Below are positions 1 to 64,000 of a DNA stretch of 64,000 nucleotides, in pieces (position 1 is the first letter of the stretch; each line of letters opens with the position of its first letter). This DNA is from Aerococcus mictus (GTDB lineage Bacteria; Bacillota; Bacilli; Lactobacillales; Aerococcaceae): the NCBI RefSeq assembly GCF_003286595.3, contig NZ_CP132985.1, positions 1 to 64,000 of the forward strand, read 5' to 3'. The notes under the pieces were generated by a model. That model saw nothing but the letters and a program-made list of their open reading frames with translations. It searched no databases and was not told the origin of the DNA. The position numbers were made by a program, and so were the translations under genes.

Positions 1-1353
1 ATGGATCCTTTACAGGAACTTTGGCAAGTGGTGAGCGAATATTTTCGTGAACACTTGACCAAGGGAAGTTTCGATACCTGGATTTTGGGCCTCAAGCCCC
101 TCCGGATGGATCATGATGTCTTATACATCGAAGCTGTTTCCCAACTGCACAAAAAACACATTGAATCCAATTATATGATGCAGCTGCAACAGGTTATTTA
201 TGACTATCTGGGCCGAGAAATTCGGATCGAAATTACACTCGACAACCAACAAGCGGGGAGCAATCACTTAGACTTCGGTCAAGCCGTTAGCCCGACCAGT
301 GCCCCAGCTGATAGCCGACCAGCTAATCGGCATAGCGACTTAAACCCTAAATACACCTTCGAAAACTTTGTGGTAGGTGAAGGGAATAAAATGGCCCACG
401 CCGCTGCCCTAGCCGTAGCTGAAGGGCCGGGACGGGACTACAATCCCCTCTTCTTCTATGGGGGTGTAGGACTAGGGAAAACCCATCTCATGCAAGCCAT
501 TGGCCACGAAGTCTTACGGACTCATCCTGATGCTATTGTCAAATACGTCACCAGTGAGACCTTTACCAACGACTTTATTGAAGCGATTCGGACCAATACC
601 ATGCCGGACTTCCACCAAGCCTACCGTCATGTAGACATGCTCTTAGTCGATGATATTCAATTTATCGGTAACAAGCAGTCAACCCAGGAAGAGTTCTTCC
701 ATACCTTTAACGCTCTCTACAATAATAATAAGCACATCGTCCTCACCAGTGACCGCGATGCCAGTCAAATTCCTGAGTTAGAAGACCGGTTGGTTTCCCG
801 TTTTAAACAAGGTTTATCGACGGATATCACCCCACCCGACTTGGAAACGCGGATTGCCATTTTGCGCAACAAAGCCAAGGTGAACGGCATTGATATCCCA
901 GACGAGACCCTCTCCTATATCGCTGGTCAAATTGATACCAATATTCGCGAGCTAGAGGGAGCCCTCACCAGTGTCCAAGCCTATGCGGTCATGAACCAAG
1001 AAGAACTCAGTCCGGATGTCGCCGCGCGAGCCTTATCCAATTATCGCGACGCCAATACCAAAAAGGTACCAAGTATTGCTGAAATTCAAGAAACCGTGGC
1101 CGATTACTTTGACCTGACTGTTGCCGATTTAAAAGGGAAGAAACGGAAACGGGACATTGTCGTCCCCCGGCAAATTGCCATGTTCCTCTCGCGGGAAATT
1201 ACTGATGCCTCTTTGCCTAAGATTGGCCAAGAATTCGGCGGCAAAGACCATACCACAGTCCTCCATGCCCATGAAAAAATCTCAGAAGCCATGAAATCAG
1301 CCACTGAGATTAAGGAAAATGTCGAAAGTATTCAAAATTTACTCAAACGTTAG
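1..1353 (+). CDS. dnaA: Chromosomal replication initiator protein DnaA
   Basis: DnaA binds DnaA boxes at the origin and opens the duplex in its ATP form. The 450-residue product shows the family layout: an N-terminal helicase-loading domain (about 1-85), a polar linker (about 90-115), an AAA+ domain with Walker A GGVGLGKT near residue 154 and Walker B LLVDDIQF near 214, and a C-terminal DNA-binding domain with the signature DHTTVLHA near 417. Length is normal. The window starts exactly at its ATG, so its ribosome binding site and promoter are not visible. DnaA boxes lie directly downstream, as usual next to dnaA in Firmicutes. Confidence 0.98.
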   Translation: MDPLQELWQVVSEYFREHLTKGSFDTWILGLKPLRMDHDVLYIEAVSQLHKKHIESNYMMQLQQVIYDYLGREIRIEITLDNQQAGSNHLDFGQAVSPTSAPADSRPANRHSDLNPKYTFENFVVGEGNKMAHAAALAVAEGPGRDYNPLFFYGGVGLGKTHLMQAIGHEVLRTHPDAIVKYVTSETFTNDFIEAIRTNTMPDFHQAYRHVDMLLVDDIQFIGNKQSTQEEFFHTFNALYNNNKHIVLTSDRDASQIPELEDRLVSRFKQGLSTDITPPDLETRIAILRNKAKVNGIDIPDETLSYIAGQIDTNIRELEGALTSVQAYAVMNQEELSPDVAARALSNYRDANTKKVPSIAEIQETVADYFDLTVADLKGKKRKRDIVVPRQIAMFLSREITDASLPKIGQEFGGKDHTTVLHAHEKISEAMKSATEIKENVESIQNLLKR

Positions 1354-1600
1354 GCACCTAGCCGACTCTTCTATCATCGAGGCAGGCAAAGTGAGCTTTT
1401 TATGCTAAACTAATAAGAGAAAAAGGCCTGTGGATAAATACCTATGTTAGGCACAAGCCTACCCACAACTTATCCACAAGTGGAAAAGTTTTAAGATCAC
1501 TTCTTTGAGGAAGTTTTCAACAGCTTCCACATGACCTACTACTATTACTATACTATTAATATATATATAAATAAGCACGCATCCAGCAAAGGAGCTTTTT
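1354..1600. other. oriC: oriC-like dnaA-dnaN intergenic region
   Basis: This spacer has two perfect 9-mer DnaA boxes in opposite orientation, TGTGGATAA at 1429-1437 and TTATCCACA at 1470-1478. A run of A and T at about 1540-1575 could act as the unwinding element. The dnaN ribosome binding site (AAAGGAGC, about 1588-1595) closes the region. The box number is low for a full Firmicutes origin. A denser cluster lies at 26.7 kb, and boxes upstream of dnaA, if any, are outside the window. Confidence 0.75.
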
Positions 1601-2752
1601 ATGAAATTTACAATTAAACGTTCCATCTTTGTTGATCATTTAAACAATGTCCAACGAGCGATTTCCTCACGGACAACGATTCCGATACTAACCGGAATTA
1701 AAATCGCTGTTCTGGATTCAGGAATCATCCTTACTGGTAGTGATTCAACCATTTCGATTGAAATTTATATTTCTAAAGAAGATGAAAGTAACCAGTTATC
1801 GATTGCTGAGACAGGGTCTATTGTTCTTCCTTCCCGTTTTCTCGGTGACATTGTCAAAAAATTACCTGAAGACCAACTGACCTTGGAAGTCCAAGATAAC
1901 TTACAAACCGTTATCCGCTCGGGAGAATCCGTCTTTAACCTTAATGGGACGGCCGGTAGTGAATACCCTACCTTACCTGAGATTGATGCCGATTCAACCT
2001 ATGTCTTACCGGGCCATCTCTTTAAGCGGGTGGTTAACCACACCATTATTTCGGTATCTAACCAACAAATCCGCCCACTCTTTACCGGGGTTCACTTTAT
2101 CCTGGCCGACGAGCAACTGAAAGCGGTATCAACCGACTCCCACCGGCTCAGTCAACGGATTGTGCCTTTGACCATGCCGGAAGAAAGCCGAGGTAAAGCT
2201 TTAGAGATCAATATTCCTGGTCAAACCCTGACCGAACTCACCCGTTTAGTGGATGATAATGAAGATATTGAAATGATGGTCACCGATAACCAAGTCCTCT
2301 TTAAGATTGATAATGTCTACCTCTATTCCAGATTATTGGAAGGGAACTATCCCGATACCGACCGCTTGTTGAGCTTGGACTACAACACTAAAATTAAAGT
2401 TGACGCCCAAGAACTGGTTCACGCGGTAGAACGGGCTTTAATCTTAAGCCACCAAGGCAAGAACAATGTGGTTAAACTTTCCCTCTCCCAAGAAGAAGCC
2501 ATTCTTTCCGGTCACTCTTCTGAGATTGGTTATGTTAAGGAAAGACTCAGTCTTTTAAGCTTTGAAGGCGACGACTTGGAAATTTCCTTTAACCCTGACT
2601 ACTTACGGGAAGCTTTGCGGAGTTTTGGCGGCCAAGATGTGGTCATTCGTTTCGTTAACCCGACCCACTCCTTTATCTTGACCCCAAGTGAAGATGAAGA
2701 TGAATTTAACATGGTTCAACTCATCACCCCAATCCGGACACCTGGTAACTAA
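1601..2752 (+). CDS. dnaN: DNA polymerase III beta subunit (sliding clamp)
   Basis: The clamp encircles DNA and tethers the replicative polymerase. The 383-residue product has the length and three-repeat clamp character of bacterial DnaN, starting MKFTIKRSIFVDHL and ending with the conserved LITPIRT-type tail. The ATG follows AAAGGAGC by about 6 bases. It follows dnaA across the origin spacer, the standard dnaA-dnaN order. A hairpin with a T run follows the stop, so transcription probably ends there. Recognised by overall sequence and context. Confidence 0.97.
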   Translation: MKFTIKRSIFVDHLNNVQRAISSRTTIPILTGIKIAVLDSGIILTGSDSTISIEIYISKEDESNQLSIAETGSIVLPSRFLGDIVKKLPEDQLTLEVQDNLQTVIRSGESVFNLNGTAGSEYPTLPEIDADSTYVLPGHLFKRVVNHTIISVSNQQIRPLFTGVHFILADEQLKAVSTDSHRLSQRIVPLTMPEESRGKALEINIPGQTLTELTRLVDDNEDIEMMVTDNQVLFKIDNVYLYSRLLEGNYPDTDRLLSLDYNTKIKVDAQELVHAVERALILSHQGKNNVVKLSLSQEEAILSGHSSEIGYVKERLSLLSFEGDDLEISFNPDYLREALRSFGGQDVVIRFVNPTHSFILTPSEDEDEFNMVQLITPIRTPGN

Positions 2753-2768
2753 GTGATCTACTAATAGG

Positions 2769-2806
2769 AACGCTCTGATTCTCAAGCGAGGATTGGGGCG
2801 TTTTTT
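2769..2806 (+). terminator. Terminator after dnaN
   Basis: AACGC at 2769 pairs with GCGTT ending at about 2801, with further pairing inside (ATTCTC with GAGGAT), followed by a T run. Confidence 0.7.
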
Positions 2807-2851
2807 ACTGGAATTTTTTTCTCTTTCAAAAGCTTATCTTGCTCAGTTTTA

Positions 2852-2887
2852 GACAAGCGTTTTCATTGCATGCTGAAACCGATTACT
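2852..2887. promoter_or_regulatory. Two cre-like sites upstream of the oxidase
   Basis: Two matches to the CcpA operator consensus WTGNAANCGNWNNCA lie just upstream of the FAD oxidase. One is at 2873-2887 (TGAAACCGATTACT core, 14 of 15 positions if the last position may be A or T). The other is on the minus strand at 2852-2866 (13 of 15). Carbon catabolite repression of lactate or glycolate oxidation would make sense. This is motif reading by eye, not a scored search. Confidence 0.4.
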
Positions 2888-2919
2888 TTACTATAAAGTT
2901 AACAAAAGGAGGCATAACA

Positions 2920-4254
2920 ATGACAATTGAAAGACAAGTTGACGACAAATATCTCACTACCTTTATCCATGAATCAGAAGCCGGCCATGCGGAAGGGATT
3001 ATCTATCCTGAAAATGAAGAAGAAATCGTTGAAGCCGTAAAGAAAGCCCAAGCTGAGGGCAAGAAACTCGTGACCATTGGTGGGCATACGGCCCTAGCTG
3101 GTGGGACCTATCCTCAAGGTGAAATCCTCTTAAACCTAGAAAAAATGAATCAAATCCTCGACCTCGATAAGGAAACCTTGACCTTGACCGTGGAAGCGGG
3201 CGTGACCCTCAACCAAGTGCGCGACTACTTAGCGGGTAGTGGCTACTTCTATGCCCCTGACCCTGGTGAAAAACGGGCCACTGTAGCGGGAAATGCGGCC
3301 ACTAATGCCGGTGGGATGCGGGCCATTAAATATGGAGTGACCCGGGACAATATCCGTTCCATGCGGGTGGTTTTGGCTAATGGTGAAGTGATTAATGCCG
3401 GTAGCTTGAATAATAAGGATTCTTCTGGCTACGACTTGAAGGACCTCTTCATCGGTTCAGAAGGGACCTTGGGCATTATCAGTCAGTTACAATTGAAATT
3501 GCGGGTGGAACCCCAGTATGAAAATTCCCTCTTAATCGGTTTCGAACGCTTAGAAGAACTAGGACCGGTCATTTATGAAATCTTGCATTCCTCTGTGGCA
3601 CCTACCGCCTTGGAAATGTTTGAACACGATGCCATCACCTATGCTGAAGAATTGCTCGGTAAGGAAATGCCAAGTAAAACTGGTCAAGCCTTCCTTTTAG
3701 TCACCCTCAGTGGTAACCAGGAAGCGGCCATCCAAAAAGATCTGGAAAACTTGGAAGAAATCGCTCAAAAAGCGGGTGCTTTAGCGACTGAACTCTTAAG
3801 CGGAGAAGTGGAAAAAGGCGTCTGGGACATCCGTGACCATATCCTCTCAGGGATTTATAAGGCAGGCCCCATGCGCTTAGATGACCCTGTCGTTCCGGTC
3901 AATAAGATCACCCAAGCCATCAATAAATCCAAAGAGATTGCCGATGACCTAGGGATTGCCTCTACTTTCTTTGGTCATGCCGGCGATGGTAATATCCATA
4001 TCTGTCTCATGAAGAAGGAACTCAGTGACCAAGAATGGGAAGACCGACTCCACCAATATGACCTCCGCCTTTATGACTTCTTAGCTGAAAACGGCGGCCT
4101 CCCTTCTGGAGAACATGGAATTGGTCTCGAACGGGTGAAATTCATGCCCATCTTCTTCTCTGAAACGGAATTAGCTACCATGAAAGCCATTAAAAAAGCC
4201 CTTGACCCCAATAACCTCCTCAACCCAGGCCGGGTTATTGAAGTAGACGAGTAA
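2920..4254 (+). CDS. FAD-linked 2-hydroxyacid oxidase (GlcD / D-lactate dehydrogenase type)
   Basis: Predicted flavoprotein oxidising a 2-hydroxy acid such as glycolate or D-lactate. The 444-residue product has an N-terminal FAD-binding domain of the PCMH type (glycine-rich GGHTALAGGTYPQG; later ATVAGNAATNAGGMRAIKYG) and the C-terminal FAD-linked oxidase domain with GEHGIGLERVKF and a final LDPNNLLNPGRV. I chose ATG 2920 because AAAGGAGG lies 8-9 bases upstream. The frame is open to 2839, but the extra 27 residues would overlap the regulatory region and have no ribosome site. The exact substrate cannot be read from sequence. A strong terminator follows. Confidence 0.85.
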   Translation: MTIERQVDDKYLTTFIHESEAGHAEGIIYPENEEEIVEAVKKAQAEGKKLVTIGGHTALAGGTYPQGEILLNLEKMNQILDLDKETLTLTVEAGVTLNQVRDYLAGSGYFYAPDPGEKRATVAGNAATNAGGMRAIKYGVTRDNIRSMRVVLANGEVINAGSLNNKDSSGYDLKDLFIGSEGTLGIISQLQLKLRVEPQYENSLLIGFERLEELGPVIYEILHSSVAPTALEMFEHDAITYAEELLGKEMPSKTGQAFLLVTLSGNQEAAIQKDLENLEEIAQKAGALATELLSGEVEKGVWDIRDHILSGIYKAGPMRLDDPVVPVNKITQAINKSKEIADDLGIASTFFGHAGDGNIHICLMKKELSDQEWEDRLHQYDLRLYDFLAENGGLPSGEHGIGLERVKFMPIFFSETELATMKAIKKALDPNNLLNPGRVIEVDE

Positions 4255-4276
4255 AAAGGATAATTGAAAGCAAATG

Positions 4277-4304
4277 AAGCTGGGAGACTATCCCAGCTTT
4301 TTTT
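4277..4304 (+). terminator. Terminator after the oxidase gene
   Basis: Perfect 9-bp stem AAGCTGGGA / TCCCAGCTT with a 5-base loop, followed by a T run. Confidence 0.9.
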
Positions 4305-4337
4305 ATGGCTAATTTCAAAAGCAGAACGAATGCTCGC
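4305..4337 (+). repeat. Short dispersed repeat, partial copy
   Basis: Closely matches 48271-48303: both read TGGC..AATTTCAAAAGC, then AGAACGAATGCTC here and GGAACGAATGCTC there. The copy near 48.2 kb is longer and has inverted arms, so this one looks like a fragment of the same intergenic element. Confidence 0.55.
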
Positions 4338-4452
4338 AAGACTCTCTGCTAAATCTTTTTATTTCTTCGTCGTTAAAGTCCATTTCACATGTCAAACTTT
4401 CATTTTTAGGCTTTAATGGACTTCTAAAAAGCATTAGTAGGAAGTGACTAAA

Positions 4453-4485
4453 AGAGGCTCTATTGGAAAATAGGGCCTCTTTTTG
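4453..4485 (+). terminator. Terminator upstream of yaaA
   Basis: Stem AGAGGCTCTATT / AATAGGGCCTCT with a short loop, followed by T5. It isolates the yaaA-recF-gyrBA operon from upstream transcription. Its T run overlaps the -35 element of the next promoter. Confidence 0.8.
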
Positions 4486-4511
4486 CTTATATAGAGGATT
4501 TGGGGTATAAT
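4483..4511 (+). promoter_or_regulatory. Promoter of yaaA-recF-gyrB-gyrA
   Basis: TTGCTT at 4483-4488, a 17-base spacer, and a perfect TATAAT at 4506-4511, about 90 bases upstream of yaaA. Confidence 0.75.
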
Positions 4512-4535
4512 ATTACTTGAATAAGGGAGACAAAT

Positions 4536-4571
4536 CGTACTCTAAGAGACCGAATTGGAGTACGCTTTTTT
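4536..4571 (+). promoter_or_regulatory. Terminator-like hairpin in the yaaA leader
   Basis: CGTACTC at 4536-4542 pairs perfectly with GAGTACG at 4558-4564, followed by C and T6. It lies between the promoter and the yaaA start, so it may act as a partial terminator (attenuator) on the recF-gyrase operon. No alternative antiterminator structure is obvious by eye. Confidence 0.5.
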
Positions 4572-4599
4572 AGTTTAAAGTAAAGGGAGGCGGTGTGTG

Positions 4600-4863
4600 A
4601 TGTCAGACGTAGATATTGTCGCCATCGATACCGAGTATATTACGCTCGGGCAGTTATTGAAGGCACTGGGTTATATCCAAACCGGAGGCCAGGCGAAAAT
4701 TTACCTGGCCAGTTACCCAGTGATCTTAGACGGTCAGGAGGAACAAAGACGGGGCAAGAAACTTTATCCCGGCTCAGTGGTTGAATTTCCGCATGAAGGA
4801 GCCATTTACGCCATTCGAGGGGCTAGCGAAAGCGATCCACTAGCAGATCACCATGCACCTTAA
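4600..4863 (+). CDS. yaaA: S4-domain protein YaaA (RlbA-like)
   Basis: Small RNA-binding protein of 87 residues with an S4-like fold (LGQLLKALGYIQTGGQAK...). It is found between dnaN and recF in many Firmicutes and is thought to act in ribosome assembly; that role is family knowledge. Its end overlaps recF by 11 bases, suggesting translational coupling. AAAGGGAGG lies upstream. ATG 4600 gives the better spacing, although GTG 4597 is also possible and adds one residue. Confidence 0.85.
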   Translation: MSDVDIVAIDTEYITLGQLLKALGYIQTGGQAKIYLASYPVILDGQEEQRRGKKLYPGSVVEFPHEGAIYAIRGASESDPLADHHAP

Positions 4864-5971
4864 GTCACTTTACTTAAAGGACTTCCGTAATTACGACCAG
4901 GTCACCATGGACTTTGATCCGGGAATCAATGTCTTTATCGGCGACAACGCCCAAGGCAAGACCAACCTGATCGAAGCCATTTATATGCTGTCTTTGGCTC
5001 GGAGTCATCGGACGGCTAAGGAGCGGGAAGTGATCCGCTTTGGCGCTGATTTTGCCCGGATTGAAGGCCGGGTCGCCAAGAAGAATGGGGAGATTCCTTT
5101 ATCTCTGACCATGACTAAAAAAGGCAAGATCGCCAAGCTCAACCGCCTGCAACAAGAGCGGCTGAGTGACTATATTGGGGCCTTCAATGTGGTGCTTTTT
5201 GCCCCGGAAGACCTGGAACTGGTCAAGGGTGCTCCGCAACTGCGCCGTACCTTTATTGATCGGGAACTCAGTCAAATGAACCCGACTTACCTCTATGACT
5301 CCAGTAATTACCAGCACCTGCTCAAGCAGCGCAATACTTATTTGAAGCAGCTGCAGCGGCGGGAAGCCCATGATAAGTTGTATTTGAATGTCTTAACCGA
5401 ACAGCTGGTGGACTTTGCCAGTCGGATGATGGTCCAACGTTTCCAATTCATTCAGAAATTGGAAGCTTATGCCAAGCCTATCCATGCCCAATTATCCATG
5501 GATAAGGAGACTCTGACCCTGGCCTACCAAGCCAGCCTCACTGTCGATGAGACGTCCACGGTGGACCAACTAAAAACCGAGCTCATGGACAAATTTCAGT
5601 CCATCCAAGAACGTGAAATTGAAGTGGGCTCTACTCAAATCGGTCCCCAACGTGATGATTTAAAATTAATGATTAATGATAAAGTCGTTCAACAATACGG
5701 ATCCCAAGGCCAACAGCGGACCACGGTTTTGAGTTTGAAGTTGGCAGAGATTGAATGTATGCACGAAACCCTCGGGGAATACCCCATACTATTATTAGAT
5801 GATGTCTTAAGTGAATTGGACGACCAGCGTCAAACCCATCTGCTGAAAACTATTGAGAAAAAAGTCCAAACCTTCCTGACTACAACCAGTATGGAAGGCA
5901 TTCAGGCAGATAAGATTGATGATCCTGACCTCTTTACCATTAAGGCGGGTCGGGTGGAATTGAAGGAGTGA
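4853..5971 (+). CDS. recF: DNA replication and repair protein RecF
   Basis: RecF is an SMC-like ATPase that helps load RecA at gaps and stalled forks. The 372-residue product begins [14 protein letters not shown], with Walker [11 protein letters not shown] near residue 30, an ABC-type signature region around [17 protein letters not shown] (about 283-300), and Walker [14 protein letters not shown] near 311-323. Length is normal. Its start lies inside the end of yaaA and gyrB follows after 10 bases, so the genes are co-transcribed. Confidence 0.97.
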
Positions 5972-5981
5972 ATCAAGCAAG

Positions 5982-7964
5982 ATGGCAGAAAATCAAGCAA
6001 ATAATTCCGAACACGAACAACCTCAAAACCATAATCCCAAAGATAAGAATCAGCCCAACCAGGCCGGAGAATATAACGCCAGTCAAATCCAAGTCCTCGA
6101 AGGCTTAGAAGCGGTGCGTAAGCGGCCCGGAATGTATATCGGCTCAACCGGGGCTCCTGGTCTCCACCACCTAGTCTGGGAAATTGTCGATAATTCCATT
6201 GACGAAGCCCTGGCTGGTTATGCGGACAAGATTGATATCAAGATTGAAAGTGATGGTTCCATTACCGTCATCGACAATGGTCGGGGAATTCCGGTCGATA
6301 TCCAGGAAAAAACCGGCCGTCCCGCGGTAGAAACCGTCTTTACCGTCCTCCATGCCGGGGGTAAATTTGGCGGTGGCGGTTATAAGGTCTCCGGGGGCTT
6401 ACACGGTGTGGGAGCTTCCGTTGTTAACGCGCTCTCAACCAAGCTCCGGGTCGAAGTTTACCGGGATGGTAAGATTTACCAGCAAGAATATAGCCGCGGA
6501 CATATCGTTTCCGACTTGAAAGTCGTCGGTGAAAGCGATAAGACCGGTACCGTGGTAAATTTTGTGGCCGATCCTGAGATTTTTACCGATACCACGGACT
6601 ATGATTTCCAAACCCTCAATAAACGGGTTCGGGAGCTGGCCTTCCTGAATAAGGGCCTGCATATTACCCTGGAAGACCGCCGCGAGGAAGATTCCCAGGA
6701 AGTCGCCTACCAATATGAAGGTGGGATTAAAGAATACGTCCAATATCTGAATGAAAATAAGGAAATCCTCTTTGAAGAACCGGTTTACTTGGAAGGACAA
6801 ATGGATGATATTGAAGTGGAAGTCGCCTTCCAATATACGGCTGGCTATCATAGCAATTTCATGTCCTTTGCCAACAATATCCATACCTTTGAAGGCGGGA
6901 CCCATGAGTCGGGGATTAAGACCGCCCTCACCCGGACCATCAACGATTATGCCCGCAGTCAGAACCTGCTCAAAGAAAAAGATGATAACTTGTCCGGGGA
7001 AGATGTCCGTGAAGGCTTAACCCTGATTGTCTCGATTCGCCACCCTAATCCTCAATTTGAAGGGCAAACCAAGATGAAACTGGGGAACTCGGAAGTTCGG
7101 ACCATTACTGACCGTCTCTTTGGTCAACATTTGGAACAATTCCTATATGAGACCCCAAACATTGCCCGGCAAATTGTTGATAAAGGAATTTTGGCTTCTA
7201 AGGCTCGGCAAGCGGCTAAACGGGCCCGGGAAATGACCCGGAAGAAGTCAGGTTTAGAGATCTCTAACCTGCCGGGTAAATTAGCTGACTGTTCTAGCCG
7301 GGTGCCAGAAGAATGCGAACTCTTCATCGTCGAAGGGAATTCTGCGGGCGGCTCAGCCAAATTAGGCCGGGACCGTCACTTCCAAGCCATCTTACCTATT
7401 CGTGGGAAGATCTTGAATGTGGAGAAGGCCTCCATGGATCGGATCCTGGCCAATGAGGAAATTCGCTCCCTCTTTACTGCTATGGGAACCGGTTGGGGCA
7501 ATGATTTTGATGTGACCAAGGCCCGTTATCATAAGCTAGTGATTATGACCGATGCCGACGTCGACGGGGCCCATATCCGGACCCTCTTATTAACCCTGAT
7601 TTATCGCTACATGCGCCCCCTTCTCGATGCGGGCTATATCTATATTGCGGTGCCACCGCTTTACCAAGTCCGCCAAGGCAAGAACATCCACTATGTCAAC
7701 AGTGACCAAGAACTCAATGATTACATGAAGACCCTAGCGGAACGTCCTCGTCCTAGCGTCCAACGCTATAAGGGGCTGGGGGAAATGGACGCTGAACAAT
7801 TATGGGAAACCACCATGGACCCAACCCAACGGCAAATGCTGCAAGTGACGGTTGATGATGCTCAGGAAGCGGACCGGAATATCTCCATGCTGATGGGGGA
7901 CTTAGTCGCACCACGGCGTGATTTTATCGAGAACAATGCGACTTATGCCACTATCGACTTATAG
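5982..7964 (+). CDS. gyrB: DNA gyrase subunit B
   Basis: ATPase subunit of gyrase, which introduces negative supercoils. The 660-residue product has a GHKL ATPase domain ([11 protein letters not shown], then GRGIPVD and [19 protein letters not shown]), the transducer domain, and a TOPRIM domain with [10 protein letters not shown] near residue 449 and DADVDGAHI near 523. The C-terminal QRYKGLGEM motif is present. An unusually polar N-terminal stretch of about 25 residues, rich in N, Q and E, precedes the conserved core. Ribosome site AAGGAGTG lies before ATG 5982. It sits between recF and gyrA. Confidence 0.98.
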
Positions 7965-7983
7965 AAAGGAAGGTTGATAATCA

Positions 7984-10638
7984 ATGGTTGAAGAACATAA
8001 ACAACCCGCGCCACGTGAAATATCACATGAAATGCGTAACTCCTTCCTGGATTATGCCATGAGTGTTATCGTCGCCCGGGCCCTCCCCGATGTGCGTGAC
8101 GGTCTCAAACCCGTCCACCGCCGGATTCTCTATGGGATGAATGAACTCGGGGTCACCCCGGACAAACCCTATAAGAAGTCAGCCCGGATTGTCGGGGACG
8201 TTATGGGTAAGTACCACCCCCATGGGGACTCAGCGATTTATGAATCCATGGTGCGGATGGCCCAAGACTTCTCCTACCGTTACATGTTAGTTGATGGGCA
8301 CGGGAACTTTGGTTCGGTCGACGGTGACCAAGCCGCGGCCATGCGTTATACCGAGGCCCGGCTCAGTAAGATCGCCTTGGAAATGGTCCGCGATATCAAT
8401 AAGAAAACCGTGGACTTTATCCCTAACTATGACGGGGAAGAACGTGAACCCGAAGTCCTCCCCTCTCGTTTCCCTAACCTCTTAGTTAACGGAGCCACTG
8501 GGATTGCGGTGGGGATGACCACCAATATTCCCCCTCATAATTTAAGTGAAGTGATCCAGGCCCTCCATATTCTGATGAAGAACCCCAAGGCAACGACCCA
8601 AGACCTGATGGAAGCGATTCCTGGTCCTGATTTTCCGACTGCGGGGATTGTGATTGGCAAGGCTGGGATTAAGAAGGCCTATGAAACCGGGAAAGGCCGG
8701 ATTATCGTCCGCGCCCGGGCAGAAATTGACACCATGGCCAGCGGTAAGGAACGCATTATCGTCAGCGAAATTCCTTACATGGTCAACAAGGCCAAGTTAG
8801 TGGAACGGATTGCCGACTTGGCGCGTGACAAACGGATTGACGGGATTACCGCGGTCCGTGATGAAACCGGCCGTCAAGGTATGCGGATTGTGATTGAATG
8901 CCGTAAAGATGCCAGCGCTAGCGTGATCTTGAACAACCTCTTCAAGCAAACGCAAATGCAAACCAACTTTAACTTTAATATGGTGGCCATTGACCAAGGC
9001 GTACCTCGGACCCTTAGTCTCAAGCAAATCCTCAACCGTTACTTGGACCACCAAGAAGAAATTATCCGACGCCGGTCCATCTTTGAAAAGGAAAAGGCTG
9101 AAGCTAGAGCCCATATCTTAGAAGGCTTACAGATCGCCTTAGACCACATTGATGAGATCGTCAACATCTTACGATCATCCAAGACCGGTGACCAGGCCAA
9201 GACCATCTTTATGGACCAATATGGTCTCTCCGATAAGCAAGCCCAAGCCATCCTCGACATGCGTTTAGTCCGCTTGACCGGCTTGGAACGGGAAAAGATC
9301 GATAATGAACATCAAGACTTGATGGAAGAAATTGCCTACTTGAATGAAGTCTTAGCCAGCGAAGAAAAACGTTATGAAATTATCTACCAAGAACTCTTAG
9401 AAATTGAAAAACGTTTCGGTGACGAACGTCGAACCGAAATTCGCGTGGGTGAAATTACTAATTTAGAAGATGAAGACTTAATTGAAGAAAGCAATGTCCT
9501 CATCACCCTCTCACGTAAGGGTTATATCAAGCGGGTGGAAGACTCTGAATACCGGACCCAAAACCGGGGCGGACGTGGCGTGAAGGGCATGGCCTTACAG
9601 GATGGCGACTATATTGATGCCATGCTGTCGACCTCGACCCACGATGTCATCCTCTGCTTTACTGACCGCGGCCGGGTCTTTCAAATTAAGGGCTATGAAA
9701 TCCCTGAATACGGTCGGGCAGCCAAGGGTCTCCCCATTGTTAACTTGCTCAATCTCCAAGAAGATGAACAAGTCCGCGGGGTCATTAATGTGAACCCAAA
9801 TAACAAGGCCGCTAATACAGAAGACTACTTCTTCTTTGTCACCAAACAAGGTACGGTCAAACGGACCCCGATTGAGGAATACTTCAATATCCGAAATAAC
9901 GGTCTGATTGCCATTAACCTCCGTGATGACGATGAATTAGTCGCTGTTTTACAAACCAGTGGCCAAGATAATATTATTCTCGGTTCCCACCAAGGTTATG
10001 CGGTCTCCTTTGCTGAAGACGATGTCCGCTCTATGGGGCGGACGGCGACGGGTGTTCGTGGTATCCGCCTTGATAAGGACGACTATGTGGTTGGGGCGTC
10101 GATTTTAGGCCCTGATCAAGATGTCTTGATCGTCACAGAAAAGGGTTACGGCAAACGGACGCCTGCCGATGAGTACAGCATCAAACACCGGGGCGGTAAG
10201 GGGGTTAAGACCGTCAATATTACCGAAAAGAACGGTCCCCTAGTTGGCTTAGCTACCGTTGACTTGGATGAAGATATCATGCTGATGACCGATGAAGGCG
10301 TCGTGATTCGCTTCCATTCCGTTGATATCTCCCAAACCGGTCGGGCCACCCAAGGCGTTCGACTGATGCGCTTAGATGATGCTGCTCACGTGTCCACCAT
10401 GGCCGTTGTTGATCCAGAGGACGATGAGGAAGCATTGGAAGAGGCAGAGACTGTGGAAGCTGATCCAGACCAACAAGGTCAATACGCCACCGAAACCGGC
10501 TTAAGTGACCCTGATATTGATTCAGGTGACGACCAAGATACAGCCCGTCTCAGCCAAGACCACATCCAAAGCAAAATGCAAGACTTCTCTAATCAACTCT
10601 TAGAGGAAGATGATAGTCAAAGATCCGATGAAGACTAA
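7984..10638 (+). CDS. gyrA: DNA gyrase subunit A
   Basis: Breakage-reunion subunit of gyrase. In the 884-residue product the catalytic tyrosine is in [10 protein letters not shown], at about residue 122. The quinolone-resistance region reads [17 protein letters not shown], with Ser at about 83 and Glu at about 87, the usual unmutated Gram-positive pattern. The C-terminal beta-pinwheel repeats carry the GyrA box ([10 protein letters not shown]). The last 70 residues are very acidic ([19 protein letters not shown]), a regulatory tail known in other gyrases. It follows gyrB by 19 bases with AAAGGAAGG, and a strong terminator follows. Confidence 0.98.
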
Positions 10639-10677
10639 TTAAATAAAAATCACATGACTGAGTGATGATAAAATCTG

Positions 10678-10728
10678 GAGTGTTCCTAAAAGTTGTATTT
10701 TTATCAACTTTAGGAGCACTCTTTTTTT
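10678..10728 (+). terminator. Terminator after gyrA
   Basis: Long hairpin: GAGTG..CCTAAAAGTTG pairs with CAACTTTAGGAGCACTC around an AT-rich loop, followed by T7. Confidence 0.92.
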
Positions 10729-10814
10729 GTTGCAACTTGTTGGGGAGATAAAGGCTCAATTATAATGATTAACAAGGAAATTGTGGCTTATAACAAATAA
10801 TAACCGATTACTTG

Positions 10815-10843
10815 TTGACTTTGTTTCTCAAGTCCTTTACACT
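10815..10843 (+). promoter_or_regulatory. Promoter upstream of the ABC-2 exporter
   Basis: TTGACT at 10815-10820, 17-base spacer, TACACT at 10838-10843. The remaining leader to 11017 is AT-rich and holds a loose inverted repeat (AGTCAG / CTGACT) but no gene. Confidence 0.5.
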
Positions 10844-11017
10844 GAACTTAGTCAGATATATATGACAAAAATTAACTAATAAAGTATATTTATTCCGTAA
10901 TACTGACTATTTATCCATGCTTAGGCTATGAATAGATTTTCCTTTTCTATCGTAATAAAATAGTGATGGATATGTAAGCGGTTTTATCGAATGATTATTA
11001 AGGAGGGAACATTGCCC

Positions 11018-11923
11018 ATGTTAAAAGCACGTCATTTACGTAAGACTTTTGGCGATTTAGTGGCGGTGGATGATGTTTCTTTCGATCTTGAACAAGGCAA
11101 AATCTTGGGCATGATCGGTCGAAACGGGTCAGGAAAGACTACTATTTTCCGCTTGATCTTAAACTTTTTAACCCCAGAGAATGGTGGGGAAGTCTTATGG
11201 AACGACCAACCTATGAGTGACCAGGTTTATGAGACTATTGGTTACCTCCCCGAAGAACGGGGGCTCTATGAGAAGATGACCATTGAGCAACAAATTCTGT
11301 ACTTTGCCCAGCTGCGGGGAATGGAGAAACAGGAGGTTCTTGACCGTATTGATGAGTGGATGGATCGTTTTGAGGTTAAAGGTAAGCGGACGGATAAGAT
11401 CAATAGTCTGTCTAAGGGGAACCAACAAAAGGTTCAATTGATTGCGACCTTGATCCACGAACCCGCCTTTATTATCTTGGACGAACCCTTTTCCGGTTTG
11501 GACCCAGTCAACGCGGACCTCTTGAAGGCTGGGATCTTGTACCTGCGTGATAAGGGCTCATCGATTATTTTCTCCAGTCACAATATGAATAATGTCGAGG
11601 CCATTTGTGACGATATGCTGATGATCCATGACGGCGAGCAAGTCCTCTACGGAAAGATCCGCGAAATTCGGGAAAGCTTCGGCCGGACCCGGATTGAAGT
11701 GGAAGCGCCGGATTGGACCAAGGACCAGTTACAAGCTCTGGAAGGGGTCGACCATGTGGGGATCAAGGAAGATAACTACTACCGCCTCTACCTGACTGAT
11801 GAGTCTTATGGACCAGCTATCTTCCAAACGCTGACCCATGGCAACTATATCCGCCACTTCAGCCAACAACCACCAACACTGGAAGAAATCTTCAAAATGA
11901 AAGCAGGTGGACACAATGAGTAA
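11018..11923 (+). CDS. ABC transporter ATP-binding protein (NatA / YhaQ type)
   Basis: Nucleotide-binding subunit of a two-gene ABC-2 exporter. The 301-residue product carries Walker A GRNGSGKTT near residue 37, a Q-loop, the signature LSKGNQQKVQL near 131 and Walker B FIILDEPFSGLDP near 151, plus a C-terminal extension of about 90 residues typical of this export subfamily. The frame opens at 10991, but AAGGAGGG lies about 10 bases before ATG 11018, which is the better start. It overlaps the permease gene by 8 bases. The substrate is unknown; sodium or drug export is known for relatives. Confidence 0.88.
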   Translation: MLKARHLRKTFGDLVAVDDVSFDLEQGKILGMIGRNGSGKTTIFRLILNFLTPENGGEVLWNDQPMSDQVYETIGYLPEERGLYEKMTIEQQILYFAQLRGMEKQEVLDRIDEWMDRFEVKGKRTDKINSLSKGNQQKVQLIATLIHEPAFIILDEPFSGLDPVNADLLKAGILYLRDKGSSIIFSSHNMNNVEAICDDMLMIHDGEQVLYGKIREIRESFGRTRIEVEAPDWTKDQLQALEGVDHVGIKEDNYYRLYLTDESYGPAIFQTLTHGNYIRHFSQQPPTLEEIFKMKAGGHNE

Positions 11924-13220
11924 ATTATGGGTCGTTATTCGCCAAGTCTATCGTAAGAATGTCAAATCAGGATCCTTTATCTTTATGGTCCTCTCTCCCC
12001 TTATCTTTATCGGGATTATTGCTGCGGTGGCCTACTTTGTTTCCCAGAGTGAAACGAGTTCGCCGGACCAAATTGCAGTTGTTGATGCAGACCCTGGGAT
12101 GGTCCAAGTCCTCAAGACCATGGATAATCATAACGTGGCCTTCAACTTTGACCAAAATCAAGACCAAGCCCGTCAAGCCCTAGCTGACGGCGAAGTCGAT
12201 GGGATGCTGAAGTTGAACCAGGAAGATGGTCAGCTCAAAGCGACTTATTACGGGAAGAGCAATCTAGGCCAAAATGCCAAGGTGAACCTGCAACAAACCT
12301 TGAGCCAGTACCAAATGATGGTCAATGCCCAGGCTGCTGGGATTGCCCCTGACCAACTCCAAAGTCTGATGACTGCCCAAGTACCGATTGAAGAAGTCTC
12401 CATCAATGTCAAAGAGGACGGCAGCGTTGCTGAAGAAAACAAGGACGCCATGAATGAGATGGGACGGACTGGGGTCGCTTCCATGGCTGCCTTTATCATC
12501 TTCTACTTCCTGATGTTCTTTATTAATATCATCATCCAAGAAGTGGCAGCCGAAAAAGGCTCACGGATTATGGAAATTATCCTCTCCAGTATTCCTGCTA
12601 AGACTCATTTCTACGGCAAACTCTTGGGAGTGGTACTCATGATCCTGACCCAAGTTGGGATCTATGTCCTCCTCTTTATCCTATGGCGGATCTTATCCAC
12701 CCAATTCGGCATTCTCAGCCTACCGGAGGAAATTACCCAGGCCTTTGATATCAAAGCCTTCCTCTCCAATAACTTGACCATGTTACTGATCAGCGGGCTC
12801 CTCGCTTTGATGGGGATTGTGACCTATATTGCCTTAGCTGCTTTCCTAGGCTCCTTGGTGACCAAGACCGAAGATGCCCAAAAGGTGTCCCAACCCGTGA
12901 TCTGGTTAGGTCTGATCGGTTTCTATATTGGAATCTTTGGCCAACAGGCTGGAACCGATACCGCCTTCTACCGGATCTCCTCACAGATTCCTTTCTTTAC
13001 GCCTTTCGTGATGCCTTTCCGTTTAGCGGATCATTCAGTGGAATGGCCGGGAGTCATTATGGCCATTGTGGTTTCTCTAATAACCATGGTACTGATCTTT
13101 ATCTTTGCCACTACCCTCTACAAGAGCAATGTCTTGGCTTACAGTGATAAGGGACCTTGGGATACCTTCAAGCAATCCATTTCTCTCTGGAAGAGCGAAC
13201 GCCAAGTCAATACTAAATAA
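11916..13220 (+). CDS. ABC-2 type permease (NatB / YhaP type)
   Basis: Membrane subunit paired with the preceding ATPase. The 434-residue product has one N-terminal membrane segment (about residues 20-42), a large extracytoplasmic domain of about 150 residues rich in Q and D, then about five or six hydrophobic segments from about residue 190 onward, including the conserved EVAAEKGSRIMEIILSS motif between the first two. This is the ABC2_membrane_3 architecture. It starts at ATG 11916, inside the end of the ATPase gene, so translation is coupled. A terminator follows. The substrate cannot be told. Confidence 0.85.
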   Translation: MSKLWVVIRQVYRKNVKSGSFIFMVLSPLIFIGIIAAVAYFVSQSETSSPDQIAVVDADPGMVQVLKTMDNHNVAFNFDQNQDQARQALADGEVDGMLKLNQEDGQLKATYYGKSNLGQNAKVNLQQTLSQYQMMVNAQAAGIAPDQLQSLMTAQVPIEEVSINVKEDGSVAEENKDAMNEMGRTGVASMAAFIIFYFLMFFINIIIQEVAAEKGSRIMEIILSSIPAKTHFYGKLLGVVLMILTQVGIYVLLFILWRILSTQFGILSLPEEITQAFDIKAFLSNNLTMLLISGLLALMGIVTYIALAAFLGSLVTKTEDAQKVSQPVIWLGLIGFYIGIFGQQAGTDTAFYRISSQIPFFTPFVMPFRLADHSVEWPGVIMAIVVSLITMVLIFIFATTLYKSNVLAYSDKGPWDTFKQSISLWKSERQVNTK

Positions 13221-13243
13221 TCAAGCACTCAAAACGTAAACAA

Positions 13244-13276
13244 AAAACCATGTAGGTAAAAACTTACATGGTTTTT
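13244..13276 (+). terminator. Terminator after the ABC-2 permease
   Basis: Stem AAAAACCATGTAGG / CTTACATGGTTTTT with an A-rich loop; it also works on the minus strand. Confidence 0.8.
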
Positions 13277-13348
13277 CTATTTTATCGGGTAATTTTATTG
13301 GCAAAGGGTTACACTATAGGAGATTAAAAACAATGAGGGAGGATTATG

Positions 13349-13837
13349 ATGCAAATCAGACCGGTGAGAAAAGAGGATAGTCAGGCTTTAGCGGATATTT
13401 ATCGTTATTATGTGGAGGAGACTACTTTTACCTTTGAAGAAGTGCCGCCAACTAGTGAGGAAATGGCTGAGCGGATTCATTCAATTGCCCAAGATTTTCC
13501 CTACTATGTTGCTTGTAATGACCAAGGACAGGTCTTGGCCTACGCCTATGCCCACCCCTTCCATGAGCGTTCTGCCTACCGCTATAGCGCTGAGATCTCC
13601 ATCTACAGCCAAGTCAATAAAAGCGAGAAAGGACTAGGTACCGCCCTCTATCAGACGGTGGAGCGGGATTTGAAGGCCCAAGGGATAAAAACCATCTTGG
13701 CTCTAGTAACTGCGGATAACCAGGTCAGTATCAACTTCCACCAAAAAAATGGTTACCAATTAGTGGGTCACTTGCACCAGGTGGGCTATAAATTTGACCA
13801 GTGGCTAGATACTGTCTATTTGGAAAAACATATTTAA
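13349..13837 (+). CDS. GNAT acetyltransferase (phosphinothricin/methionine sulfone type)
   Basis: 162-residue GNAT-family N-acetyltransferase. The start (QIRPVRKEDSQALADIYRYY), the ETTFTFEEVPPT segment, the AYAYAHPFHERSAYRYSAE strand and the CoA-binding loop region SEKGLGTALYQT resemble the Pat/MddA group that acetylates amino-acid analogues such as methionine sulfone. The FHQKNGYQLVGHLHQVGYKFDQWLD end is typical. Two ATGs occur at 13346 and 13349; GGGAGG spacing favours the second. It is a single-gene unit with its own terminator. The substrate is inferred from family resemblance only. Confidence 0.82.
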   Translation: MQIRPVRKEDSQALADIYRYYVEETTFTFEEVPPTSEEMAERIHSIAQDFPYYVACNDQGQVLAYAYAHPFHERSAYRYSAEISIYSQVNKSEKGLGTALYQTVERDLKAQGIKTILALVTADNQVSINFHQKNGYQLVGHLHQVGYKFDQWLDTVYLEKHI

Positions 13838-13844
13838 GGTATGC

Positions 13845-13876
13845 AAAAAGGAGAGACTTTGAAGCCTCTCCTTTTT
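13845..13876 (+). terminator. Terminator after the GNAT gene
   Basis: Perfect stem AAAAAGGAGAG / CTCTCCTTTTT with a 10-base loop. Confidence 0.9.
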
Positions 13877-13885
13877 GTGTCTTGG

Positions 13886-14139
13886 TGTGACTGTCACACT
13901 CTTTAGTTGAGTTCGGACGCCAAACTTGAAGTCATTTCAAAAAATTCCAACGCACAGACTTGCTGTGCTTATGGTATTTTCCTCCAATGATTCAAGTTTC
14001 TGACGGCGTCCTCACATCCTTATCAAACGTGCTCCGGGTGCAGATCGATCTCCACTTCACTAAAGAGCAAGAAATTCTTTTCAAGAATTTTTGCTCTTTA
14101 ACTCCAGTGGTATCGATCTTTAGTGCACCCGTCGCACTC
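13886..14139 (-). repeat. Dispersed intergenic repeat, copy 1
   Basis: Read on the minus strand, this copy starts with GAGTGCGAC and ends GAGTGTGACAGTCACA. It contains the shared block: AAGGATGTGAGGACGCC, ACTTGAAT.., the hairpin GCACAGcaagtCTGTGC, TGACTTCAAG and GAACTCAACT. It also holds a 95-base imperfect palindrome (14036-14130) whose core AAAGAGCAAGAAATTCTT pairs with AAGAATTTTTGCTCTTT. Related copies lie at 23.9 and 62.2 kb. No coding capacity is evident. Confidence 0.75.
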
Positions 14140-14141
14140 TA

Positions 14142-14169
14142 TTTATGCAGGCGATGGGATTTGAACCCA
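14142..14169. other. attL of the island
   Basis: 28 bases identical to 19709-19736, starting TTTATGCAGGCG and ending TTTGAACCCA. This is only the TpsiC-arm and acceptor end of tRNA-Leu; the full tRNA is at the other end, as expected for integration into a tRNA 3' end. Confidence 0.9.
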
Positions 14170-14231
14170 TATCTATTAAAAAGGCTATCATAACAAGGTT
14201 TATAAGCAATTATATGATTAGTATTCTAAAA

Positions 14232-14251
14232 TTTGCGTGATATTTACGTGA
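14232..14251 (+). repeat. Candidate integrase arm-type sites, left end
   Basis: Two 9-mers, TTTGCGTGA at 14232 and TTTACGTGA at 14243, spaced exactly 11 bases apart. The same motif occurs three times with the same 11-base period at the right end (19593-19623). Short phased repeats near both att sites are typical of arm-binding sites for the N-terminal domain of tyrosine integrases. Confidence 0.7.
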
Positions 14252-14256
14252 TAAAT

Positions 14257-15405
14257 CTAAAAATTGACGTATTTAGCGAATTTATTAGCTGATTTTTCTC
14301 TACTTTGTGGTGTAACGTGCGTGTATATATTCATGGTGGTTTGGATATCGGCATGGCCTAGTCTTTCCATAACCTCTTTTATTGGAACACCAGACTCAAA
14401 GAGCAAAGAACAATGCGTATGCCTAAAGCCATGTATATTAATCATAGGTAATTCATTACTTTTACAAAAGCGGTAAAGAAAATTTCTAGGAGCAGATTGA
14501 TTAATTGGAAAATTTATATCTGCTTTTCTGAATAGGAACTGATCGGAACTTAGTAGATTTTGCCCTAACTTTAAAAACTCTTGAGCTTGTTTCTTTTTCC
14601 ATTGGTGAATAACGGATAGCGTGTTTTGATCAATGCCTATTGTCCTTATACTACTTTCGTTTTTAGGTCTGCCTATGTATAGACCGTCATTACCACGGCT
14701 TAGCGACTTGTTGACTGATAAAGTTGATTCTTTAAAGTTAATATCATTCCAAGTCAGCGCTAAGGCTTCACCACGTCTTAGCCCTGTAAAAGCTAATATT
14801 CTAAAAAAGCAATACCACATAGGCTTATTTGATTTTTCAAGGATTCTTAGGAATTCCTCTAGTTCGTCTTTATTGTAGAAATCCCGATCACGACTAGGCG
14901 AATAATACTCTATTTTTTTCTTAGGAATGATGACTTTATCGCAAGGATTAGTAAAAATATAATCCATGGTTACAGCGTATTTCATTAATCGCTTGAGTAA
15001 GTTAAAAATCTCCTTGTGTTTTTTATATCTCTTGTGCCATTCATTGACGAGATTTTGAATAGTTCGCGTTTTAAGCTTGTCAATTTTTATTTTTCCAAGT
15101 GATGGTAAGATATGCAATTTAAAATTAGTCATTGTTACTCTTAAGGTACTCTTCTGCACGTCAAGCTTATATTGATCTAGCCATTCATGATATAATTGTT
15201 CTACATTTAAAGAATTATTTTGCAAGTCCAGATCGCTATCAAACAAGTTTTGTCGCTGTTTGTAGTAATCAACGGCTTGCTTTTTTGTTTTGAAGCCTCT
15301 TTTAGAAATTTGTACTTGCTTACCTGTTTCCTCATCAAGGCCTAAATAAGCTTTAACCTCCCAAAATTTACCTTTGGAATTGCTATATTGCTTATAAGTA
15401 GCCAT
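14257..15405 (-). CDS. int: Tyrosine recombinase / phage integrase
   Basis: Catalyses integration and excision at the tRNA-Leu att site. The 382-residue product has an N-terminal AP2-like arm-binding domain (KQYSNSKGKFWEVKAYLG...), a SAM-like core-binding domain (NVEQLYHEWLDQYK...) and a catalytic domain with Arg in TGLRRGEALALTW, HGFRHTHCSLLFESG, GHADIQTT and the nucleophile Tyr in MNIYTHV. ATG 15405 is preceded by AAAGGAG. It is transcribed toward attL and ends within 90 bases of it, next to the arm-type repeats. Confidence 0.95.
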   Translation of the reverse strand: MATYKQYSNSKGKFWEVKAYLGLDEETGKQVQISKRGFKTKKQAVDYYKQRQNLFDSDLDLQNNSLNVEQLYHEWLDQYKLDVQKSTLRVTMTNFKLHILPSLGKIKIDKLKTRTIQNLVNEWHKRYKKHKEIFNLLKRLMKYAVTMDYIFTNPCDKVIIPKKKIEYYSPSRDRDFYNKDELEEFLRILEKSNKPMWYCFFRILAFTGLRRGEALALTWNDINFKESTLSVNKSLSRGNDGLYIGRPKNESSIRTIGIDQNTLSVIHQWKKKQAQEFLKLGQNLLSSDQFLFRKADINFPINQSAPRNFLYRFCKSNELPMINIHGFRHTHCSLLFESGVPIKEVMERLGHADIQTTMNIYTHVTPQSREKSANKFAKYVNF

Positions 15406-15426
15406 GTTGATCTCCTTTCACTATAT

Positions 15427-15452
15427 GCTCCCAAGCTTTATGAAAGAAGAAA
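15427..15452 (+). repeat. 26-bp island repeat, copy 1
   Basis: GCTCCCAAGCTTTATGAAAG plus AAGAAA, identical to 16873-16898. A diverged inverted copy lies at 19552-19578 and a partial one at about 19672. This copy sits just upstream of the integrase ribosome binding site, so it may be a regulatory or recombination site. Confidence 0.75.
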
Positions 15453-15459
15453 ATCGTGT

Positions 15460-16275
15460 CTATAATTCATCTTTTTGTTTAATGTACTCAGAAATAATTT
15501 CTCCCGATTTCTTTAAATAGGTATCGGTTAGTGAGGATAGTTGAGATTCATAGTACTCTTCTATGGCGACCCTTTTAATGGTTTCTAAGTCCGTTTTATA
15601 ATCATCTTCAAGTCCGTCTTCCTGCTCAATATAGTAATTAAGGATATTTTCTAGGCTTTTGTCCTCAAAAATGTTGGAATAGGAATTTTGTTTTAAAAAA
15701 GATTTTATATGAACATATTTTTCTACTAAGTCAAGAGTTTGTCGGCGGGAAATCTTTTGTTCAAAATACATACACCCATAGCGAATAATTTTTTCTGCGT
15801 CATAAGGAACAGGATCTTCTTTATAAAATTCTTTTATCCAATCTACTATATCTCCTATTTCGCCGCTTAGCATAAAAACAAGGTCATCCGTTTGAAAAAA
15901 ATTTTTCTTATCAACGTCATTAAACTTTGCAGGAATATATTTTTTTTCTTCTCCTGTTATAAAAACGCGTGTCATAGCGTGATTCATAAAGTCTATAGCT
16001 AATTCTCTTAGACGACTATCCCTTTCAATTTCGTCTGTTAAGGTTTCAAAAATAAAAGAATCAATATTACCATATAGTAATTCATTAACAGAAATATTTC
16101 CTAGGTCTGCAATGTCTTTAATACGTTCTTCATTGGGTATTACTTGACCAGTTTCCCATTTATTAACAAGGCTACCTGTAGCTTTAAATAATTTGCCAAA
16201 TTCTGTTTTATTGAGCCCTAAATTTCTTCTTATAGACTCAATGCGTAACCCCAAATCTACGCTCTTTATCTTCAT
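15460..16275 (-). CDS. XRE-family repressor, Stl-like layout
   Basis: Probable master repressor of the island. The 271-residue product has an N-terminal helix-turn-helix (about residues 8-65; LGLNKTEFGKLFKATGSLVNKWE) and a long C-terminal region of charged helices with no serine-peptidase signature, so it is not a self-cleaving CI. Length and layout recall the Stl repressors of staphylococcal PICIs, which are released by binding a helper-phage protein; that mode here is inference. It is divergent from the small xre gene, and the spacer holds two copies of a 13-bp operator-like motif. The start is supported by GGAGGAGG-type bases just upstream. Confidence 0.75.
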   Translation of the reverse strand: MKIKSVDLGLRIESIRRNLGLNKTEFGKLFKATGSLVNKWETGQVIPNEERIKDIADLGNISVNELLYGNIDSFIFETLTDEIERDSRLRELAIDFMNHAMTRVFITGEEKKYIPAKFNDVDKKNFFQTDDLVFMLSGEIGDIVDWIKEFYKEDPVPYDAEKIIRYGCMYFEQKISRRQTLDLVEKYVHIKSFLKQNSYSNIFEDKSLENILNYYIEQEDGLEDDYKTDLETIKRVAIEEYYESQLSSLTDTYLKKSGEIISEYIKQKDEL

Positions 16276-16335
16276 AAAACCTCCTCCTTGTAGTTTGATT
16301 ATACATTAGGTTGACTTAAATATGAATAGAAAACC

Positions 16336-16348
16336 GTCATAAATAGTC
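16336..16348 (+). promoter_or_regulatory. Operator-like motif, copy 1
   Basis: GTCATAAATAGTC followed by ATTTAATTATT, in the divergent spacer between the repressor and xre genes. It matches copies 2 and 3 with one mismatch. Confidence 0.6.
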
Positions 16349-16404
16349 ATTTAATTATTGACGATGGATTTTTTTAATGCTAAATTATAGTTATAGAGAT
16401 CTGT

Positions 16405-16417
16405 GACTATTCATGAC
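16405..16417 (-). promoter_or_regulatory. Operator-like motif, copy 2
   Basis: GACTATTCATGAC, the exact reverse complement of copy 3. It lies about 20 bases upstream of the small xre start. Confidence 0.6.
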
Positions 16418-16436
16418 GAAAATTGGAGGTGATGAG

Positions 16437-16652
16437 ATGAACAAAGTTCTAGGGTATAGAAAAATGCTAGGCATAACTCAACAAGAAATGGCTCAAAAAT
16501 TAAATATAGGCATTGTTGCATATAGAAATAAAGAAAGAGGTTTAAATCAATTTAAAGAAAAAGAAATGATCGATATTTTAAAGATTTATACGAATAAAAT
16601 TCCTAATTTAACATTAAATGATATTTTTTTAGACAGAAACAGTCATGAATAG
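16437..16652 (+). CDS. Small XRE-family DNA-binding protein (Cro-like)
   Basis: 71-residue protein that is almost entirely a helix-turn-helix domain (MLGITQQEMAQKLNIGIVAYRNKERG). Its place, divergent from the larger repressor and first in the rightward operon, suggests a Cro-like or activator role. ATG 16437 follows TTGGAGGTGATGAG. The open frame extends 8 codons further upstream, but this start has the good ribosome site. The third operator motif overlaps its stop codon. Confidence 0.75.
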   Translation: MNKVLGYRKMLGITQQEMAQKLNIGIVAYRNKERGLNQFKEKEMIDILKIYTNKIPNLTLNDIFLDRNSHE

Positions 16653-16654
16653 TC
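16642..16654 (+). promoter_or_regulatory. Operator-like motif, copy 3
   Basis: GTCATGAATAGTC followed by ATTTTAATTATT, overlapping the xre stop codon. The tail after the 13-mer also resembles that of copy 1. Confidence 0.55.
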
Positions 16655-16693
16655 ATTTTAATTATTTATTACCTTTTTTAGGAGGTGAAAAAG

Positions 16694-16726
16694 ATGAACT
16701 TTAGTAAATGGATAGATTGCTATTAA
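16694..16726 (+). CDS. Ten-codon open frame with strong ribosome site
   Basis: Encodes MNFSKWIDCY after TAGGAGGTGAAAAAG, one of the best ribosome sites in the island. It could be the start of a decayed gene (for example an excisionase cut by an early stop), a leader peptide, or a real micropeptide. No extension is possible in this frame. Low confidence as a functional gene. Confidence 0.3.
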   Translation: MNFSKWIDCY

Positions 16727-16872
16727 TGTAAGCTAAAAAATAAGCTTCAATCGATATACTTGCCTTATAAATGCATTTTACAAGGGTATTTAGCCCGTTA
16801 AGCATCACTAAGGGAAAAGTATGTATTAAGTCTAAAATCAGTCTTTAAACAGGCTTAAAAGAAGAATAGAAC

Positions 16873-16898
16873 GCTCCCAAGCTTTATGAAAGAAGAAA
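16873..16898 (+). repeat. 26-bp island repeat, copy 2
   Basis: Identical in 26 bases and orientation to 15427-15452. The two copies enclose the repressor/xre control module. Confidence 0.75.
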
Positions 16899-16912
16899 TT
16901 TTTAGAGGGTAT

Positions 16913-16983
16913 AAAAAAAGCCATTGCTAAGGACAAATTCAGCAATGGCAAGGCAATTTGATTGTAGTTTATGCCTATACCCT
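16913..16983 (-). ncRNA. Candidate minus-strand small RNA in the replication leader
   Basis: Read on the minus strand, an extended -10 (TGCTAAAAT, about 16985-16994 in plus coordinates) is followed about 70 bases later by a perfect 9-bp hairpin GCCATTGCT / AGCAATGGC (16920-16928 with 16941-16949) and a run of seven T. No minus-strand gene lies upstream that would need this terminator. A 10-bp inverted repeat (16904-16913 with 16976-16985) brackets it, and GTTTATGC / GCATAAAC (16967-16974 with 16993-17000) overlaps it. It is antisense to the leader of the 96-residue gene and the replisome organizer, a typical place for a copy-control RNA. Confidence 0.5.
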
Positions 16984-17018
16984 CTTATTTTAGCATAAAC
17001 GAAAGAAGAGGTAAGAAG

Positions 17019-17309
17019 ATGAAAGCAAGAAAGCTTATTAACCAAGTAGAGAATGTTTATAATGACCTATCGCCTATTAGGAGTGCCATAAATGAAGCAG
17101 AAGACTACTTAAATAAAGTAAATAGTGCCAAATCTGATAAAACCATGCTAACGAGCCTAGCTAGCTTAGCCCGTCACTATCAAGATTTACTTTACTTAGC
17201 AGATAACTCATTATTTAGAGTTTTATCGGACTTTGAAGACCTTTTTAACGGGTATTACCATGATGACCAAGGTGCCCTAAATAAGTACGGTGACCAAGAT
17301 GGCGAATAA
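17019..17309 (+). CDS. Hypothetical island protein, 96 residues
   Basis: Not recognised. Mostly helical, charged and soluble-looking (KLINQVENVYNDLSPIRSAINEAEDYL), with no membrane segment or signal peptide. The frame is open from 16971, but the AGAGGTAAGAAG ribosome site points to ATG 17019. Its stop overlaps the replisome-organizer start by about 11 bases, suggesting coupled translation and a role in replication control, which is inference. Confidence 0.6.
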   Translation: MKARKLINQVENVYNDLSPIRSAINEAEDYLNKVNSAKSDKTMLTSLASLARHYQDLLYLADNSLFRVLSDFEDLFNGYYHDDQGALNKYGDQDGE

Positions 17310-18087
17310 GCGAATGTTTTCAAAGCAAGTTACTCAAACAGATCAATTCTTGGACTTGCCATTAAGCGCCCAAAGCCTCTATTTTCACTTAAACATGCAA
17401 GGCGATGACGATGGTTTTTTAAATAACTATAAAATGACTATGCGAATGATAGGAGCTAGCAAAGAGGATTTACAAGCCTTAATCGATTCAGCGTTTATTA
17501 TTAACTTTGCTAGTGGAGTAATTTGTATTAGGCATTGGAAATTAAATAATACGCTTCAAAACGATAGATATAGTGAAACACTATTTCAAGGTGAGTTCGC
17601 ACAAGTTGAAGAAAGAAATAAGGTTTATTTTTTAAAGAGTAATGATGATGATAGCCAATGGAACCAAATTGGATCCAAGATGGATCCTCAACATAACATA
17701 ACAGAACATAACATAGCTAAGCCTAACTTAACAGAGTCTAGCATAGCTAAGAACAACGTAACCGAAAAGAACCAACATAACCAAACTAAGATTAACCAAG
17801 GGAAACAAAGCGACCAAGTTGGTCAAGACATAGAGGACAAGGCTAATGATTCTTCTTCTCATTATGGCGAGATTTGCAAGGCTTTAAAAAGGGATTACCT
17901 TGACTATATTAATCAATCCTTAGGTACTCAATTTAGCAATGATGAAGAGAATAGTAAGGTCTTGAACGGGTTATATAATGACTATGGCCAATCAAGGGAA
18001 CAGTTAATGAAAGTCATTAAGCAAAAGGTGAATGAGTGGCAAGGAATTAGTTCTGTTCCTAAAACACTTCAAGCTATCTTTTCATGA
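17299..18087 (+). CDS. Phage-type replisome organizer / replication initiator
   Basis: Probably starts island replication by binding an internal origin and recruiting host helicase. The 262-residue product has an N-terminal winged-helix domain seen in Firmicutes phage replication proteins (MANKRMFSKQVTQTDQFLDL, then SLYFHLNMQGDDDGF), an N/K/Q-rich linker with three 10-residue repeats (about 133-162), and a C-terminal block (YINQSLGTQF...KQKVNEWQG...PKTLQAIF) like the conserved phage C-terminal domain. ATG 17299 overlaps the previous gene. The linker DNA is a candidate origin, as in other phages whose origin lies inside the initiator gene. Confidence 0.8.
   Translation: MANKRMFSKQVTQTDQFLDLPLSAQSLYFHLNMQGDDDGFLNNYKMTMRMIGASKEDLQALIDSAFIINFASGVICIRHWKLNNTLQNDRYSETLFQGEFAQVEERNKVYFLKSNDDDSQWNQIGSKMDPQHNITEHNIAKPNLTESSIAKNNVTEKNQHNQTKINQGKQSDQVGQDIEDKANDSSSHYGEICKALKRDYLDYINQSLGTQFSNDEENSKVLNGLYNDYGQSREQLMKVIKQKVNEWQGISSVPKTLQAIFS
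17700..17789 (+). repeat. Three 30-bp repeats inside the replication gene (candidate origin)
   Basis: Units start at 17700 (AACAGAACATAACATAGCTA), 17730 (AACAGAGTCTAGCATAGCTA) and 17760 (AACCGA..., weaker). The first two share AACAGA, the phase of CATAGCTAAG and the period exactly. They encode NITEHNIAKP, NLTESSIAKN and NVTEKNQHNQ. Iterons inside an initiator gene are typical of phage origins. Confidence 0.55.
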
Positions 18088-18148
18088 TGTAAGGAATATG
18101 TTTATTTTTGAGAGCTAAATAGAGTAATTTCTAGAAAGGGTTAAGGCT

Positions 18149-18577
18149 ATGGATAAAGCATTAAAAGAGAAGATTACTTCATTACCCGATTCCTATAAAC
18201 AAGTCTTCATGTTACTACCCAAGGGGATGGAGAAACCTATTACTAGTAATGAGATTCAAGCTATTTTAGGCTATGACGTGAGGCATATAAATCAAATTAT
18301 TAGCGATTGGAGAATTAAATATCGCGTGCCTATTGGTGGCTTAAGGTATCAAAATCAATGTGGTTTTTACTTAGCGACTAATGAAGAAGAAAAAGAGATA
18401 GGCGCTAGGTCAATCGATGCCCAAATAAAAAGCATGAGCAAGACCGCAAGCGCTATAAAACAAGGAGATATAGGGCTAATACAAGAATATAGCGACTTGT
18501 TGAACGCCTATTGGAGGCCTCACAACATTCAGCTTACACTAGATTTCGATCAAAAAGAAAAGGAGAGAATTGATTAG
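18149..18577 (+). CDS. Hypothetical phage-type winged-helix protein
   Basis: 142-residue protein. The N-terminal half (KEKITSLPDSYKQVFMLLPKG...SNEIQAILGYDVRHINQIISDWRIKYRVPIGGLRY) looks like a winged helix with a final beta hairpin (QCGFYLATNEEE), as found in small phage regulators. The C-terminal half is helical. It starts at ATG 18149 after AGAAAGGGTTAAGGCT. The next gene begins 2 bases after its stop. Function unknown. Confidence 0.65.
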   Translation: MDKALKEKITSLPDSYKQVFMLLPKGMEKPITSNEIQAILGYDVRHINQIISDWRIKYRVPIGGLRYQNQCGFYLATNEEEKEIGARSIDAQIKSMSKTASAIKQGDIGLIQEYSDLLNAYWRPHNIQLTLDFDQKEKERID

Positions 18578-18579
18578 AA

Positions 18580-18831
18580 ATGAGCGAAGAGGTAAAACTA
18601 TCTAAGCAAGAGACAGAAACTATTGTTCATACGCTCGAAGAAATAGAGAACATAAAACAAGCCGTTAACAACCTCTTGCCTTTTGAAATACAGACCTATG
18701 AAGAGCTAAAACAAGCTTACAATAAAGTATTAAAAATGAGAGATCAATATGATTGTTTAAAACTAGGTTCAGATAATAAACTTGAAGTAATACATGGCTT
18801 ATTGGTGGATCGATTAAAGAACCTATCTTAA
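18580..18831 (+). CDS. Hypothetical island protein, 83 residues
   Basis: Not recognised. Charged and helical (KQETETIVHTLEEIENIKQAVNNLL), with coiled-coil character and no membrane segment. Tightly coupled behind the winged-helix gene, followed by a hairpin. Its counterpart in phages might be a small regulatory or scaffold-like protein, but nothing in the sequence proves this. Confidence 0.55.
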   Translation: MSEEVKLSKQETETIVHTLEEIENIKQAVNNLLPFEIQTYEELKQAYNKVLKMRDQYDCLKLGSDNKLEVIHGLLVDRLKNLS

Positions 18832-18837
18832 AAATAA

Positions 18838-18870
18838 CCATCACGTTTTAATATAGCGTGATGGCTTTTA
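18838..18870 (+). terminator. Hairpin ending the island middle operon
   Basis: CCATCACG at 18838-18845 pairs perfectly with CGTGATGG at 18857-18864, followed by a short T-rich stretch. The T run is weak. The 230 bases from here to 19103 show no gene. Confidence 0.55.
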
Positions 18871-19103
18871 GTTTGTTTAGTTAGTGATTAAAAAAGAGAA
18901 CAAATCGGACACACTAAAAAGAAGAATGGCTATATTTTGGCCTTTGTTAGCCTTTAGAGCGTGATTAGCTTTTATAGTAATCGTCGATTTCGGCGCCCCT
19001 AAAAAGGCTAAACTTTGAGATAGTGACAAAAGTGACACCCTAAAAAGGGATTAACTATGTATTTGAACGCTTTAGAAAAGATAGCAGGTAAGGAGCGAGA
19101 ACT

Positions 19104-19532
19104 ATGCATGAAGCAAAGAAGATTTTAAAAGATATTAAACGTAAGCAAAACAATATAAAGCGCCTTACCCGTGATATTGAGCGTTTAAGAGAACAAGAGG
19201 CGACCGTTCGCACTTCAGAAATTAGCCCAACTAAAGTGGTTACAAGTAAATATAACCATCACGAACAAAAGCTAGTAAATATGATCACCCTTGTTGAGCA
19301 TAAGCAAAAGCAAATCATGAACTTAGTGATGGAGATTGATCGAGAATTAGACATAATCTATTCTTTGCAGGAGCCTTATGCGACTATGTTAGATTTACGT
19401 TACATACAAGGGCAACCAATGAAAGTTGTTGCTTATGAAGTTGGTTATGGTAAGACCCAAGCTAATGTATTAATGAACCAAGCCTTAGATAATTTTTTAA
19501 AACGATATAAAGAGCAAATAAAAAGCACCTAG
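19104..19532 (+). CDS. ArpU / DUF1492-like phage transcriptional regulator
   Basis: 142-residue protein with a long N-terminal coiled coil (KKILKDIKRKQNNIKRLTRDIERLREQ) and a C-terminal sigma-like helix-turn-helix (ATMLDLRYIQGQPMKVVAYEVGYGKTQANVLMNQAL). This is the pattern of the DUF1492 and ArpU proteins that close the early/middle region of many Firmicutes phages and control late transcription. Here no late genes follow; it is the last gene before attR. In an island it might respond to or interfere with helper-phage late expression, which is inference. Confidence 0.75.
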   Translation: MHEAKKILKDIKRKQNNIKRLTRDIERLREQEATVRTSEISPTKVVTSKYNHHEQKLVNMITLVEHKQKQIMNLVMEIDRELDIIYSLQEPYATMLDLRYIQGQPMKVVAYEVGYGKTQANVLMNQALDNFLKRYKEQIKST

Positions 19533-19556
19533 TGGATAACTAAGGTGCTTATTTCT
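19523..19556 (+). terminator. Terminator after the ArpU-like gene
   Basis: AAGCACCT pairs with AGGTGCTT around an 11-base loop, then ATTTCTTT. The left arm overlaps the end of the gene. Confidence 0.7.
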
Positions 19557-19578
19557 TTCACAAAGCTTGAGAGCATAT
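19552..19578 (-). repeat. Island repeat, inverted diverged copy
   Basis: On the minus strand ATATGCTCTCAAGCTTTGTG then AAAGAAA, matching the 26-bp repeats at 15427 and 16873 with about two changes. A shorter related string lies at about 19672-19687 (CAAGCTTTTGAAAGA). Confidence 0.6.
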
Positions 19579-19592
19579 AGATGTATTTTTTA

Positions 19593-19623
19593 TTTGCGTG
19601 AAATTTACGTGATATTTGCGTGA
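19593..19623 (+). repeat. Candidate integrase arm-type sites, right end
   Basis: Three 9-mers TTTGCGTGA, TTTACGTGA and TTTGCGTGA at 19593, 19604 and 19615, period 11, the same motif and period as at the left end. Confidence 0.7.
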
Positions 19624-19708
19624 TTTCTTAGAAATAACTAAAAGTAAGTAAAAGCTAAAACGTTGTTATATCAAGCTTTTGAAAGAGCATAGAAGCGCAT
19701 AGAAGCGT

Positions 19709-19736
19709 TTTATGCAGGCGATGGGATTTGAACCCA
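19709..19736. other. attR of the island, within tRNA-Leu
   Basis: 28-bp copy identical to attL. It covers the 3' end of the tRNA gene, so integration leaves the tRNA intact. Confidence 0.9.
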
Positions 19737-19792
19737 CACTTCAAAGAAACTGCCGCCTGAAGACAGCGCGTCTGCCGTTCCGCCACGCCTGC
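19713..19792 (-). tRNA. tRNA-Leu(CAG)
   Basis: On the minus strand the acceptor GCAGGCG pairs with CGCCTGC. The anticodon arm is CTGTC / GGCAG with loop TTCAGGC, giving anticodon CAG. There is a short variable arm, and the T-arm GGGTTCAAATCCC is present. CCA is not encoded. It is the integration target of the island. Confidence 0.95.
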
Positions 19793-19843
19793 GCGATGTT
19801 ACTATTGTATGCCTAAACTTGGGTAAATGTAAAGGAAAAAATC

Positions 19844-19896
19844 AAGGGGACTGATAAAAGATAACATTTTACCAGCTTTTAAGCTTAAGTCCCCTT
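19844..19896. repeat. Inverted repeat downstream of ansA
   Basis: AAGGGGACT (19844-19852) pairs perfectly with AGTCCCCTT (19888-19896) over a 35-base loop. It could be a backup terminator for the minus-strand asparaginase operon. Confidence 0.4.
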
Positions 19897-19897
19897 C

Positions 19898-19940
19898 AAA
19901 AAAACGCTTGAGAATCTTTTTAAAGGCCTCCTCAAGCGTT
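19898..19940 (-). terminator. Terminator of the asparaginase operon
   Basis: On the minus strand AACGCTTGAG pairs perfectly with CTCAAGCGTT, followed by T7. Confidence 0.85.
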
Positions 19941-19951
19941 TGAAGTAACTA

Positions 19952-20941
19952 TTAGTACTTGTTCCAGTTGCCGGCAATATCGTCCTTTAAGGGACTATTG
20001 AGCATGGCAATGAGTTTTAGGCGGGCGTGTTGACCGTTGAGGTAGCCTTGGTCTAAGATGACGCCGACTTGTTCTAATTGAATGGCGGCGCCTTTGCTGG
20101 CATAGACCTTATGGACACCGCCGCGGTTGGCTTTAGCGACTAAGACGACCGGAATCCCTGCTTGGATAACTTGGGCGAGGATATCTTGGAGGGCTGGTGG
20201 CAAGGACCCTACCCCAAAGCCTTCTAAAACAAAGCCCTCGGCCCCCGCTTCAACCAAGGCAGTAACCATCTTAGGATTGAAGTCCAAGCTGGCCTTGACC
20301 AGGTAGACATTGGGGCTGAAGCTTTGCTCTAAGTGAACCGGGAATTTATTGACCGGGTGATAGTCGCGGAAATAGTGGACCCGGGCCCCATAGGTCACGC
20401 CTAGAGGTCCAGCATTAACTGATTCAAAGGCATGGAGACCGATACTATTGTTTTTCACGACATCATTCACGGTAAAGATACATTGGTTAAAGACCAGGAG
20501 GGTCCCCTTGCCGGCGCTATCATCACTGGCAGCGGTCAAGACGGCATCCCGGATATTGGAAAAGCCATCATAACCCAAGTCTTGGCTGGATAACTGGCTG
20601 CCGGTAAAGACGACGGGAACGGGGGTATCTAGGAGCAAGTCGACAAAATAAGAGGTCTCCTCCATGGTATCGGTCCCGTGGGTGAGAACAATCCCTTGGG
20701 CACCCTGGTCGATTTCCGCTTCAATGGCTTGGGCAATATCGGCCATATCGGCTAAGCTCATTTCGTTAGAAGGAATACTTTTGACTTCTTTAATCTTGAG
20801 GTCAACGGTTAAGTTTGACAGGTCCATATCCTTCAACAGTTCGGCCCCGGTTAAGGAGCCTGACTGTAATCCCCCAGCTTGGGTATGGACACTGGTGATG
20901 GTCCCGCCTAAATTAATTAACACAATACGTTTATTTGACAT
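19952..20941 (-). CDS. ansA: L-asparaginase
   Basis: Hydrolyses asparagine to aspartate and ammonia. The 329-residue product has the two signature threonine regions: NLGGTITS (Thr at about residue 14, nucleophile) and LTHGTDTMEET (Thr and Asp at about 90-91), with TGSQ (about 113-116) in the expected place. There is no signal peptide, so it is cytoplasmic and more like type I. ATG 20941 follows AAGGAGG. It is last in a minus-strand operon with a YfcC carrier (42 bases upstream) and an M20 amidohydrolase, suggesting the three process an imported asparagine-containing compound; that link is inference. Confidence 0.9.
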   Translation of the reverse strand: MSNKRIVLINLGGTITSVHTQAGGLQSGSLTGAELLKDMDLSNLTVDLKIKEVKSIPSNEMSLADMADIAQAIEAEIDQGAQGIVLTHGTDTMEETSYFVDLLLDTPVPVVFTGSQLSSQDLGYDGFSNIRDAVLTAASDDSAGKGTLLVFNQCIFTVNDVVKNNSIGLHAFESVNAGPLGVTYGARVHYFRDYHPVNKFPVHLEQSFSPNVYLVKASLDFNPKMVTALVEAGAEGFVLEGFGVGSLPPALQDILAQVIQAGIPVVLVAKANRGGVHKVYASKGAAIQLEQVGVILDQGYLNGQHARLKLIAMLNSPLKDDIAGNWNKY

Positions 20942-20983
20942 CTGTTGCCTCCTTTTTTACTTGATACTGGTCGTCACAATGGT

Positions 20984-22402
20984 CTAGAAAGGCCCGTAGC
21001 CAATCATTTGGGCAATGCTAATTAAGGCCATGCTGGCAAGGAAAAGAATCCCTAAGAGCGGCAGGAAGAACTTGGCCCAGTCGCCCCACTCAATCTTGGC
21101 ATTAGCAATAGTCGCCATAAAGTAACCCGAAGTCGGATAGAAAACATTGGTTAAGCCATCCCCTAAGGTGTAGGCTAAGACGGCCACTTGTTGGTTGAGT
21201 CCCACCATCCGCGCTAAGGGTGAGATGATCGGCATAGCAACAATAGCCTTACCCGACCCCGAGGTGACGAAGAAATTGAATAAAGTAATAAAGAGAAAAA
21301 TAGCTAAGGCAGACAGATAAACCGGAAGACCTTGGAGTAAATTACCAAATTGGTGGACTACGGTATCCAAGATTTTCGCCTCGTTCATCAAGACCGAGAC
21401 GCCATTGGCTACCGCAATTAAGATAGCACCCGATAGGACACTGGAACAGCCTTCCATAAAGGCTTGGATCAAGTCATTGGTTGGCATCCGGTCAATCAGG
21501 GCGCTGATAACGGCAATCATGACAAAGAGTCCAGCCATCTCAATCATGCCCCAACCCTTCACCAGGACATTGTAAATCATATAGGCAAAGAGCAGGATCA
21601 AAACGATACCGATAAGTTTTTGTCGGCCAGTGAGGCGGACGGCTTGGCTGTTTTGACCAATCTTTTGCTCCTCAGACTCCAAGAGGCCCTCTTGGTAGGC
21701 TTCTTTGAGGACGATTTCAGGGTCGCGTTGGATTTTCTTGGCATATCTCATGAGATAGAGACTAGAAATCATATAGAAAACAATAAAGACCAAGACCCGG
21801 TAACCCATCCCAGAGAACATGGGAAGACCGGCAATCTGATGAGAAATCCCTACGGTAAAGGGATTGGTAAAACCGGAGGAGAAGCCCACGCAGGTAGTGG
21901 AAATGAGGACTACGCCCGCTGCCGTTAATTTATCAAAGCCTAGGCTTAAAATCAGGGGCATAATAATGGGTAGGTAAACTAAACTTAACTCCGCTGTCCC
22001 TATAAAAGCCGCAATCAAGGCAAAGAAAAACATCAAAATCGGAATCACTAGGACCCCGTTATCGGAGAAGCGGGCTGAGAGATTAGTGACAATACCATCA
22101 ATGAGCCCGGTTTTCTTTAAGACTTCCACGGTACCAGCAATAATTAAGGTAAAGGCAATCACGCTGGCACTCTTGGTGAAGCCCTTAGGAATGGCATTCC
22201 AAAAGTCAGTAAAGCTGGTGGGATTGCTAGGAACATAGTTAAATTGCTCGGGATTAGCCACTTCTTGCCCGGATGGTAGGGTCATGGTAGCAAACTCTCC
22301 GGCGGGAATGATATAGGTCAGTCCGGCAATAACAACTAATAAGATAAATAAGACCACTAGGGAATTGGGCATTTTAAAGCGGCGTAAACGTGATTTAGTC
22401 AT
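20984..22402 (-). CDS. YfcC / DcuC-family carrier
   Basis: Polytopic carrier of 472 residues with about 12 hydrophobic segments and the family landmarks: an early PAGEF motif (ITYIIPAGEFATM-like), long aromatic loops near residue 60, GTAELS and TNPFTVGI in the middle, and the terminal FYPTSGYFMATI. YfcC and AbgT-type carriers move peptides, amino acids or dicarboxylates; the substrate is unknown. The frame is open to 22429, but AAGGAGGAATTCC precedes ATG 22402. That ATG overlaps the stop of the upstream amidohydrolase by 8 bases, so the pair is coupled, as aminobenzoyl-glutamate hydrolases are with their carriers. Confidence 0.85.
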   Translation of the reverse strand: MTKSRLRRFKMPNSLVVLFILLVVIAGLTYIIPAGEFATMTLPSGQEVANPEQFNYVPSNPTSFTDFWNAIPKGFTKSASVIAFTLIIAGTVEVLKKTGLIDGIVTNLSARFSDNGVLVIPILMFFFALIAAFIGTAELSLVYLPIIMPLILSLGFDKLTAAGVVLISTTCVGFSSGFTNPFTVGISHQIAGLPMFSGMGYRVLVFIVFYMISSLYLMRYAKKIQRDPEIVLKEAYQEGLLESEEQKIGQNSQAVRLTGRQKLIGIVLILLFAYMIYNVLVKGWGMIEMAGLFVMIAVISALIDRMPTNDLIQAFMEGCSSVLSGAILIAVANGVSVLMNEAKILDTVVHQFGNLLQGLPVYLSALAIFLFITLFNFFVTSGSGKAIVAMPIISPLARMVGLNQQVAVLAYTLGDGLTNVFYPTSGYFMATIANAKIEWGDWAKFFLPLLGILFLASMALISIAQMIGYGPF

Positions 22403-23696
22403 GGAATTCCTCCTTCTCTTGCTGTCCAAAATGCATTAATAAGTGGGTATAGGTCTCCACCATGGTTACTAAGACGGATTCTTCAAAGTCAAATTGAGAA
22501 TTGTGGTGGCCGTTTTCCTTGGCTAACTCGCTACCAAAGAGGAAAAAGCAAGCCTTGCCTCCCAGTTCAGCCACCCGGTTCATAAAGAAGACCACATCTT
22601 CTGAGGCCCCAAAATGAAAGCCAATAGCATTAGAAATATTTGCTTGGTCTAGGAGCTGATGGAGTTCTTGGTAGAAGGCCTCATCCCGGTGGTTTAAAGC
22701 AGGTGCTTCTCCGACTTGTTGGAGTTGGTACTTGCATTGGTATTGCATGGCTGCCCCTGCAACGACCTCTTTTACCCGCTTGTTTAAATGGTCATTGATG
22801 GCTGATGAGGAGCCTCGGGTTTCCATTTCTAAGCGGCAGGAATTGGCAATAATATTTCGCCCTGCCCCACCTTGGATCTTGCCGACATTGACTCTGGCGG
22901 CCCCGGTAGAATATTGGGGCAGGGTTTCCAGGTTTAATAAGGCGGAAGCAGCAGCCAAAATGGCATTATGGCCCTTTTCTGGGCTGGCACCCGCATGGGC
23001 AGATAAACCAGAAAACTGGATGTCTGTTTTCGTAGTAGCGAGAAAACCATCCGTACCAATAGTCACGCTATCAGCAGGAGCTCCCATGCCGATATGCCCG
23101 GAAAGGAAGTAATCATAACCATCTACCAGGCCGGTATTGACCATAGACTTGCCGCCCTTAACCCCTTCTTCAGCCGGTTGGAAGATCAACAAGTACTTTC
23201 CGGTCAACTGGTCTTGGTGGTCCTTTAACCATTGGGCCAGGTAAAGTCCGACGGTAATATGACCATCATGGCCGCAAGCATGCATATACCCCTTGTGTTT
23301 AGAGGCAAAACCATAGCGGTTGGGCAGGTGTTTCTTACTCTTACTCTCCTTAATGGCTAAACCGTCAATATCAAAGCGCATGGCAATACTTGGGCCGGGA
23401 CGTCCTGTATCCAATTCACAGACGGCCCCGGTATAACCTGCTAGGATCTCTTGAATGTCAAAATCAACGTCTTCCTTAATCGTAGCAGCGTAGGCCTGAG
23501 CCAGGTCTTTTTTGGGTTGCCCCATCATACAGTCTGGATTGTGGATGGACTTACCGTACTTGACCTCATAGCCAAGCGCCTTCAAGCGGCTGATAATACT
23601 GATGGTGGTTTGGTATTCCATCCAAGCCGGCTCAGGGAAACGGTGGTAATACCGGCGCATGGCCGATAGCTCTTGGGCCAATGTCATTTCTGACAT
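22395..23696 (-). CDS. M20-family amidohydrolase, AbgA-like
   Basis: Zinc-dependent amidohydrolase of 433 residues. It has the M20 metal motifs: MHACGHDGHI (His/Asp ligands), QPAEEGVKGG (catalytic Glu pair), and a final SEDVVFFMNRV with a C-terminal GHHNSQFDFEE. The insertion after residue 50 and the N-terminal RRYYHRFPEPAWMEY match the AbgA group, which cleaves p-aminobenzoyl-glutamate and similar amides. First gene of the operon with a YfcC carrier and asparaginase. ATG 23696 follows a GAGGGAGGAATC ribosome site. Confidence 0.85.
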   Translation of the reverse strand: MSEMTLAQELSAMRRYYHRFPEPAWMEYQTTISIISRLKALGYEVKYGKSIHNPDCMMGQPKKDLAQAYAATIKEDVDFDIQEILAGYTGAVCELDTGRPGPSIAMRFDIDGLAIKESKSKKHLPNRYGFASKHKGYMHACGHDGHITVGLYLAQWLKDHQDQLTGKYLLIFQPAEEGVKGGKSMVNTGLVDGYDYFLSGHIGMGAPADSVTIGTDGFLATTKTDIQFSGLSAHAGASPEKGHNAILAAASALLNLETLPQYSTGAARVNVGKIQGGAGRNIIANSCRLEMETRGSSSAINDHLNKRVKEVVAGAAMQYQCKYQLQQVGEAPALNHRDEAFYQELHQLLDQANISNAIGFHFGASEDVVFFMNRVAELGGKACFFLFGSELAKENGHHNSQFDFEESVLVTMVETYTHLLMHFGQQEKEEFHD

Positions 23697-23733
23697 AGTG
23701 ATTCCTCCCTCATCTTTCTTTTTTTATCCATTT

Positions 23734-23742
23734 ATTATAGCA
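23734..23742 (-). promoter_or_regulatory. Promoter of the amidohydrolase operon
   Basis: On the minus strand an extended -10, TGCTATAAT, about 40 bases before the start codon. No good -35 box is seen. Confidence 0.5.
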
Positions 23743-23856
23743 TAGCCCCTTCACTAATTTCCTCTAATAGTAGAAAGCTTATGACTAGTCAGATGCTTTT
23801 AGAACCTGACCTTCCTTCCAGCAGATTTTGGAAATAACTGCTAGAATAGACCTAGA

Positions 23857-24276
23857 GAGTGTGACAAGCGCGCTAAAGAGCAAGACCGCTGGAAGGAAAT
23901 AACGGCAAAATTCTTAAAAAGGATGAGAGGACGCCGTCAAAGACTTGAATCGCTGGAAGAAAATACCATAAGCACAGCTATAAGGATGTGAGGAAGGATC
24001 AGGGAGGGAGATTCCTTGGAAGAAAAGATGATAAGATCAGAAATAAGGATGTGAGAACGCCATAAAAGCCTTGAATCACTGGAGGAAAATACCATAAGCG
24101 CAGCAAGGCTGTGCGTTGGTATTTTCTGAAGTGACTTCAAGGCTGGTGTTCGAACTCAACTTGCTTGATCGTTCAACTTTTCTGAAAGGACATCCCCTAC
24201 CCCTTCCGAACTCAACTAAACTGTGCGTTGGAATTTTTCTGAAGTGACTTCAAGACTGGCGTACGAACTCAACTAG
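23857..24276 (+). repeat. Dispersed intergenic repeat, compound copy 2
   Basis: Starts GAGTGTGACAAGCGC and carries several partial tandem units: AAGGATGTGAG.. three times, CTGGA(A/G)GAAAATACCATAAGC twice, the GCGCAGcaaggCTGTGC hairpin, TGACTTCAAG twice and GAACTCAACT three times. It is a mosaic of the same blocks seen at 13.9 and 62.2 kb. The 830-base gap between the amidohydrolase and rpsF is filled mainly by this array; no gene is supported. Open frames in it are by-products of the repeat. Confidence 0.75.
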
Positions 24277-24420
24277 AGATTATTGATGCCATTTCCTGAA
24301 GCGGACGCTTGCTCTGCGCTTGGAACGCATTTTGGTATTTTGAAAAGAGGATAGGACTTTTATCCTCGCCTCCCATTCAAGTACTTTGGCAAAAATTTAC
24401 TGAATTACAGATTTTATCCT

Positions 24421-24449
24421 TGTTATTCCTAGTGTTTTTTGCTATGATT
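24421..24449 (+). promoter_or_regulatory. Promoter of rpsF-ssb-rpsR
   Basis: TTGTTA at 24421-24426, 17-base spacer, TATGAT at 24444-24449. Confidence 0.7.
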
Positions 24450-24480
24450 AAAAACTGTGAGTATGAAAATTACTCTCCTT

Positions 24481-24501
24481 GTTCTTAATTGAATTAAGAA
24501 C
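24481..24501. promoter_or_regulatory. Perfect palindrome in the rpsF leader
   Basis: GTTCTTAATT-G-AATTAAGAAC, a 10-bp perfect inverted repeat around one base, 28 bases before the rpsF start. It could be an operator or, as RNA, part of a ribosomal-protein leader. The CCG-containing S6:S18 motif known from other leaders is not evident. Confidence 0.5.
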
Positions 24502-24529
24502 CTTATAGACCAAAAGGAGGTGCGAACTG

Positions 24530-24832
24530 ATGAGTGAAAATGTAACAAAATATGAAGTGTTATACATTATCCGTCCAAACATTGACAGCGAAGCTAAAGA
24601 GGCTTTAGTGAAACGTTTTGACGATATCCTAACTTCAAACGGCACAACAATCACTAAATCAGAAGATTGGCAAAAATTGCGTTTCGCATATGAAATCAAT
24701 GATTTCCGTGAAGGTGTTTACCACTTGATCGAATGCGAAGCTGAAGACGCAGCCGGAATTGATGAATTCAACCGTCTTGCCAAGATTAATGACGACATTT
24801 TACGTCATATGATTACAAAAGTTGAAGCTTAG
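24530..24832 (+). CDS. rpsF: 30S ribosomal protein S6
   Basis: 100-residue S6 of the small subunit platform, which binds S18. Family features are [14 protein letters not shown] at the start, [19 protein letters not shown] in the middle, and a final [14 protein letters not shown]. It begins the conserved rpsF-ssb-rpsR operon. AAAGGAGGTGCGAACTG lies before ATG 24530. Confidence 0.97.
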
Positions 24833-24867
24833 TGATAAGAAGTAAGTCTTAAGAGAGGGGTCATTGT

Positions 24868-25440
24868 ATGATTAATAATGTCGTCTTAGTCGGCCGATTA
24901 ACTCGGGAAGTTGATCTACGTTATACCCAAAGTGGAACTGCAGTAGCCAACTTTACTGTAGCTTGTGACCGTAACTACCGCAATGCCCAAGGTGAAACCC
25001 AAACAGATTTCATCAATTGTGTGATGTGGCGTAAAGCTGCTGAAAACTTTGCTAAATTTACACGGAAAGGTTCTTTGGTAGGGATTGAAGGCAATATTCA
25101 AACCCGTAACTACGAAAACCAACAAGGCCAACGTGTTTATGTGACTGAAGTCTTAGCAAATAACTTTAGCTTACTGGAACCTAAGAGTGTCACTGAACAA
25201 CGCCCACAAGCCAGTGACAATGGCAATAACTTTGCCAACCCAGGCAATAATTTTGCTAATGACTCTTTTGGCTCTAATCAAAGCTTTGGCGGCTATAATA
25301 ATCAACAAGATTCCCCTTCAATGAATGATAACAGCTTTGGTGGATCCAATGACCCATTTGCTGGTGGAAACAATAATCCTTTCCCATCAAATGATAATGA
25401 CGGATCGATCAATATCGCTGATGATGATCTTCCATTCTAG
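24868..25440 (+). CDS. ssb: Single-stranded DNA-binding protein
   Basis: 190-residue SSB. It has an N-terminal OB fold ([29 protein letters not shown], to about residue 108), then a long low-complexity tail rich in N, G, F and S, and the acidic partner-binding tip DDDLPF at the end. It protects single-stranded DNA and docks repair proteins. It sits between rpsF and rpsR, the usual place of the essential SSB in Firmicutes, where it is co-transcribed with them. Confidence 0.97.
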
Positions 25441-25467
25441 TGGAATGGACAAAGGAGGATAATGAAC

Positions 25468-25707
25468 ATGGCACAAAATCGTCGCCGTGGTGGACGCAGA
25501 CGTAGAAAAGTATGTTTCTTCTGCGCTAACCATATGGACTTTATTGATTATAAAGATACCGATTTGCTAAGTCGTTACGTTTCTGACAAGGGTAAGATCT
25601 TACCACGTCGCGTAACTGGTACCTGTGCTAAACACCAACGTACCTTAACTTCAGCAATCAAACGTGCACGGATTATGGCCCTATTGCCATTTACCGTTGC
25701 TGAATAA
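25468..25707 (+). CDS. rpsR: 30S ribosomal protein S18
   Basis: 79-residue S18 with a basic start ([19 protein letters not shown]), a CxxC-like pair and the conserved core [20 protein letters not shown] and [16 protein letters not shown]. The frame also has ATG 25462, but AAAGGAGG is 9 bases before 25468 and only 3 before the other, so the later one is used. It ends the rpsF operon, followed by a terminator. Confidence 0.96.
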
Positions 25708-25722
25708 TAAAATTATAAAGGA

Positions 25723-25753
25723 GGCTGTGATAACTACTATCGCAGTCTTTTTT
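25723..25753 (+). terminator. Terminator after rpsR
   Basis: 10-bp stem GGCTGTGATA / TATCGCAGTC (two G-T pairs) with a 5-base loop, then T6. Confidence 0.88.
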
Positions 25754-25862
25754 ATTTGGCTCTTTTCTGCTGAGCGGACGAAAGTTGCCAAGCATGATTC
25801 TAATGAGAAAAACTTATCCACTTGTGGAAAAAGAAAATCTAAAGATAATTTGTCTATTATAA

Positions 25863-25891
25863 TTGACAAAATAAAAAAATTCGATTATACT
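25863..25891 (+). promoter_or_regulatory. Promoter of the XRE/membrane-protein pair
   Basis: Perfect TTGACA at 25863-25868, 17-base spacer, TATACT at 25886-25891. A near-perfect DnaA box (TTATCCACT, 25814-25822) lies about 45 bases upstream. Confidence 0.75.
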
Positions 25892-25934
25892 GTCGTATAT
25901 AACTGACATCGTTGTGAAATGGGTGAGGTGAACG

Positions 25935-26144
25935 ATGAATCGCTTAAAATATTACCGCACACGGTCGGGATTATCGCAAAAAGCTCTAGCTGAAGAGATT
26001 GGCGTTGCTCGTCAAACCGTGAATATGATTGAAAATGACCGTTATAATCCAAGTCTAGAGCTCTGCATTGCCTTAGCCAAAGCCTTAGATACTGATTTAA
26101 ATGCTTTATTTTGGGAGGAAGATGATGATGAGAAAGAAGAATAG
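25935..26144 (+). CDS. XRE-family transcriptional regulator
   Basis: 69-residue protein that is a single helix-turn-helix domain (RTRSGLSQKALAEEIGVARQTVNMIENDRYNPSLELCIALAKAL) with an acidic tail. It belongs to the short XRE group commonly paired with a small membrane protein, as here: the next gene overlaps its end by 20 bases. ATG 25935 follows GGGTGAGGTGAACG. Such pairs often control their own operon; the signal is unknown. Confidence 0.85.
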   Translation: MNRLKYYRTRSGLSQKALAEEIGVARQTVNMIENDRYNPSLELCIALAKALDTDLNALFWEEDDDEKEE

Positions 26145-26646
26145 TCTCTATATTCGTTTCTTAAAATTCTTTTATGGCGTTGAAGAAATGGATGAATATC
26201 GGCTTGTTCAATGTGAGCGTATGGGAAACAAGTGTTTTATTTTTCTATGGTTCTGGGAAGCCATCCTATTTTTAATTGCCCTCTTCTTCCCAGCAGACCA
26301 GTCATCGATCGCCTTTAATTTCATCCTATGGGGATCTTTATTGGGCATCGTTCTGACTATGGTCTATATCCTGGTCTTTTCGATGAAATTAGGCATTCTG
26401 GTTAAGGAAATTGATGCCTCTGATTACTCAGCCAATAAAAAACGGATAAGAAAGAAAACCGCCAAAAGTTCCCTTATCTATGGGATTATCCTTTTCCTAT
26501 TTCAGAGCTTAGGGCAAAAGGTTAGAGAAGTTGCTGTACAATTTGGCCTGAGAGAAGTTGTTTTTCTCTTGGTAGCGACAGTTACTTTTTATCTCTTTAT
26601 GTATTATATGAATATGCATTTATTAAAGAAATATGAGGATTCTTAA
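26125..26646 (+). CDS. Membrane protein of DUF3278 type
   Basis: About 173 residues with four predicted membrane segments (near residues 40-60, 65-90, 115-135 and 145-165) after a cytosolic start YIRFLKFFYGVEEMDEYRLVQCERMGN, which resembles DUF3278 proteins of cocci. Three in-frame ATGs (26122, 26125, 26128) follow GGGAGGA; the middle one gives good spacing. Partner of the preceding XRE gene, with overlapping frames. Family assignment is by resemblance from memory; function unknown. Confidence 0.65.
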   Translation: MMRKKNSLYIRFLKFFYGVEEMDEYRLVQCERMGNKCFIFLWFWEAILFLIALFFPADQSSIAFNFILWGSLLGIVLTMVYILVFSMKLGILVKEIDASDYSANKKRIRKKTAKSSLIYGIILFLFQSLGQKVREVAVQFGLREVVFLLVATVTFYLFMYYMNMHLLKKYEDS

Positions 26647-26690
26647 TATGAAAAGGATCTGTGGATAAATAATTGAATAAGAATTAGAAG

Positions 26691-26721
26691 AAGCCTAGCC
26701 TGAGTGTGCTAGGCTTTTTTT
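26691..26721 (+). terminator. Terminator after the DUF3278-type gene
   Basis: Perfect 9-bp stem AAGCCTAGC / GCTAGGCTT with an 8-base loop, then T run. It lies inside the DnaA-box cluster. Confidence 0.9.
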
Positions 26722-26730
26722 GTGGATAAG

Positions 26731-26746
26731 TGTTTCACGTGAAACA
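26731..26746. other. parS site 1
   Basis: TGTTTCACGTGAAACA, perfect palindrome and match to the ParB/Spo0J consensus. Confidence 0.92.
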
Positions 26747-27441
26747 AAAAAACAGTAGATTTTCACTTGTGGATAAATCTGTTAATAAAACGAATGTTCT
26801 AGCTTGAAATCTTGCTACTAAGCCTTTTGTCATTGTGGATAAGTGTTCGGCTTATAAGTGTTCTGCTAGGAATAAAACTCTTTTCGGTGGTCTTATCCAC
26901 AAGTGGATATCATTTACACACAGTGGATAGAGTGAGGAGTATTTTAATTATTAGGCTTGTGGATAAGCTATAAGATTGACTCAAAGGAAACCCGTCTAGG
27001 TTGAAACCTATTCATATTCATCGTCTAGTCTATGGCTAGATGGATGTAATGGTTATTTCTGCATAGTGACTTCTTTATAACTTGACTATTCTTTTTAGCT
27101 ATTGTTTTGCTTATTTGTAGAGTACTTTCTTTATTAATTAGTAAATAAGAGATGATTGATTGAGTACAAGCTGTGCTTTATTAATAATATTAGCTGGGAT
27201 ATGGTTATTAGCTTTATATACTACTCTCTTTTCATTTAAGATGAACCTGTAATTACTAAATTAAATAGATATAGCTATTAGCTATGAAATACCTTTTTCT
27301 TTTGTTCGTGAGTTAATGACTTTATTAATATTTTGATTAAGCTAGTAATTATAAGGAAAGCATTTAATTGAAAATTTTTTCAAGAATAAGCCGTAGTTTA
27401 CTTTTTAATACGGGTGTCCTCTGCCTAACTAAACTGACTTA

Positions 27442-27457
27442 TGTTTCACGTGAAACA
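27442..27457. other. parS site 2
   Basis: TGTTTCACGTGAAACA, perfect. Confidence 0.92.
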
Positions 27458-27825
27458 TCTTTCTCTTTACTTTGAATTCTTTTTTACAATTTAATTTTAA
27501 CCCTTTAGAGGCGGAGCCTTTGCTTAATTATATAAATTCCTTTTTATCCTACTAAGTCATTGTCATTATGTTCCTTTAAAACTTGTTTACCTCATAAAAT
27601 GACTAAACTGTTTTATTTGATTTGCTCTTCTACTTGGGTGGGTTAATTTGCGCCTTTACCTTATTTCTACCTTACGACTTAATACATTTTGATGCCTTTT
27701 GTAAGAACCCTTATGCCCAACAATATCTCTGCTCTAACTAGAAAGGTATATCAGACTGCTATAAGGACTGAATATGTCTATATAAATACACCAATATAGT
27801 TGAATATCTATTTGTTTTACAGAAT

Positions 27826-27841
27826 TGTTCCACGTGAAACA
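27826..27841. other. parS site 3
   Basis: TGTTCCACGTGAAACA, the exact form of the Bacillus subtilis consensus with C at position 5. Confidence 0.92.
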
Positions 27842-27884
27842 TAAAATTCTCTGTTTAACAGATTTAAAATCACATATATAATAA

Positions 27885-27900
27885 TGTTTCACGTGAAACA
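27885..27900. other. parS site 4
   Basis: TGTTTCACGTGAAACA, perfect; only 59 bases from site 3 (start to start). Confidence 0.92.
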
Positions 27901-28151
27901 TCAGTTATTTGAGGACTTGTTTATCTATATAGTGGCTAGATTTTAAACGAATCAATAGTTATAAAATAAAGAGGCATACTTTTTTAGTGTTAAGTTTACC
28001 CATTTGTGGTGTTTTTGTGTCTTATAGATCTTGTAATACAGGCTTGTACGCCTTAGTGTTGAGGGAATAAGCTATGGAACAGTTAAAAAGTGTGAAACAA
28101 GAGGTATAAACAGATGGGTATTTTAAATAAAACCTCTCAAATTGCTGCTAT

Positions 28152-28167
28152 TGTTTCACGTGAAACA
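28152..28167. other. parS site 5
   Basis: TGTTTCACGTGAAACA, perfect. Confidence 0.92.
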
Positions 28168-28323
28168 ATGAATATGTTCTCAATAAATTATAATAGGAGC
28201 AAAGTTTTCAAGATTTTTAATAAAGTTAGCAGCTCATATACTCATATTCATATACGCTCTCTCGAGGGAGCTATTGTTAGCTAAAGCTAAGTAATGAGAG
28301 TAATCAATCGTCTATTTTCAGAA

Positions 28324-28339
28324 TGTTTTACGTGAAACA
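28324..28339. other. parS site 6 (one mismatch)
   Basis: TGTTTTACGTGAAACA; the left half has T where the others have C, so binding may be weaker. Confidence 0.75.
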
Positions 28340-28842
28340 TTCCATTATGTAGCTAGCAATTTTCTCCCTACATGCGGATATTAATAACTAATCTAATCAT
28401 CCATTCATTCTAAAAAGGCTATAATTGATAAATTACTCTACCTATTAACTAACCTAAACAATAGAATAGAAAGCCAGAAAATTTCTGCATATTTTAATTT
28501 CTTTTTGCAGTAGGTATTCGTATATAAGTCTTTATAAATTAATTATATGAGTGTAGCTTTGTTGCATTTATAACTTTGCTTGCAGTTTTATAAAGCTAAA
28601 TGCTTAATTTCGTGTTTCTTGATTAAGGTAAATAACTTATAGTATCTACTAATTTGCTTCTTATGGATAGACCTATGTAAGGAGATTATTGATAGGCGGC
28701 CCTTTTATATACTTAAGGTTTGAAGTCTTTCTAGCTTTATACAACTGATGATAAATTTAAGCTAGGGTTATATAGAAAATAGAACTGGATGTTCTATTTA
28801 TATCGCTTTTAATTTATTTGCAAATTCAGAAATAAGAAAGTA

Positions 28843-28858
28843 TGTTTCACGTGAAACA
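28843..28858. other. parS site 7
   Basis: TGTTTCACGTGAAACA, perfect. Confidence 0.92.
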
Positions 28859-29084
28859 TTTGTGTGAAAACATCAAAATGGATCCCTTGATAGGGCTTCT
28901 TTTATATCTTCTTATATAAAATAGAAGATATTTCTACCGTTCAAGTTTAATAACTTGTATTGATTATGAAATCTAGGCTTGACCTCTTAAAACTTACCTT
29001 ACTCCGATGTCAGCTCTTTCAATGACACTAATGCTTTCCTGTACCGATCCCTCACCGACTCCTATAGCCCAAGAATAGGAAATC

Positions 29085-29113
29085 TTTAGAATTTATTAAA
29101 AATATGGTAAAAT
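29085..29113 (+). promoter_or_regulatory. Promoter of gdpP
   Basis: TTTAGA, 17-base spacer, extended -10 TGGTAAAAT (TAAAAT at 29108-29113). Confidence 0.6.
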
Positions 29114-29159
29114 AGAGGATGTATGTATACTTTTATCGTTAACTACAAAGGAGAAAAAT

Positions 29160-31190
29160 ATGAAAGATAATAAACATAGTGGACGTCTGTCCAATATCTT
29201 AAATCAATCCAATATTTTTGTGCCTTTGGTTATTGCTGCCATCTTAGTTTTCCTAGCGGTAGGGATGTTAATGCATAACAATCCCTTAATAGCTATGATT
29301 TCATTTCTTTTGGTTATTTTTGCTATTATTCTGGTTTATGTGGCTTTTAGGCTGATTGAACAGGAACTGAATAAGCAGGTCTATAACCTCACTGACGATA
29401 TTCAAACCATTGAAAATGAAATTCTCTTACAGATTCCTCTAGGAATTATTTTGTTTGAAGAGGATGACACCATACGTTGGATGAATCCCTATATGCAAAA
29501 TTACTTTAATAGTAGTGATACTTTAGGCAATAAGATTGATGACGTGGATAGCGTGTTATCCGATATCTACCACCAATTAAAAGAAACGGATGAAGATGAT
29601 GTCACTGGTCACCCCATTTCCTGGGATGACCACTATCTCTCGGTGGGACTTTTGGAAGATCAAAATGCCATGTACATGCTAGATATCACTGAATACGGTC
29701 GTATTGCAGATGTGGCTGACAAGAACCGTCTAGTCATTGCCAACATCTTAATTGACAACTATGACGAAACCATCGCTTCCTATTCCGACCGGCGGAAATC
29801 CACAGTGGATAACTTTATGACTAAGCAATTATTCGCTTGGGCTAAGAAATTTGGCTCTTTTATCAAGCGCCTGGACGATGACCGTTTCCTCTTAGTCACT
29901 ACTTATGGGGAATTGATGGAAATGGAAGAAGATCGCTTTTCAGTGATTGATACCATTCGCGAGACCACCTCTAAGGGCAACTTCCCCTTGACCATTTCCA
30001 TGGGGATTTCTTACCAAGAAGAGGATGATGAAGCGCCCGATATTGGTAAAATTAATGAAATTGCCCAATCTAACTTGGATTTAGCTCTCAGTCGTGGGGG
30101 AGACCAGGTGGTAATTAAGATTGAAAGCGAAAAAGCTCGTTACTATGGTGGGAAAACCAACCCGATGGTGAAGAGAACACACGTTCGATCTCGCCAAATC
30201 GCCACCACTATCGCTCAAATGATGCAACAAAACGAATCCATCTTTGTTATGGGGCATGATTATCCGGATATGGATGCTATCGGGGCCTGCATTGGGATCC
30301 GCCGTATTGCCGAGATGAATGATCGCAAGTGTCATATTATTATTGATGAATCGCGGATCAATTCTGATATTGAGAAGTTACTGGTGGAATTACGTAAGGA
30401 CGAGGTCATTAATGAAGCGATCATTAGTCCCCAAGAGGCTGAAGAGCTGATCGAACACAATTCCTTACTCTTTATCGTTGATGTTCACCGGCCTTCCATT
30501 ACTACCGCACCGAAGTTGATTGATATGGTGAATGGGGTAGTGGTTATCGACCACCATCGTAAAGGGGAAGAATATCCTGAGAATGTCCTTCTAGAGTATA
30601 TTGAACCTTATGCCTCATCAACCTGTGAACTGATCACCGAATTCTTTGAATATCAAAATGCTTCCTCTAAATCCATTAACCGGATCGAAGCAACAACCAT
30701 GTTAGCTGGGATTATTATTGACTCCAGAAACTTTACCCTAAGAACGGGATCACGGACCTTTGACGCGGCTTCTTACTTAAAATCCTGTGGAGCCGATTCA
30801 ATCCTGATTCAAGAGTTCCTCAAGGAGGACTTGTCCGAATACATTAAACGGAATGAATTGATCGAAAGCGTCGACATCATGCCCCCTTACTATGGGATCG
30901 CTGCGGGGGACGATGACACGGTCTATTCCACAGTGACTGCGGCTCAGGCGGCTGACTCCTTACTCTCCATGAATGGCATTGTGGCTTCCTTCGTGGTCTT
31001 CTTAAGGGAAGACAAGCGGGTAGGGATCTCTGCTCGTAGTATGGGGAATGTCAATGTGCAAACCGTTATGGAAGAACTTGGTGGTGGTGGTCACTTGTCT
31101 AATGCCGCTACCCAAATTTCTGATGTGACAGTCAGTCAAGCCCGTGAGTTACTAATTGATGTGATTAAGAAACAAAGTGAGGAAGACTAA
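29160..31190 (+). CDS. gdpP: Cyclic-di-AMP phosphodiesterase GdpP
   Basis: Degrades the second messenger c-di-AMP at the membrane. The 676-residue product has two N-terminal membrane segments (about 18-40 and 42-62), a PAS-like region, a degenerate GGDEF domain (about 170-305), and a DHH/DHHA1 phosphodiesterase with metal motifs GHDYPDMDAIG (about 365-375), DVHRP, DHHRKG (464-469) and GGGGHLSNAATQ near 640. Length and order match GdpP/YybT. AAAGGAGAAAAAT precedes ATG 29160. As in other Firmicutes it lies close upstream of rplI and the replicative helicase, although here an ABC cassette intervenes. The putative c-di-AMP synthase partner (cdaR tail) is at the window end. Confidence 0.95.
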   Translation: MKDNKHSGRLSNILNQSNIFVPLVIAAILVFLAVGMLMHNNPLIAMISFLLVIFAIILVYVAFRLIEQELNKQVYNLTDDIQTIENEILLQIPLGIILFEEDDTIRWMNPYMQNYFNSSDTLGNKIDDVDSVLSDIYHQLKETDEDDVTGHPISWDDHYLSVGLLEDQNAMYMLDITEYGRIADVADKNRLVIANILIDNYDETIASYSDRRKSTVDNFMTKQLFAWAKKFGSFIKRLDDDRFLLVTTYGELMEMEEDRFSVIDTIRETTSKGNFPLTISMGISYQEEDDEAPDIGKINEIAQSNLDLALSRGGDQVVIKIESEKARYYGGKTNPMVKRTHVRSRQIATTIAQMMQQNESIFVMGHDYPDMDAIGACIGIRRIAEMNDRKCHIIIDESRINSDIEKLLVELRKDEVINEAIISPQEAEELIEHNSLLFIVDVHRPSITTAPKLIDMVNGVVVIDHHRKGEEYPENVLLEYIEPYASSTCELITEFFEYQNASSKSINRIEATTMLAGIIIDSRNFTLRTGSRTFDAASYLKSCGADSILIQEFLKEDLSEYIKRNELIESVDIMPPYYGIAAGDDDTVYSTVTAAQAADSLLSMNGIVASFVVFLREDKRVGISARSMGNVNVQTVMEELGGGGHLSNAATQISDVTVSQARELLIDVIKKQSEED

Positions 31191-31201
31191 GCAAGAAGAC
31201 T

Positions 31202-31234
31202 GTTAAAACAGAAGGGTTTTAACTTTTATTATTT
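31202..31234 (+). terminator. Terminator after gdpP
   Basis: GTTAAAAC / GTTTTAAC, an 8-bp perfect stem with 6-base loop, then TTTTATTATTT. Confidence 0.7.
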
Positions 31235-31251
31235 ATTATATAGAAAGGAAG

Positions 31252-31295
31252 ATAATCAACATGGGACAATCAGGCTCTTGTTGATTATTTTCTTT
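31252..31295 (+). terminator. Hairpin in the fetA leader with a 7-codon frame in it
   Basis: ATAATCAACA (31252-31261) pairs perfectly with TGTTGATTAT (31279-31288), then TTTCTTT. The loop carries ATG GGA CAA TCA GGC TCT TGT TGA (31261-31284) after GAAAGGAAG. It may be a second terminator or a leader-peptide attenuator for the ABC genes. Confidence 0.5.
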
Positions 31296-31314
31296 ATCAG
31301 GAAAGTAGGTAATT

Positions 31315-32025
31315 ATGAAAGAGAATATTATCCAAGTCGACCATTTAACTATTGCCAGTGACCAAGGGGATATTATTAAGGACTTATCTTTTACCATTGA
31401 AGCGGGTGAATTTGTCGGGGTCAAAGGGCCTTCCGGGTCAGGGAAGAGTACCTTATTGAAATACTTGGCCCAATTATATGACCCAGCTTTACAGGTTTCC
31501 GGAAGCTACCAATTAAATGGTCAAGCGATCGAGGATTACCCACCAACGACTATTCGTAAACAAGTTTCCTACTGTTTCCAATCGCCACAATTATTTGGCC
31601 ATACCGTCAGGGAAAACCTGGCCTTCCCCTTTGAAATACGTGGGGAAGACTTTGATGAAGACTTGGCTAAGCGTGGTTTAGAAGCCATGGCTCTGGATAG
31701 GCATTTTATCGATAAGGAAATTGATACCTTATCTGGCGGGGAGAAGCAGCGGGTCGCTTTAATTCGGAACCTCTTTTTTGAACCTCGGGTGCTTTTATTA
31801 GATGAGATTACTAGTGCCCTGGATGCTAAGTCCCGTGACCTGGTCTGGTCCTGGCTAAAAGATTACCGCGCTAAACACCAGGTGACCTACTTGATGGTTT
31901 CTCACATTGATTCCGAACATGAGATGACCGACCGGACGTTGACTTTATCAGCGACAGAAAAAGCACCAGCTGATGAAGAAGAATCAGCCAGCCAAGAAAA
32001 GGCAGGGGGTGAAGTGGGTGAATAG
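31315..32025 (+). CDS. ABC transporter ATP-binding protein, FetA/YbbL-like
   Basis: 236-residue ATPase of the FetA family, whose partner FetB is thought to export iron. It has Walker A GPSGSGKST near residue 38, signature LSGGEKQRVALIRN near 141, Walker B VLLLDEITSALD near 161, and the H-loop VSHIDSEHEM. A low-complexity E/A/S tail follows (ADEEESASQEKAGG). It overlaps the first permease gene by 8 bases. Substrate assigned by family only. Confidence 0.85.
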   Translation: MKENIIQVDHLTIASDQGDIIKDLSFTIEAGEFVGVKGPSGSGKSTLLKYLAQLYDPALQVSGSYQLNGQAIEDYPPTTIRKQVSYCFQSPQLFGHTVRENLAFPFEIRGEDFDEDLAKRGLEAMALDRHFIDKEIDTLSGGEKQRVALIRNLFFEPRVLLLDEITSALDAKSRDLVWSWLKDYRAKHQVTYLMVSHIDSEHEMTDRTLTLSATEKAPADEEESASQEKAGGEVGE

Positions 32026-32800
32026 TATGCTCCAAGCTAACCCCCTTTCCCTAGTTCTCAGTGCGGGTCTGGTGGTGATTAGTCTTTACATTTCCTACCG
32101 CCAACGTTTAGGCTTAGAGGGCGAACTGGTCACTTCCGCTTTTCGAGTGGTCCTGCAACTCTACCTCGTGGGTCTGGTCCTTTCCTTTATTTTTGATATC
32201 AACCACCCCCTCCTGACCGCCACTTTAATTGGTCTGATTATTATTAATGCGGCCTTTCACGCGGCCAAACGGGGCCAGGGGATTGACCATGTTTTTTGGA
32301 TCTCGCTCTTAGCCATTAGCTTTACGGTAGTCGGGACGCTGTCCTTACTGGTCCTAGCTGGGGCCCTGGCTTTTACCCCTTCTCAGGTGATTGCCTTGGG
32401 CGGAACCATTGCTGGTAATTCCATGACGGCACTGGGTCTAGCCTATGGACATTTACTGACCACTTTCGACCAAGACAGCCAGAAGATCCAAGAACGCTTA
32501 GCCTTAGGAGCCAATCCCAAGCAGGCGTCCATGGGAATTATCCGCCAAGCCATGCAAAAGGGGATGCGGCCAACCTTGGACAAGGCCTATGCAGTGGGAA
32601 TTGTGACCTTTCCGGGAACTATGAATGGTTTGCTCTTTGCTGGGGTAGAGCCCAAGACTGCCATTATGTACCAGATGATGATCATGTTTACCCATATCTC
32701 AACGGCAACCATCGCTTCTTACGTGGCCACCCACTTTGCTTATCAGAGTTTCTTTGATGACCGGCAACGCTTAAAATTTAGCGCCCATAGTCGCGATTAA
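32018..32800 (+). CDS. FetB / YbbM (UPF0014) family permease, first copy
   Basis: 260-residue membrane protein with about seven hydrophobic segments and the family motifs ALGGTIAGNSMTALGLAY and RLALGANPKQASMGIIRQAM...GTMNGLLFAGVEP. I favour GTG 32018, because AGGGGGTGA stands about 5 bases upstream and the start then overlaps the ATPase stop (GTGAATAG). ATG 32027 is the alternative. It is one of two tandem paralogues next to a single ATPase gene. Confidence 0.83.
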   Translation: MNSMLQANPLSLVLSAGLVVISLYISYRQRLGLEGELVTSAFRVVLQLYLVGLVLSFIFDINHPLLTATLIGLIIINAAFHAAKRGQGIDHVFWISLLAISFTVVGTLSLLVLAGALAFTPSQVIALGGTIAGNSMTALGLAYGHLLTTFDQDSQKIQERLALGANPKQASMGIIRQAMQKGMRPTLDKAYAVGIVTFPGTMNGLLFAGVEPKTAIMYQMMIMFTHISTATIASYVATHFAYQSFFDDRQRLKFSAHSRD

Positions 32801-32813
32801 GAGGAGGAATAGT

Positions 32814-33593
32814 ATGGAAAATGTAAGCATGACTCCAATAGCCCTAGCCTTTTCTTTTTCTTTAGTATTGATTAGTTTAGCGATTTCCTATTTTAACCAA
32901 TTGAAGTTAGAGAAGGCGATCTTGACGGCGGGGATTAGAATTGTTATCCAATTGTCGATTGCAGCATTGATTTTTCAATTTATTTTTACTAAGGATAATT
33001 TTTATTTATCTGCCCTCTTATTACTGGTAATGTTAGTGATCGCAGCTTGGAATGCCTCTAAGCGAGGCGGGCAGATCAAGGGACGCTTTTGGATTGCTCT
33101 GGTGACCCTGATGGTGACAGAAGGGGTGACGCTCTTTGTCTTCGTGGGCTCAGGAGCGGTGCAATGGACCCCGTCCCAAGTGATTCCCATTTCCGGGATG
33201 ATTATTGGTAACGCCATGAATGCGGTAGGTTTAGTCTTTTCGGACCTGTTGACCTATTTTAGTGACCAATCACAGGCCATTCTAGAACGTTTGGCATTGG
33301 GCGCCACTCCCCGGCAAGCTTCCCAGGGATTAATCCGGCAAACTATTGCTGATGGGATGATTCCGACCATTGATGGGGCCAAGACCACAGGGATTGTCAC
33401 TTTACCTGGGATGATGATGGGGCTGCTCTTTGCGGGCGTTGACCCCATGACAGCGGTCCTCTATCAAAGTATTGTCATGTTCATGACCCTATCGACAGCG
33501 GCAATTACCACTTTTGTGTCTTCCTTATTAACTTATCGGAAGTTCTTTACCGACCGCGAGCTCTTGATTCGCCGGCATTCCTCCGATAAGTAA
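32814..33593 (+). CDS. FetB / YbbM (UPF0014) family permease, second copy
   Basis: 259-residue paralogue of the preceding permease, sharing VIPISGMIIGNAMNAVGLVF and RLALGATPRQASQGLIRQT, then GMMMGLLFAGVDPM. ATG 32814 follows GAGGAGGAATAGT. Two UPF0014 permeases with one FetA-type ATPase suggest a heteromeric exporter. It could instead be a recent duplication, but the copies differ along their whole length, so it is not recent. Confidence 0.83.
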   Translation: MENVSMTPIALAFSFSLVLISLAISYFNQLKLEKAILTAGIRIVIQLSIAALIFQFIFTKDNFYLSALLLLVMLVIAAWNASKRGGQIKGRFWIALVTLMVTEGVTLFVFVGSGAVQWTPSQVIPISGMIIGNAMNAVGLVFSDLLTYFSDQSQAILERLALGATPRQASQGLIRQTIADGMIPTIDGAKTTGIVTLPGMMMGLLFAGVDPMTAVLYQSIVMFMTLSTAAITTFVSSLLTYRKFFTDRELLIRRHSSDK

Positions 33594-33661
33594 GTGGAAG
33601 ACAAGGCCAAAGCTTGAGCTCTGGTCAATTCTTTATTAGAATAAGATTATGTTTATTCGTG

Positions 33662-33687
33662 AACAGGCCCGATACACAAAGCCTGTT
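33662..33687 (+). promoter_or_regulatory. Hairpin in the rplI leader
   Basis: AACAGGC / GCCTGTT, 7-bp perfect stem with a 12-base loop, 39 bases upstream of rplI, with no T run. It could be a ribosomal-protein leader structure. Confidence 0.35.
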
Positions 33688-33725
33688 AGCTATGAGACAA
33701 TGAAATTACACAAGGAGGCTTAACA

Positions 33726-34178
33726 ATGAAAGTCATTTTTCTACAAGATGTGAAAGGCCAAGGTAAAAAAGGCGAAATCAAAGAGGTTAATACCGGCTAT
33801 GCGCAAAACTTCCTCTTCAAGAAAGGTTTAGCCAAGGAAGCCACCAAGTCAGCCGTTTCTGCCTTAGAAGGGAAGAAGAAAGCCCAAGCTAAGGAAGCTG
33901 CTGAAGAACTTGCAGAAGCTAAGGAATTGAAGAAAAAATTGGAAGATGAAGAGACTGTTGTGGAAGTCAAAGCCAAGGGTGGCGAAGATGGCCGTCTCTT
34001 CGGTTCGGTGACTTCTAAACAAATCGCCCAGGCCTTGAAGAAACAATATGATATCAAGGTAGACAAGCGTAAAATTGACCTGCCAGAACCAATCCGGGCT
34101 TTCGGTTACCGGAATGTTCCGGTTAAATTGCATACGGATGTGGAAGCAACTATCCGTGTCCACATTGTTGAAGAATAA
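33726..34178 (+). CDS. rplI: 50S ribosomal protein L9
   Basis: 150-residue L9 of the large subunit. The N-terminal domain starts [20 protein letters not shown] and has GYAQNFL; a long connecting helix rich in A, E and K (about 40-75) follows; the C-terminal domain has [28 protein letters not shown] precedes ATG 33726. Typical neighbour of gdpP and the replicative helicase. Confidence 0.97.
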
Positions 34179-34194
34179 TTAGTCGCCGTCTTTG

Positions 34195-34234
34195 AGAGCC
34201 AGGATCGGGGGATTTTACCTCACTGGCTCTTTTT
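34195..34234 (+). terminator. Terminator after rplI
   Basis: AGAGCCAG / CTGGCTCT, 8-bp perfect stem, followed by T4. It may be partial, since the helicase gene follows closely. Confidence 0.8.
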
Positions 34235-34327
34235 CTTGTCTTTTTGACTAAGAAGGATTAGTATATGGTATTCGCAAAAGTTCATGTATAATAGTAGGGA
34301 TCGGATGAGAAAGGATGGTCTGAAGCG

Positions 34328-35701
34328 ATGGCAGATGATAATTTAATCGAGCGCATTCCGCCTCAAAGTATTGAAGCGGAACAGGCAGTCTTAGGGTCGG
34401 TGTTCTTGGATCCTGAGGTTTTTCCTGCTGTCAACGAATATATCGAACCCCAAGACTTCTATAAACGGGCCCACCAACTCATCTTTGAAAGCATGCGGCA
34501 GCTGAACGAAGACCAAGAGGGGATTGACGTGATCACGGTTCAGGATAGCCTCTTAAGTCAAGGCATGCTGGACAACGTCGGTGGGGCAGACTACCTCTTC
34601 GAACTGGCGACCAATACCCCAACTGCCGCTCACGCGGAATACTATGCCCAGATTGTAGAACAAAAATCGATCTTACGGAAATTAATCCATGCCTCCAATG
34701 AAATCTCAAGAGAGAGCTACGAAGAGCAATCGGATGTCATGGATATCTTGGACCATGCCGAACGCTCGATTTTAGATGTTTCTCAGAGCCGTAACCGCAG
34801 TGGCTTTGTCCATATTGGTAAGGTCTTGAACCAGTCCTTGGATACTATCGAAGAATTATCCAAGAATAAGAAGTCAATTACGGGGCTAGCCACAGGTTAT
34901 CCTGATTTAGACCGCATGACGGCGGGGCTCCATGAAGACGAATTGATTATTATCGCCGCCCGTCCTGGGGTAGGGAAGACGGCTTTCGCCTTAAATATCG
35001 CTCAAAACGTTGCCACTAAACAAGGCGCAGTGGTAGCCCTCTTCTCCTTGGAAATGGGGGCAGAATCCTTGGTGAACCGGATGTTATGTGCCGAGGGCAG
35101 TATTGATGCGGGCCGCTTGCGGACGGGGCAATTGCTGGAACAAGAGTGGTCTGATTTAATTGTGGCCATGGGGGCCTTGGGGTCTTCTGAGATCTATATC
35201 GATGATACTCCCGGAAACCGGATGGCAGAAATCCGAGCTAAGTCCCGTCGTCTATACCAAGACAAGGGCAGGTTGGACCTGATTGTGATTGACTACTTGC
35301 AGTTGATTGAAGGAAGCCGGCGGAGCGAGAACCGCCAACAAGAGGTTTCTGAAATTTCCCGGCAATTAAAGAAATTAGCCAAAGAACTGTCTTGTCCTGT
35401 GGTTGCCTTATCCCAATTATCTCGGTCTGTGGAACAGAGACAAGATAAACGTCCAGTTCTTAGTGATATCCGGGAATCGGGATCCATTGAACAAGATGCC
35501 GATATCGTGGCCTTCCTCTACCGCGAAGACTATTACGAGCGCGAAGATGGAGAAGAGGGTGAAGACCAGGATGAGAATAATATCATAGAAGTCATCATTG
35601 AAAAGAACCGGGCCGGGGCTCGGGGAACCGTCAAGTTGATCTTTACCAAAGAGTTCAATAAATTCTCTTCAGTAAGCTTTAGGGATGAAGAAATGGTCTA
35701 A
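34328..35701 (+). CDS. dnaB: Replicative DNA helicase (DnaB; DnaC in Bacillus)
   Basis: Hexameric helicase that unwinds DNA at the fork. The 457-residue product has the N-terminal primase-interaction domain (RIPPQSIEAEQAVLGSVFLD, to about 115), a linker, and a RecA-like domain with Walker A AARPGVGKTAFALN near residue 216, Walker B LIVIDYLQLIEG near 318, and the C-terminal RESGSIEQDADIV arginine-finger region. An acidic insert (EDGEEGEDQDENN) lies near the end, as in related cocci. ATG 34328 follows GAAAGGATGG. Confidence 0.96.
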   Translation: MADDNLIERIPPQSIEAEQAVLGSVFLDPEVFPAVNEYIEPQDFYKRAHQLIFESMRQLNEDQEGIDVITVQDSLLSQGMLDNVGGADYLFELATNTPTAAHAEYYAQIVEQKSILRKLIHASNEISRESYEEQSDVMDILDHAERSILDVSQSRNRSGFVHIGKVLNQSLDTIEELSKNKKSITGLATGYPDLDRMTAGLHEDELIIIAARPGVGKTAFALNIAQNVATKQGAVVALFSLEMGAESLVNRMLCAEGSIDAGRLRTGQLLEQEWSDLIVAMGALGSSEIYIDDTPGNRMAEIRAKSRRLYQDKGRLDLIVIDYLQLIEGSRRSENRQQEVSEISRQLKKLAKELSCPVVALSQLSRSVEQRQDKRPVLSDIRESGSIEQDADIVAFLYREDYYEREDGEEGEDQDENNIIEVIIEKNRAGARGTVKLIFTKEFNKFSSVSFRDEEMV

Positions 35702-35801
35702 TCACTGACCTTTGATTGGAAGTAATTTTATTGAAATTCCGCTATCCTATAAGGAAATTGCGAATTATGGCTACTTTTTCCTCCTAAAATGAAAAAAAGT
35801 C

Positions 35802-35830
35802 TTGCATTTTAGGTCAAACAGGAGTAACAT
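35802..35830 (+). promoter_or_regulatory. Promoter of tRNA-Lys
   Basis: TTGCAT at 35802-35807, 17-base spacer, TAACAT at 35825-35830, 16 bases before the tRNA. Confidence 0.6.
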
Positions 35831-35846
35831 TATAAAGGTAGTCAAC

Positions 35847-35919
35847 GGATCCTTAGCTCAGTTGGTAGAGCAACGGACTCTTAATCCGTGGGTCGAGGGT
35901 TCGAGCCCCTCAGGATCCA
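35847..35919 (+). tRNA. tRNA-Lys(CTT)
   Basis: 73 bases. Acceptor GGATCCT / AGGATCC; anticodon stem ACGGA / TCCGT with loop CTCTTAA, so anticodon CTT; T-arm GAGGGTTCGAGCCCCTC. No CCA encoded. A strong terminator follows. Confidence 0.95.
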
Positions 35920-35931
35920 TTTATAAGACAG

Positions 35932-35977
35932 AGCGCGCTAACAAGTACTTAAAAAGCTTGTTAGCGCGCTGTTTTTG
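35932..35977 (+). terminator. Terminator after tRNA-Lys, 14-bp perfect stem
   Basis: AGCGCGCTAACAAG at 35932-35945 pairs perfectly with CTTGTTAGCGCGCT at 35957-35970, followed by G and T5. It functions in both directions. Confidence 0.92.
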
Positions 35978-36042
35978 TTTATAAGGGTAGATCAGTAAGG
36001 TAAAGTAATGGAAACGTTGGTATAGCTGGTATAATAGATATC

Positions 36043-36162
36043 TTGAAATTTTAGAAAGTAAATTTTTCCGTTTAGGACGGAAGAAAAGACGGAAGACATT
36101 TCCACCCATCGCTGACTTAAAAATATAGACTACTTAAATAATTGCCCCAAGAGGGCTTTTTT
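36043..36162 (+). ncRNA. Candidate plus-strand small RNA
   Basis: An extended -10 TGGTATAAT (TATAAT at 36030-36035) is followed by about 120 bases with a TTCCGT / ACGGAA hairpin (36066-36082) and a short GCCC / GGGC hairpin with T6 (36144-36162). No open frame of note. The terminator stem is only about 4-5 bp, so confidence is low. Confidence 0.3.
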
Positions 36163-36191
36163 ATTGCAATTCTGTTCTATTTTGGGCTAAA

Positions 36192-36325
36192 AGAAAAAGC
36201 CTATCAGCGGTAAAGATATAATAGGCTTAACCATTGCGGTTATTGAGCTAATCCTTACACTAATAGACTTAATCAAAAATCTTTAATCATTTTCTTACGA
36301 GGCTAGTACGCTAGTCCCGTCCCTT
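36192..36325 (-). ncRNA. Candidate minus-strand small RNA A
   Basis: On the minus strand TGATATAATAAAA (TATAAT at 36332-36337) is followed by about 130 bases ending in AAGCCTAT / ATAGGCTT (36197-36204 with 36221-36228) and a T-rich run. It has the same promoter string and layout as candidate B at 36648-36801. No credible open frame with a ribosome site was found in it. Confidence 0.45.
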
Positions 36326-36367
36326 GTTTTTATTATATCATGTCTGTAAGATCTAATGAATCTAATT

Positions 36368-36544
36368 TTACTCATTTAATGCCTCTAGTAAGTCATCAAC
36401 ATTATCATAAGTTTTTAGTTGGTTGCCTTCTGCTTCTGCCCGTGCTTGCCTGTTCTCAATTTTCTTCTTTGTTGCCGGTTTGTCCGGTAACTCTCCTACT
36501 TTTTCTTTTAATTCATCATCCATCCTTATGTTAATTCTAGACAT
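36368..36544 (-). CDS. Shortened RelB/DinJ-like antitoxin, orphan
   Basis: 58-residue product. The first 15 residues (MSRINIRMDDELKEK) match the ribbon-helix-helix start of RelB/DinJ antitoxins. The end (AEGNQLKTYDNVDDLLEALNE without the first A) matches their toxin-binding tail. The roughly 25 residues expected between them, which build the dimer core, are missing or replaced by PDKPATKKKIENRQ. No RelE/YafQ-type toxin gene is next to it. It is therefore probably an internally deleted remnant or a divergent solitary regulator. AAAGGGG lies about 9 bases before ATG 36544. Confidence 0.55.
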   Translation of the reverse strand: MSRINIRMDDELKEKVGELPDKPATKKKIENRQARAEAEGNQLKTYDNVDDLLEALNE

Positions 36545-36647
36545 ATAGACAAGCCCCTTTATCATAACTATTTACCAATGTTATACCAGCATTAGCTTAT
36601 TTGTACTAATAATAGGATTTTGGCATTGATATCCCTGAATTTACATA

Positions 36648-36801
36648 GAAAAAAGCGGCCTAAAGACCGCTCAAGCATTAAACTATCAATTGCATACATT
36701 GGGCTAATAACGGCAATTATTAGACTTGCAATTGTTTTGATTCAACTTATAACAATGCTATAGTAATTCCACAAAACGGGCACTTAGTGCACCCAACTTT
36801 T
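36648..36801 (-). ncRNA. Candidate minus-strand small RNA B
   Basis: Promoter TGATATAATAAAA on the minus strand (TATAAT at 36808-36813), a GGGTGCAC / GTGCCC hairpin near the 5' end, and a terminal AGCGG / CCGCT hairpin followed by T6. About 150 bases. It resembles candidate A in promoter, length and order of parts, and the two flank the RelB-like gene. Confidence 0.45.
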
Positions 36802-36950
36802 ACTTTTATTATATCACGCTAGTAAGCAGGCAACAAGATGATCAAAAAGAAAAAGCAGGTTTATCCTATCGCTACTGGTCGAGTGTGTCCAATCGTCAAA
36901 AATCACTCTCCTTGGACAATAAAGTTTTCTTATATTAAGTAAAGTTTCTC

Positions 36951-36979
36951 TTTACTTTTTCATGTGAAAGTTGTAACAT
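36951..36979 (+). promoter_or_regulatory. Promoter/operator P1
   Basis: TTTACT, 17-base spacer holding the palindrome TTTCATGTGAAA, then TAACAT at 36974-36979. The first 20 bases are identical to those of P2 at 37186. A 7-bp hairpin with a TTCG loop (GTGACAG / CTGTCAC, 36986-37003) starts at the expected RNA 5' end. Confidence 0.6.
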
Positions 36980-37020
36980 ATAGAGGTGACAGTTCGCTGT
37001 CACTATACCATATTCATTGT

Positions 37021-37096
37021 GGTCATTCGAATAAGGGTAGCTTGTTGGTATCTGATGAAAATTTTCCTTGGGTATTTCAATAGGCTACCTCTTTTC
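37021..37096 (+). repeat. GGTCATTCGAATA stem-loop element, copy 1
   Basis: GGTCATTCGAATA at 37021-37033, then GGTAGC (37036-37041) pairing with GCTACC (37084-37089) over about 42 bases, then TCTTTTC. It may end a short transcript from P1. Copy 2 follows the alcohol dehydrogenase gene. Confidence 0.55.
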
Positions 37097-37185
37097 GTAT
37101 TTATAGCTATTAAGCGCAATTATTAAGTCGAATGAAATGGTCTTAACTCACATGCTTTGGCTCTTTAAGTCCTTTAAAACATTGC

Positions 37186-37214
37186 TTTACTTTTTCATGT
37201 GAAAGATATAACAT
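37186..37214 (+). promoter_or_regulatory. Promoter/operator P2 of the alcohol dehydrogenase
   Basis: TTTACT, 17-base spacer with TTTCATGTGAAA, TAACAT at 37209-37214. It lies 48 bases upstream of the start codon. A repressor bound between -35 and -10 would block transcription directly. Confidence 0.65.
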
Positions 37215-37262
37215 AATAAATGAAAACGGATACATAAAGGAAAATGTGAAAGGAGTCTTATC

Positions 37263-38414
37263 ATGACTTATCGTATGATTCTTAATGAGCGTTCTTATTT
37301 TGGGCCGGGAGCTATCCAACATATTCCAGAAGAGTTTCGTGGCAAGGATTTAACCAAGGCGGCTGTCATTACTGACCGGGGTTTGGTGGATGCAGGTGTG
37401 GTAAGAAAAGTTACTGACTTATTAGATGAAAATGATATTCCCTATGATGTTTTTGACCAAGTGGAAGCCAACCCAAGTGTCAATACGGTAAAGGCTGGCG
37501 TCGACTTTGTCAAAGAAAGTGGGGCGGACTGCATTATTGCTATTGGTGGGGGATCCTCCATGGATACTTCTAAGGCAGTCGGAATCATTATCGAAAACCC
37601 AGAATTTGCTGATGTGGTTTCATTAGAAGGAACTGCACCGACTAAGAACAAGGCTATGATGACCTTTGCGGTACCAACCACAGCAGGAACTGGGGCGGAA
37701 GTCACCATTAATTACGTGATTACCGACACCGAAAAGAAACGGAAATTCGTCTGCGTTGACCCTAATGATATTCCTGATATCGCCTTTGTGGATAGTGAAA
37801 TGATGATGTCCATGCCTGAGAAGTTAACGGCCGCTACGGGGATGGATGCCTTGACCCACGCTATTGAAGGCTACATTACCCCCGGTGCCTGGGAAATGAG
37901 TGACATGGTCCATATCAAAGCCATTGAAATGATCGGCCGGTCCATCCGCAAGGCGGTTGAAGGAGATCCGAAAGCCAAAGAAGATATGGCAAGCGCTCAA
38001 TATATTGCAGCCATGGGTTACTCTAATGTTGGTTTAGGCCTGGTTCACGGGATGTCCCACCCACTAAGTGCTTGGTACGGCATTCCTCATGGTCAAGCCA
38101 ATGCGATTCTTCTGCCGGTCGTGATGCGCTATAACAAAGACTACACCGGAGAAAAATACCGCGACATCGCTAAGGCACTGGGTGTAGAAGGCACCGATAA
38201 GATGACCATTGAAGAAGCCCGTGATGCCGCTTGTCAAGCCACCTTATCCATTGCTGAAGATGTTGGCATGATCGCTAAGTTAAGCGACTTGGGTGTCAAG
38301 GCTGAGGACATTCCTTTAGTGGCTAAGGATGCCATGGCGGATGTCTGCACGCCAGGTAACCCACGCCCAGCCCAATTAGATGAAGTCATTGAACTCTATC
38401 AAAGTCTGATGTAG
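37263..38414 (+). CDS. fucO: Iron-containing alcohol dehydrogenase, lactaldehyde reductase type
   Basis: NAD-dependent group III alcohol dehydrogenase. At 383 residues it has the length of FucO (lactaldehyde to 1,2-propanediol). It has the GGGSSMD nucleotide motif (95-101) and all four iron ligands in place: Asp195 and His199 in GMDALTHAIEGY, His262 in GLVHGMSHP, and His276 in GIPHGQAN. AAAGGAGTCTTATC lies before ATG 37263. It is a single-gene unit behind a palindrome-containing promoter repeated 235 bases upstream. The real substrate could be another small aldehyde or diol. Confidence 0.88.
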   Translation: MTYRMILNERSYFGPGAIQHIPEEFRGKDLTKAAVITDRGLVDAGVVRKVTDLLDENDIPYDVFDQVEANPSVNTVKAGVDFVKESGADCIIAIGGGSSMDTSKAVGIIIENPEFADVVSLEGTAPTKNKAMMTFAVPTTAGTGAEVTINYVITDTEKKRKFVCVDPNDIPDIAFVDSEMMMSMPEKLTAATGMDALTHAIEGYITPGAWEMSDMVHIKAIEMIGRSIRKAVEGDPKAKEDMASAQYIAAMGYSNVGLGLVHGMSHPLSAWYGIPHGQANAILLPVVMRYNKDYTGEKYRDIAKALGVEGTDKMTIEEARDAACQATLSIAEDVGMIAKLSDLGVKAEDIPLVAKDAMADVCTPGNPRPAQLDEVIELYQSLM

Positions 38415-38444
38415 AACTTTTTATTAAATCTTTTATATAATTGA

Positions 38445-38530
38445 GGTCATTCGAATACAGCTAGCCCATTAGAGTAAGGCTTGGGAAGTGATTTTCCACT
38501 ATTTCTCTTTTTTGGCTAGCTCTTTCTATT
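38445..38530 (+). repeat. GGTCATTCGAATA stem-loop element, copy 2
   Basis: GGTCATTCGAATA at 38445-38457 (13 of 13 identical to copy 1), then GCTAGCC (38460-38466) pairing with GGCTAGC (38514-38520), then TCTTTCT. It stands 30 bases after the dehydrogenase stop and probably forms its 3' end. From here to the insertion sequence at 38794 no gene is seen. Confidence 0.55.
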
Positions 38531-38962
38531 TAAAAAGACCCTGCCTGTAGCGGGTCTATGAAATTTAAGTGCTTAATGGGCTTTTTCACATTAAAAATGT
38601 ACTTTTGTTTATTTATTTACATAAACAACATCTAATATTTACTATAAATTTACAATCGAATGCTAAAGTAAGGTTGTAAGATTATTCGACCTCTATTTTC
38701 TCAAGTGTCCTTCTTTAAATGATTGGCAAATTATTTAATGTTTGAGAAAAGGTTATCTTATACCGCTTCTGTTGCAACCCTCCCCATGTATGGTGACCCC
38801 AATAAGTTGGACTTTATATATAGTGAGTTGGCCTTTGGCCAGCTCTTTTTTGTTGCTTACAGTTCTTGCTTATTTCTTGCCGACACATTTACTCAGAAAT
38901 TTAAACTTGTCAAGAGGAAGAGCGTAGCGGCTCTTGATAAGTTTAAAGTTTATGTGTAATCA

Positions 38963-39853
38963 TTAAGCGGCGAAAGAAGCGTGATGAAGACGAAATTCTA
39001 TAGGACTCCTAAAATCTAATTTTTCTTTGATTCTTTCACCATTGTAATAGATTATAAAATCTTCAATCGCTTGTGCTAATTCTTCAAAGGAATGATAAGT
39101 CCGACCATAGTAGACTTCTTGTTTTAGTAGACTAAAGAAATTCTCCATTGGCGAATTATCTAAGCAATTTCCTTTACGAGACATACTTTGAAAAATTCGG
39201 TGATCCTTCAAGAGCCGGGTGTAACTTTTCATTTGATAGGCCCAGCCCTGATCAGAATGAAAGGTTCTTCTGTATGGACATAATTTACTTGCTTCAATGG
39301 CAGCTTGTAGCCCCTCCAACATGCTTTGTCCATTAGGCTGATGTGTTATCTTAAAAGAAATAATTTCTCGATTAAATAGATCCATGTAAGGATCTAAATA
39401 GAGTTTTCCAGTTTGATAATTCCCAGAATCATCGGCATAGTAGTATTTAAATTCTGTTGTGTCTGTTGTTATTTTTTGATAAGGAATGGTCGAATCAAAC
39501 CGCCGGTTGATACGATTTGGCGCTATCTCTCCAATCGTTCCTTTGTAGGAATTATATTTTCTTGTCTTTCTAGTATAGCTAGTGACCTGTATCCCCATAA
39601 TTTTCATTAGGCGTTGAACTTTGTTTTTACTGACCTTATAACCACGGGAAAGCAGTTCAGCTCGCATTCTTCGATAACCATAATCCTTATGGGTTTCTCT
39701 GATGTCTTTCATTTCCTCTTTTAAATCGGCATCCTTATCAATTTCCTCATCTTTATTTTTCCAATAAAAGTAGGTCGATTTAGGAAACTTTAAAACGCTA
39801 AGAATATCTTTTAAAGCATATTTTTCATCATGGAGACGTGTGATTTCGGTCAC
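38963..39853 (-). CDS. IS3-family transposase OrfB
   Basis: Catalytic half of the transposase, 296 residues. It has an HTH_21 region (FPKSTYFYWKNKDEEI, then YGYRRMRAELLSRGYKVSKNKVQRLM) and an rve integrase core with the DDE residues in TDTTEFKY, HSDQGWAYQM and NSPMENFFSLLKQE. It starts at GTG 39853, overlapping the orfA stop. In IS3 elements a -1 frameshift fuses OrfA and OrfB into the active enzyme, and the A-rich string before the orfA stop would allow it. The frame is intact, so the element may be active. Confidence 0.93.
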   Translation of the reverse strand: MTEITRLHDEKYALKDILSVLKFPKSTYFYWKNKDEEIDKDADLKEEMKDIRETHKDYGYRRMRAELLSRGYKVSKNKVQRLMKIMGIQVTSYTRKTRKYNSYKGTIGEIAPNRINRRFDSTIPYQKITTDTTEFKYYYADDSGNYQTGKLYLDPYMDLFNREIISFKITHQPNGQSMLEGLQAAIEASKLCPYRRTFHSDQGWAYQMKSYTRLLKDHRIFQSMSRKGNCLDNSPMENFFSLLKQEVYYGRTYHSFEELAQAIEDFIIYYNGERIKEKLDFRSPIEFRLHHASFAA

Positions 39854-40389
39854 TATTTCTTCTTTTCTCGCTTGACTCTTTGAGCCACACGTCTCCTCAA
39901 TCCTTTTAAAAATTTGTTCTCAATTTCTAAATCCGTAATCCGTTGTTCAAGTTCCTTTATTTTTGCTTCACTTAACTGATTGGTTTCGCTGCTATCCTTT
40001 ATTTGATTGATTTGTGATTTCTTTTTAGACACTTTAGGTGGCCTTCCTTTCCTCGCGGAAAGGCCATCAAGTCCTCTTTCATGATAAGCTCTTCGCCAAT
40101 TAGCGATTAGACTTGGATTATTCATGTTTAATGAATTGGCCAATTCGCGATAACTCATTTCCGTACTTTCATACAATTCTATCGCATTTAATTTGAATTC
40201 AACAGTATAAACCTGTTGAGTCCGCCTTTTCTTTAAACCATCTACACCAAATTCATAATAGTTATTAACCCACCTTCGTAAAATAGAAGGATCTATTCCT
40301 GCTTTATTAGCTAAGGTTCGATAACTTCCTTTTTTCGCAATATAGTCTCCTACTAAATTCAGTTTAAATTCTAATGAATATTTAGACAT
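39853..40389 (-). CDS. IS3-family transposase OrfA
   Basis: 178-residue DNA-binding half with two helix-turn-helix units (KLNLVGDYIAKKGSYRTLANKAGI...; KLNAIELYESTEMSYRELANSLNM) and a C-terminal leucine-zipper-like coiled coil (IKELEQRITDLEIENKFL), as in IS150-type OrfA. ATG 40389 gives the usual MSKYSLEFKL start. The upstream GGGGGTTATTTTT is a poor ribosome site and is buried in a 13-bp hairpin at the IS end. Confidence 0.9.
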   Translation of the reverse strand: MSKYSLEFKLNLVGDYIAKKGSYRTLANKAGIDPSILRRWVNNYYEFGVDGLKKRRTQQVYTVEFKLNAIELYESTEMSYRELANSLNMNNPSLIANWRRAYHERGLDGLSARKGRPPKVSKKKSQINQIKDSSETNQLSEAKIKELEQRITDLEIENKFLKGLRRRVAQRVKREKKK

Positions 40390-40397
40390 AAAAATAA

Positions 40398-40434
40398 CCC
40401 CCAAAAGTTGAATTCTTAGTCCAACTTTTGGGGG
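40398..40434 (-). promoter_or_regulatory. 13-bp hairpin at the IS right end covering the orfA leader
   Basis: CCCCCAAAAGTTG (40398-40410) pairs perfectly with CAACTTTTGGGGG (40422-40434) with an 11-base loop. In RNA that reads in from outside, it would sequester the orfA ribosome site, a known way of keeping impinging transcription from raising transposase levels. Confidence 0.6.
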
Positions 40435-40459
40435 TCACTACAATGCGACAGGGGCTTTT

Positions 40460-40891
40460 TTAATGGGATTGATGGTCATCAGCTTCATAGTATTCATGAT
40501 TGTAGGCAGCACCCAGGTAGTCGCCTTCTTGTTCGGGACTAGCTTGGCTGTGGTGAACTTGGAAGACCTTTTCAGGATTCATTTGGGCTTCATCACGTTG
40601 GCGTTTGACCTTATCCTGCTTATAGATATGAATATTATGGATAAGTTTGATGATTGGCCGCATGACAAAAGAGAAGCCCCCAATCAAATAGAGGGTATTG
40701 CCATAAATAGCGGGTGCGCCAAAGAAATTACAAATCGAGCCAATAAAATAAAGACTCCCGGTAAAAATATCATTAATTAATGAAATAATGGTATAGACAT
40801 TCTGAAAATATAAACGCAGGGGACCGATCTTGACCACGATATCCTCTGCTTCTGAATTTTCTTCATAGGTTTTTCTTTTTAATTTTGCCAT
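40460..40891 (-). CDS. YrhK-domain membrane protein
   Basis: 143-residue protein with two hydrophobic segments (VYTIISLINDIFTGSLYFIG and the TLYLIGGFSFVMRPIIKLI region), matching the short YrhK domain, followed by a polar tail rich in Q, E, H and D. Function unknown. The frame opens at 40939, but TAAGGAGGATTTCG stands before ATG 40891. The insertion sequence ends about 20 bases after its stop, possibly in its terminator. Confidence 0.7.
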   Translation of the reverse strand: MAKLKRKTYEENSEAEDIVVKIGPLRLYFQNVYTIISLINDIFTGSLYFIGSICNFFGAPAIYGNTLYLIGGFSFVMRPIIKLIHNIHIYKQDKVKRQRDEAQMNPEKVFQVHHSQASPEQEGDYLGAAYNHEYYEADDHQSH

Positions 40892-40970
40892 CGAAATCCT
40901 CCTTATATCAAAGATAGGCGATAAATTGAGGATAGTCAATTAGACCAAGTCACTAAGGCTATTAACAATA

Positions 40971-41041
40971 AAAAACGAAGCCTTGCTAACCCTGCTCCCA
41001 CTCTCCTATGGGGGGAGGGTATTTTTCTTGGCTTCGTTTTT
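40971..41041. terminator. Bidirectional terminator between trpB and the YrhK gene
   Basis: AAAAACGAAGCC (from 40971) pairs perfectly with GGCTTCGTTTTT (to 41041). A second stem, ACCCT..CCC / GGG..AGGGT, sits inside. On the minus strand it ends the trpB message. Confidence 0.75.
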
Positions 41042-41126
41042 AATGAGGAAGAAAATGTCTTATTGATTTAAGAAAAATTAGTTATAAACTGTTTCGTCTT
41101 TTTTTGTGACTGTCGCACTCTCTTTC

Positions 41127-42308
41127 CTAGCTTTCGAGTATTCTGAGAACTTGGTCGACATCCTTATCGCCGCGTCCGGAAAGGGTGACGAGGAGGATTT
41201 GATCGGCTGTGTATTGGGGTGCGAGTTTAGCGGCTAGGGCTAGGGCATGGGAAGACTCTAGGGCTGGGATGATTCCTTCTGTATGGGAAAGCAGTTGGAA
41301 GGCAGCCAGGGCTTCATCGTCAGTGATGGCGATATATTCAGCCCGGTGACTGTCTTTGAGGTAGGCGTGTTCCGGTCCTATAGCCACATAGTCGAGGCCG
41401 GCTGAGATGGAATAACTTGGCTTGGTATTGCCTTCCTCATCGACTAGGCAGTAGGTATTCATCCCGTGTTCGATCTTGATGGAGCCGAGATTCAAGGTCG
41501 CTGCCGTCTGATCGCTGTCTAGGCCCTTACCGCCTCCTTCAGCTCCGTAGAGTTTAACGCTAGGCTCGTCTAAGTAATGGGCGAAAGACCCGATGGCGTT
41601 AGACCCGCCTCCGATGCAGGCGACTACCGCGTCAGGTAAGCGGCCCTCACGTTCCAGGATTTGGGCCTTACTTTCCTGGCTAATAACACTTTGGAAGTGT
41701 TTGACCATGCTGGGATAAGGATGAGGACCCACCGCTGATCCGACTAAGTAATAGGTGTCTTGGTAATTGTCAATTAGGTCTTCAAAGGCGGCATCTACGG
41801 CTTCTTTCAGAGATTGGGCGCCGCGTTTGACGCCAACGACCTTGGTTCCCATCAGTTCCATTCGGAAGACATTTAATTTCTGCCGTTCCACGTCCTTTTG
41901 CCCCATGTAAACCGTACACTCCATGCCAAATTTAGCGGCTACGGCTGCTGTGGCGACCCCGTGTTGGCCGGCTCCGGTTTCAGCGATGAGCCGTTTCTTG
42001 CCCATGCGTTTAGCGATCAGGACTTGGCCGATGGTGTTATTGACCTTGTGGGCGCCTAAGTGGTTGAGATCTTCACGTTTGAGGTAAATTTTGGGTCCGC
42101 CTAAATGCTTACTGAAGTTTTCAGCATAGTAGAGCGGGTTCTCCCGACCGACATAGTCGCGTAGGTAGAGGGCGAGTTCTTGTTTGAAGTCGGGATCGTC
42201 CTTGATGTCTTCATAGAAGTCGGCAATCCGGTCCAACTCTTCCTTCACCACTTCAGGGACATAGCAGCCACCAAATTCACCATAAAAACCGTTATTAATT
42301 TCTGTCAT
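41127..42308 (-). CDS. trpB: Tryptophan synthase beta chain, stand-alone
   Basis: Condenses indole and serine to tryptophan with PLP. The 393-residue product has Lys88 in LGAHKVNN (Schiff base), Glu110 in AETGAGQHGVATA and the phosphate loop GGGSNAIGSF, and ends LSGRGDKDV, all as in TrpB1. ATG 42308 follows TTGGAGGAAATCGAG. No trpA or other trp gene is adjacent, so it may use indole made by neighbouring bacteria. Its leader contains a Trp-codon peptide and overlapping hairpins, see 42375-42529. Confidence 0.95.
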   Translation of the reverse strand: MTEINNGFYGEFGGCYVPEVVKEELDRIADFYEDIKDDPDFKQELALYLRDYVGRENPLYYAENFSKHLGGPKIYLKREDLNHLGAHKVNNTIGQVLIAKRMGKKRLIAETGAGQHGVATAAVAAKFGMECTVYMGQKDVERQKLNVFRMELMGTKVVGVKRGAQSLKEAVDAAFEDLIDNYQDTYYLVGSAVGPHPYPSMVKHFQSVISQESKAQILEREGRLPDAVVACIGGGSNAIGSFAHYLDEPSVKLYGAEGGGKGLDSDQTAATLNLGSIKIEHGMNTYCLVDEEGNTKPSYSISAGLDYVAIGPEHAYLKDSHRAEYIAITDDEALAAFQLLSHTEGIIPALESSHALALAAKLAPQYTADQILLVTLSGRGDKDVDQVLRILES

Positions 42309-42374
42309 CTCGATTTCCTCCAAATCTTACTTTTAAACTGTTCTTACTAGGAGTCTAAGACGCATGGAGACAAC

Positions 42375-42403
42375 AAAAAAACCGCATAGACTTTCTATGC
42401 GGT
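42375..42403 (-). terminator. trp attenuator terminator (segments 3:4)
   Basis: On the minus strand ACCGCATAGA pairs perfectly with TCTATGCGGT (loop AAG), then T7. Upstream segment 2 (CTATGCC, 42426-42432) can pair with segment 1 inside the leader-peptide frame (GGCATAG, 42492-42498), or via TCTATGC with segment 3 (GCATAGA). These pairings are mutually exclusive, as in the classical trp attenuator. Confidence 0.85.
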
Positions 42404-42484
42404 CGTGGTTGATTGGGTCACACTCGGCATAGACTCCTTTACATTCAAGGTAAATAAAGTGAGTCTAAACCGATAAAAGTTCGC

Positions 42485-42529
42485 TCACTTCCTATGCCAT
42501 TTTTGCCAGCTTTGGAATGCGTTCTTCAT
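42485..42529 (-). CDS. trpL: trp leader peptide
   Basis: 14-codon frame on the minus strand: MKNAFQSWQKWHRK, with Trp codons at positions 8 and 11, preceded by AAGGAGGTCACATC. A ribosome stalled at the Trp codons would cover segment 1 and free segment 2 to pair with segment 3, preventing the terminator. Too short for gene finders, but ribosome site, Trp codons and hairpins agree. Confidence 0.85.
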   Translation of the reverse strand: MKNAFQSWQKWHRK

Positions 42530-42559
42530 GATGTGACCTCCTTGTTAAATCTTGCTAAT

Positions 42560-42588
42560 ATCATAGCCAGTTTAGCCAGCGGAGTCAA
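42560..42588 (-). promoter_or_regulatory. Promoter of the trpL-trpB unit
   Basis: On the minus strand TTGACT (42583-42588), 17-base spacer, TATGAT (42560-42565), about 30 bases before the leader peptide. Confidence 0.8.
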
Positions 42589-42656
42589 GGAAAATTTTAA
42601 AATTTATAAATTATATTTTTGCTTAATTAAAGCGTAATCCCTAAAAGGCCTAGTTT

Positions 42657-43859
42657 TTACTTCTTCACCCGGGCACTTTGGGGCAGACCGAAGAGCTTGA
42701 TAAAGCCTTCTGCATCATTTTGGTTATAAATGGAATCTTCATTAAAGGTGGCTAGTTCTTCCCGGTAAAGGCTATCAGGACTAGTTACCCCAGCATCAAT
42801 GATGTTGCCCTTATAGAGTTCCAGTTTGACTTGGCCGTTGACATGACTTTGGGTATGGTCAACAAAGGCTTGCATGGCTTGACGGAGTGGGGAGAACCAG
42901 AGCCCGTTATAGATGAGTTCGCTGTATTTCAAGGCCAGAATTTGCTTAAAGTGTAGGGTATCCCGGTCCAGGGTCAGTTCTTCCAGCTTCTCATGGGCAT
43001 GGAAGAGGATAGTTCCCCCTGGAGTTTCATAGACTCCTCTGGATTTCATACCCACTAAACGGTTTTCCACCAGGTCGAGGATACCAATCCCATTAGCCCC
43101 ACCTAATTGGTTGAGGGTTTGGATTAAGGTAATCGGGTCTAATTTCTTTCCGTTAACGGCCACTGGGTTACCCGCTTCAAAGTCGATGGTGATCGGAGTG
43201 GCTTGGTCGGGCGCTTGTTTGGGACTTACACCCAACTCTAAAATGGCTTCATAGTCAGGTTTTTGGCCAGGGTCTTCCAAGTCCAGCCCTTCATGGGAGA
43301 GGTGCCAGAGGTTTTCATCTTTGGAATAGTTGGTTTCCCGGGTGATAGGTAGGGGAATATTGTGGGCTTCGGCATAGTCAAAGGCTTCTTCACGAGAAGA
43401 AATTTCCCATTCCCGCCATGGAGCGATGATGGTCATATCTGGGTCGAATTCCCGGATCCCTAGTTCAAAGCGGACTTGGTCATTGCCCTTACCGGTACAA
43501 CCGTGGGCGATAGCATCGCAACCCTCTTGGTGGGCAATTTCTACCATCCGTTTAGCAATCAAAGGACGGGCTAAAGCGGTTCCTAAGAGATATTTGTTTT
43601 CGTACTTGCCACCCGCACGGACTGCAGGGTAGATGTAGTCGGTAATGAGTTCTTGGCGGAGGTCTTCAATATAAATCTTGGAAGCCCCGCATTGAAGGGC
43701 CTTGTCATGGATGAAATCAAAGTCATCTTCTTGGCCGACATTGGCGGTCATGGCAATGACTTCACAGTTATCATAATTTTCTTTTAACCAAGTGATGGTG
43801 ACTGAGGTATCTAAACCTCCGGAATAGGCGAGTAACACTTTTTTAACCTTTGCTTTCAT
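42657..43859 (-). CDS. argG: Argininosuccinate synthase
   Basis: Joins citrulline and aspartate with ATP to make argininosuccinate. The 400-residue product has the ATP-pyrophosphatase loop [12 protein letters not shown] (residues 9-20), [15 protein letters not shown], and [19 protein letters not shown], all conserved. AAGGAGGATTTTCC stands before ATG 43859. argH, the usual partner, is not next to it. An upstream T-box with an apparent CGC specifier indicates induction when arginyl-tRNA is uncharged. Confidence 0.96.
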
Positions 43860-43958
43860 GGAAAATCCTCCTTAAATTTCTAAAATTTCTCTTGTTATGG
43901 TGCCCTTTAGCCGGCTAGGACCAAAACTCTCATCGAATCTTTATTGAGGGACTAAAAT

Positions 43959-44187
43959 GAAAAAAGCCCACCTCTAACAAGAGGCGGACTTATCCACGGT
44001 ACCACTCTAATATCACAAAATACTTGCAATGCTTGACATGGTAACGCCTGGGTGGCGGACTTAGCTAAGTATTCACTAAGTCATCTCAGCAATGCGCTTC
44101 CCACTAGGTCTTTGGGAACTTTCCACTAACGTTCCTCACTTTACAAATCCTCTAGCGGTACTCTTTGCTTCATCGATTCTATGATTA
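43959..44187 (-). promoter_or_regulatory. T-box riboswitch, arginine type, for argG
   Basis: On the minus strand the leader contains the T-box sequence AGAGTGGTACCGTGG (43994-44008 in plus coordinates) and a terminator GTCCGCCTCT / AGAGGTGGGC followed by T6 (about 43959-43990). The Stem I start GATGAAGCAAAGAGTACC and a specifier-like CGC followed by A in AAGCGCATTGC are also present. CGC would select tRNA-Arg, consistent with argG. The specifier call is by eye. Confidence 0.88.
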
Positions 44188-44197
44188 ATTTGAGATT

Positions 44198-44226
44198 ATT
44201 ATAGGGACAATTAAAATAATTGTCAA
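44198..44226 (-). promoter_or_regulatory. Consensus promoter of the argG T-box unit
   Basis: On the minus strand TTGACA (44221-44226), 17-base spacer, TATAAT (44198-44203): both boxes perfect. Confidence 0.88.
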
Positions 44227-44312
44227 ATATATTTATAAATAATTTTTCTTTCTTAATCCTAGCGCTAATTTGTCAGACTATTTAAAATAATCCCTTTTTT
44301 TAAAGCTCATTC

Positions 44313-44361
44313 AAAAAACTGAGCACTTTTCCTTTTCATTTGAGGAAAATGCTCAGTTTTT
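44313..44361. terminator. Bidirectional terminator after pncA
   Basis: AAAAAACTGAGCACTTTTCC pairs with GGAAAATGCTCAGTTTTT, one mismatch, around a short loop, with T runs on both strands. Confidence 0.88.
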
Positions 44362-44374
44362 ATATTTCAATATT

Positions 44375-44923
44375 TTAAATCACTTCGGCATTCAAGCAGC
44401 TTTGAAAATGGTTCAAGGCCCACTCATGCCCTTGGGGGTTGAAGCTGGCTACACAGTCCTTATGAATAACGATCTTGAAGCCTAAATTATAAGCATCAAT
44501 GGCGGTATGGAGGACACAAATATCGGTGCAGACTCCCACAATATGCAACTCTTCAATATGGCGTTCCCGTAATTTGATCAATAAATCGGTTCCCGCAAAG
44601 GCTGAATAGCGGGTCTTAGGCATGAAATAGACCTGGCTATTGTCCTTGTTGTCCTCATAAACCTGAGCTAATTTCCCATAGAGGGCTTGGCCGTGGCTTC
44701 CCACAATATTATGGGGTGGGAAAAGTTTAGTCTCTGGATGGTAGGGGTCACCCTTATGGTGGGCATCAATGGCAAAGACTAGGAAGTCTCCCGCTTGGAT
44801 AAATTCTTCACTGAGTCGAGTAATGGCCTCTTCAATGGCTTGGGCAGGTTCCCCGCAAGTGAGACTACCATCACTCGCCACAAAATCATTGGTATAGTCG
44901 ACGTTAATTAAGGCTCTCTTCAT
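44375..44923 (-). CDS. pncA: Nicotinamidase / isochorismatase-family hydrolase
   Basis: Deamidates nicotinamide to nicotinate in NAD salvage. The 182-residue product has the catalytic triad Asp9 (NVDYTNDF), Lys103 (MPKTRYSAF) and Cys136 (GVCTDICVLHTA), plus the metal residues Asp53 and His55 in AIDAHH, with His71 as a likely third ligand. ATG 44923 follows AGGGAGGATTATA. A single-gene unit with its own terminator. The overall pattern fits nicotinamidase better than other isochorismatase-like enzymes. Confidence 0.88.
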   Translation of the reverse strand: MKRALINVDYTNDFVASDGSLTCGEPAQAIEEAITRLSEEFIQAGDFLVFAIDAHHKGDPYHPETKLFPPHNIVGSHGQALYGKLAQVYEDNKDNSQVYFMPKTRYSAFAGTDLLIKLRERHIEELHIVGVCTDICVLHTAIDAYNLGFKIVIHKDCVASFNPQGHEWALNHFQSCLNAEVI

Positions 44924-45112
44924 TATAATCCTCCCTATAAGGTACTTTTTGCAAATGTTTTTCCTTATTATAAAGCATGCCTTTGTATTGTGAGGCTAGC
45001 AAGTCATTTTTGTAACCAGAAAGTAATAGATTGGGACAGTTTCCGCCCGAAAAGAAGAATAATTGCCTTTTAAGTAATCATCGCTTATGCTTTTTTAAGG
45101 GAGAGTGATAAG

Positions 45113-46060
45113 ATGTCCTGGTTGCTAGCCATTATGGTGGTCGTTTTACTAGTATTGTCCGCCTTTGTGCTACCTAAAAACTTATTCAAGAAAAAGCTAT
45201 CAAAAAAACAACAAAAAATTATTTCTAGTCTTTTCGTTTTGGGCTTAGTGGCTCTGGCCCTGTATGTGGAACCTAGTCAGACTAATGACCCGGGCGGGGA
45301 AGGGAGCCAGTCTCAGACCACTTCTTCAAGTCAGGAGGATAGAGCGTCGGGCCAAGCTGAAAACCCCTTTCCCAAAGAAAGTCAGGCTAGTCCTAACGCC
45401 CAACATAGTGATGAAGAAGTTCAGGCCTTGCGCGAGGAAATCCACCACAGCATTCCTCAAGTGCCAGAGGGACAGACTTTTCTGGTGGTCAATAATAATG
45501 TCCCCCTCTTTACCAGCAGTGAGTTGGAGCTGACTAGACCCTATGCTAACTACGGGGACTTGGATTTCTTGCAGCGGGTGACTGGAGCTGAAGGTCTCTT
45601 GGGGGTGGAACTCATGCCTGATGATGCTCGCGAGCCCCTGACCAGTGTGACGCCTACCGGTTGGCGGCAGAGGTCCTATGTCAATGTCCCGGGTGGTTGG
45701 CTCTATAACCGCTGCCATTTGATCGGCTACCAGTTAACGGGTGAGAATGCCAATTCCAAGAATTTGATGACGGGAACGCGCTGGTTTAATACTGAAGGCA
45801 TGCTACCGATTGAAAACTATGTGGCGGCCTATCTTGAAGAGACTAACCATCATGTCAGGTACCGGGTGACGCCGGTCTTTAACCAGTTTAACCAATTAGC
45901 TTCGGGGGTCTATATGGAGGGTTATTCCATTGAAGACCAGGGGCAAGTCCAGTTCCATATCTTTGTCCCTAATCGCCAACCCGGAATTACTATTGATTAC
46001 CTGACCGGTGAGAGCCAAGGCCCCGCTGGACCGCAAACAAGTGGAGACTTAAGCCCCTAA
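45113..46060 (+). CDS. Membrane-anchored DNA/RNA non-specific endonuclease
   Basis: 315-residue protein with two N-terminal membrane segments (about 3-20 and 37-53), a disordered S/Q/E-rich linker (54-100) and a beta-beta-alpha-metal nuclease domain. The active site reads YNRCHLIGYQL (His202 as general base), with Asn in ENANSKNLMTGTRWFN as metal ligand. This is the NucA/EndA group; EndA serves DNA uptake or extracellular DNA degradation in streptococci. The usual DRGH motif is changed to NRCH. Exposed to the outside, judging by topology. Confidence 0.85.
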   Translation: MSWLLAIMVVVLLVLSAFVLPKNLFKKKLSKKQQKIISSLFVLGLVALALYVEPSQTNDPGGEGSQSQTTSSSQEDRASGQAENPFPKESQASPNAQHSDEEVQALREEIHHSIPQVPEGQTFLVVNNNVPLFTSSELELTRPYANYGDLDFLQRVTGAEGLLGVELMPDDAREPLTSVTPTGWRQRSYVNVPGGWLYNRCHLIGYQLTGENANSKNLMTGTRWFNTEGMLPIENYVAAYLEETNHHVRYRVTPVFNQFNQLASGVYMEGYSIEDQGQVQFHIFVPNRQPGITIDYLTGESQGPAGPQTSGDLSP

Positions 46061-46088
46061 GTGAATTGCTTTCCTTCTATAAAAGTGT

Positions 46089-46784
46089 TTAGGCCTGGCT
46101 GTGGTTAGTGTAGGCCTGGAGGAAGAGAAGGCAGATCCCTAGGGCGGTGAGTGCCATAGGAATGAAAATGGTCCAGATGCCCAGCCAATTTTGGCCCAGA
46201 CTGATGGCTAAGACGCCGGTAAAGTAGGAGAGAATAATAGCGATAAAATAAAAAATATTACTTTTGGCGCTAGCTTTGACGGTAGCGTTAGGGTAGAGGA
46301 AGTAGTCAAAGAGGTTTTCAGTGAGCCGTTTAAAGTTACCCGACATCATGGTCGGGGTGTAGTTAGTCCCTTCCAGAGAGCGGAATTCCTCAAATTGGGC
46401 TGCAGTTGAAATAGTCAAGAAAGCCGTAGCGAGCAGGTGGTGGCCAGTTTGACTAATCCAGGCCACGACAGCCATGGCTAAAAAGGAAATAATCAAGACT
46501 AGGGCATTACGCCTGATCTCGTGAGAAGGATCATCATAATGAAAATGAAGGATGCGGGTCAGGACAGTGCCGATCATAAAGAAAATAATCGAGACGAAAT
46601 AGGGGGGTAGGTCAGCAAAATGCCCCTGTCCCAAGTTGACTGCCATGCGGATGAGGTTCCCACTTTGAAAACCAGCAAAAACCCCCTTATGGTTGAGATA
46701 AGAATAGGCTGTTTGTCCCCCACTGGACATGGTCAGTAAACAGGAAAAGAACAGCTTTTCAGCGAGTTTTTGTGTCTTTTTCAT
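46089..46784 (-). CDS. YoaK / DUF1275 family membrane protein
   Basis: 231-residue protein with about six hydrophobic segments and the DUF1275 motifs: SGGQTAYSYLNHKGVFAGFQ-type start and QSGNLIRMAVNLGQG, and TPTMMSGNFKRLTENLFDYF in the middle. Function unknown in the family. The frame is open to 46820, but GAAAGGATGCGATCCC stands before ATG 46784 and the conserved region begins there. Single gene between the nuclease and the glycosyltransferase. Confidence 0.82.
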   Translation of the reverse strand: MKKTQKLAEKLFFSCLLTMSSGGQTAYSYLNHKGVFAGFQSGNLIRMAVNLGQGHFADLPPYFVSIIFFMIGTVLTRILHFHYDDPSHEIRRNALVLIISFLAMAVVAWISQTGHHLLATAFLTISTAAQFEEFRSLEGTNYTPTMMSGNFKRLTENLFDYFLYPNATVKASAKSNIFYFIAIILSYFTGVLAISLGQNWLGIWTIFIPMALTALGICLLFLQAYTNHSQA

Positions 46785-46948
46785 GGGATCGCATCCTTTC
46801 GTTGTTTTTCCACTTAGCATTATAAGCTTTAGGACTAAAATAATGCAATAAATGCTGAATTTTCCTTAAGATCCGCTTTGAAAATTCACTTTTAGGGGGA
46901 ACTGTGCCATAATAGAGGTTAAGAATTTTGCCATAAGGAGTCTAAAGT

Positions 46949-47662
46949 ATGCAAGAATTTGCGGTTATCATTCCAGCCTATAAACCCACCCAAGACTTGG
47001 TCCCCTATGTCGACCAATTGCTCCAAGCCGGCGTCCCGCAAGTAGTGGTCGTTAATGATGGGAGCCCAGAAGACTGCCAAACCATCTTCGACCAACTCGC
47101 TGAACGTGAGCGGGTAGACGTTTTGACCCATCTTATTAATCGTGGGAAGGGAACTGCCTTAAAGACCGCCTTTGATTTTGAATTGAAACATGGCCAAGAC
47201 TATAATGGCTTTGTCACTGCGGATGCGGATGGCCAACATACCGTCAAAGATGTCTTAAATATTGGAAAAGTTTTGGTAGACCATCCGGATGTGTCCTTTG
47301 TCTTGGGCAAGCGGGATTTTGACCAAGACCAGGTGCCTTTTTTGAGCCGCTTAGGCAATAAAACCACAACCCGCTTCTTTGACTGGCTCTTTGGTTACTG
47401 GATTACCGATACCCAAACCGGTTTACGAGGAATTAACGCCAAAGAATTGCTTTGGTTGATCGATTTACCTGGGTCTAAGTTCGAGTATGAAATGAATATG
47501 TTGATCGTGATGGCGAAGCGGGAACTTCCCTACTTAGAAGAGACCATTGAAACGGTCTATGAAGAGGACCGGACCACCCACTACCATCCTTTCCGGGATA
47601 GCTGGCGGATTGCCAAGGTACTTATTGATGGCAAGCGGTCAGGTGAGGATGAATTGATTTAG
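46949..47662 (+). CDS. Family 2 glycosyltransferase
   Basis: 237-residue GT-A enzyme, cytosolic face. It has the nucleotide-sugar motif VIIPAYKPTQDL and VVVNDGSPEDC, the DXD-like TADADGQH near residue 91, and TDTQTGLRGINAKEL, which match the dolichol/polyprenyl-phosphate sugar transferase group. It lacks the C-terminal membrane segments found in many of these. ATAAGGAGTCTAAAGT lies before ATG 46949. Probably makes a lipid-linked sugar for cell-surface glycans; the sugar cannot be read. Confidence 0.83.
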   Translation: MQEFAVIIPAYKPTQDLVPYVDQLLQAGVPQVVVVNDGSPEDCQTIFDQLAERERVDVLTHLINRGKGTALKTAFDFELKHGQDYNGFVTADADGQHTVKDVLNIGKVLVDHPDVSFVLGKRDFDQDQVPFLSRLGNKTTTRFFDWLFGYWITDTQTGLRGINAKELLWLIDLPGSKFEYEMNMLIVMAKRELPYLEETIETVYEEDRTTHYHPFRDSWRIAKVLIDGKRSGEDELI

Positions 47663-47674
47663 TCAGCTTATTCT

Positions 47675-47703
47675 TTTACAAATCTTGGAAGTCTGGCTAT
47701 AAT
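47675..47703 (+). promoter_or_regulatory. Promoter of a 35-codon small gene
   Basis: TTTACA at 47675-47680, 17-base spacer, perfect TATAAT at 47698-47703. Confidence 0.7.
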
Positions 47704-47751
47704 GAAATTACAGTAACTCTCCAAAGTGAAGCCGATGAAGAGGTGACGATC

Positions 47752-47859
47752 ATGGTGGTCTTTAAGCATAATACTTTCCAATGCGCGCCAGGATTGCTAG
47801 GAGAGCTATTGCCTTTTTTAACACCAATGAATAAAGAGATTTTAACGAGCTTGATCTGA
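47752..47859 (+). CDS. Small open frame, 35 residues, with its own promoter and terminator
   Basis: Not recognised. Encodes MVVFKHNTFQCAPGLLGELL then PFLTPMNKEILTSLI, moderately hydrophobic in the middle. Evidence for a real gene is the near-consensus promoter 50 bases upstream, the AAGAGGTGACGATC ribosome site and a terminator that starts in its last codons. It could be a small membrane-active protein, a secreted peptide without obvious signal, or a leader. Too short for default gene finding. Confidence 0.5.
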   Translation: MVVFKHNTFQCAPGLLGELLPFLTPMNKEILTSLI

Positions 47860-47875
47860 ATGAGCTCGTTTTTTC
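47844..47875 (+). terminator. Terminator of the 35-codon small gene
   Basis: AACGAGC (47844-47850) pairs with GCTCGTT (47864-47870), then TTTTCTTTG. From here to 48140 no gene is supported. Two very short frames with ribosome-like sites (about 47895-47940 and 47951-47980) are noted only. Confidence 0.75.
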
Positions 47876-48139
47876 TTTGTTCTAGGAAGGGAGTGAAGGA
47901 TTTGGAATTAAGCCCAATCATTTCTCAACAGAAAGGTTAAGGTGATCCAAATGCCAATTAAGGCCGTATCTCGCTACTAGGCGTTACATAGTATTATGAA
48001 AATAATTAATCAAACATACCTTGTTACAGTTAAAAAAATTTATTCTCTAAACTTAGAAAAAGTGTCTTAATAAAAAAGTTCTTTTATTTTATAAATGCTA
48101 GCAGACGGCTGAACAAAATATATTTTGAGCAGTAGTGGA

Positions 48140-48303
48140 GCTTTGAAATTGGCCATTAGCCATGAACAGGCAAGCGATGCGAATTATGGATCGTTGGCGC
48201 TAGCCTTACGAACCATTTGAGGCTCGCTAGGTGAGGGATCTTAGCCCGAACCGGTGCCATGGCTCTTCAATGGCCAAATTTCAAAAGCGGAACGAATGCT
48301 CAA
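48140..48303. repeat. MITE-like intergenic element
   Basis: Inverted arms GCTTTGAAATTGGCCAT (48140-48156) and ATGGCCAAATTTCAAAAGC (48270-48288), differing by two single-base insertions, enclose about 110 bases of imperfect inverted repeats (GCGAATTATGG.. and ..GAGGCTCGC). The right edge is shared with 4305-4337. No coding capacity. It looks like a small non-autonomous repeat. Confidence 0.6.
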
Positions 48304-48321
48304 ATATTTTAGATTTTTGCC

Positions 48322-48353
48322 GAGGCTATGACTGGGGTCATGGCCTCTTTTTA
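48322..48353 (+). terminator. Terminator upstream of the ThrE genes
   Basis: GAGGCTATGAC / GTCATGGCCTC around a short G-rich loop, then T5. Confidence 0.8.
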
Positions 48354-48486
48354 AGTGCTTGTCGTTCTTAAAATAAAGTAGATGAGACCAGGATTTTAAG
48401 TGGGGGAGATTTCGGGGGGCTAATTTCTCCCATCTTTTCCTAGATATGTTACAATCGATGGGAAAAGTTAGAAAAGGGGTGCTCAA

Positions 48487-49293
48487 TTGCAAGAAAGAAC
48501 CACTAAGCAAACACCAACGATGCAAAAGAAGATTCTAGAAACTGCTCTCTTAGCCGGACAGATCATGTGTGAGAGTAATGCAGAGTCTTACCGGGTGGAG
48601 GATACTATGAACCGGATTTTGACCTATTCCAAGGCCTCTTATGCCGTTGCGGTCTCATTCTCTACCAGTATTTATGCCATTCTAGATGACCCTAATTATG
48701 CCAGCGGGGGCTTTGCTGGGATCAAGCGGATTACTTCCCGGTCCAATAACCTCAATAAAATCTCCAAGGTGAATACCGTTTCCCGGGCCTTGCTTGGTGG
48801 CAAGATCAGCATGGATGAAGCCTACCAAGAGCTCACGATCATCCGCCAAGCCTCCAATCAATATTCAACCTGGGTATCTTCCTTGGGAATTATTGGCTTA
48901 GCTTTAAGTTTTTCGATTTTATTTGAAGGTGGGCTGGAAGAATTTATCGCTTCCGGAATCAATGGAGTGATCCTCTCCTTGATGACCATCCTTACTGACA
49001 AGTATTACATCAACCATGCCCTCTCCAATGTGATCCAGTCCTTGGTAGTCACTTTGGCGGCTTATTTAATGCTCTTCCATCTCTTCCCAGAAATGAATGT
49101 GGCCACCGTTATTGTGGCTACCCTTATGCCCATGGTGCCGGGGACGGCGATTACTAACTCCTTGCGGGATATTTTCCGGGAAGACTATATTGCGGGATCG
49201 GCACGGGCCATGGAGGCCTTTTTTGAAGCCTTGATGATTGCTATTGGTTCCGTGGTCGGTTTAGCGATTTTAGGGGGGTTATCACATGTCTAA
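48487..49293 (+). CDS. Threonine/serine exporter, ThrE N-terminal half (YjjP type)
   Basis: 268-residue first half of a split ThrE-type exporter (DUF1212). The cytosolic N-terminal part has ILETALLAGQIMCESNAESYRVEDTMNRI and the TRSNNLNKISKVNTVSRALLGG region; five or so membrane segments follow from about residue 130. The start is TTG 48487, with AAAAGGGGTGCTCAA just upstream; the first ATG (48520) has no ribosome site. It overlaps the second half by 8 bases. Substrate by family: export of threonine or serine. Confidence 0.85.
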   Translation: MQERTTKQTPTMQKKILETALLAGQIMCESNAESYRVEDTMNRILTYSKASYAVAVSFSTSIYAILDDPNYASGGFAGIKRITSRSNNLNKISKVNTVSRALLGGKISMDEAYQELTIIRQASNQYSTWVSSLGIIGLALSFSILFEGGLEEFIASGINGVILSLMTILTDKYYINHALSNVIQSLVVTLAAYLMLFHLFPEMNVATVIVATLMPMVPGTAITNSLRDIFREDYIAGSARAMEAFFEALMIAIGSVVGLAILGGLSHV

Positions 49294-49762
49294 TTATCTT
49301 ATCCAACTGATTGCTGCTTATTTTGTCGGTATTTCTTGCTCCATTTCTGTCGAAGAGCCCCGTAAGATGATTTTAAAAACCTCAATTATTGATACCGCTG
49401 GCTGGGCCTTATATTTATTGTGCCTGGACTTCTTCAATGTAGGGACGGTTTTAGCTACCTATATTGCCGGCCTTTTGATTGCTGGGATGTCTCACTGGTT
49501 TGCCCGGCTCTTCCATGAACCGGTGACGGTCTTCTTTATCCCAGGCTTCTTTACCTTGGTGCCTGGGGGTGGCATGTACCGGACCGCCTTCTTCCTTTTC
49601 CAAGGGGATATGTCTCGAGGGCTGTCGGAATTATCGACCACTCTCTTTATTGCCTTAGCTATTGCTTTAGCGGTTTTCACCACTGATACTCTGGTATCTA
49701 TCATCTTCAACCAACACCTGCCTAAATTTATTCGCCGTAACCGCCGGATGAAATTTAAGTAA
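49286..49762 (+). CDS. Threonine/serine exporter, ThrE C-terminal half (YjjB type)
   Basis: 158-residue membrane protein with four or five hydrophobic segments, matching the C-terminal DUF3815 half of ThrE: SCSISVEEPRKMILKTSIID, then HEPVTVFFIPGFFTLVPGGGMYRT. It works with the preceding gene, whose end it overlaps. In Corynebacterium the two halves are one protein; the split form is common in Firmicutes. A bidirectional terminator follows. Confidence 0.87.
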   Translation: MSNYLIQLIAAYFVGISCSISVEEPRKMILKTSIIDTAGWALYLLCLDFFNVGTVLATYIAGLLIAGMSHWFARLFHEPVTVFFIPGFFTLVPGGGMYRTAFFLFQGDMSRGLSELSTTLFIALAIALAVFTTDTLVSIIFNQHLPKFIRRNRRMKFK

Positions 49763-49775
49763 ATGATTCAAACAC

Positions 49776-49823
49776 AAAAAAAGGCCAGCTCGAGACCTCT
49801 TCAGGGTCTTAGCTGACCTTTTT
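49776..49823. terminator. Bidirectional terminator between thrE and the M20 peptidase
   Basis: AAAAGG..CAGCT pairs with AGCTG..CCTTTTT, with an inner GAGACC / GGGTCT stem. Confidence 0.85.
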
Positions 49824-49841
49824 ATTATGGATTGGTTTTGC

Positions 49842-51053
49842 TTAGGCTTTGATGCCGTCGTTTTCAATATAGCTGGAAACAATGGTGGCCATCCCTTTGG
49901 CAGCAACGATAAGCGCGCCTTCATCCATAAAGAATTTTGGATGGTGGTGAGGGTAAGCGGGGTGAGCGTCTTGGTCATCACTGGCACAGCCAACCCATAA
50001 GAAGGCACTTGGGACCTCTTTCGCATAGAAGGCAAAGTCTTCGGAAGGTGGTTGCGGTTGGGTAGATTCCACTTTCTTCAATTCAGGATACTTGTTATCT
50101 TCTAGGGCTTTCACCGCAAATTCAGTCACTTCAGGGTCATTGTAGAGTACTGGGTAACCTTTGAGGTATTCGAGTTCGACAGTGACACCAAAGCTGGCTT
50201 CTAAGCCTTTAACTTTAGCCTTGATTTCTTTTTCAATGGTATCGCCGACTTCCGGTGACATGGAACGGACGTCGCCAGAGATTTTGACTTGGCCATTGAT
50301 GGCATTAGCGGCACCGGCAGCGTCGAAGTTTCCGATGGTAATGGATCCTACATCGAAAGGATTGAGGCGGCGGGAGACGATACTTTGTACTTGGGTAACG
50401 AAATAAGCACCGGCAACGATGGCATCGTTAGAAGTGTGTGGTGAGGAAGCGTGTCCACCTTCCCCTTTAATGGTAAGGAAGAAGTTATCGCGACCAGTTT
50501 GGGCATTACCTTCTTTATAGTAGATACCACCTACTGGCATGTTACTCATCACGTGCATACCGAAGACATTATCTACCCCGTCTAAACAGCCAGCTTCCAC
50601 CATGGATTTCGCACCACCAGGGCCTTCTTCTTCAGCGTTTTGGTGCAGGATGACAATCTTTCCTTGCCAGAGGTCTTTTAATTCGATAAAGGTCTCAGCG
50701 AGGATCAATAAGTAAGCCGTATGACCGTCATGTCCGCAGGCATGCATGGCATCGGTTTTTGAAGCGAAGTCAAGGCCAGTGTCTTCTTTAATAGGTAGGG
50801 CGTCGAAGTCGGCGCGTAGGGCCACGGTCTTGCCTTCCTTGCCTGAATCAATTGTTACCACGATTCCATAACCATTACCGACATTACGTTCAACCTGACA
50901 ATCTAGATCTTTATAGAAGTCAGCAATATAATCTGAAGTCCATTCCTCTTCAAAAGATTTTTCCGCATGTTCGTGAAGTTCACGACGAATTTCAATCATA
51001 CGGTCATTCTTTTCCTCTAGTTTTTCATAGAGTGTATCTAACAATTGACTCAT
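49842..51053 (-). CDS. M20-family amidohydrolase / peptidase (HipO-like)
   Basis: 403-residue cytosolic zinc hydrolase. Motifs are RRELHEHAEKSFEE near the start, DAMHACGHDGHTA (metal ligands), HQNAEEEGPGGAKSM (catalytic Glu pair), GEGGHASSPHTSNDAI (dimerisation domain), and PSEDFAFYAKEVPSAFLWVG with HHHPKFFMDE at the end. It resembles N-acyl-amino-acid and hippurate-type amidohydrolases. It is distinct from the AbgA-like paralogue at 22.4-23.7 kb, which has an insertion. CCAAGGAGGAAAAAAT stands before ATG 51053. Exact substrate unknown. Confidence 0.87.
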   Translation of the reverse strand: MSQLLDTLYEKLEEKNDRMIEIRRELHEHAEKSFEEEWTSDYIADFYKDLDCQVERNVGNGYGIVVTIDSGKEGKTVALRADFDALPIKEDTGLDFASKTDAMHACGHDGHTAYLLILAETFIELKDLWQGKIVILHQNAEEEGPGGAKSMVEAGCLDGVDNVFGMHVMSNMPVGGIYYKEGNAQTGRDNFFLTIKGEGGHASSPHTSNDAIVAGAYFVTQVQSIVSRRLNPFDVGSITIGNFDAAGAANAINGQVKISGDVRSMSPEVGDTIEKEIKAKVKGLEASFGVTVELEYLKGYPVLYNDPEVTEFAVKALEDNKYPELKKVESTQPQPPSEDFAFYAKEVPSAFLWVGCASDDQDAHPAYPHHHPKFFMDEGALIVAAKGMATIVSSYIENDGIKA

Positions 51054-51242
51054 ATTTTTTCCTCCTTGGTAATTTGTTATCTTATGTTAAGATAAACTTA
51101 TTATAGGTGCTTTATTGAATAAAGACAAATAAGTTTGGTTATAAGGGCCCCAGATAGCCAAGCCTCTTAGACCTTGATAAAATAATCATGTAGTAAAAAA
51201 ACAATCAAAAAAAATGGCCCCGTGCCCAAGTAAAGGATGGTT

Positions 51243-51965
51243 ATGATGAATGAGACTTGGTATCAAGACCCCTATCCAGGAAAGTCCCGTAAATGGTTGG
51301 TTATTTTTAGTATTATCGCTTATTTTGTTGGTGAAACCATCATCCAGGGCCTAACCTTATTCTTTCTAGGCTCCAAGCAAAATATTGACTCGGCTATGGA
51401 TGTCCTGCTCTTGTTAAATTCCTATCCCACAATCTATATTATCTTAGATATCATCTGGATTGCTCTCTTTATATGGGGATTGAGTGCTTGTGGGCTCAAG
51501 TTCTTTAGCCGGCAGAAAGTGACTAGCAAGTTTTTCTTTGACGTCTTAATTGGAGTGGTCTTAATTTTTGCCTTTCAATGGTTGATTGGAGGCTTGACCC
51601 AATGGCTCTATCCTGAACAGGTTGATTCAGTGAACCAGACCATTTTGATGAACTCGGCTAACCAGATGACCAATTGGAAGATCTTCCTTTGCTTCTGTAT
51701 CCTACCGGCGATTAGTGAAGAGATTCTGACCCGGGGCCTAATCATGCGCTACTTTGTTCCTAAGCACCCCTTCTTGGGGATGGTTTTAGCGGCCGCTTTC
51801 TTTGCTACCCTCCATGCCTCAAATCTTTGGATTCATTGGCTGGGTTACTATGCCATGGGGATGGCACTGGCCTGGACTTATTACCGGACCGGGCGGATTG
51901 AAGCCGCAATGACGGTTCACTTTATCAATAACTTTATTGCGACGATCCCGATGTACCTGTCCTAG
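51243..51965 (+). CDS. CPBP-family intramembrane metalloprotease
   Basis: About 240 residues with roughly seven membrane segments and the CPBP (Abi) motifs in the last third: AISEEILTRGLIMRYF (EExxxR), FFATLHASNLWIHW (FxxxH) and the final VHFINNFIA (HxxxN/B). Such proteases act in prenyl-protein-like processing, bacteriocin self-immunity or signalling; the role here is unknown. Three in-frame ATGs exist (51237, 51243, 51246). AAAGGA spacing favours 51243 or 51246. Confidence 0.85.
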   Translation: MMNETWYQDPYPGKSRKWLVIFSIIAYFVGETIIQGLTLFFLGSKQNIDSAMDVLLLLNSYPTIYIILDIIWIALFIWGLSACGLKFFSRQKVTSKFFFDVLIGVVLIFAFQWLIGGLTQWLYPEQVDSVNQTILMNSANQMTNWKIFLCFCILPAISEEILTRGLIMRYFVPKHPFLGMVLAAAFFATLHASNLWIHWLGYYAMGMALAWTYYRTGRIEAAMTVHFINNFIATIPMYLS

Positions 51966-52126
51966 TTGCTTGCGAATGAATTGAAGGGAAAACCGGCTTT
52001 TGGGCCGGTTCTTACTATATAGAGGGAGACTTCGTTGCGGAATGCCTATTGACGGGCTAAGGAAAATGTTTTTTAATGGATGCAGAAATGAGCTTAGGCA
52101 TAAAGAGTACAAGGAGCGAATGTGAT

Positions 52127-52963
52127 ATGAATGAATGGCTACCAGAAGGAAAGCTATCGCTGGTGTCCACCAATTTCTTTCAAAGAAAGGCCCCGCTGTT
52201 GTGGGCTTGGCGAGAAGCCCCCGCATTAACCAATGATAGCGGCTGGCGTTTTTTAAGCCAGGCAGATACCACCACTTCTCTGAAACATTCCCAGGCCAAA
52301 CTAGTCAGCTATGAACAAGTCCTAGCCCTTGAGCCTGCCATTGCTTTTATTTACCGTTATCCCCTGGGAGCCGACATGCAGTTCTCTACCAAGACCACCC
52401 CACCTCACTTTGTCTACAATGATAGCTACGAGAGGGTACGTCCTATTCCAGCTAACGCAGATTATCCGATCGAGGACCCGGTCTTCAAACGTCACTTTCC
52501 TTCCTTTGTTCAGTCCTATCAGGGAGATAAGACGGGGCTAAGCTGGTCCTATCGGTTATCTCAGGAAGAACTGGCCCAGCTCAACCACTTAAATGGTGAA
52601 CTTGTTACTTTCTTTAATCTTTGTCTGGGCCAAACAGATACTTTAGCTAATGACTTAGACTACTATTTACTTGCTGGCCTGGCCCTGGGTTTCCTACATA
52701 TTAGTGATGAAGCGAGACCTGTTGACCATTGGCAGGATAATGTCAATAATGTGATCGCCAATGCCCTCTTTACTCGTTTTTCATATCCTTTAGAAAAGGG
52801 CAAGCAGGTCGTCTTACAATTTCTAAGCGACCGCAAAAGTTCTCCAGTTGCCCAACAAATTCACCTTTATGGGGAGCAGATGCGCCTCTGGTACCAAGCC
52901 AATCAAAAGCAGCGGATCCAAGGAGAATACCAGGGCTTGCGAAATCATTATATAAAAGATTAA
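52127..52963 (+). CDS. Imm33/DUF2185-domain protein
   Basis: 278-residue soluble protein. The first 50 or so residues (KLSLVSTNFFQRKAPLLWAWREAPALTNDSGWRFLSQADT) resemble the DUF2185 / Imm33 domain, which carries a typical WxxRE...DSGWrf motif and is found in polymorphic-toxin immunity proteins as well as in ordinary proteins. The remainder is unrecognised, with a repeated aromatic pattern. The frame opens at 52076, but AAGGAGCGAATGTGAT stands before ATG 52127. No toxin gene is adjacent. Assignment from memory of the motif. Confidence 0.6.
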   Translation: MNEWLPEGKLSLVSTNFFQRKAPLLWAWREAPALTNDSGWRFLSQADTTTSLKHSQAKLVSYEQVLALEPAIAFIYRYPLGADMQFSTKTTPPHFVYNDSYERVRPIPANADYPIEDPVFKRHFPSFVQSYQGDKTGLSWSYRLSQEELAQLNHLNGELVTFFNLCLGQTDTLANDLDYYLLAGLALGFLHISDEARPVDHWQDNVNNVIANALFTRFSYPLEKGKQVVLQFLSDRKSSPVAQQIHLYGEQMRLWYQANQKQRIQGEYQGLRNHYIKD

Positions 52964-53068
52964 AAAAGCTCTTGCCAAACCTCGTAAGCTGTGATAGTAT
53001 TTTACTCGTGCCTTTCTTCCAGGGGAAACAACTTCCAGGGGCAAGGCAAAAAAGATTTAAAAAACTTG

Positions 53069-53097
53069 TTGACATCTCGATGGAAACAAGATATACT
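53069..53097 (+). promoter_or_regulatory. rRNA operon promoter P1
   Basis: TTGACA, 17-base spacer, TATACT at 53092-53097, preceded by an AT-rich upstream element. Confidence 0.88.
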
Positions 53098-53177
53098 AAT
53101 TGAGTTGTTTCTTTTAAGAAGCAACGCGAATATTATTTGTAAGCCAAGCGCTTCAAAAAAATATTTTAAAAAACATG

Positions 53178-53206
53178 TTGACATCAACATCATCATGTGA
53201 TAATAT
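53178..53206 (+). promoter_or_regulatory. rRNA operon promoter P2
   Basis: TTGACA, 17-base spacer, TAATAT at 53201-53206. Its upstream string (AAAAAATATTTTAAAAAACA) resembles that of P1. About 180 bases of leader follow, with a boxA-like CTTTGAAAACTGAAC segment near 53248. Confidence 0.85.
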
Positions 53207-53384
53207 ATAATAGTTGTCAAAAGGACAGCGGTTATAAATTATAGACCTTTGAAAACTGAACAAAGAAGACGAACCAAATGTGTAGGGCATCAACATTTTT
53301 GTTGATGGACCAACAATTCAAACAATAAGTCTAGACCAGACTATAACTAGTCAGCAAACAATGAGCTATCAACGCTCATGATTC

Positions 53385-54942
<1,558 letters not shown>

Positions 54943-55014
54943 ATTCGGAATACATATTGGAGTCTTCTTTGTTTAGTTTTGAGAGGTATATCCACATGGT
55001 TGATGGATTTAACC

Positions 55015-55088
<74 letters not shown>

Positions 55089-55122
55089 TTACATGTTTAT
55101 TATCTGACCATAACTCATACCC

Positions 55123-55195
55123 GGGGGATTAGCTCAGCTGGGAGAGCGCCTGCTTTGCAAGCAGGAGGTCAGCGGTTCGATCCCGCTATCCTCCA
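55123..55195 (+). tRNA. tRNA-Ala(TGC)
   Basis: 73 bases: acceptor GGGGGAT / ATCCTCC, anticodon loop TTTGCAA (TGC). Second tRNA of the 16S-23S spacer. Confidence 0.97.
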
Positions 55196-55362
55196 TTGCA
55201 ACGGAAACGTTGCAGATTGTTCTTTGAAAACTGAATACTATCATAACATTCCGCATTTCTATTTTTTGCGAGATAGAAATGTCAATAAACCAATTTTACC
55301 AAGCGTAAAAACCGAAAAAGAAAGAGTTTTAAAACTTTTCGCATCATACAACTTAACCGGTG

Positions 55363-58268
<2,906 letters not shown>

Positions 58269-58339
58269 ATAAGGTTGTATGAGGTTTAAGGAAGGCATGA
58301 TAGATTCAGTTTTGAGCGAACAAGCTCAAAAAATAAATT

Positions 58340-58457
58340 GTACGGTGACGATGGCAAGAAGGACCCACCTGTATCCATCCCGAACACAGCAGTTAAGCTT
58401 CTTAGCGCCGAATGTAGTTGGGGGTTGCCCCCTGTGAGACTAGGACGTTGCCGTGCA
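58340..58457 (+). rRNA. rrf: 5S ribosomal RNA
   Basis: About 118 bases, GTACGGTGACGATGGC at the start pairing with GTTGCCGTGC at the end, and the conserved CCCGAACACAGCAGTTAAGC inside. Confidence 0.96.
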
Positions 58458-58469
58458 ATCTTATTTTAT

Positions 58470-58543
58470 TCCGCAATAGCTCAGTTGGTAGTAGCGCTTG
58501 ACTGTTAATCAAGATGTCGTAGGTTCGAGTCCTACTTGCGGAG
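58470..58543 (+). tRNA. tRNA-Asn(GTT)
   Basis: 74 bases: acceptor TCCGCAA / TTGCGGA, anticodon loop CTGTTAA (GTT). Follows 5S in the rRNA operon. Confidence 0.97.
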
Positions 58544-58565
58544 TTATTTTTTTAGGAATATTTTT

Positions 58566-58638
58566 GCTGCTGTAGCTCAGTTGGTAGAGCGTCGCCTTGG
58601 TAAGGCGGAGGTCACGGGTTCGAATCCCGTCAGTAGCT
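58566..58638 (+). tRNA. tRNA-Thr(GGT)
   Basis: 73 bases: acceptor GCTGCTG / CAGTAGC, anticodon loop TTGGTAA (GGT), T-arm CACGGGTTCGAATCCCGT. Last gene of the rRNA operon. Confidence 0.95.
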
Positions 58639-58680
58639 TTTTTTATTGCTTATATAATCGTTTTAAATGACTTAGTAAGG

Positions 58681-58712
58681 GAGAATGTTTTCGTTGACAT
58701 TCTCTTTTTTTA
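58681..58712 (+). terminator. Terminator of the rRNA operon
   Basis: GAGAATGT / ACATTCTC, 8-bp perfect stem, then T7. Confidence 0.85.
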
Positions 58713-58835
58713 TTGAGTTAATTGATTAAAATGAAAATGATCGCTTGTGGCGAACAGCTGTGTTCTGTTATTCTTAGGCAAAAACCGTCTCTAGCATGGT
58801 ATGATGATAGGAAAGATGTGAAGGAGTCTGTATAT

Positions 58836-59930
58836 ATGGAACATATTGAAACCTACCTTGCTCAGCTTGGTAACCGCAGCGATCAACGTACTGGAGCCGT
58901 TAATACACCAATTTATTTAAGTACCGCCTACGCTCACCCGGGTTTGGGCGAGTCAACCGGATTCGATTATTCACGGACAGCCAACCCGACTCGAAATATC
59001 CTACAAGAGGGGATTAAAAATTTAGAAGCGGGCGATTATGGTTTTGCCACGAGTTCAGGGATGGCAGCCATCCAACTCGTCATTGAAGGACTTTTAGAAG
59101 CGGGCGACTATGTTGTTACCTTGCAAGACTTATATGGAGGCACCTACCGCTACTTCCATGTCTTAGAAGAACGGGGCCAATATCGCTTTACTTACTGTTT
59201 AAGCGCAGAAGAAATTGACCAGGCCTTAAATGATGATGTTCAATTAGTCTTCATTGAGACGCCAACCAATCCAATGATGACGGAATTCGATATCCAAGCC
59301 ATCGCTGATAAGGCGCATGCCGTGGGGGCCTTGGTTGTTGTGGATAACACCTTCTATACCCCCGTCTTACAGCAACCTCTCCGCCAAGGGGCAGATATTG
59401 TGGTTCATTCTGCCACCAAGTATCTTGCCGGACATAATGATGTTTTAGCTGGCTTGGTAGCCTGTAGGGGCGAAGCCATTGGTGAAGCTCTAGCCTTCCA
59501 GTTAAATACAACAGGAGCAACTCTAGACCCATTTGATTGTTGGTTAACCATTCGTGGGCTCAAAACTTTAGCCTTACGGATGAACCAACACCAGTCTAAT
59601 GCCCAAGCCATTGTTGACTACTTAAAAACCGAGTCGTTAGTTTCCCAAGTCTTCTATACCGGTAAAGGTGGCATGGTAACCTTTGAAATGGCCGACCAAA
59701 GTAAAATCAATGATTGGTTACATGCCGTTAAAATATTTACCTTTGCAGAAAGTTTGGGTGGGGTAGAGAGTTTAGTCACTTACCCAAAGACCCAGACCCA
59801 TGCCGATATTCCAGAAGAATTACGGCTTAAATATGGCCTCAATGATGGGATTGTCCGCTTATCAGTCGGCATTGAAAATGGCCAAGACTTAGTCAAGGAC
59901 CTAAGGAATGCATTTGATCAGATACGTTAG
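58836..59930 (+). CDS. metB: Cystathionine gamma-synthase family PLP enzyme
   Basis: Trans-sulfuration enzyme that makes cystathionine from an activated homoserine and cysteine, or a close relative. The 364-residue product has the PLP Lys195 in HSATKYLAGHNDVLAG, Asp170 in VVVDNTF, SSGMAAIQ, and LSVGIENGQDL at the end, all typical of the Cys/Met PLP group. MetB and gamma- or beta-lyases are hard to separate by eye. The frame is open to 58722, but AAGGAG is 9 bases before ATG 58836. A LysR-type regulator follows after 27 bases. An extended -10 TGGTATGAT lies at about 58796. Confidence 0.87.
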   Translation: MEHIETYLAQLGNRSDQRTGAVNTPIYLSTAYAHPGLGESTGFDYSRTANPTRNILQEGIKNLEAGDYGFATSSGMAAIQLVIEGLLEAGDYVVTLQDLYGGTYRYFHVLEERGQYRFTYCLSAEEIDQALNDDVQLVFIETPTNPMMTEFDIQAIADKAHAVGALVVVDNTFYTPVLQQPLRQGADIVVHSATKYLAGHNDVLAGLVACRGEAIGEALAFQLNTTGATLDPFDCWLTIRGLKTLALRMNQHQSNAQAIVDYLKTESLVSQVFYTGKGGMVTFEMADQSKINDWLHAVKIFTFAESLGGVESLVTYPKTQTHADIPEELRLKYGLNDGIVRLSVGIENGQDLVKDLRNAFDQIR

Positions 59931-59957
59931 TTAATTATTGATAAAAGAGGAATCCAT

Positions 59958-60863
59958 ATGAATTTTCAAAAATTAAAATATGCCGTGGTAGTTGCCAACA
60001 GTGGTTCCTTTCGTGAAGCTAGCCGCCGCTTGTATATGGCACAATCTAGTTTGTCTACCGCGATTAAAGAATTAGAGGAAGAGTACCAAATTCAAATTTT
60101 TGAGCGTACTAAGCGGGGAGTATTCATTACCAATGAGGGAAGCGAATTCCTCTCTTATGCCGAGGATATTCTCTCACAGGTTGAAACTTTAGAGAACCGC
60201 TATTTGGAAGATAATGAACGGCGCTTGTTTTCTGTCTCAGGTCAGCATTATGACTTTGCTTGTGAGGCATTTAGCCAATTAATTGCTGAAGAGAGCGGGA
60301 ATGGTTGGGATTTTCGTTTTTTGGAAACGTCAACCAGTCAAGTCTTAGAAGATGTCAAACGGTCTTATTCTGAGTTAGGGCTCCTATACATGAATGATAA
60401 AAACCAGCGGGTCATCGAGCAATACCTCAACCGCTATGAGTTGGTCTTTCATCAATTGGGAAACTTCTACCCCCATGCCTTTGTGGGGACTAAGCACCCT
60501 TTAGCAGACCGTGACCAGGTGTCTTTAGAAGAATTGAGCCAATACCCCGTGATTAAATTTGAACAAAGCCGGGGCTCTTCTATGCAATTTACCGAAGAAT
60601 CTTTGGAGCCTGATTTTGAAGGCCAAGAGGTTGTTTATGCTTCTGACCGGGCTACTGTCATTAATGTTTTAGCCAATACTCAGGCTTATTTGATTGGGTC
60701 CGGACTAGTGACTTCCCCCTTTGCTGATTTAGAACGCATCATTCCTATCGAAGGGCAGGATAATAAGCCCAATAAAATTGGTTACATCGAAGCCCGCTAT
60801 CGGAAAACATCCCCCTTTGCTAAGCGTTACATCACCTTATTAGAAAATATGGTGAATTCATGA
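59958..60863 (+). CDS. LysR-family transcriptional regulator
   Basis: 301-residue regulator with an N-terminal winged helix-turn-helix (MNFQKLKYAVVVANSGSFRE...RRLYMAQSSLSTAIKELE, residues 1-60) and a periplasmic-binding-like effector domain (about 90-295). Its position right after the cystathionine gamma-synthase gene, on the same strand, suggests control of methionine/cysteine metabolism, as for the MtaR/CysB-like regulators of cocci; this is inference from context. AAAAGAGGAATCCAT precedes ATG 59958. Confidence 0.88.
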   Translation: MNFQKLKYAVVVANSGSFREASRRLYMAQSSLSTAIKELEEEYQIQIFERTKRGVFITNEGSEFLSYAEDILSQVETLENRYLEDNERRLFSVSGQHYDFACEAFSQLIAEESGNGWDFRFLETSTSQVLEDVKRSYSELGLLYMNDKNQRVIEQYLNRYELVFHQLGNFYPHAFVGTKHPLADRDQVSLEELSQYPVIKFEQSRGSSMQFTEESLEPDFEGQEVVYASDRATVINVLANTQAYLIGSGLVTSPFADLERIIPIEGQDNKPNKIGYIEARYRKTSPFAKRYITLLENMVNS

Positions 60864-60884
60864 TATTCTGATCTTAGTGAACGA

Positions 60885-60899
60885 GAGTGTGACAAGCGC
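60885..60899 (+). repeat. Solo GAGTGTGAC box of the dispersed repeat
   Basis: GAGTGTGACAAGCGC, the same string that starts the repeat copies at 23.9 and 62.2 kb, here without the rest of the element. A related solo end box (GTGACTGTCGCACTC) is at 41106-41120. Confidence 0.55.
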
Positions 60900-60931
60900 A
60901 AAAAGAATGAACTAGGAAACGAGGGATAATT

Positions 60932-61234
60932 ATGGCTTACGAAATAAAAAAAGACGGTAATGCTTTTATTATTGAAGGTGAAGATGGCCAAAGAATTGGT
61001 GAAATTACTTGGAGTCCGGCAGAAAAATTTGTGATTGCTGACCACACTTGGACCCATCCTTCTCTTAGAGGAAAGGGAGTGGCTGGTCAGTTACTCGATC
61101 ACTTGGTGGACTACATGAAGCAGGAAGATAAATACATCTTAGCCAGCTGCCCTTATGTGGTAGAAAAATTTAAACGCCAACCCCAAAAATACGACTTTAT
61201 TAACTACCAAAAACAAGGCCAAGATAAAGACTAA
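60932..61234 (+). CDS. YjdJ-type short GNAT acetyltransferase
   Basis: 100-residue protein of the short GNAT group (YjdJ / GTP-binding-free NATD1 type). The core is IADHTWTHPSLRGKGVAGQLLDHLVDYM with the CoA loop RGKGVAG, followed by the SCPYVVEKFKRQPQKY strand. The family acetylates unknown small substrates. AACGAGGGATAATT stands before ATG 60932. Single gene. Confidence 0.83.
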   Translation: MAYEIKKDGNAFIIEGEDGQRIGEITWSPAEKFVIADHTWTHPSLRGKGVAGQLLDHLVDYMKQEDKYILASCPYVVEKFKRQPQKYDFINYQKQGQDKD

Positions 61235-61335
61235 TTCAGTTAGGATTAATCACTACTTTCTTTACACTTTATGAAAATGAGCCTACAATAGAGATAGTAA
61301 GCTTTGACAAAGCAACAAATGGAGGGGTATAGCGG

Positions 61336-61917
61336 ATGAAAGCAATGATCTTATTAAGTAAGGATTATGAAGAAACCGAAGCAGTCGCAGTGATTGACAT
61401 TTTACGTCGGGCTGAAATCGACATTGACGTGGTGGCTACTGAAGGTGATCTTGATACGGTGGGAGACCACAATATCACTATCCGAGCGGACTATCTCTTA
61501 GAAGATATTAAGGGATCGGACTATGATATCGTGATCACCCCTGGTGGTGTCGGAGGGACCAATGCCCTTAGAGAAAACGATAAAGTCATCGACCTCCTCA
61601 AGGAACAATACCAATCAGATTCTGGTTATATTGCCAGCATCTGTGCGTCACCAAGAGTCCTAGATAAGGCGGGCATTTCCCAAGAAATTCGTGGGACTAT
61701 TTTCCCAGCCCTTAGTGACCAAGTGACCTTTAAGGAATATGTGGCCGATGAGATCGTTGTCAATGACCAAGACCACCAAGTGATTACCTCACAAGGTCCC
61801 GCAACGGCTTATTACTTTGCTCTTGAAATTGTGCGGCAATTGAAGGGCCAAGAAGTCCATGACCAAGTGGCTAAGGCGCTCTTAATTCCTAATGTTGAAG
61901 CAGCGGTTAAGGCTTAA
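61336..61917 (+). CDS. DJ-1/PfpI family protein (YajL-like)
   Basis: 193-residue protein with the DJ-1 fold: an early acidic run [15 protein letters not shown] supplying the conserved Glu (about residue 15), the [12 protein letters not shown] nucleophile-elbow region and the reactive Cys103 in [14 protein letters not shown]. This group has glyoxalase III / deglycase or protein-repair activity. ATG 61336 follows GGAGGGGTATAGCGG. It overlaps yidD by one base (TAATG), so they are coupled. Role inferred from family. Confidence 0.87.
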
Positions 61918-62207
61918 TGTTTACTTATTTACTAAAAGCGCTGGTAAGATTTTACCAGCGTTTTATTTCGCCTGCCTTACCGCCGTCTTGCCGTTACTAT
62001 CCCACTTGCTCGACTTATATGCTTAGAGCTCTAGAAAAGCATGGCTTTTTCAAGGGGACGCTGATGGGACTGGCCCGAATTCTACGCTGCCAACCCTATG
62101 CCCGCGGCGGCGTCGACCCAGTACCCGATCATTTCAGCCTCAAACGCAATGACCAAGAAGTCAGCCCTAAAGAACGCCAAGCCCTAGCCAAGTTAAGTAA
62201 GAAATAA
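61917..62207 (+). CDS. yidD: Membrane protein insertion efficiency factor YidD
   Basis: 96-residue YidD. It has an amphipathic start ([35 protein letters not shown]), the conserved Cys in SCRYYPTCS and RCQP, and the HGFFKG.LMG...PVPD tail. It helps YidC/Sec insert membrane proteins. Its ATG overlaps the stop of the DJ-1 gene. No rnpA or yidC nearby, unlike the classical cluster. Confidence 0.93.
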
Positions 62208-62209
62208 TA

Positions 62210-62394
62210 GAGTGCGACAAGCGCAAAAAGAGGGGAGAGAGCTACGCATACTATATCTGTAACTCGCTGACGCTTCGAACAGCTATAGCAACTGGAAGAA
62301 AATACCATAAGCACAGTAAGTCTGTGCGTTGGAATTTTCTGAAGTGACTTCAAGACTGGCGTTCGAACTCAACTAGAAGAGTGCGACAGTCACA
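62210..62394 (+). repeat. Dispersed intergenic repeat, copy 3
   Basis: Starts GAGTGCGACAAGCGC and ends GAGTGCGACAGTCACA (62379-62394). Inside are CTGGAAGAAAATACCATAAG, GCACAGtaagtCTGTGC, TGACTTCAAG and GAACTCAACT in the same order as in the other copies. It begins right after the yidD stop. Confidence 0.75.
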
Positions 62395-62434
62395 GCTGAC
62401 GCTTGAAACATCCTTTAATCAAATAGTAGCAATC

Positions 62435-62468
62435 AAAAAAGGAGTCCCCTCATTGAGGACTCCTTTTA
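62435..62468. terminator. Bidirectional terminator between yidD and glmM
   Basis: AAAAAAGGAGTCC / GGACTCCTTTT, perfect 11-bp stem, with A and T runs on both sides. Confidence 0.9.
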
Positions 62469-62480
62469 TTATGAAATCTT

Positions 62481-63848
62481 TTATTCTTCTACTCCGTAAA
62501 TGTCAGCGACTTTGTCAGCGATGCGTTGGGCATAGGTCAAGGCTAGGTCATCACTTTGGGCTTCGACCATGACCCGGAGTAAGTTTTCGGTACCGCTAGG
62601 ACGGACTAAGACCCGACCTTCTTCTCCTAATTCGCTCTCAACCGCATCAATTTCTGCTTTGACTTCTGCGTTGTTCATGGCTTCTTCCTTGCCGGCGCGG
62701 GTCACTTTGACATTGATAAGCTCTTGAGGATAGGTTGGCATTTCATCAGCTAATTCGCTGAGTTTCTTACCAGATTGTTTGAGGACGAAGAGTAATTGGA
62801 TGGCGGTTAAGAGGCCGTCACCGGTCGTGTTATGGTTCATAAAGATAACGTGACCCGATTGTTCGCCTCCTAGAGTGTAGTCGCCCTTACGCATTTCTTC
62901 AACCACATAACGGTCGCCTACCTTGGTAACTTTATCATTCATCCCTGCAGCTTCAACGGCCTTATGGAAACCTAAATTGGACATGACGGTAGCAACAATG
63001 GTGTCGTCTTTTAATTTGCCATGGTCTTTGAGGTATTTACCACAGATGTACATGATATGGTCGCCATCTACTAAACGACCCTTGTCATCAACAGCAATGC
63101 AGCGGTCAGCGTCCCCATCAAAGGCAACCCCAGCGTCAGCCCCTTGTTCGAGGACCAGTTTTTGGAGTTCACCAGGGTGGGTAGAGCCGCAGTCGTCGTT
63201 AATGTTTAGGCCATCAGGACGGGTAGCTCGGGCGTAGAAGTCGGCATTTAAATCAGCAAAGAGACGGTTGACTAAAGGTGCAGCGGAACCATTAGCGGCG
63301 TCAATACAGAGTTTTAAGCCGGATAAATCATTACTAATGGTGGTTTGGAGAAATTCGAGGTACTTGGCTACCCCTTCTGGATACTCACTGACCGTCCCTA
63401 AGCCTTGGGCGCTAGGACGAGGTAAGCTGTCCTCTTCTTGGTCTAAGTAGTATTCAATTTCAGCTTCTTGGTCATCCGATAATTTAAAGCCGTCACTACC
63501 AAAGAATTTGATGCCGTTATCCTTGGCAGGATTGTGGCTGGCTGAGATCATTACCCCAGCAGTTACCCCAGTAGTCCGGGTGAGATAAGCGACAGCTGGT
63601 GTGGTGATGACGCCTAGTTGTAACACTTCAATGCCGACAGATAAAAGCCCTGAAATTAAGGCGTGTTCTAATAACTGACCAGAAATCCGTGTATCACGTG
63701 CAACGAGGACACGGGGATGTTCTTGTTCTTCCTTGGCGTGTTGGAGCAAGACATAGCCACCAAAGCGACCTAATTTAAAGGCCAGTTCAGGGGTAAGTTC
63801 CTTATTGGCTTCTCCGCGAACACCGTCAGTTCCAAAATATTTTAACAT
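62481..63848 (-). CDS. glmM: Phosphoglucosamine mutase
   Basis: Interconverts glucosamine-6-phosphate and glucosamine-1-phosphate for UDP-GlcNAc and cell-wall synthesis. The 455-residue product has the phosphoserine loop [17 protein letters not shown] (residues 101-117, catalytic Ser104), the metal loop [12 protein letters not shown] near 240, GGEQSGHVI, and the phosphate-binding [11 protein letters not shown] near the end. AATCAAAGGAGTATATC stands before ATG 63848. It follows the apparent cdaR tail, as in the cdaA-cdaR-glmM operons of Firmicutes. Confidence 0.96.
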
Positions 63849-63919
63849 GATATACTCCTTTGATTTACCAATCTTATTAACAATTCAATATACTACCACG
63901 ATTTCAAGTCTTTGCCAAA

Positions 63920-64000
63920 TTAGGGTGAACTCGATTTAGCCTCTGCTTGACTGCTAGATTCCCTTTGCCGGTTAGTGGCTGGCTGGCTCTCATCCTTGCT
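63920..64000 (-). CDS. C-terminal tail of probable CdaR (YbbR), partial
   Basis: 26 codons and a TAA stop on the minus strand, running off the window end. The peptide is low-complexity and polar (SKDESQPATNRQRESSSQ...), as in the C-terminal tails of CdaR proteins. The identification rests on position: glmM follows cdaA-cdaR in most Firmicutes. Not recognisable by sequence alone. Confidence 0.4.
   Translation of the reverse strand, partial: SKDESQPATNRQRESSSQAEAKSSSP

Follow-up and report, generated by a model that had tools for sequence, protein, structure and literature searches.

The question raised by this locus is what a stretch of DNA lying 26 kb from dnaA, without a gene and carrying both DnaA boxes and parS sites, does for the chromosome of Aerococcus mictus. 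The first-pass annotation had offered three answers: the functional origin, a second half of the origin, or a centre for the loading of ParB. The window, by which is meant the whole stretch of 64,000 nucleotides that was analysed, starts at the first base of dnaA, and the features around the stretch in question are these:

24868..25440, + strand: ssb, upstream neighbour of the gap (profile match, A. tenax annotation)
26101-26646: DUF3278 gene, upstream border of the gap (annotation in A. tenax)
26647..29159, no strand: composite locus, the AT-rich gap that separates the DUF3278 gene from gdpP and holds no gene (ORF list, GC)
26660..26966: DnaA-box cluster, exact boxes at 26660 (-), 26721 (-), 26768 (-), 26834 (-), 26893 (+) and 26958 (-) (motif scan)
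26697..26715, + strand: terminator-like hairpin inside the box cluster (consensus scan only)
26731..26746, no strand: parS 1, exact, inside the DnaA-box cluster and one base away from the box at 26721-26729
27442..27457, no strand: parS 2, exact (motif scan)
27826..27841, no strand: parS 3, one mismatch, TGTTCC half-site (motif scan)
27885..27900, no strand: parS 4, exact (motif scan and comparison with G001 and A. tenax)
28152..28167, no strand: parS 5, exact (motif scan)
28324..28339, no strand: parS 6, one mismatch, TGTTTT half-site (motif scan)
28843..28858, no strand: parS 7, exact, 301 bases before gdpP (motif scan)
29160..31190, + strand: gdpP/yybT-type DHH phosphoesterase, conserved neighbour of the array (NCBIfam, A. 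tenax annotation)

The gap at 26647-29159 comprises 2513 bases at 30.2% GC and has no ORF of at least 80 aa, which bears out the claim that the region holds no gene. With the threshold lowered to 40 aa three ORFs of 53-56 aa appear inside it, and nothing beyond these was found by way of hidden genes. There is no RNA family match in the gap at the gathering threshold and, sites aside, the search for tandem duplication gave just short two-copy repeats of 14-36 bases. The ORF at 29160..31190 is presumably gdpP/yybT; its best NCBIfam match, PRK14538.1, scores 391.9 bits, under the cut-off of 707, and its counterpart in A. tenax is annotated as a DHH family phosphoesterase. The DUF3278-annotated ORF has no NCBIfam match. 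Elsewhere in the window a T-box leader is present at 43977-44182 (-), upstream of a minus-strand ORF that is probably the gene annotated as argininosuccinate synthase in A. tenax.

The DnaA-box motif scanned for was TTATCCACA. It occurs exactly 9 times in the 64 kb, against 0.69 expected, and none of 100 shuffles reaches 9; six of the nine lie within 26660-26966, so that the six perfect boxes in 307 bases of the first-pass annotation are all there and all exact. These are several intergenic boxes outside oriC, as in the DnaA-box clusters of B. subtilis. The parS search (TGTTTCACGTGAAACA, up to three mismatches allowed) returned 9 sites against 0.19 expected, a number again reached by none of 100 shuffles. 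Seven of these, five exact and two (27826, 28324) with one mismatch, span the claimed 2.1 kb at 26731-28858, and the remaining two lie outside the array with three mismatches each. Both groups of sites are therefore present as described; the order given, boxes and then parS, does not hold, as the first parS sits within the box cluster.

A survey of parS, with at most one mismatch, in 40 relatives included 15 Aerococcus genomes, of which 13 are at least 90% complete and two (G005, G009) 85% complete. These 15 carry 1 to 11 parS each, 79 in total, and all 79 fall in a single gap just upstream of gdpP, the genome counts being equal to the gap counts. A gap with parS at this place is found in 15 of 15 genomes, 1.6-4.4 kb long, and the same gaps hold 44 exact DnaA boxes, 1-6 each, where 0.01-0.06 would be expected per gap. 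Twelve have at least two exact boxes and three (G007, G010, G011) have one. The boxes are mostly at the end distal to gdpP, with one of two in mid-gap in G005. At an ORF threshold of 110 aa two of the gaps are not free of ORFs: in G013 two mechanical minus-strand ORFs, of 156 and 114 aa, extend into the gap or lie inside it, and in G012 one ORF of 110 aa overlaps the gdpP end. Minus-strand ORFs adjoin the gap, replacing the ssb-rpsR side, in six genomes (G004, G005, G008, G010, G012, G015). The distance from dnaA to gdpP varies from 14.7 to 31.9 kb (13 of 15 genomes, with both on one contig), which means that the array keeps company with gdpP, and the range from 11 sites down to the single site of G006, the smallest array, indicates that a large number is not essential. 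The comparison of the interval across Aerococcus genomes, which had been proposed as a check, thus finds parS and boxes in the same gap in every one. It appears that Aerococcus gathers its parS sites in a single short stretch, largely devoid of genes, in which DnaA boxes are found as well; so compact a layout is not usual in this bacterial group.

The sites are kept where the DNA between them is not. Two close sequences were available: A. tenax CP127381.1, 83% identical to the window over 26001-29500 and the sole Aerococcus match in the plasmid collection, and G001, the nearest relative genome compared, which shares 22% of sampled 31-letter words with the window. The A. tenax record, of 591,691 bp and labelled plasmid unnamed1, opens with dnaA, dnaN, gyrB and gyrA (L180, 1-43570) and is probably a chromosome fragment, not a plasmid. 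Against G001, box bases are identical at 54/54 and parS bases at 107/112, with 188/241 for the spacer among the boxes and 855/1794 (48%) for the spacer at 26970-28860; against A. tenax the corresponding figures are 54/54, 109/112, 209/241 and 1391/1794 (78%). When the site mask was shifted circularly at random 2000 times (zero shift included), 2 and 3 shifts reached the observed totals in the G001 and A. tenax comparisons. The alignment baseline for unrelated sequence is 42% identity. In eight neighbouring genes, fourfold sites show 61-93% identity to G001, and 10 of 12 other intergenic stretches are 86-95% identical over their full length. The other two, 86 bases after dnaN (64%) and 1263 bases at 36000-37262 (59%), diverge like the gap as a whole (58%), so fast divergence is not unique to the gap. 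The poor conservation of sites that the first-pass annotation had weighed against its own reading is not seen.

The parS spacings of the window (711, 384, 59, 267, 172, 519) are nearly kept in G001 (717, 375, 60, 248, 240, 529), which has a counterpart for all seven sites, two of them departing from the consensus at two positions; the number is seven in A. tenax too, with somewhat different spacing. The fourth site is TGTTTCACGTGAAACA in the window, TGTTTCACGTGGAACA in A. tenax, with one half-site altered, and TGTTCCACGTGGAACA in G001, where both half-sites are altered and the palindrome is preserved. Over 26950-29050 of the window, identity with G001 is about 50%, with an abrupt fall from the better conserved flanks. 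This suggests allele replacement by recombination at the centromere, which is as likely as fast point mutation because identity falls sharply at both edges of the array.

The proteins that would act on such an array are encoded in the relatives. ParB is present once per genome in 15 of 15 Aerococcus, ParA lies beside parB in 13 of 13 Aerococcus loci read (G002 and G003 are not among them), and SMC scores above its cut-off in every genome but the draft G008 (14 of 15). The parB gene is 20-64 kb away on the opposite side of dnaA (G015, G003, G001). From these relatives, the window genome would be predicted to have ParB, ParA and SMC of its own. The 16-bp palindromes match the ParB consensus and exceed chance in the window, as the counts in 15 genomes also show, and their position 26 kb from dnaA in the window is origin-proximal. 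This is like the Firmicute ParABS centromere (Spo0J/ParB-parS), with the same palindrome, an origin-proximal location and, in relatives, ParA and ParB genes near oriC, but the sites found in Aerococcus are confined to one gap of a few kb.

Judged from the DNA, then, the gap is quite probably the centromere at which ParB loads on the Aerococcus chromosome, joined to a DnaA-box cluster close to oriC. Its role is probably in segregation and in the timing of replication, not that of a second origin. The proposal of a ParB loading centre is accordingly the one that is well supported by the sequence, through site conservation, the single locus in 15 of 15 genomes, and the ParB, ParA and SMC genes of relatives. 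ParB loads as CTP-dependent clamps. Here a Spo0J-type ParB would recognise the seven palindromes, and its clamps would load at parS, spread over largely untranscribed DNA, recruit SMC and stimulate ParA (Soj), with the origin region being moved in consequence. Available sections of PMC7022226 describe ParB on parS as recruiting SMC and working with ParA. Replication itself would begin at oriC around dnaA, and the six boxes, 26 kb away, would be duplicated soon after. Bound by DnaA, the duplicated boxes might then lower free DnaA and hinder re-initiation, a titration role borrowed from B. subtilis. ParA and ParB on the same DNA could couple this titration to segregation; Soj regulates DnaA in B. 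subtilis, according to excerpts of PMC5295017 and PMC13220808.

That the array is free of transcription from its upstream neighbour is suggested by the hairpin at 26697-26715, which possibly ends transcription coming from the DUF3278 gene, and by a promoter-like site at 29085-29113, both found by consensus only. Promoter-like sites in the region number 11, fewer than the 17.5 expected.

The alternative that survives best goes further than the preferred reading, with which it overlaps and which it extends: a centromere gated by DnaA as in Caulobacter, where DnaA bound at the cluster would directly control ParB loading or the start of centromere movement. It is put forward tentatively, as a possibility well short of an even chance. 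In Caulobacter crescentus there are DnaA boxes at the parS region near the origin, the initiator can act directly on the centromere, and DnaA, which binds parS there, still supports partitioning when there is too little of it for replication (excerpts of PMC6399470). The window, A. tenax and 8 of 15 genomes have a parS-like site (at most two mismatches) inside the box cluster or no more than 60 bases away from it, with two mismatches in 3 of those 8, and an exact box has an exact parS one base away in both the window and G001. Boxes interleaved with parS are, however, not found in the other 7 of 15 genomes, where the cluster is without parS, and an exact box no more than 30 bases from an exact parS core was found, in both searches, in only one (G001) of 398 Bacilli genomes, a sample that included two Aerococcus. 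The proximity of boxes and parS is similar to that of the DnaA-binding centromere of Caulobacter, although the lineage is unrelated, and any action of DnaA on Aerococcus partitioning is putative. In a wider form, similarly doubtful, the locus would be a Firmicute composite convergent with that of Caulobacter, in which DnaA bound next to and among parS directly gates ParB loading or segregation, with an occasional second origin in one Aerococcus clade.

Replication is very unlikely to be initiated in the gap, whether as the sole origin or at a second site beside oriC, by DnaA assembling on the boxes and opening the adjacent AT-rich DNA. The exact boxes in the gap equal in number those around dnaA in G001 (6 and 6), and the gap is only 30% GC, both as such an origin would have it. 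The anatomy of the dnaA region nevertheless places oriC elsewhere, and the relevant feature in the window is:

1354..1600, + strand: dnaA-dnaN spacer with two exact DnaA boxes (1429, 1470) and a DnaA-trio run (motif scans)

The two exact boxes that had been reported for this spacer are indeed there; they do not make up all of oriC, since the window has nothing upstream of dnaA. G001 has four exact boxes 66-233 bases upstream of dnaA, beyond the reach of the window, and two in the dnaA-dnaN spacer, an arrangement that is the B. subtilis plan. A run of five DnaA-trios, CTACTACTATTACTA, is present at 1536-1550, and the spacer with this run is the probable unwinding site of oriC. DnaA-trios are called essential in excerpts of PMC13220808. 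Runs of at least five occur in 13 of 15 dnaA-dnaN spacers (not G005 or G006), beginning 22 bases after a relaxed box in 5 of these 13, against a box-adjacent run (9-59 bases from the box, four or more trios) in only one of 17 gaps, that of G001. Beside the boxes of the window's gap or of A. tenax there is no run of at least four, the longest being 3 and 2 respectively. Unlike a Bacillus-type oriC, the window's gap lacks such a run 3' of a box (longest 3), and it lies 26 kb from dnaA instead of flanking it, with 17 annotated genes separating the two in A. tenax. Trio-like runs of at least five anywhere in the gaps are in excess, at 8 in 16 gaps compared with about 2.7 expected from first-order resampling, which would favour an origin. 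The runs making up this excess are mostly away from boxes (G001, G002, G003, G005, G006, G008, G014).

The GC skew check that had been proposed gives a divided answer, with the switch near dnaA in G001, G003 and G014 and at the gap in G004 and G015. Cumulative GC skew reaches its minimum at +4.5 kb (G001) and +2.7 kb (G003); G015 has two minima of nearly equal depth, one at dnaA and one at +19.6 kb. Gene-wise GC3 places the optimal switch point at +4 kb in G001, +3 in G003, +4 in G014, +19 in G015 and +29 in G004, and for the last two, which are close sisters among the five genomes, this coincides with the gap. There dnaA is below the best switch point by 4.7 (G015) and 4.1 (G004) lnL units, and the gap is favoured over dnaA by 2.6 (G004) and 4.7 (G015) units, but the bootstrap intervals include dnaA (-2.1 to 20 kb in G015, -12.6 to 40 kb in G004). 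With all genes counted the gap is 5.5-7.2 lnL units under the best point in G001, G003 and G014; in G014 it outscores dnaA (-6.8 and -8.8), +1 to +4 kb being best. Omission of the genes at 0-11.5 kb moves the optimum to dnaA in G001 and to, or near, the gap in the other four of five (G003 +22, G014 +15), which again would suit an origin in the gap, as would a skew in the dnaA-gap interval that is intermediate in G001 and left-arm-like in G015 (GC3 by arm and strand). In the G004/G015 clade (loci L307-L316, L140-L159), dnaA, gyrB and gyrA have lagging-type GC3 skew and the switch follows the gap.

The strand-skew tests are fragile, the switch point depending on which genes are kept. The gene-matched test against outgroups is not clean either: the mean skew of gyrB and gyrA minus that of gdpP and dnaB is -0.30 in 17 Aerococcus rows and -0.30 in 3 relatives with boxes, -0.04 in 6 family relatives without boxes, -0.27 in 7 of the order and -0.14 in 49 named loci. 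Low gyrB and gyrA skew is partly gene-specific, since it is also present in genera without the cluster, and this takes from the case for an origin in the gap. Cumulative GC skew, GC3 skew, gene-matched skew, switch-point likelihood and trio scans were all brought to bear on the second origin, which was demoted to a minor rival. It is concluded, mainly from its anatomy, that oriC is at dnaA, with a small probability left for initiation at the gap. The functional origin or second origin half of the first-pass annotation is not upheld as the main explanation, given that 13 of 15 genomes have trio runs at dnaA-dnaN, that no such run accompanies the boxes in the gap of the window, that G001 has further oriC boxes upstream of dnaA, and that the evidence of skew is mixed.

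Control of the transcription of gdpP or of the DUF3278 gene is most unlikely to be the main role of the boxes and parS: the gap does adjoin gdpP in 15 of 15 genomes and has the promoter-like site at its gdpP end, but the boxes start 13 bases past the end of the DUF3278 ORF and 2.2-2.5 kb before gdpP, the terminator-like hairpin separates the DUF3278 gene from five of the six boxes, and seven distributed palindromes are not an operator layout. That the gap is a decayed gene or mobile DNA with the sites as remnants, as its fast-diverging spacer might suggest, can be practically dismissed, as sites and spacing are kept where spacers are not, with parS and boxes at the same position across the genus.

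Both kinds of site are also found beside gdpP outside Aerococcus. A 43-taxon FastTree of GyrB, GyrA and GdpP was read against site counts; seven of its nodes have support below 0.9, among them one of 0.79 involving the relatives G016-G022. Outgroup loci came from a scan of genome contigs (the best 80 of 579, mostly lactobacilli, with four Aerococcus loci). Exact boxes upstream of gdpP are found in the five Trichococcus loci that the tree includes, in G019 (placed among them by the tree), in G023 and G024, and in Aerococcus, and there are none in the gap of G016-G018 and G020-G022, the group beside Aerococcus. In the one Trichococcus locus checked (L219) the boxes are clear of ORFs of at least 80 aa. 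Where relatives have no array, there are mostly two parS, one ahead of an ORF of ssb size and the other ahead of gdpP; in related genera the sites flank an ORF with the size and place of ssb. Three or more parS in the gap are seen in 13 of 15 Aerococcus genomes, G023, G024 and Atopobacter phocae. Outside the genus, the highest counts among the relatives are 12 over 259 kb (G030) and 9 over 91 kb (G037), the remainder having 1-5 each. The parsimonious reading is of an old parS and box cluster beside gdpP, later expanded in Aerococcus. In Atopobacter phocae (L247, 73-483) five parS lie in about 410 bases upstream of gdpP. They belong to a 98-base tandem repeat of 4.2 copies, on a contig that begins shortly before, and this is a different route to a parS array at the same place.

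The components of the locus are known singly: dense parS arrays in Myxococcus, extra box clusters in B. subtilis, and DnaA-binding centromeres in Caulobacter. B. subtilis has 10 parS, 8 of them in the ori domain (excerpts of PMC7022226). Myxococcus xanthus has 22 putative parS in 3 kb, with parAB about 35 kb from oriC, according to the available part of PMC3899335; this is likewise a dense array, although in another phylum and with another consensus, and that part mentions no DnaA boxes. Box clusters outside oriC restrain initiation in B. subtilis, and deletion of all six leads to early initiation (PMC5295017, PMC13220808, as excerpted). The Aerococcus cluster is also outside oriC, but is fused to a parS array and has a putative role. 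The centromere locus rctA/parS2 of Vibrio cholerae chromosome II binds the replication initiator and seems to titrate it (same excerpts of PMC6399470); it differs in its initiator, RctB, and in being on a secondary chromosome. The combination of a parS array with a DnaA-box cluster in a Firmicute looks to be new: no report of it was found in the open-licence literature, as far as the accessible portions of the sources go, nor any paper there on Aerococcus with the DnaA box. Among the matches listed, those for Aerococcus with parS are on other subjects and those for parS with gdpP are unrelated, going by the portions available.

In the Aerococcus centromere the sites and their rough spacing persist while the intervening DNA diverges almost beyond alignment, and for this reason the functional unit appears to be the array of sites, not the sequence. 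For the coupling of replication initiation to origin segregation outside Caulobacter and Vibrio, Aerococcus is a compact natural construct, with parS and a box cluster in one removable piece and natural variants of 1 to 11 sites. Gating by DnaA, if true, would mean that a single compact element sets the timing of both replication and segregation. The placing of parS and boxes together in one early-copied stretch would remove free DnaA and start segregation together.
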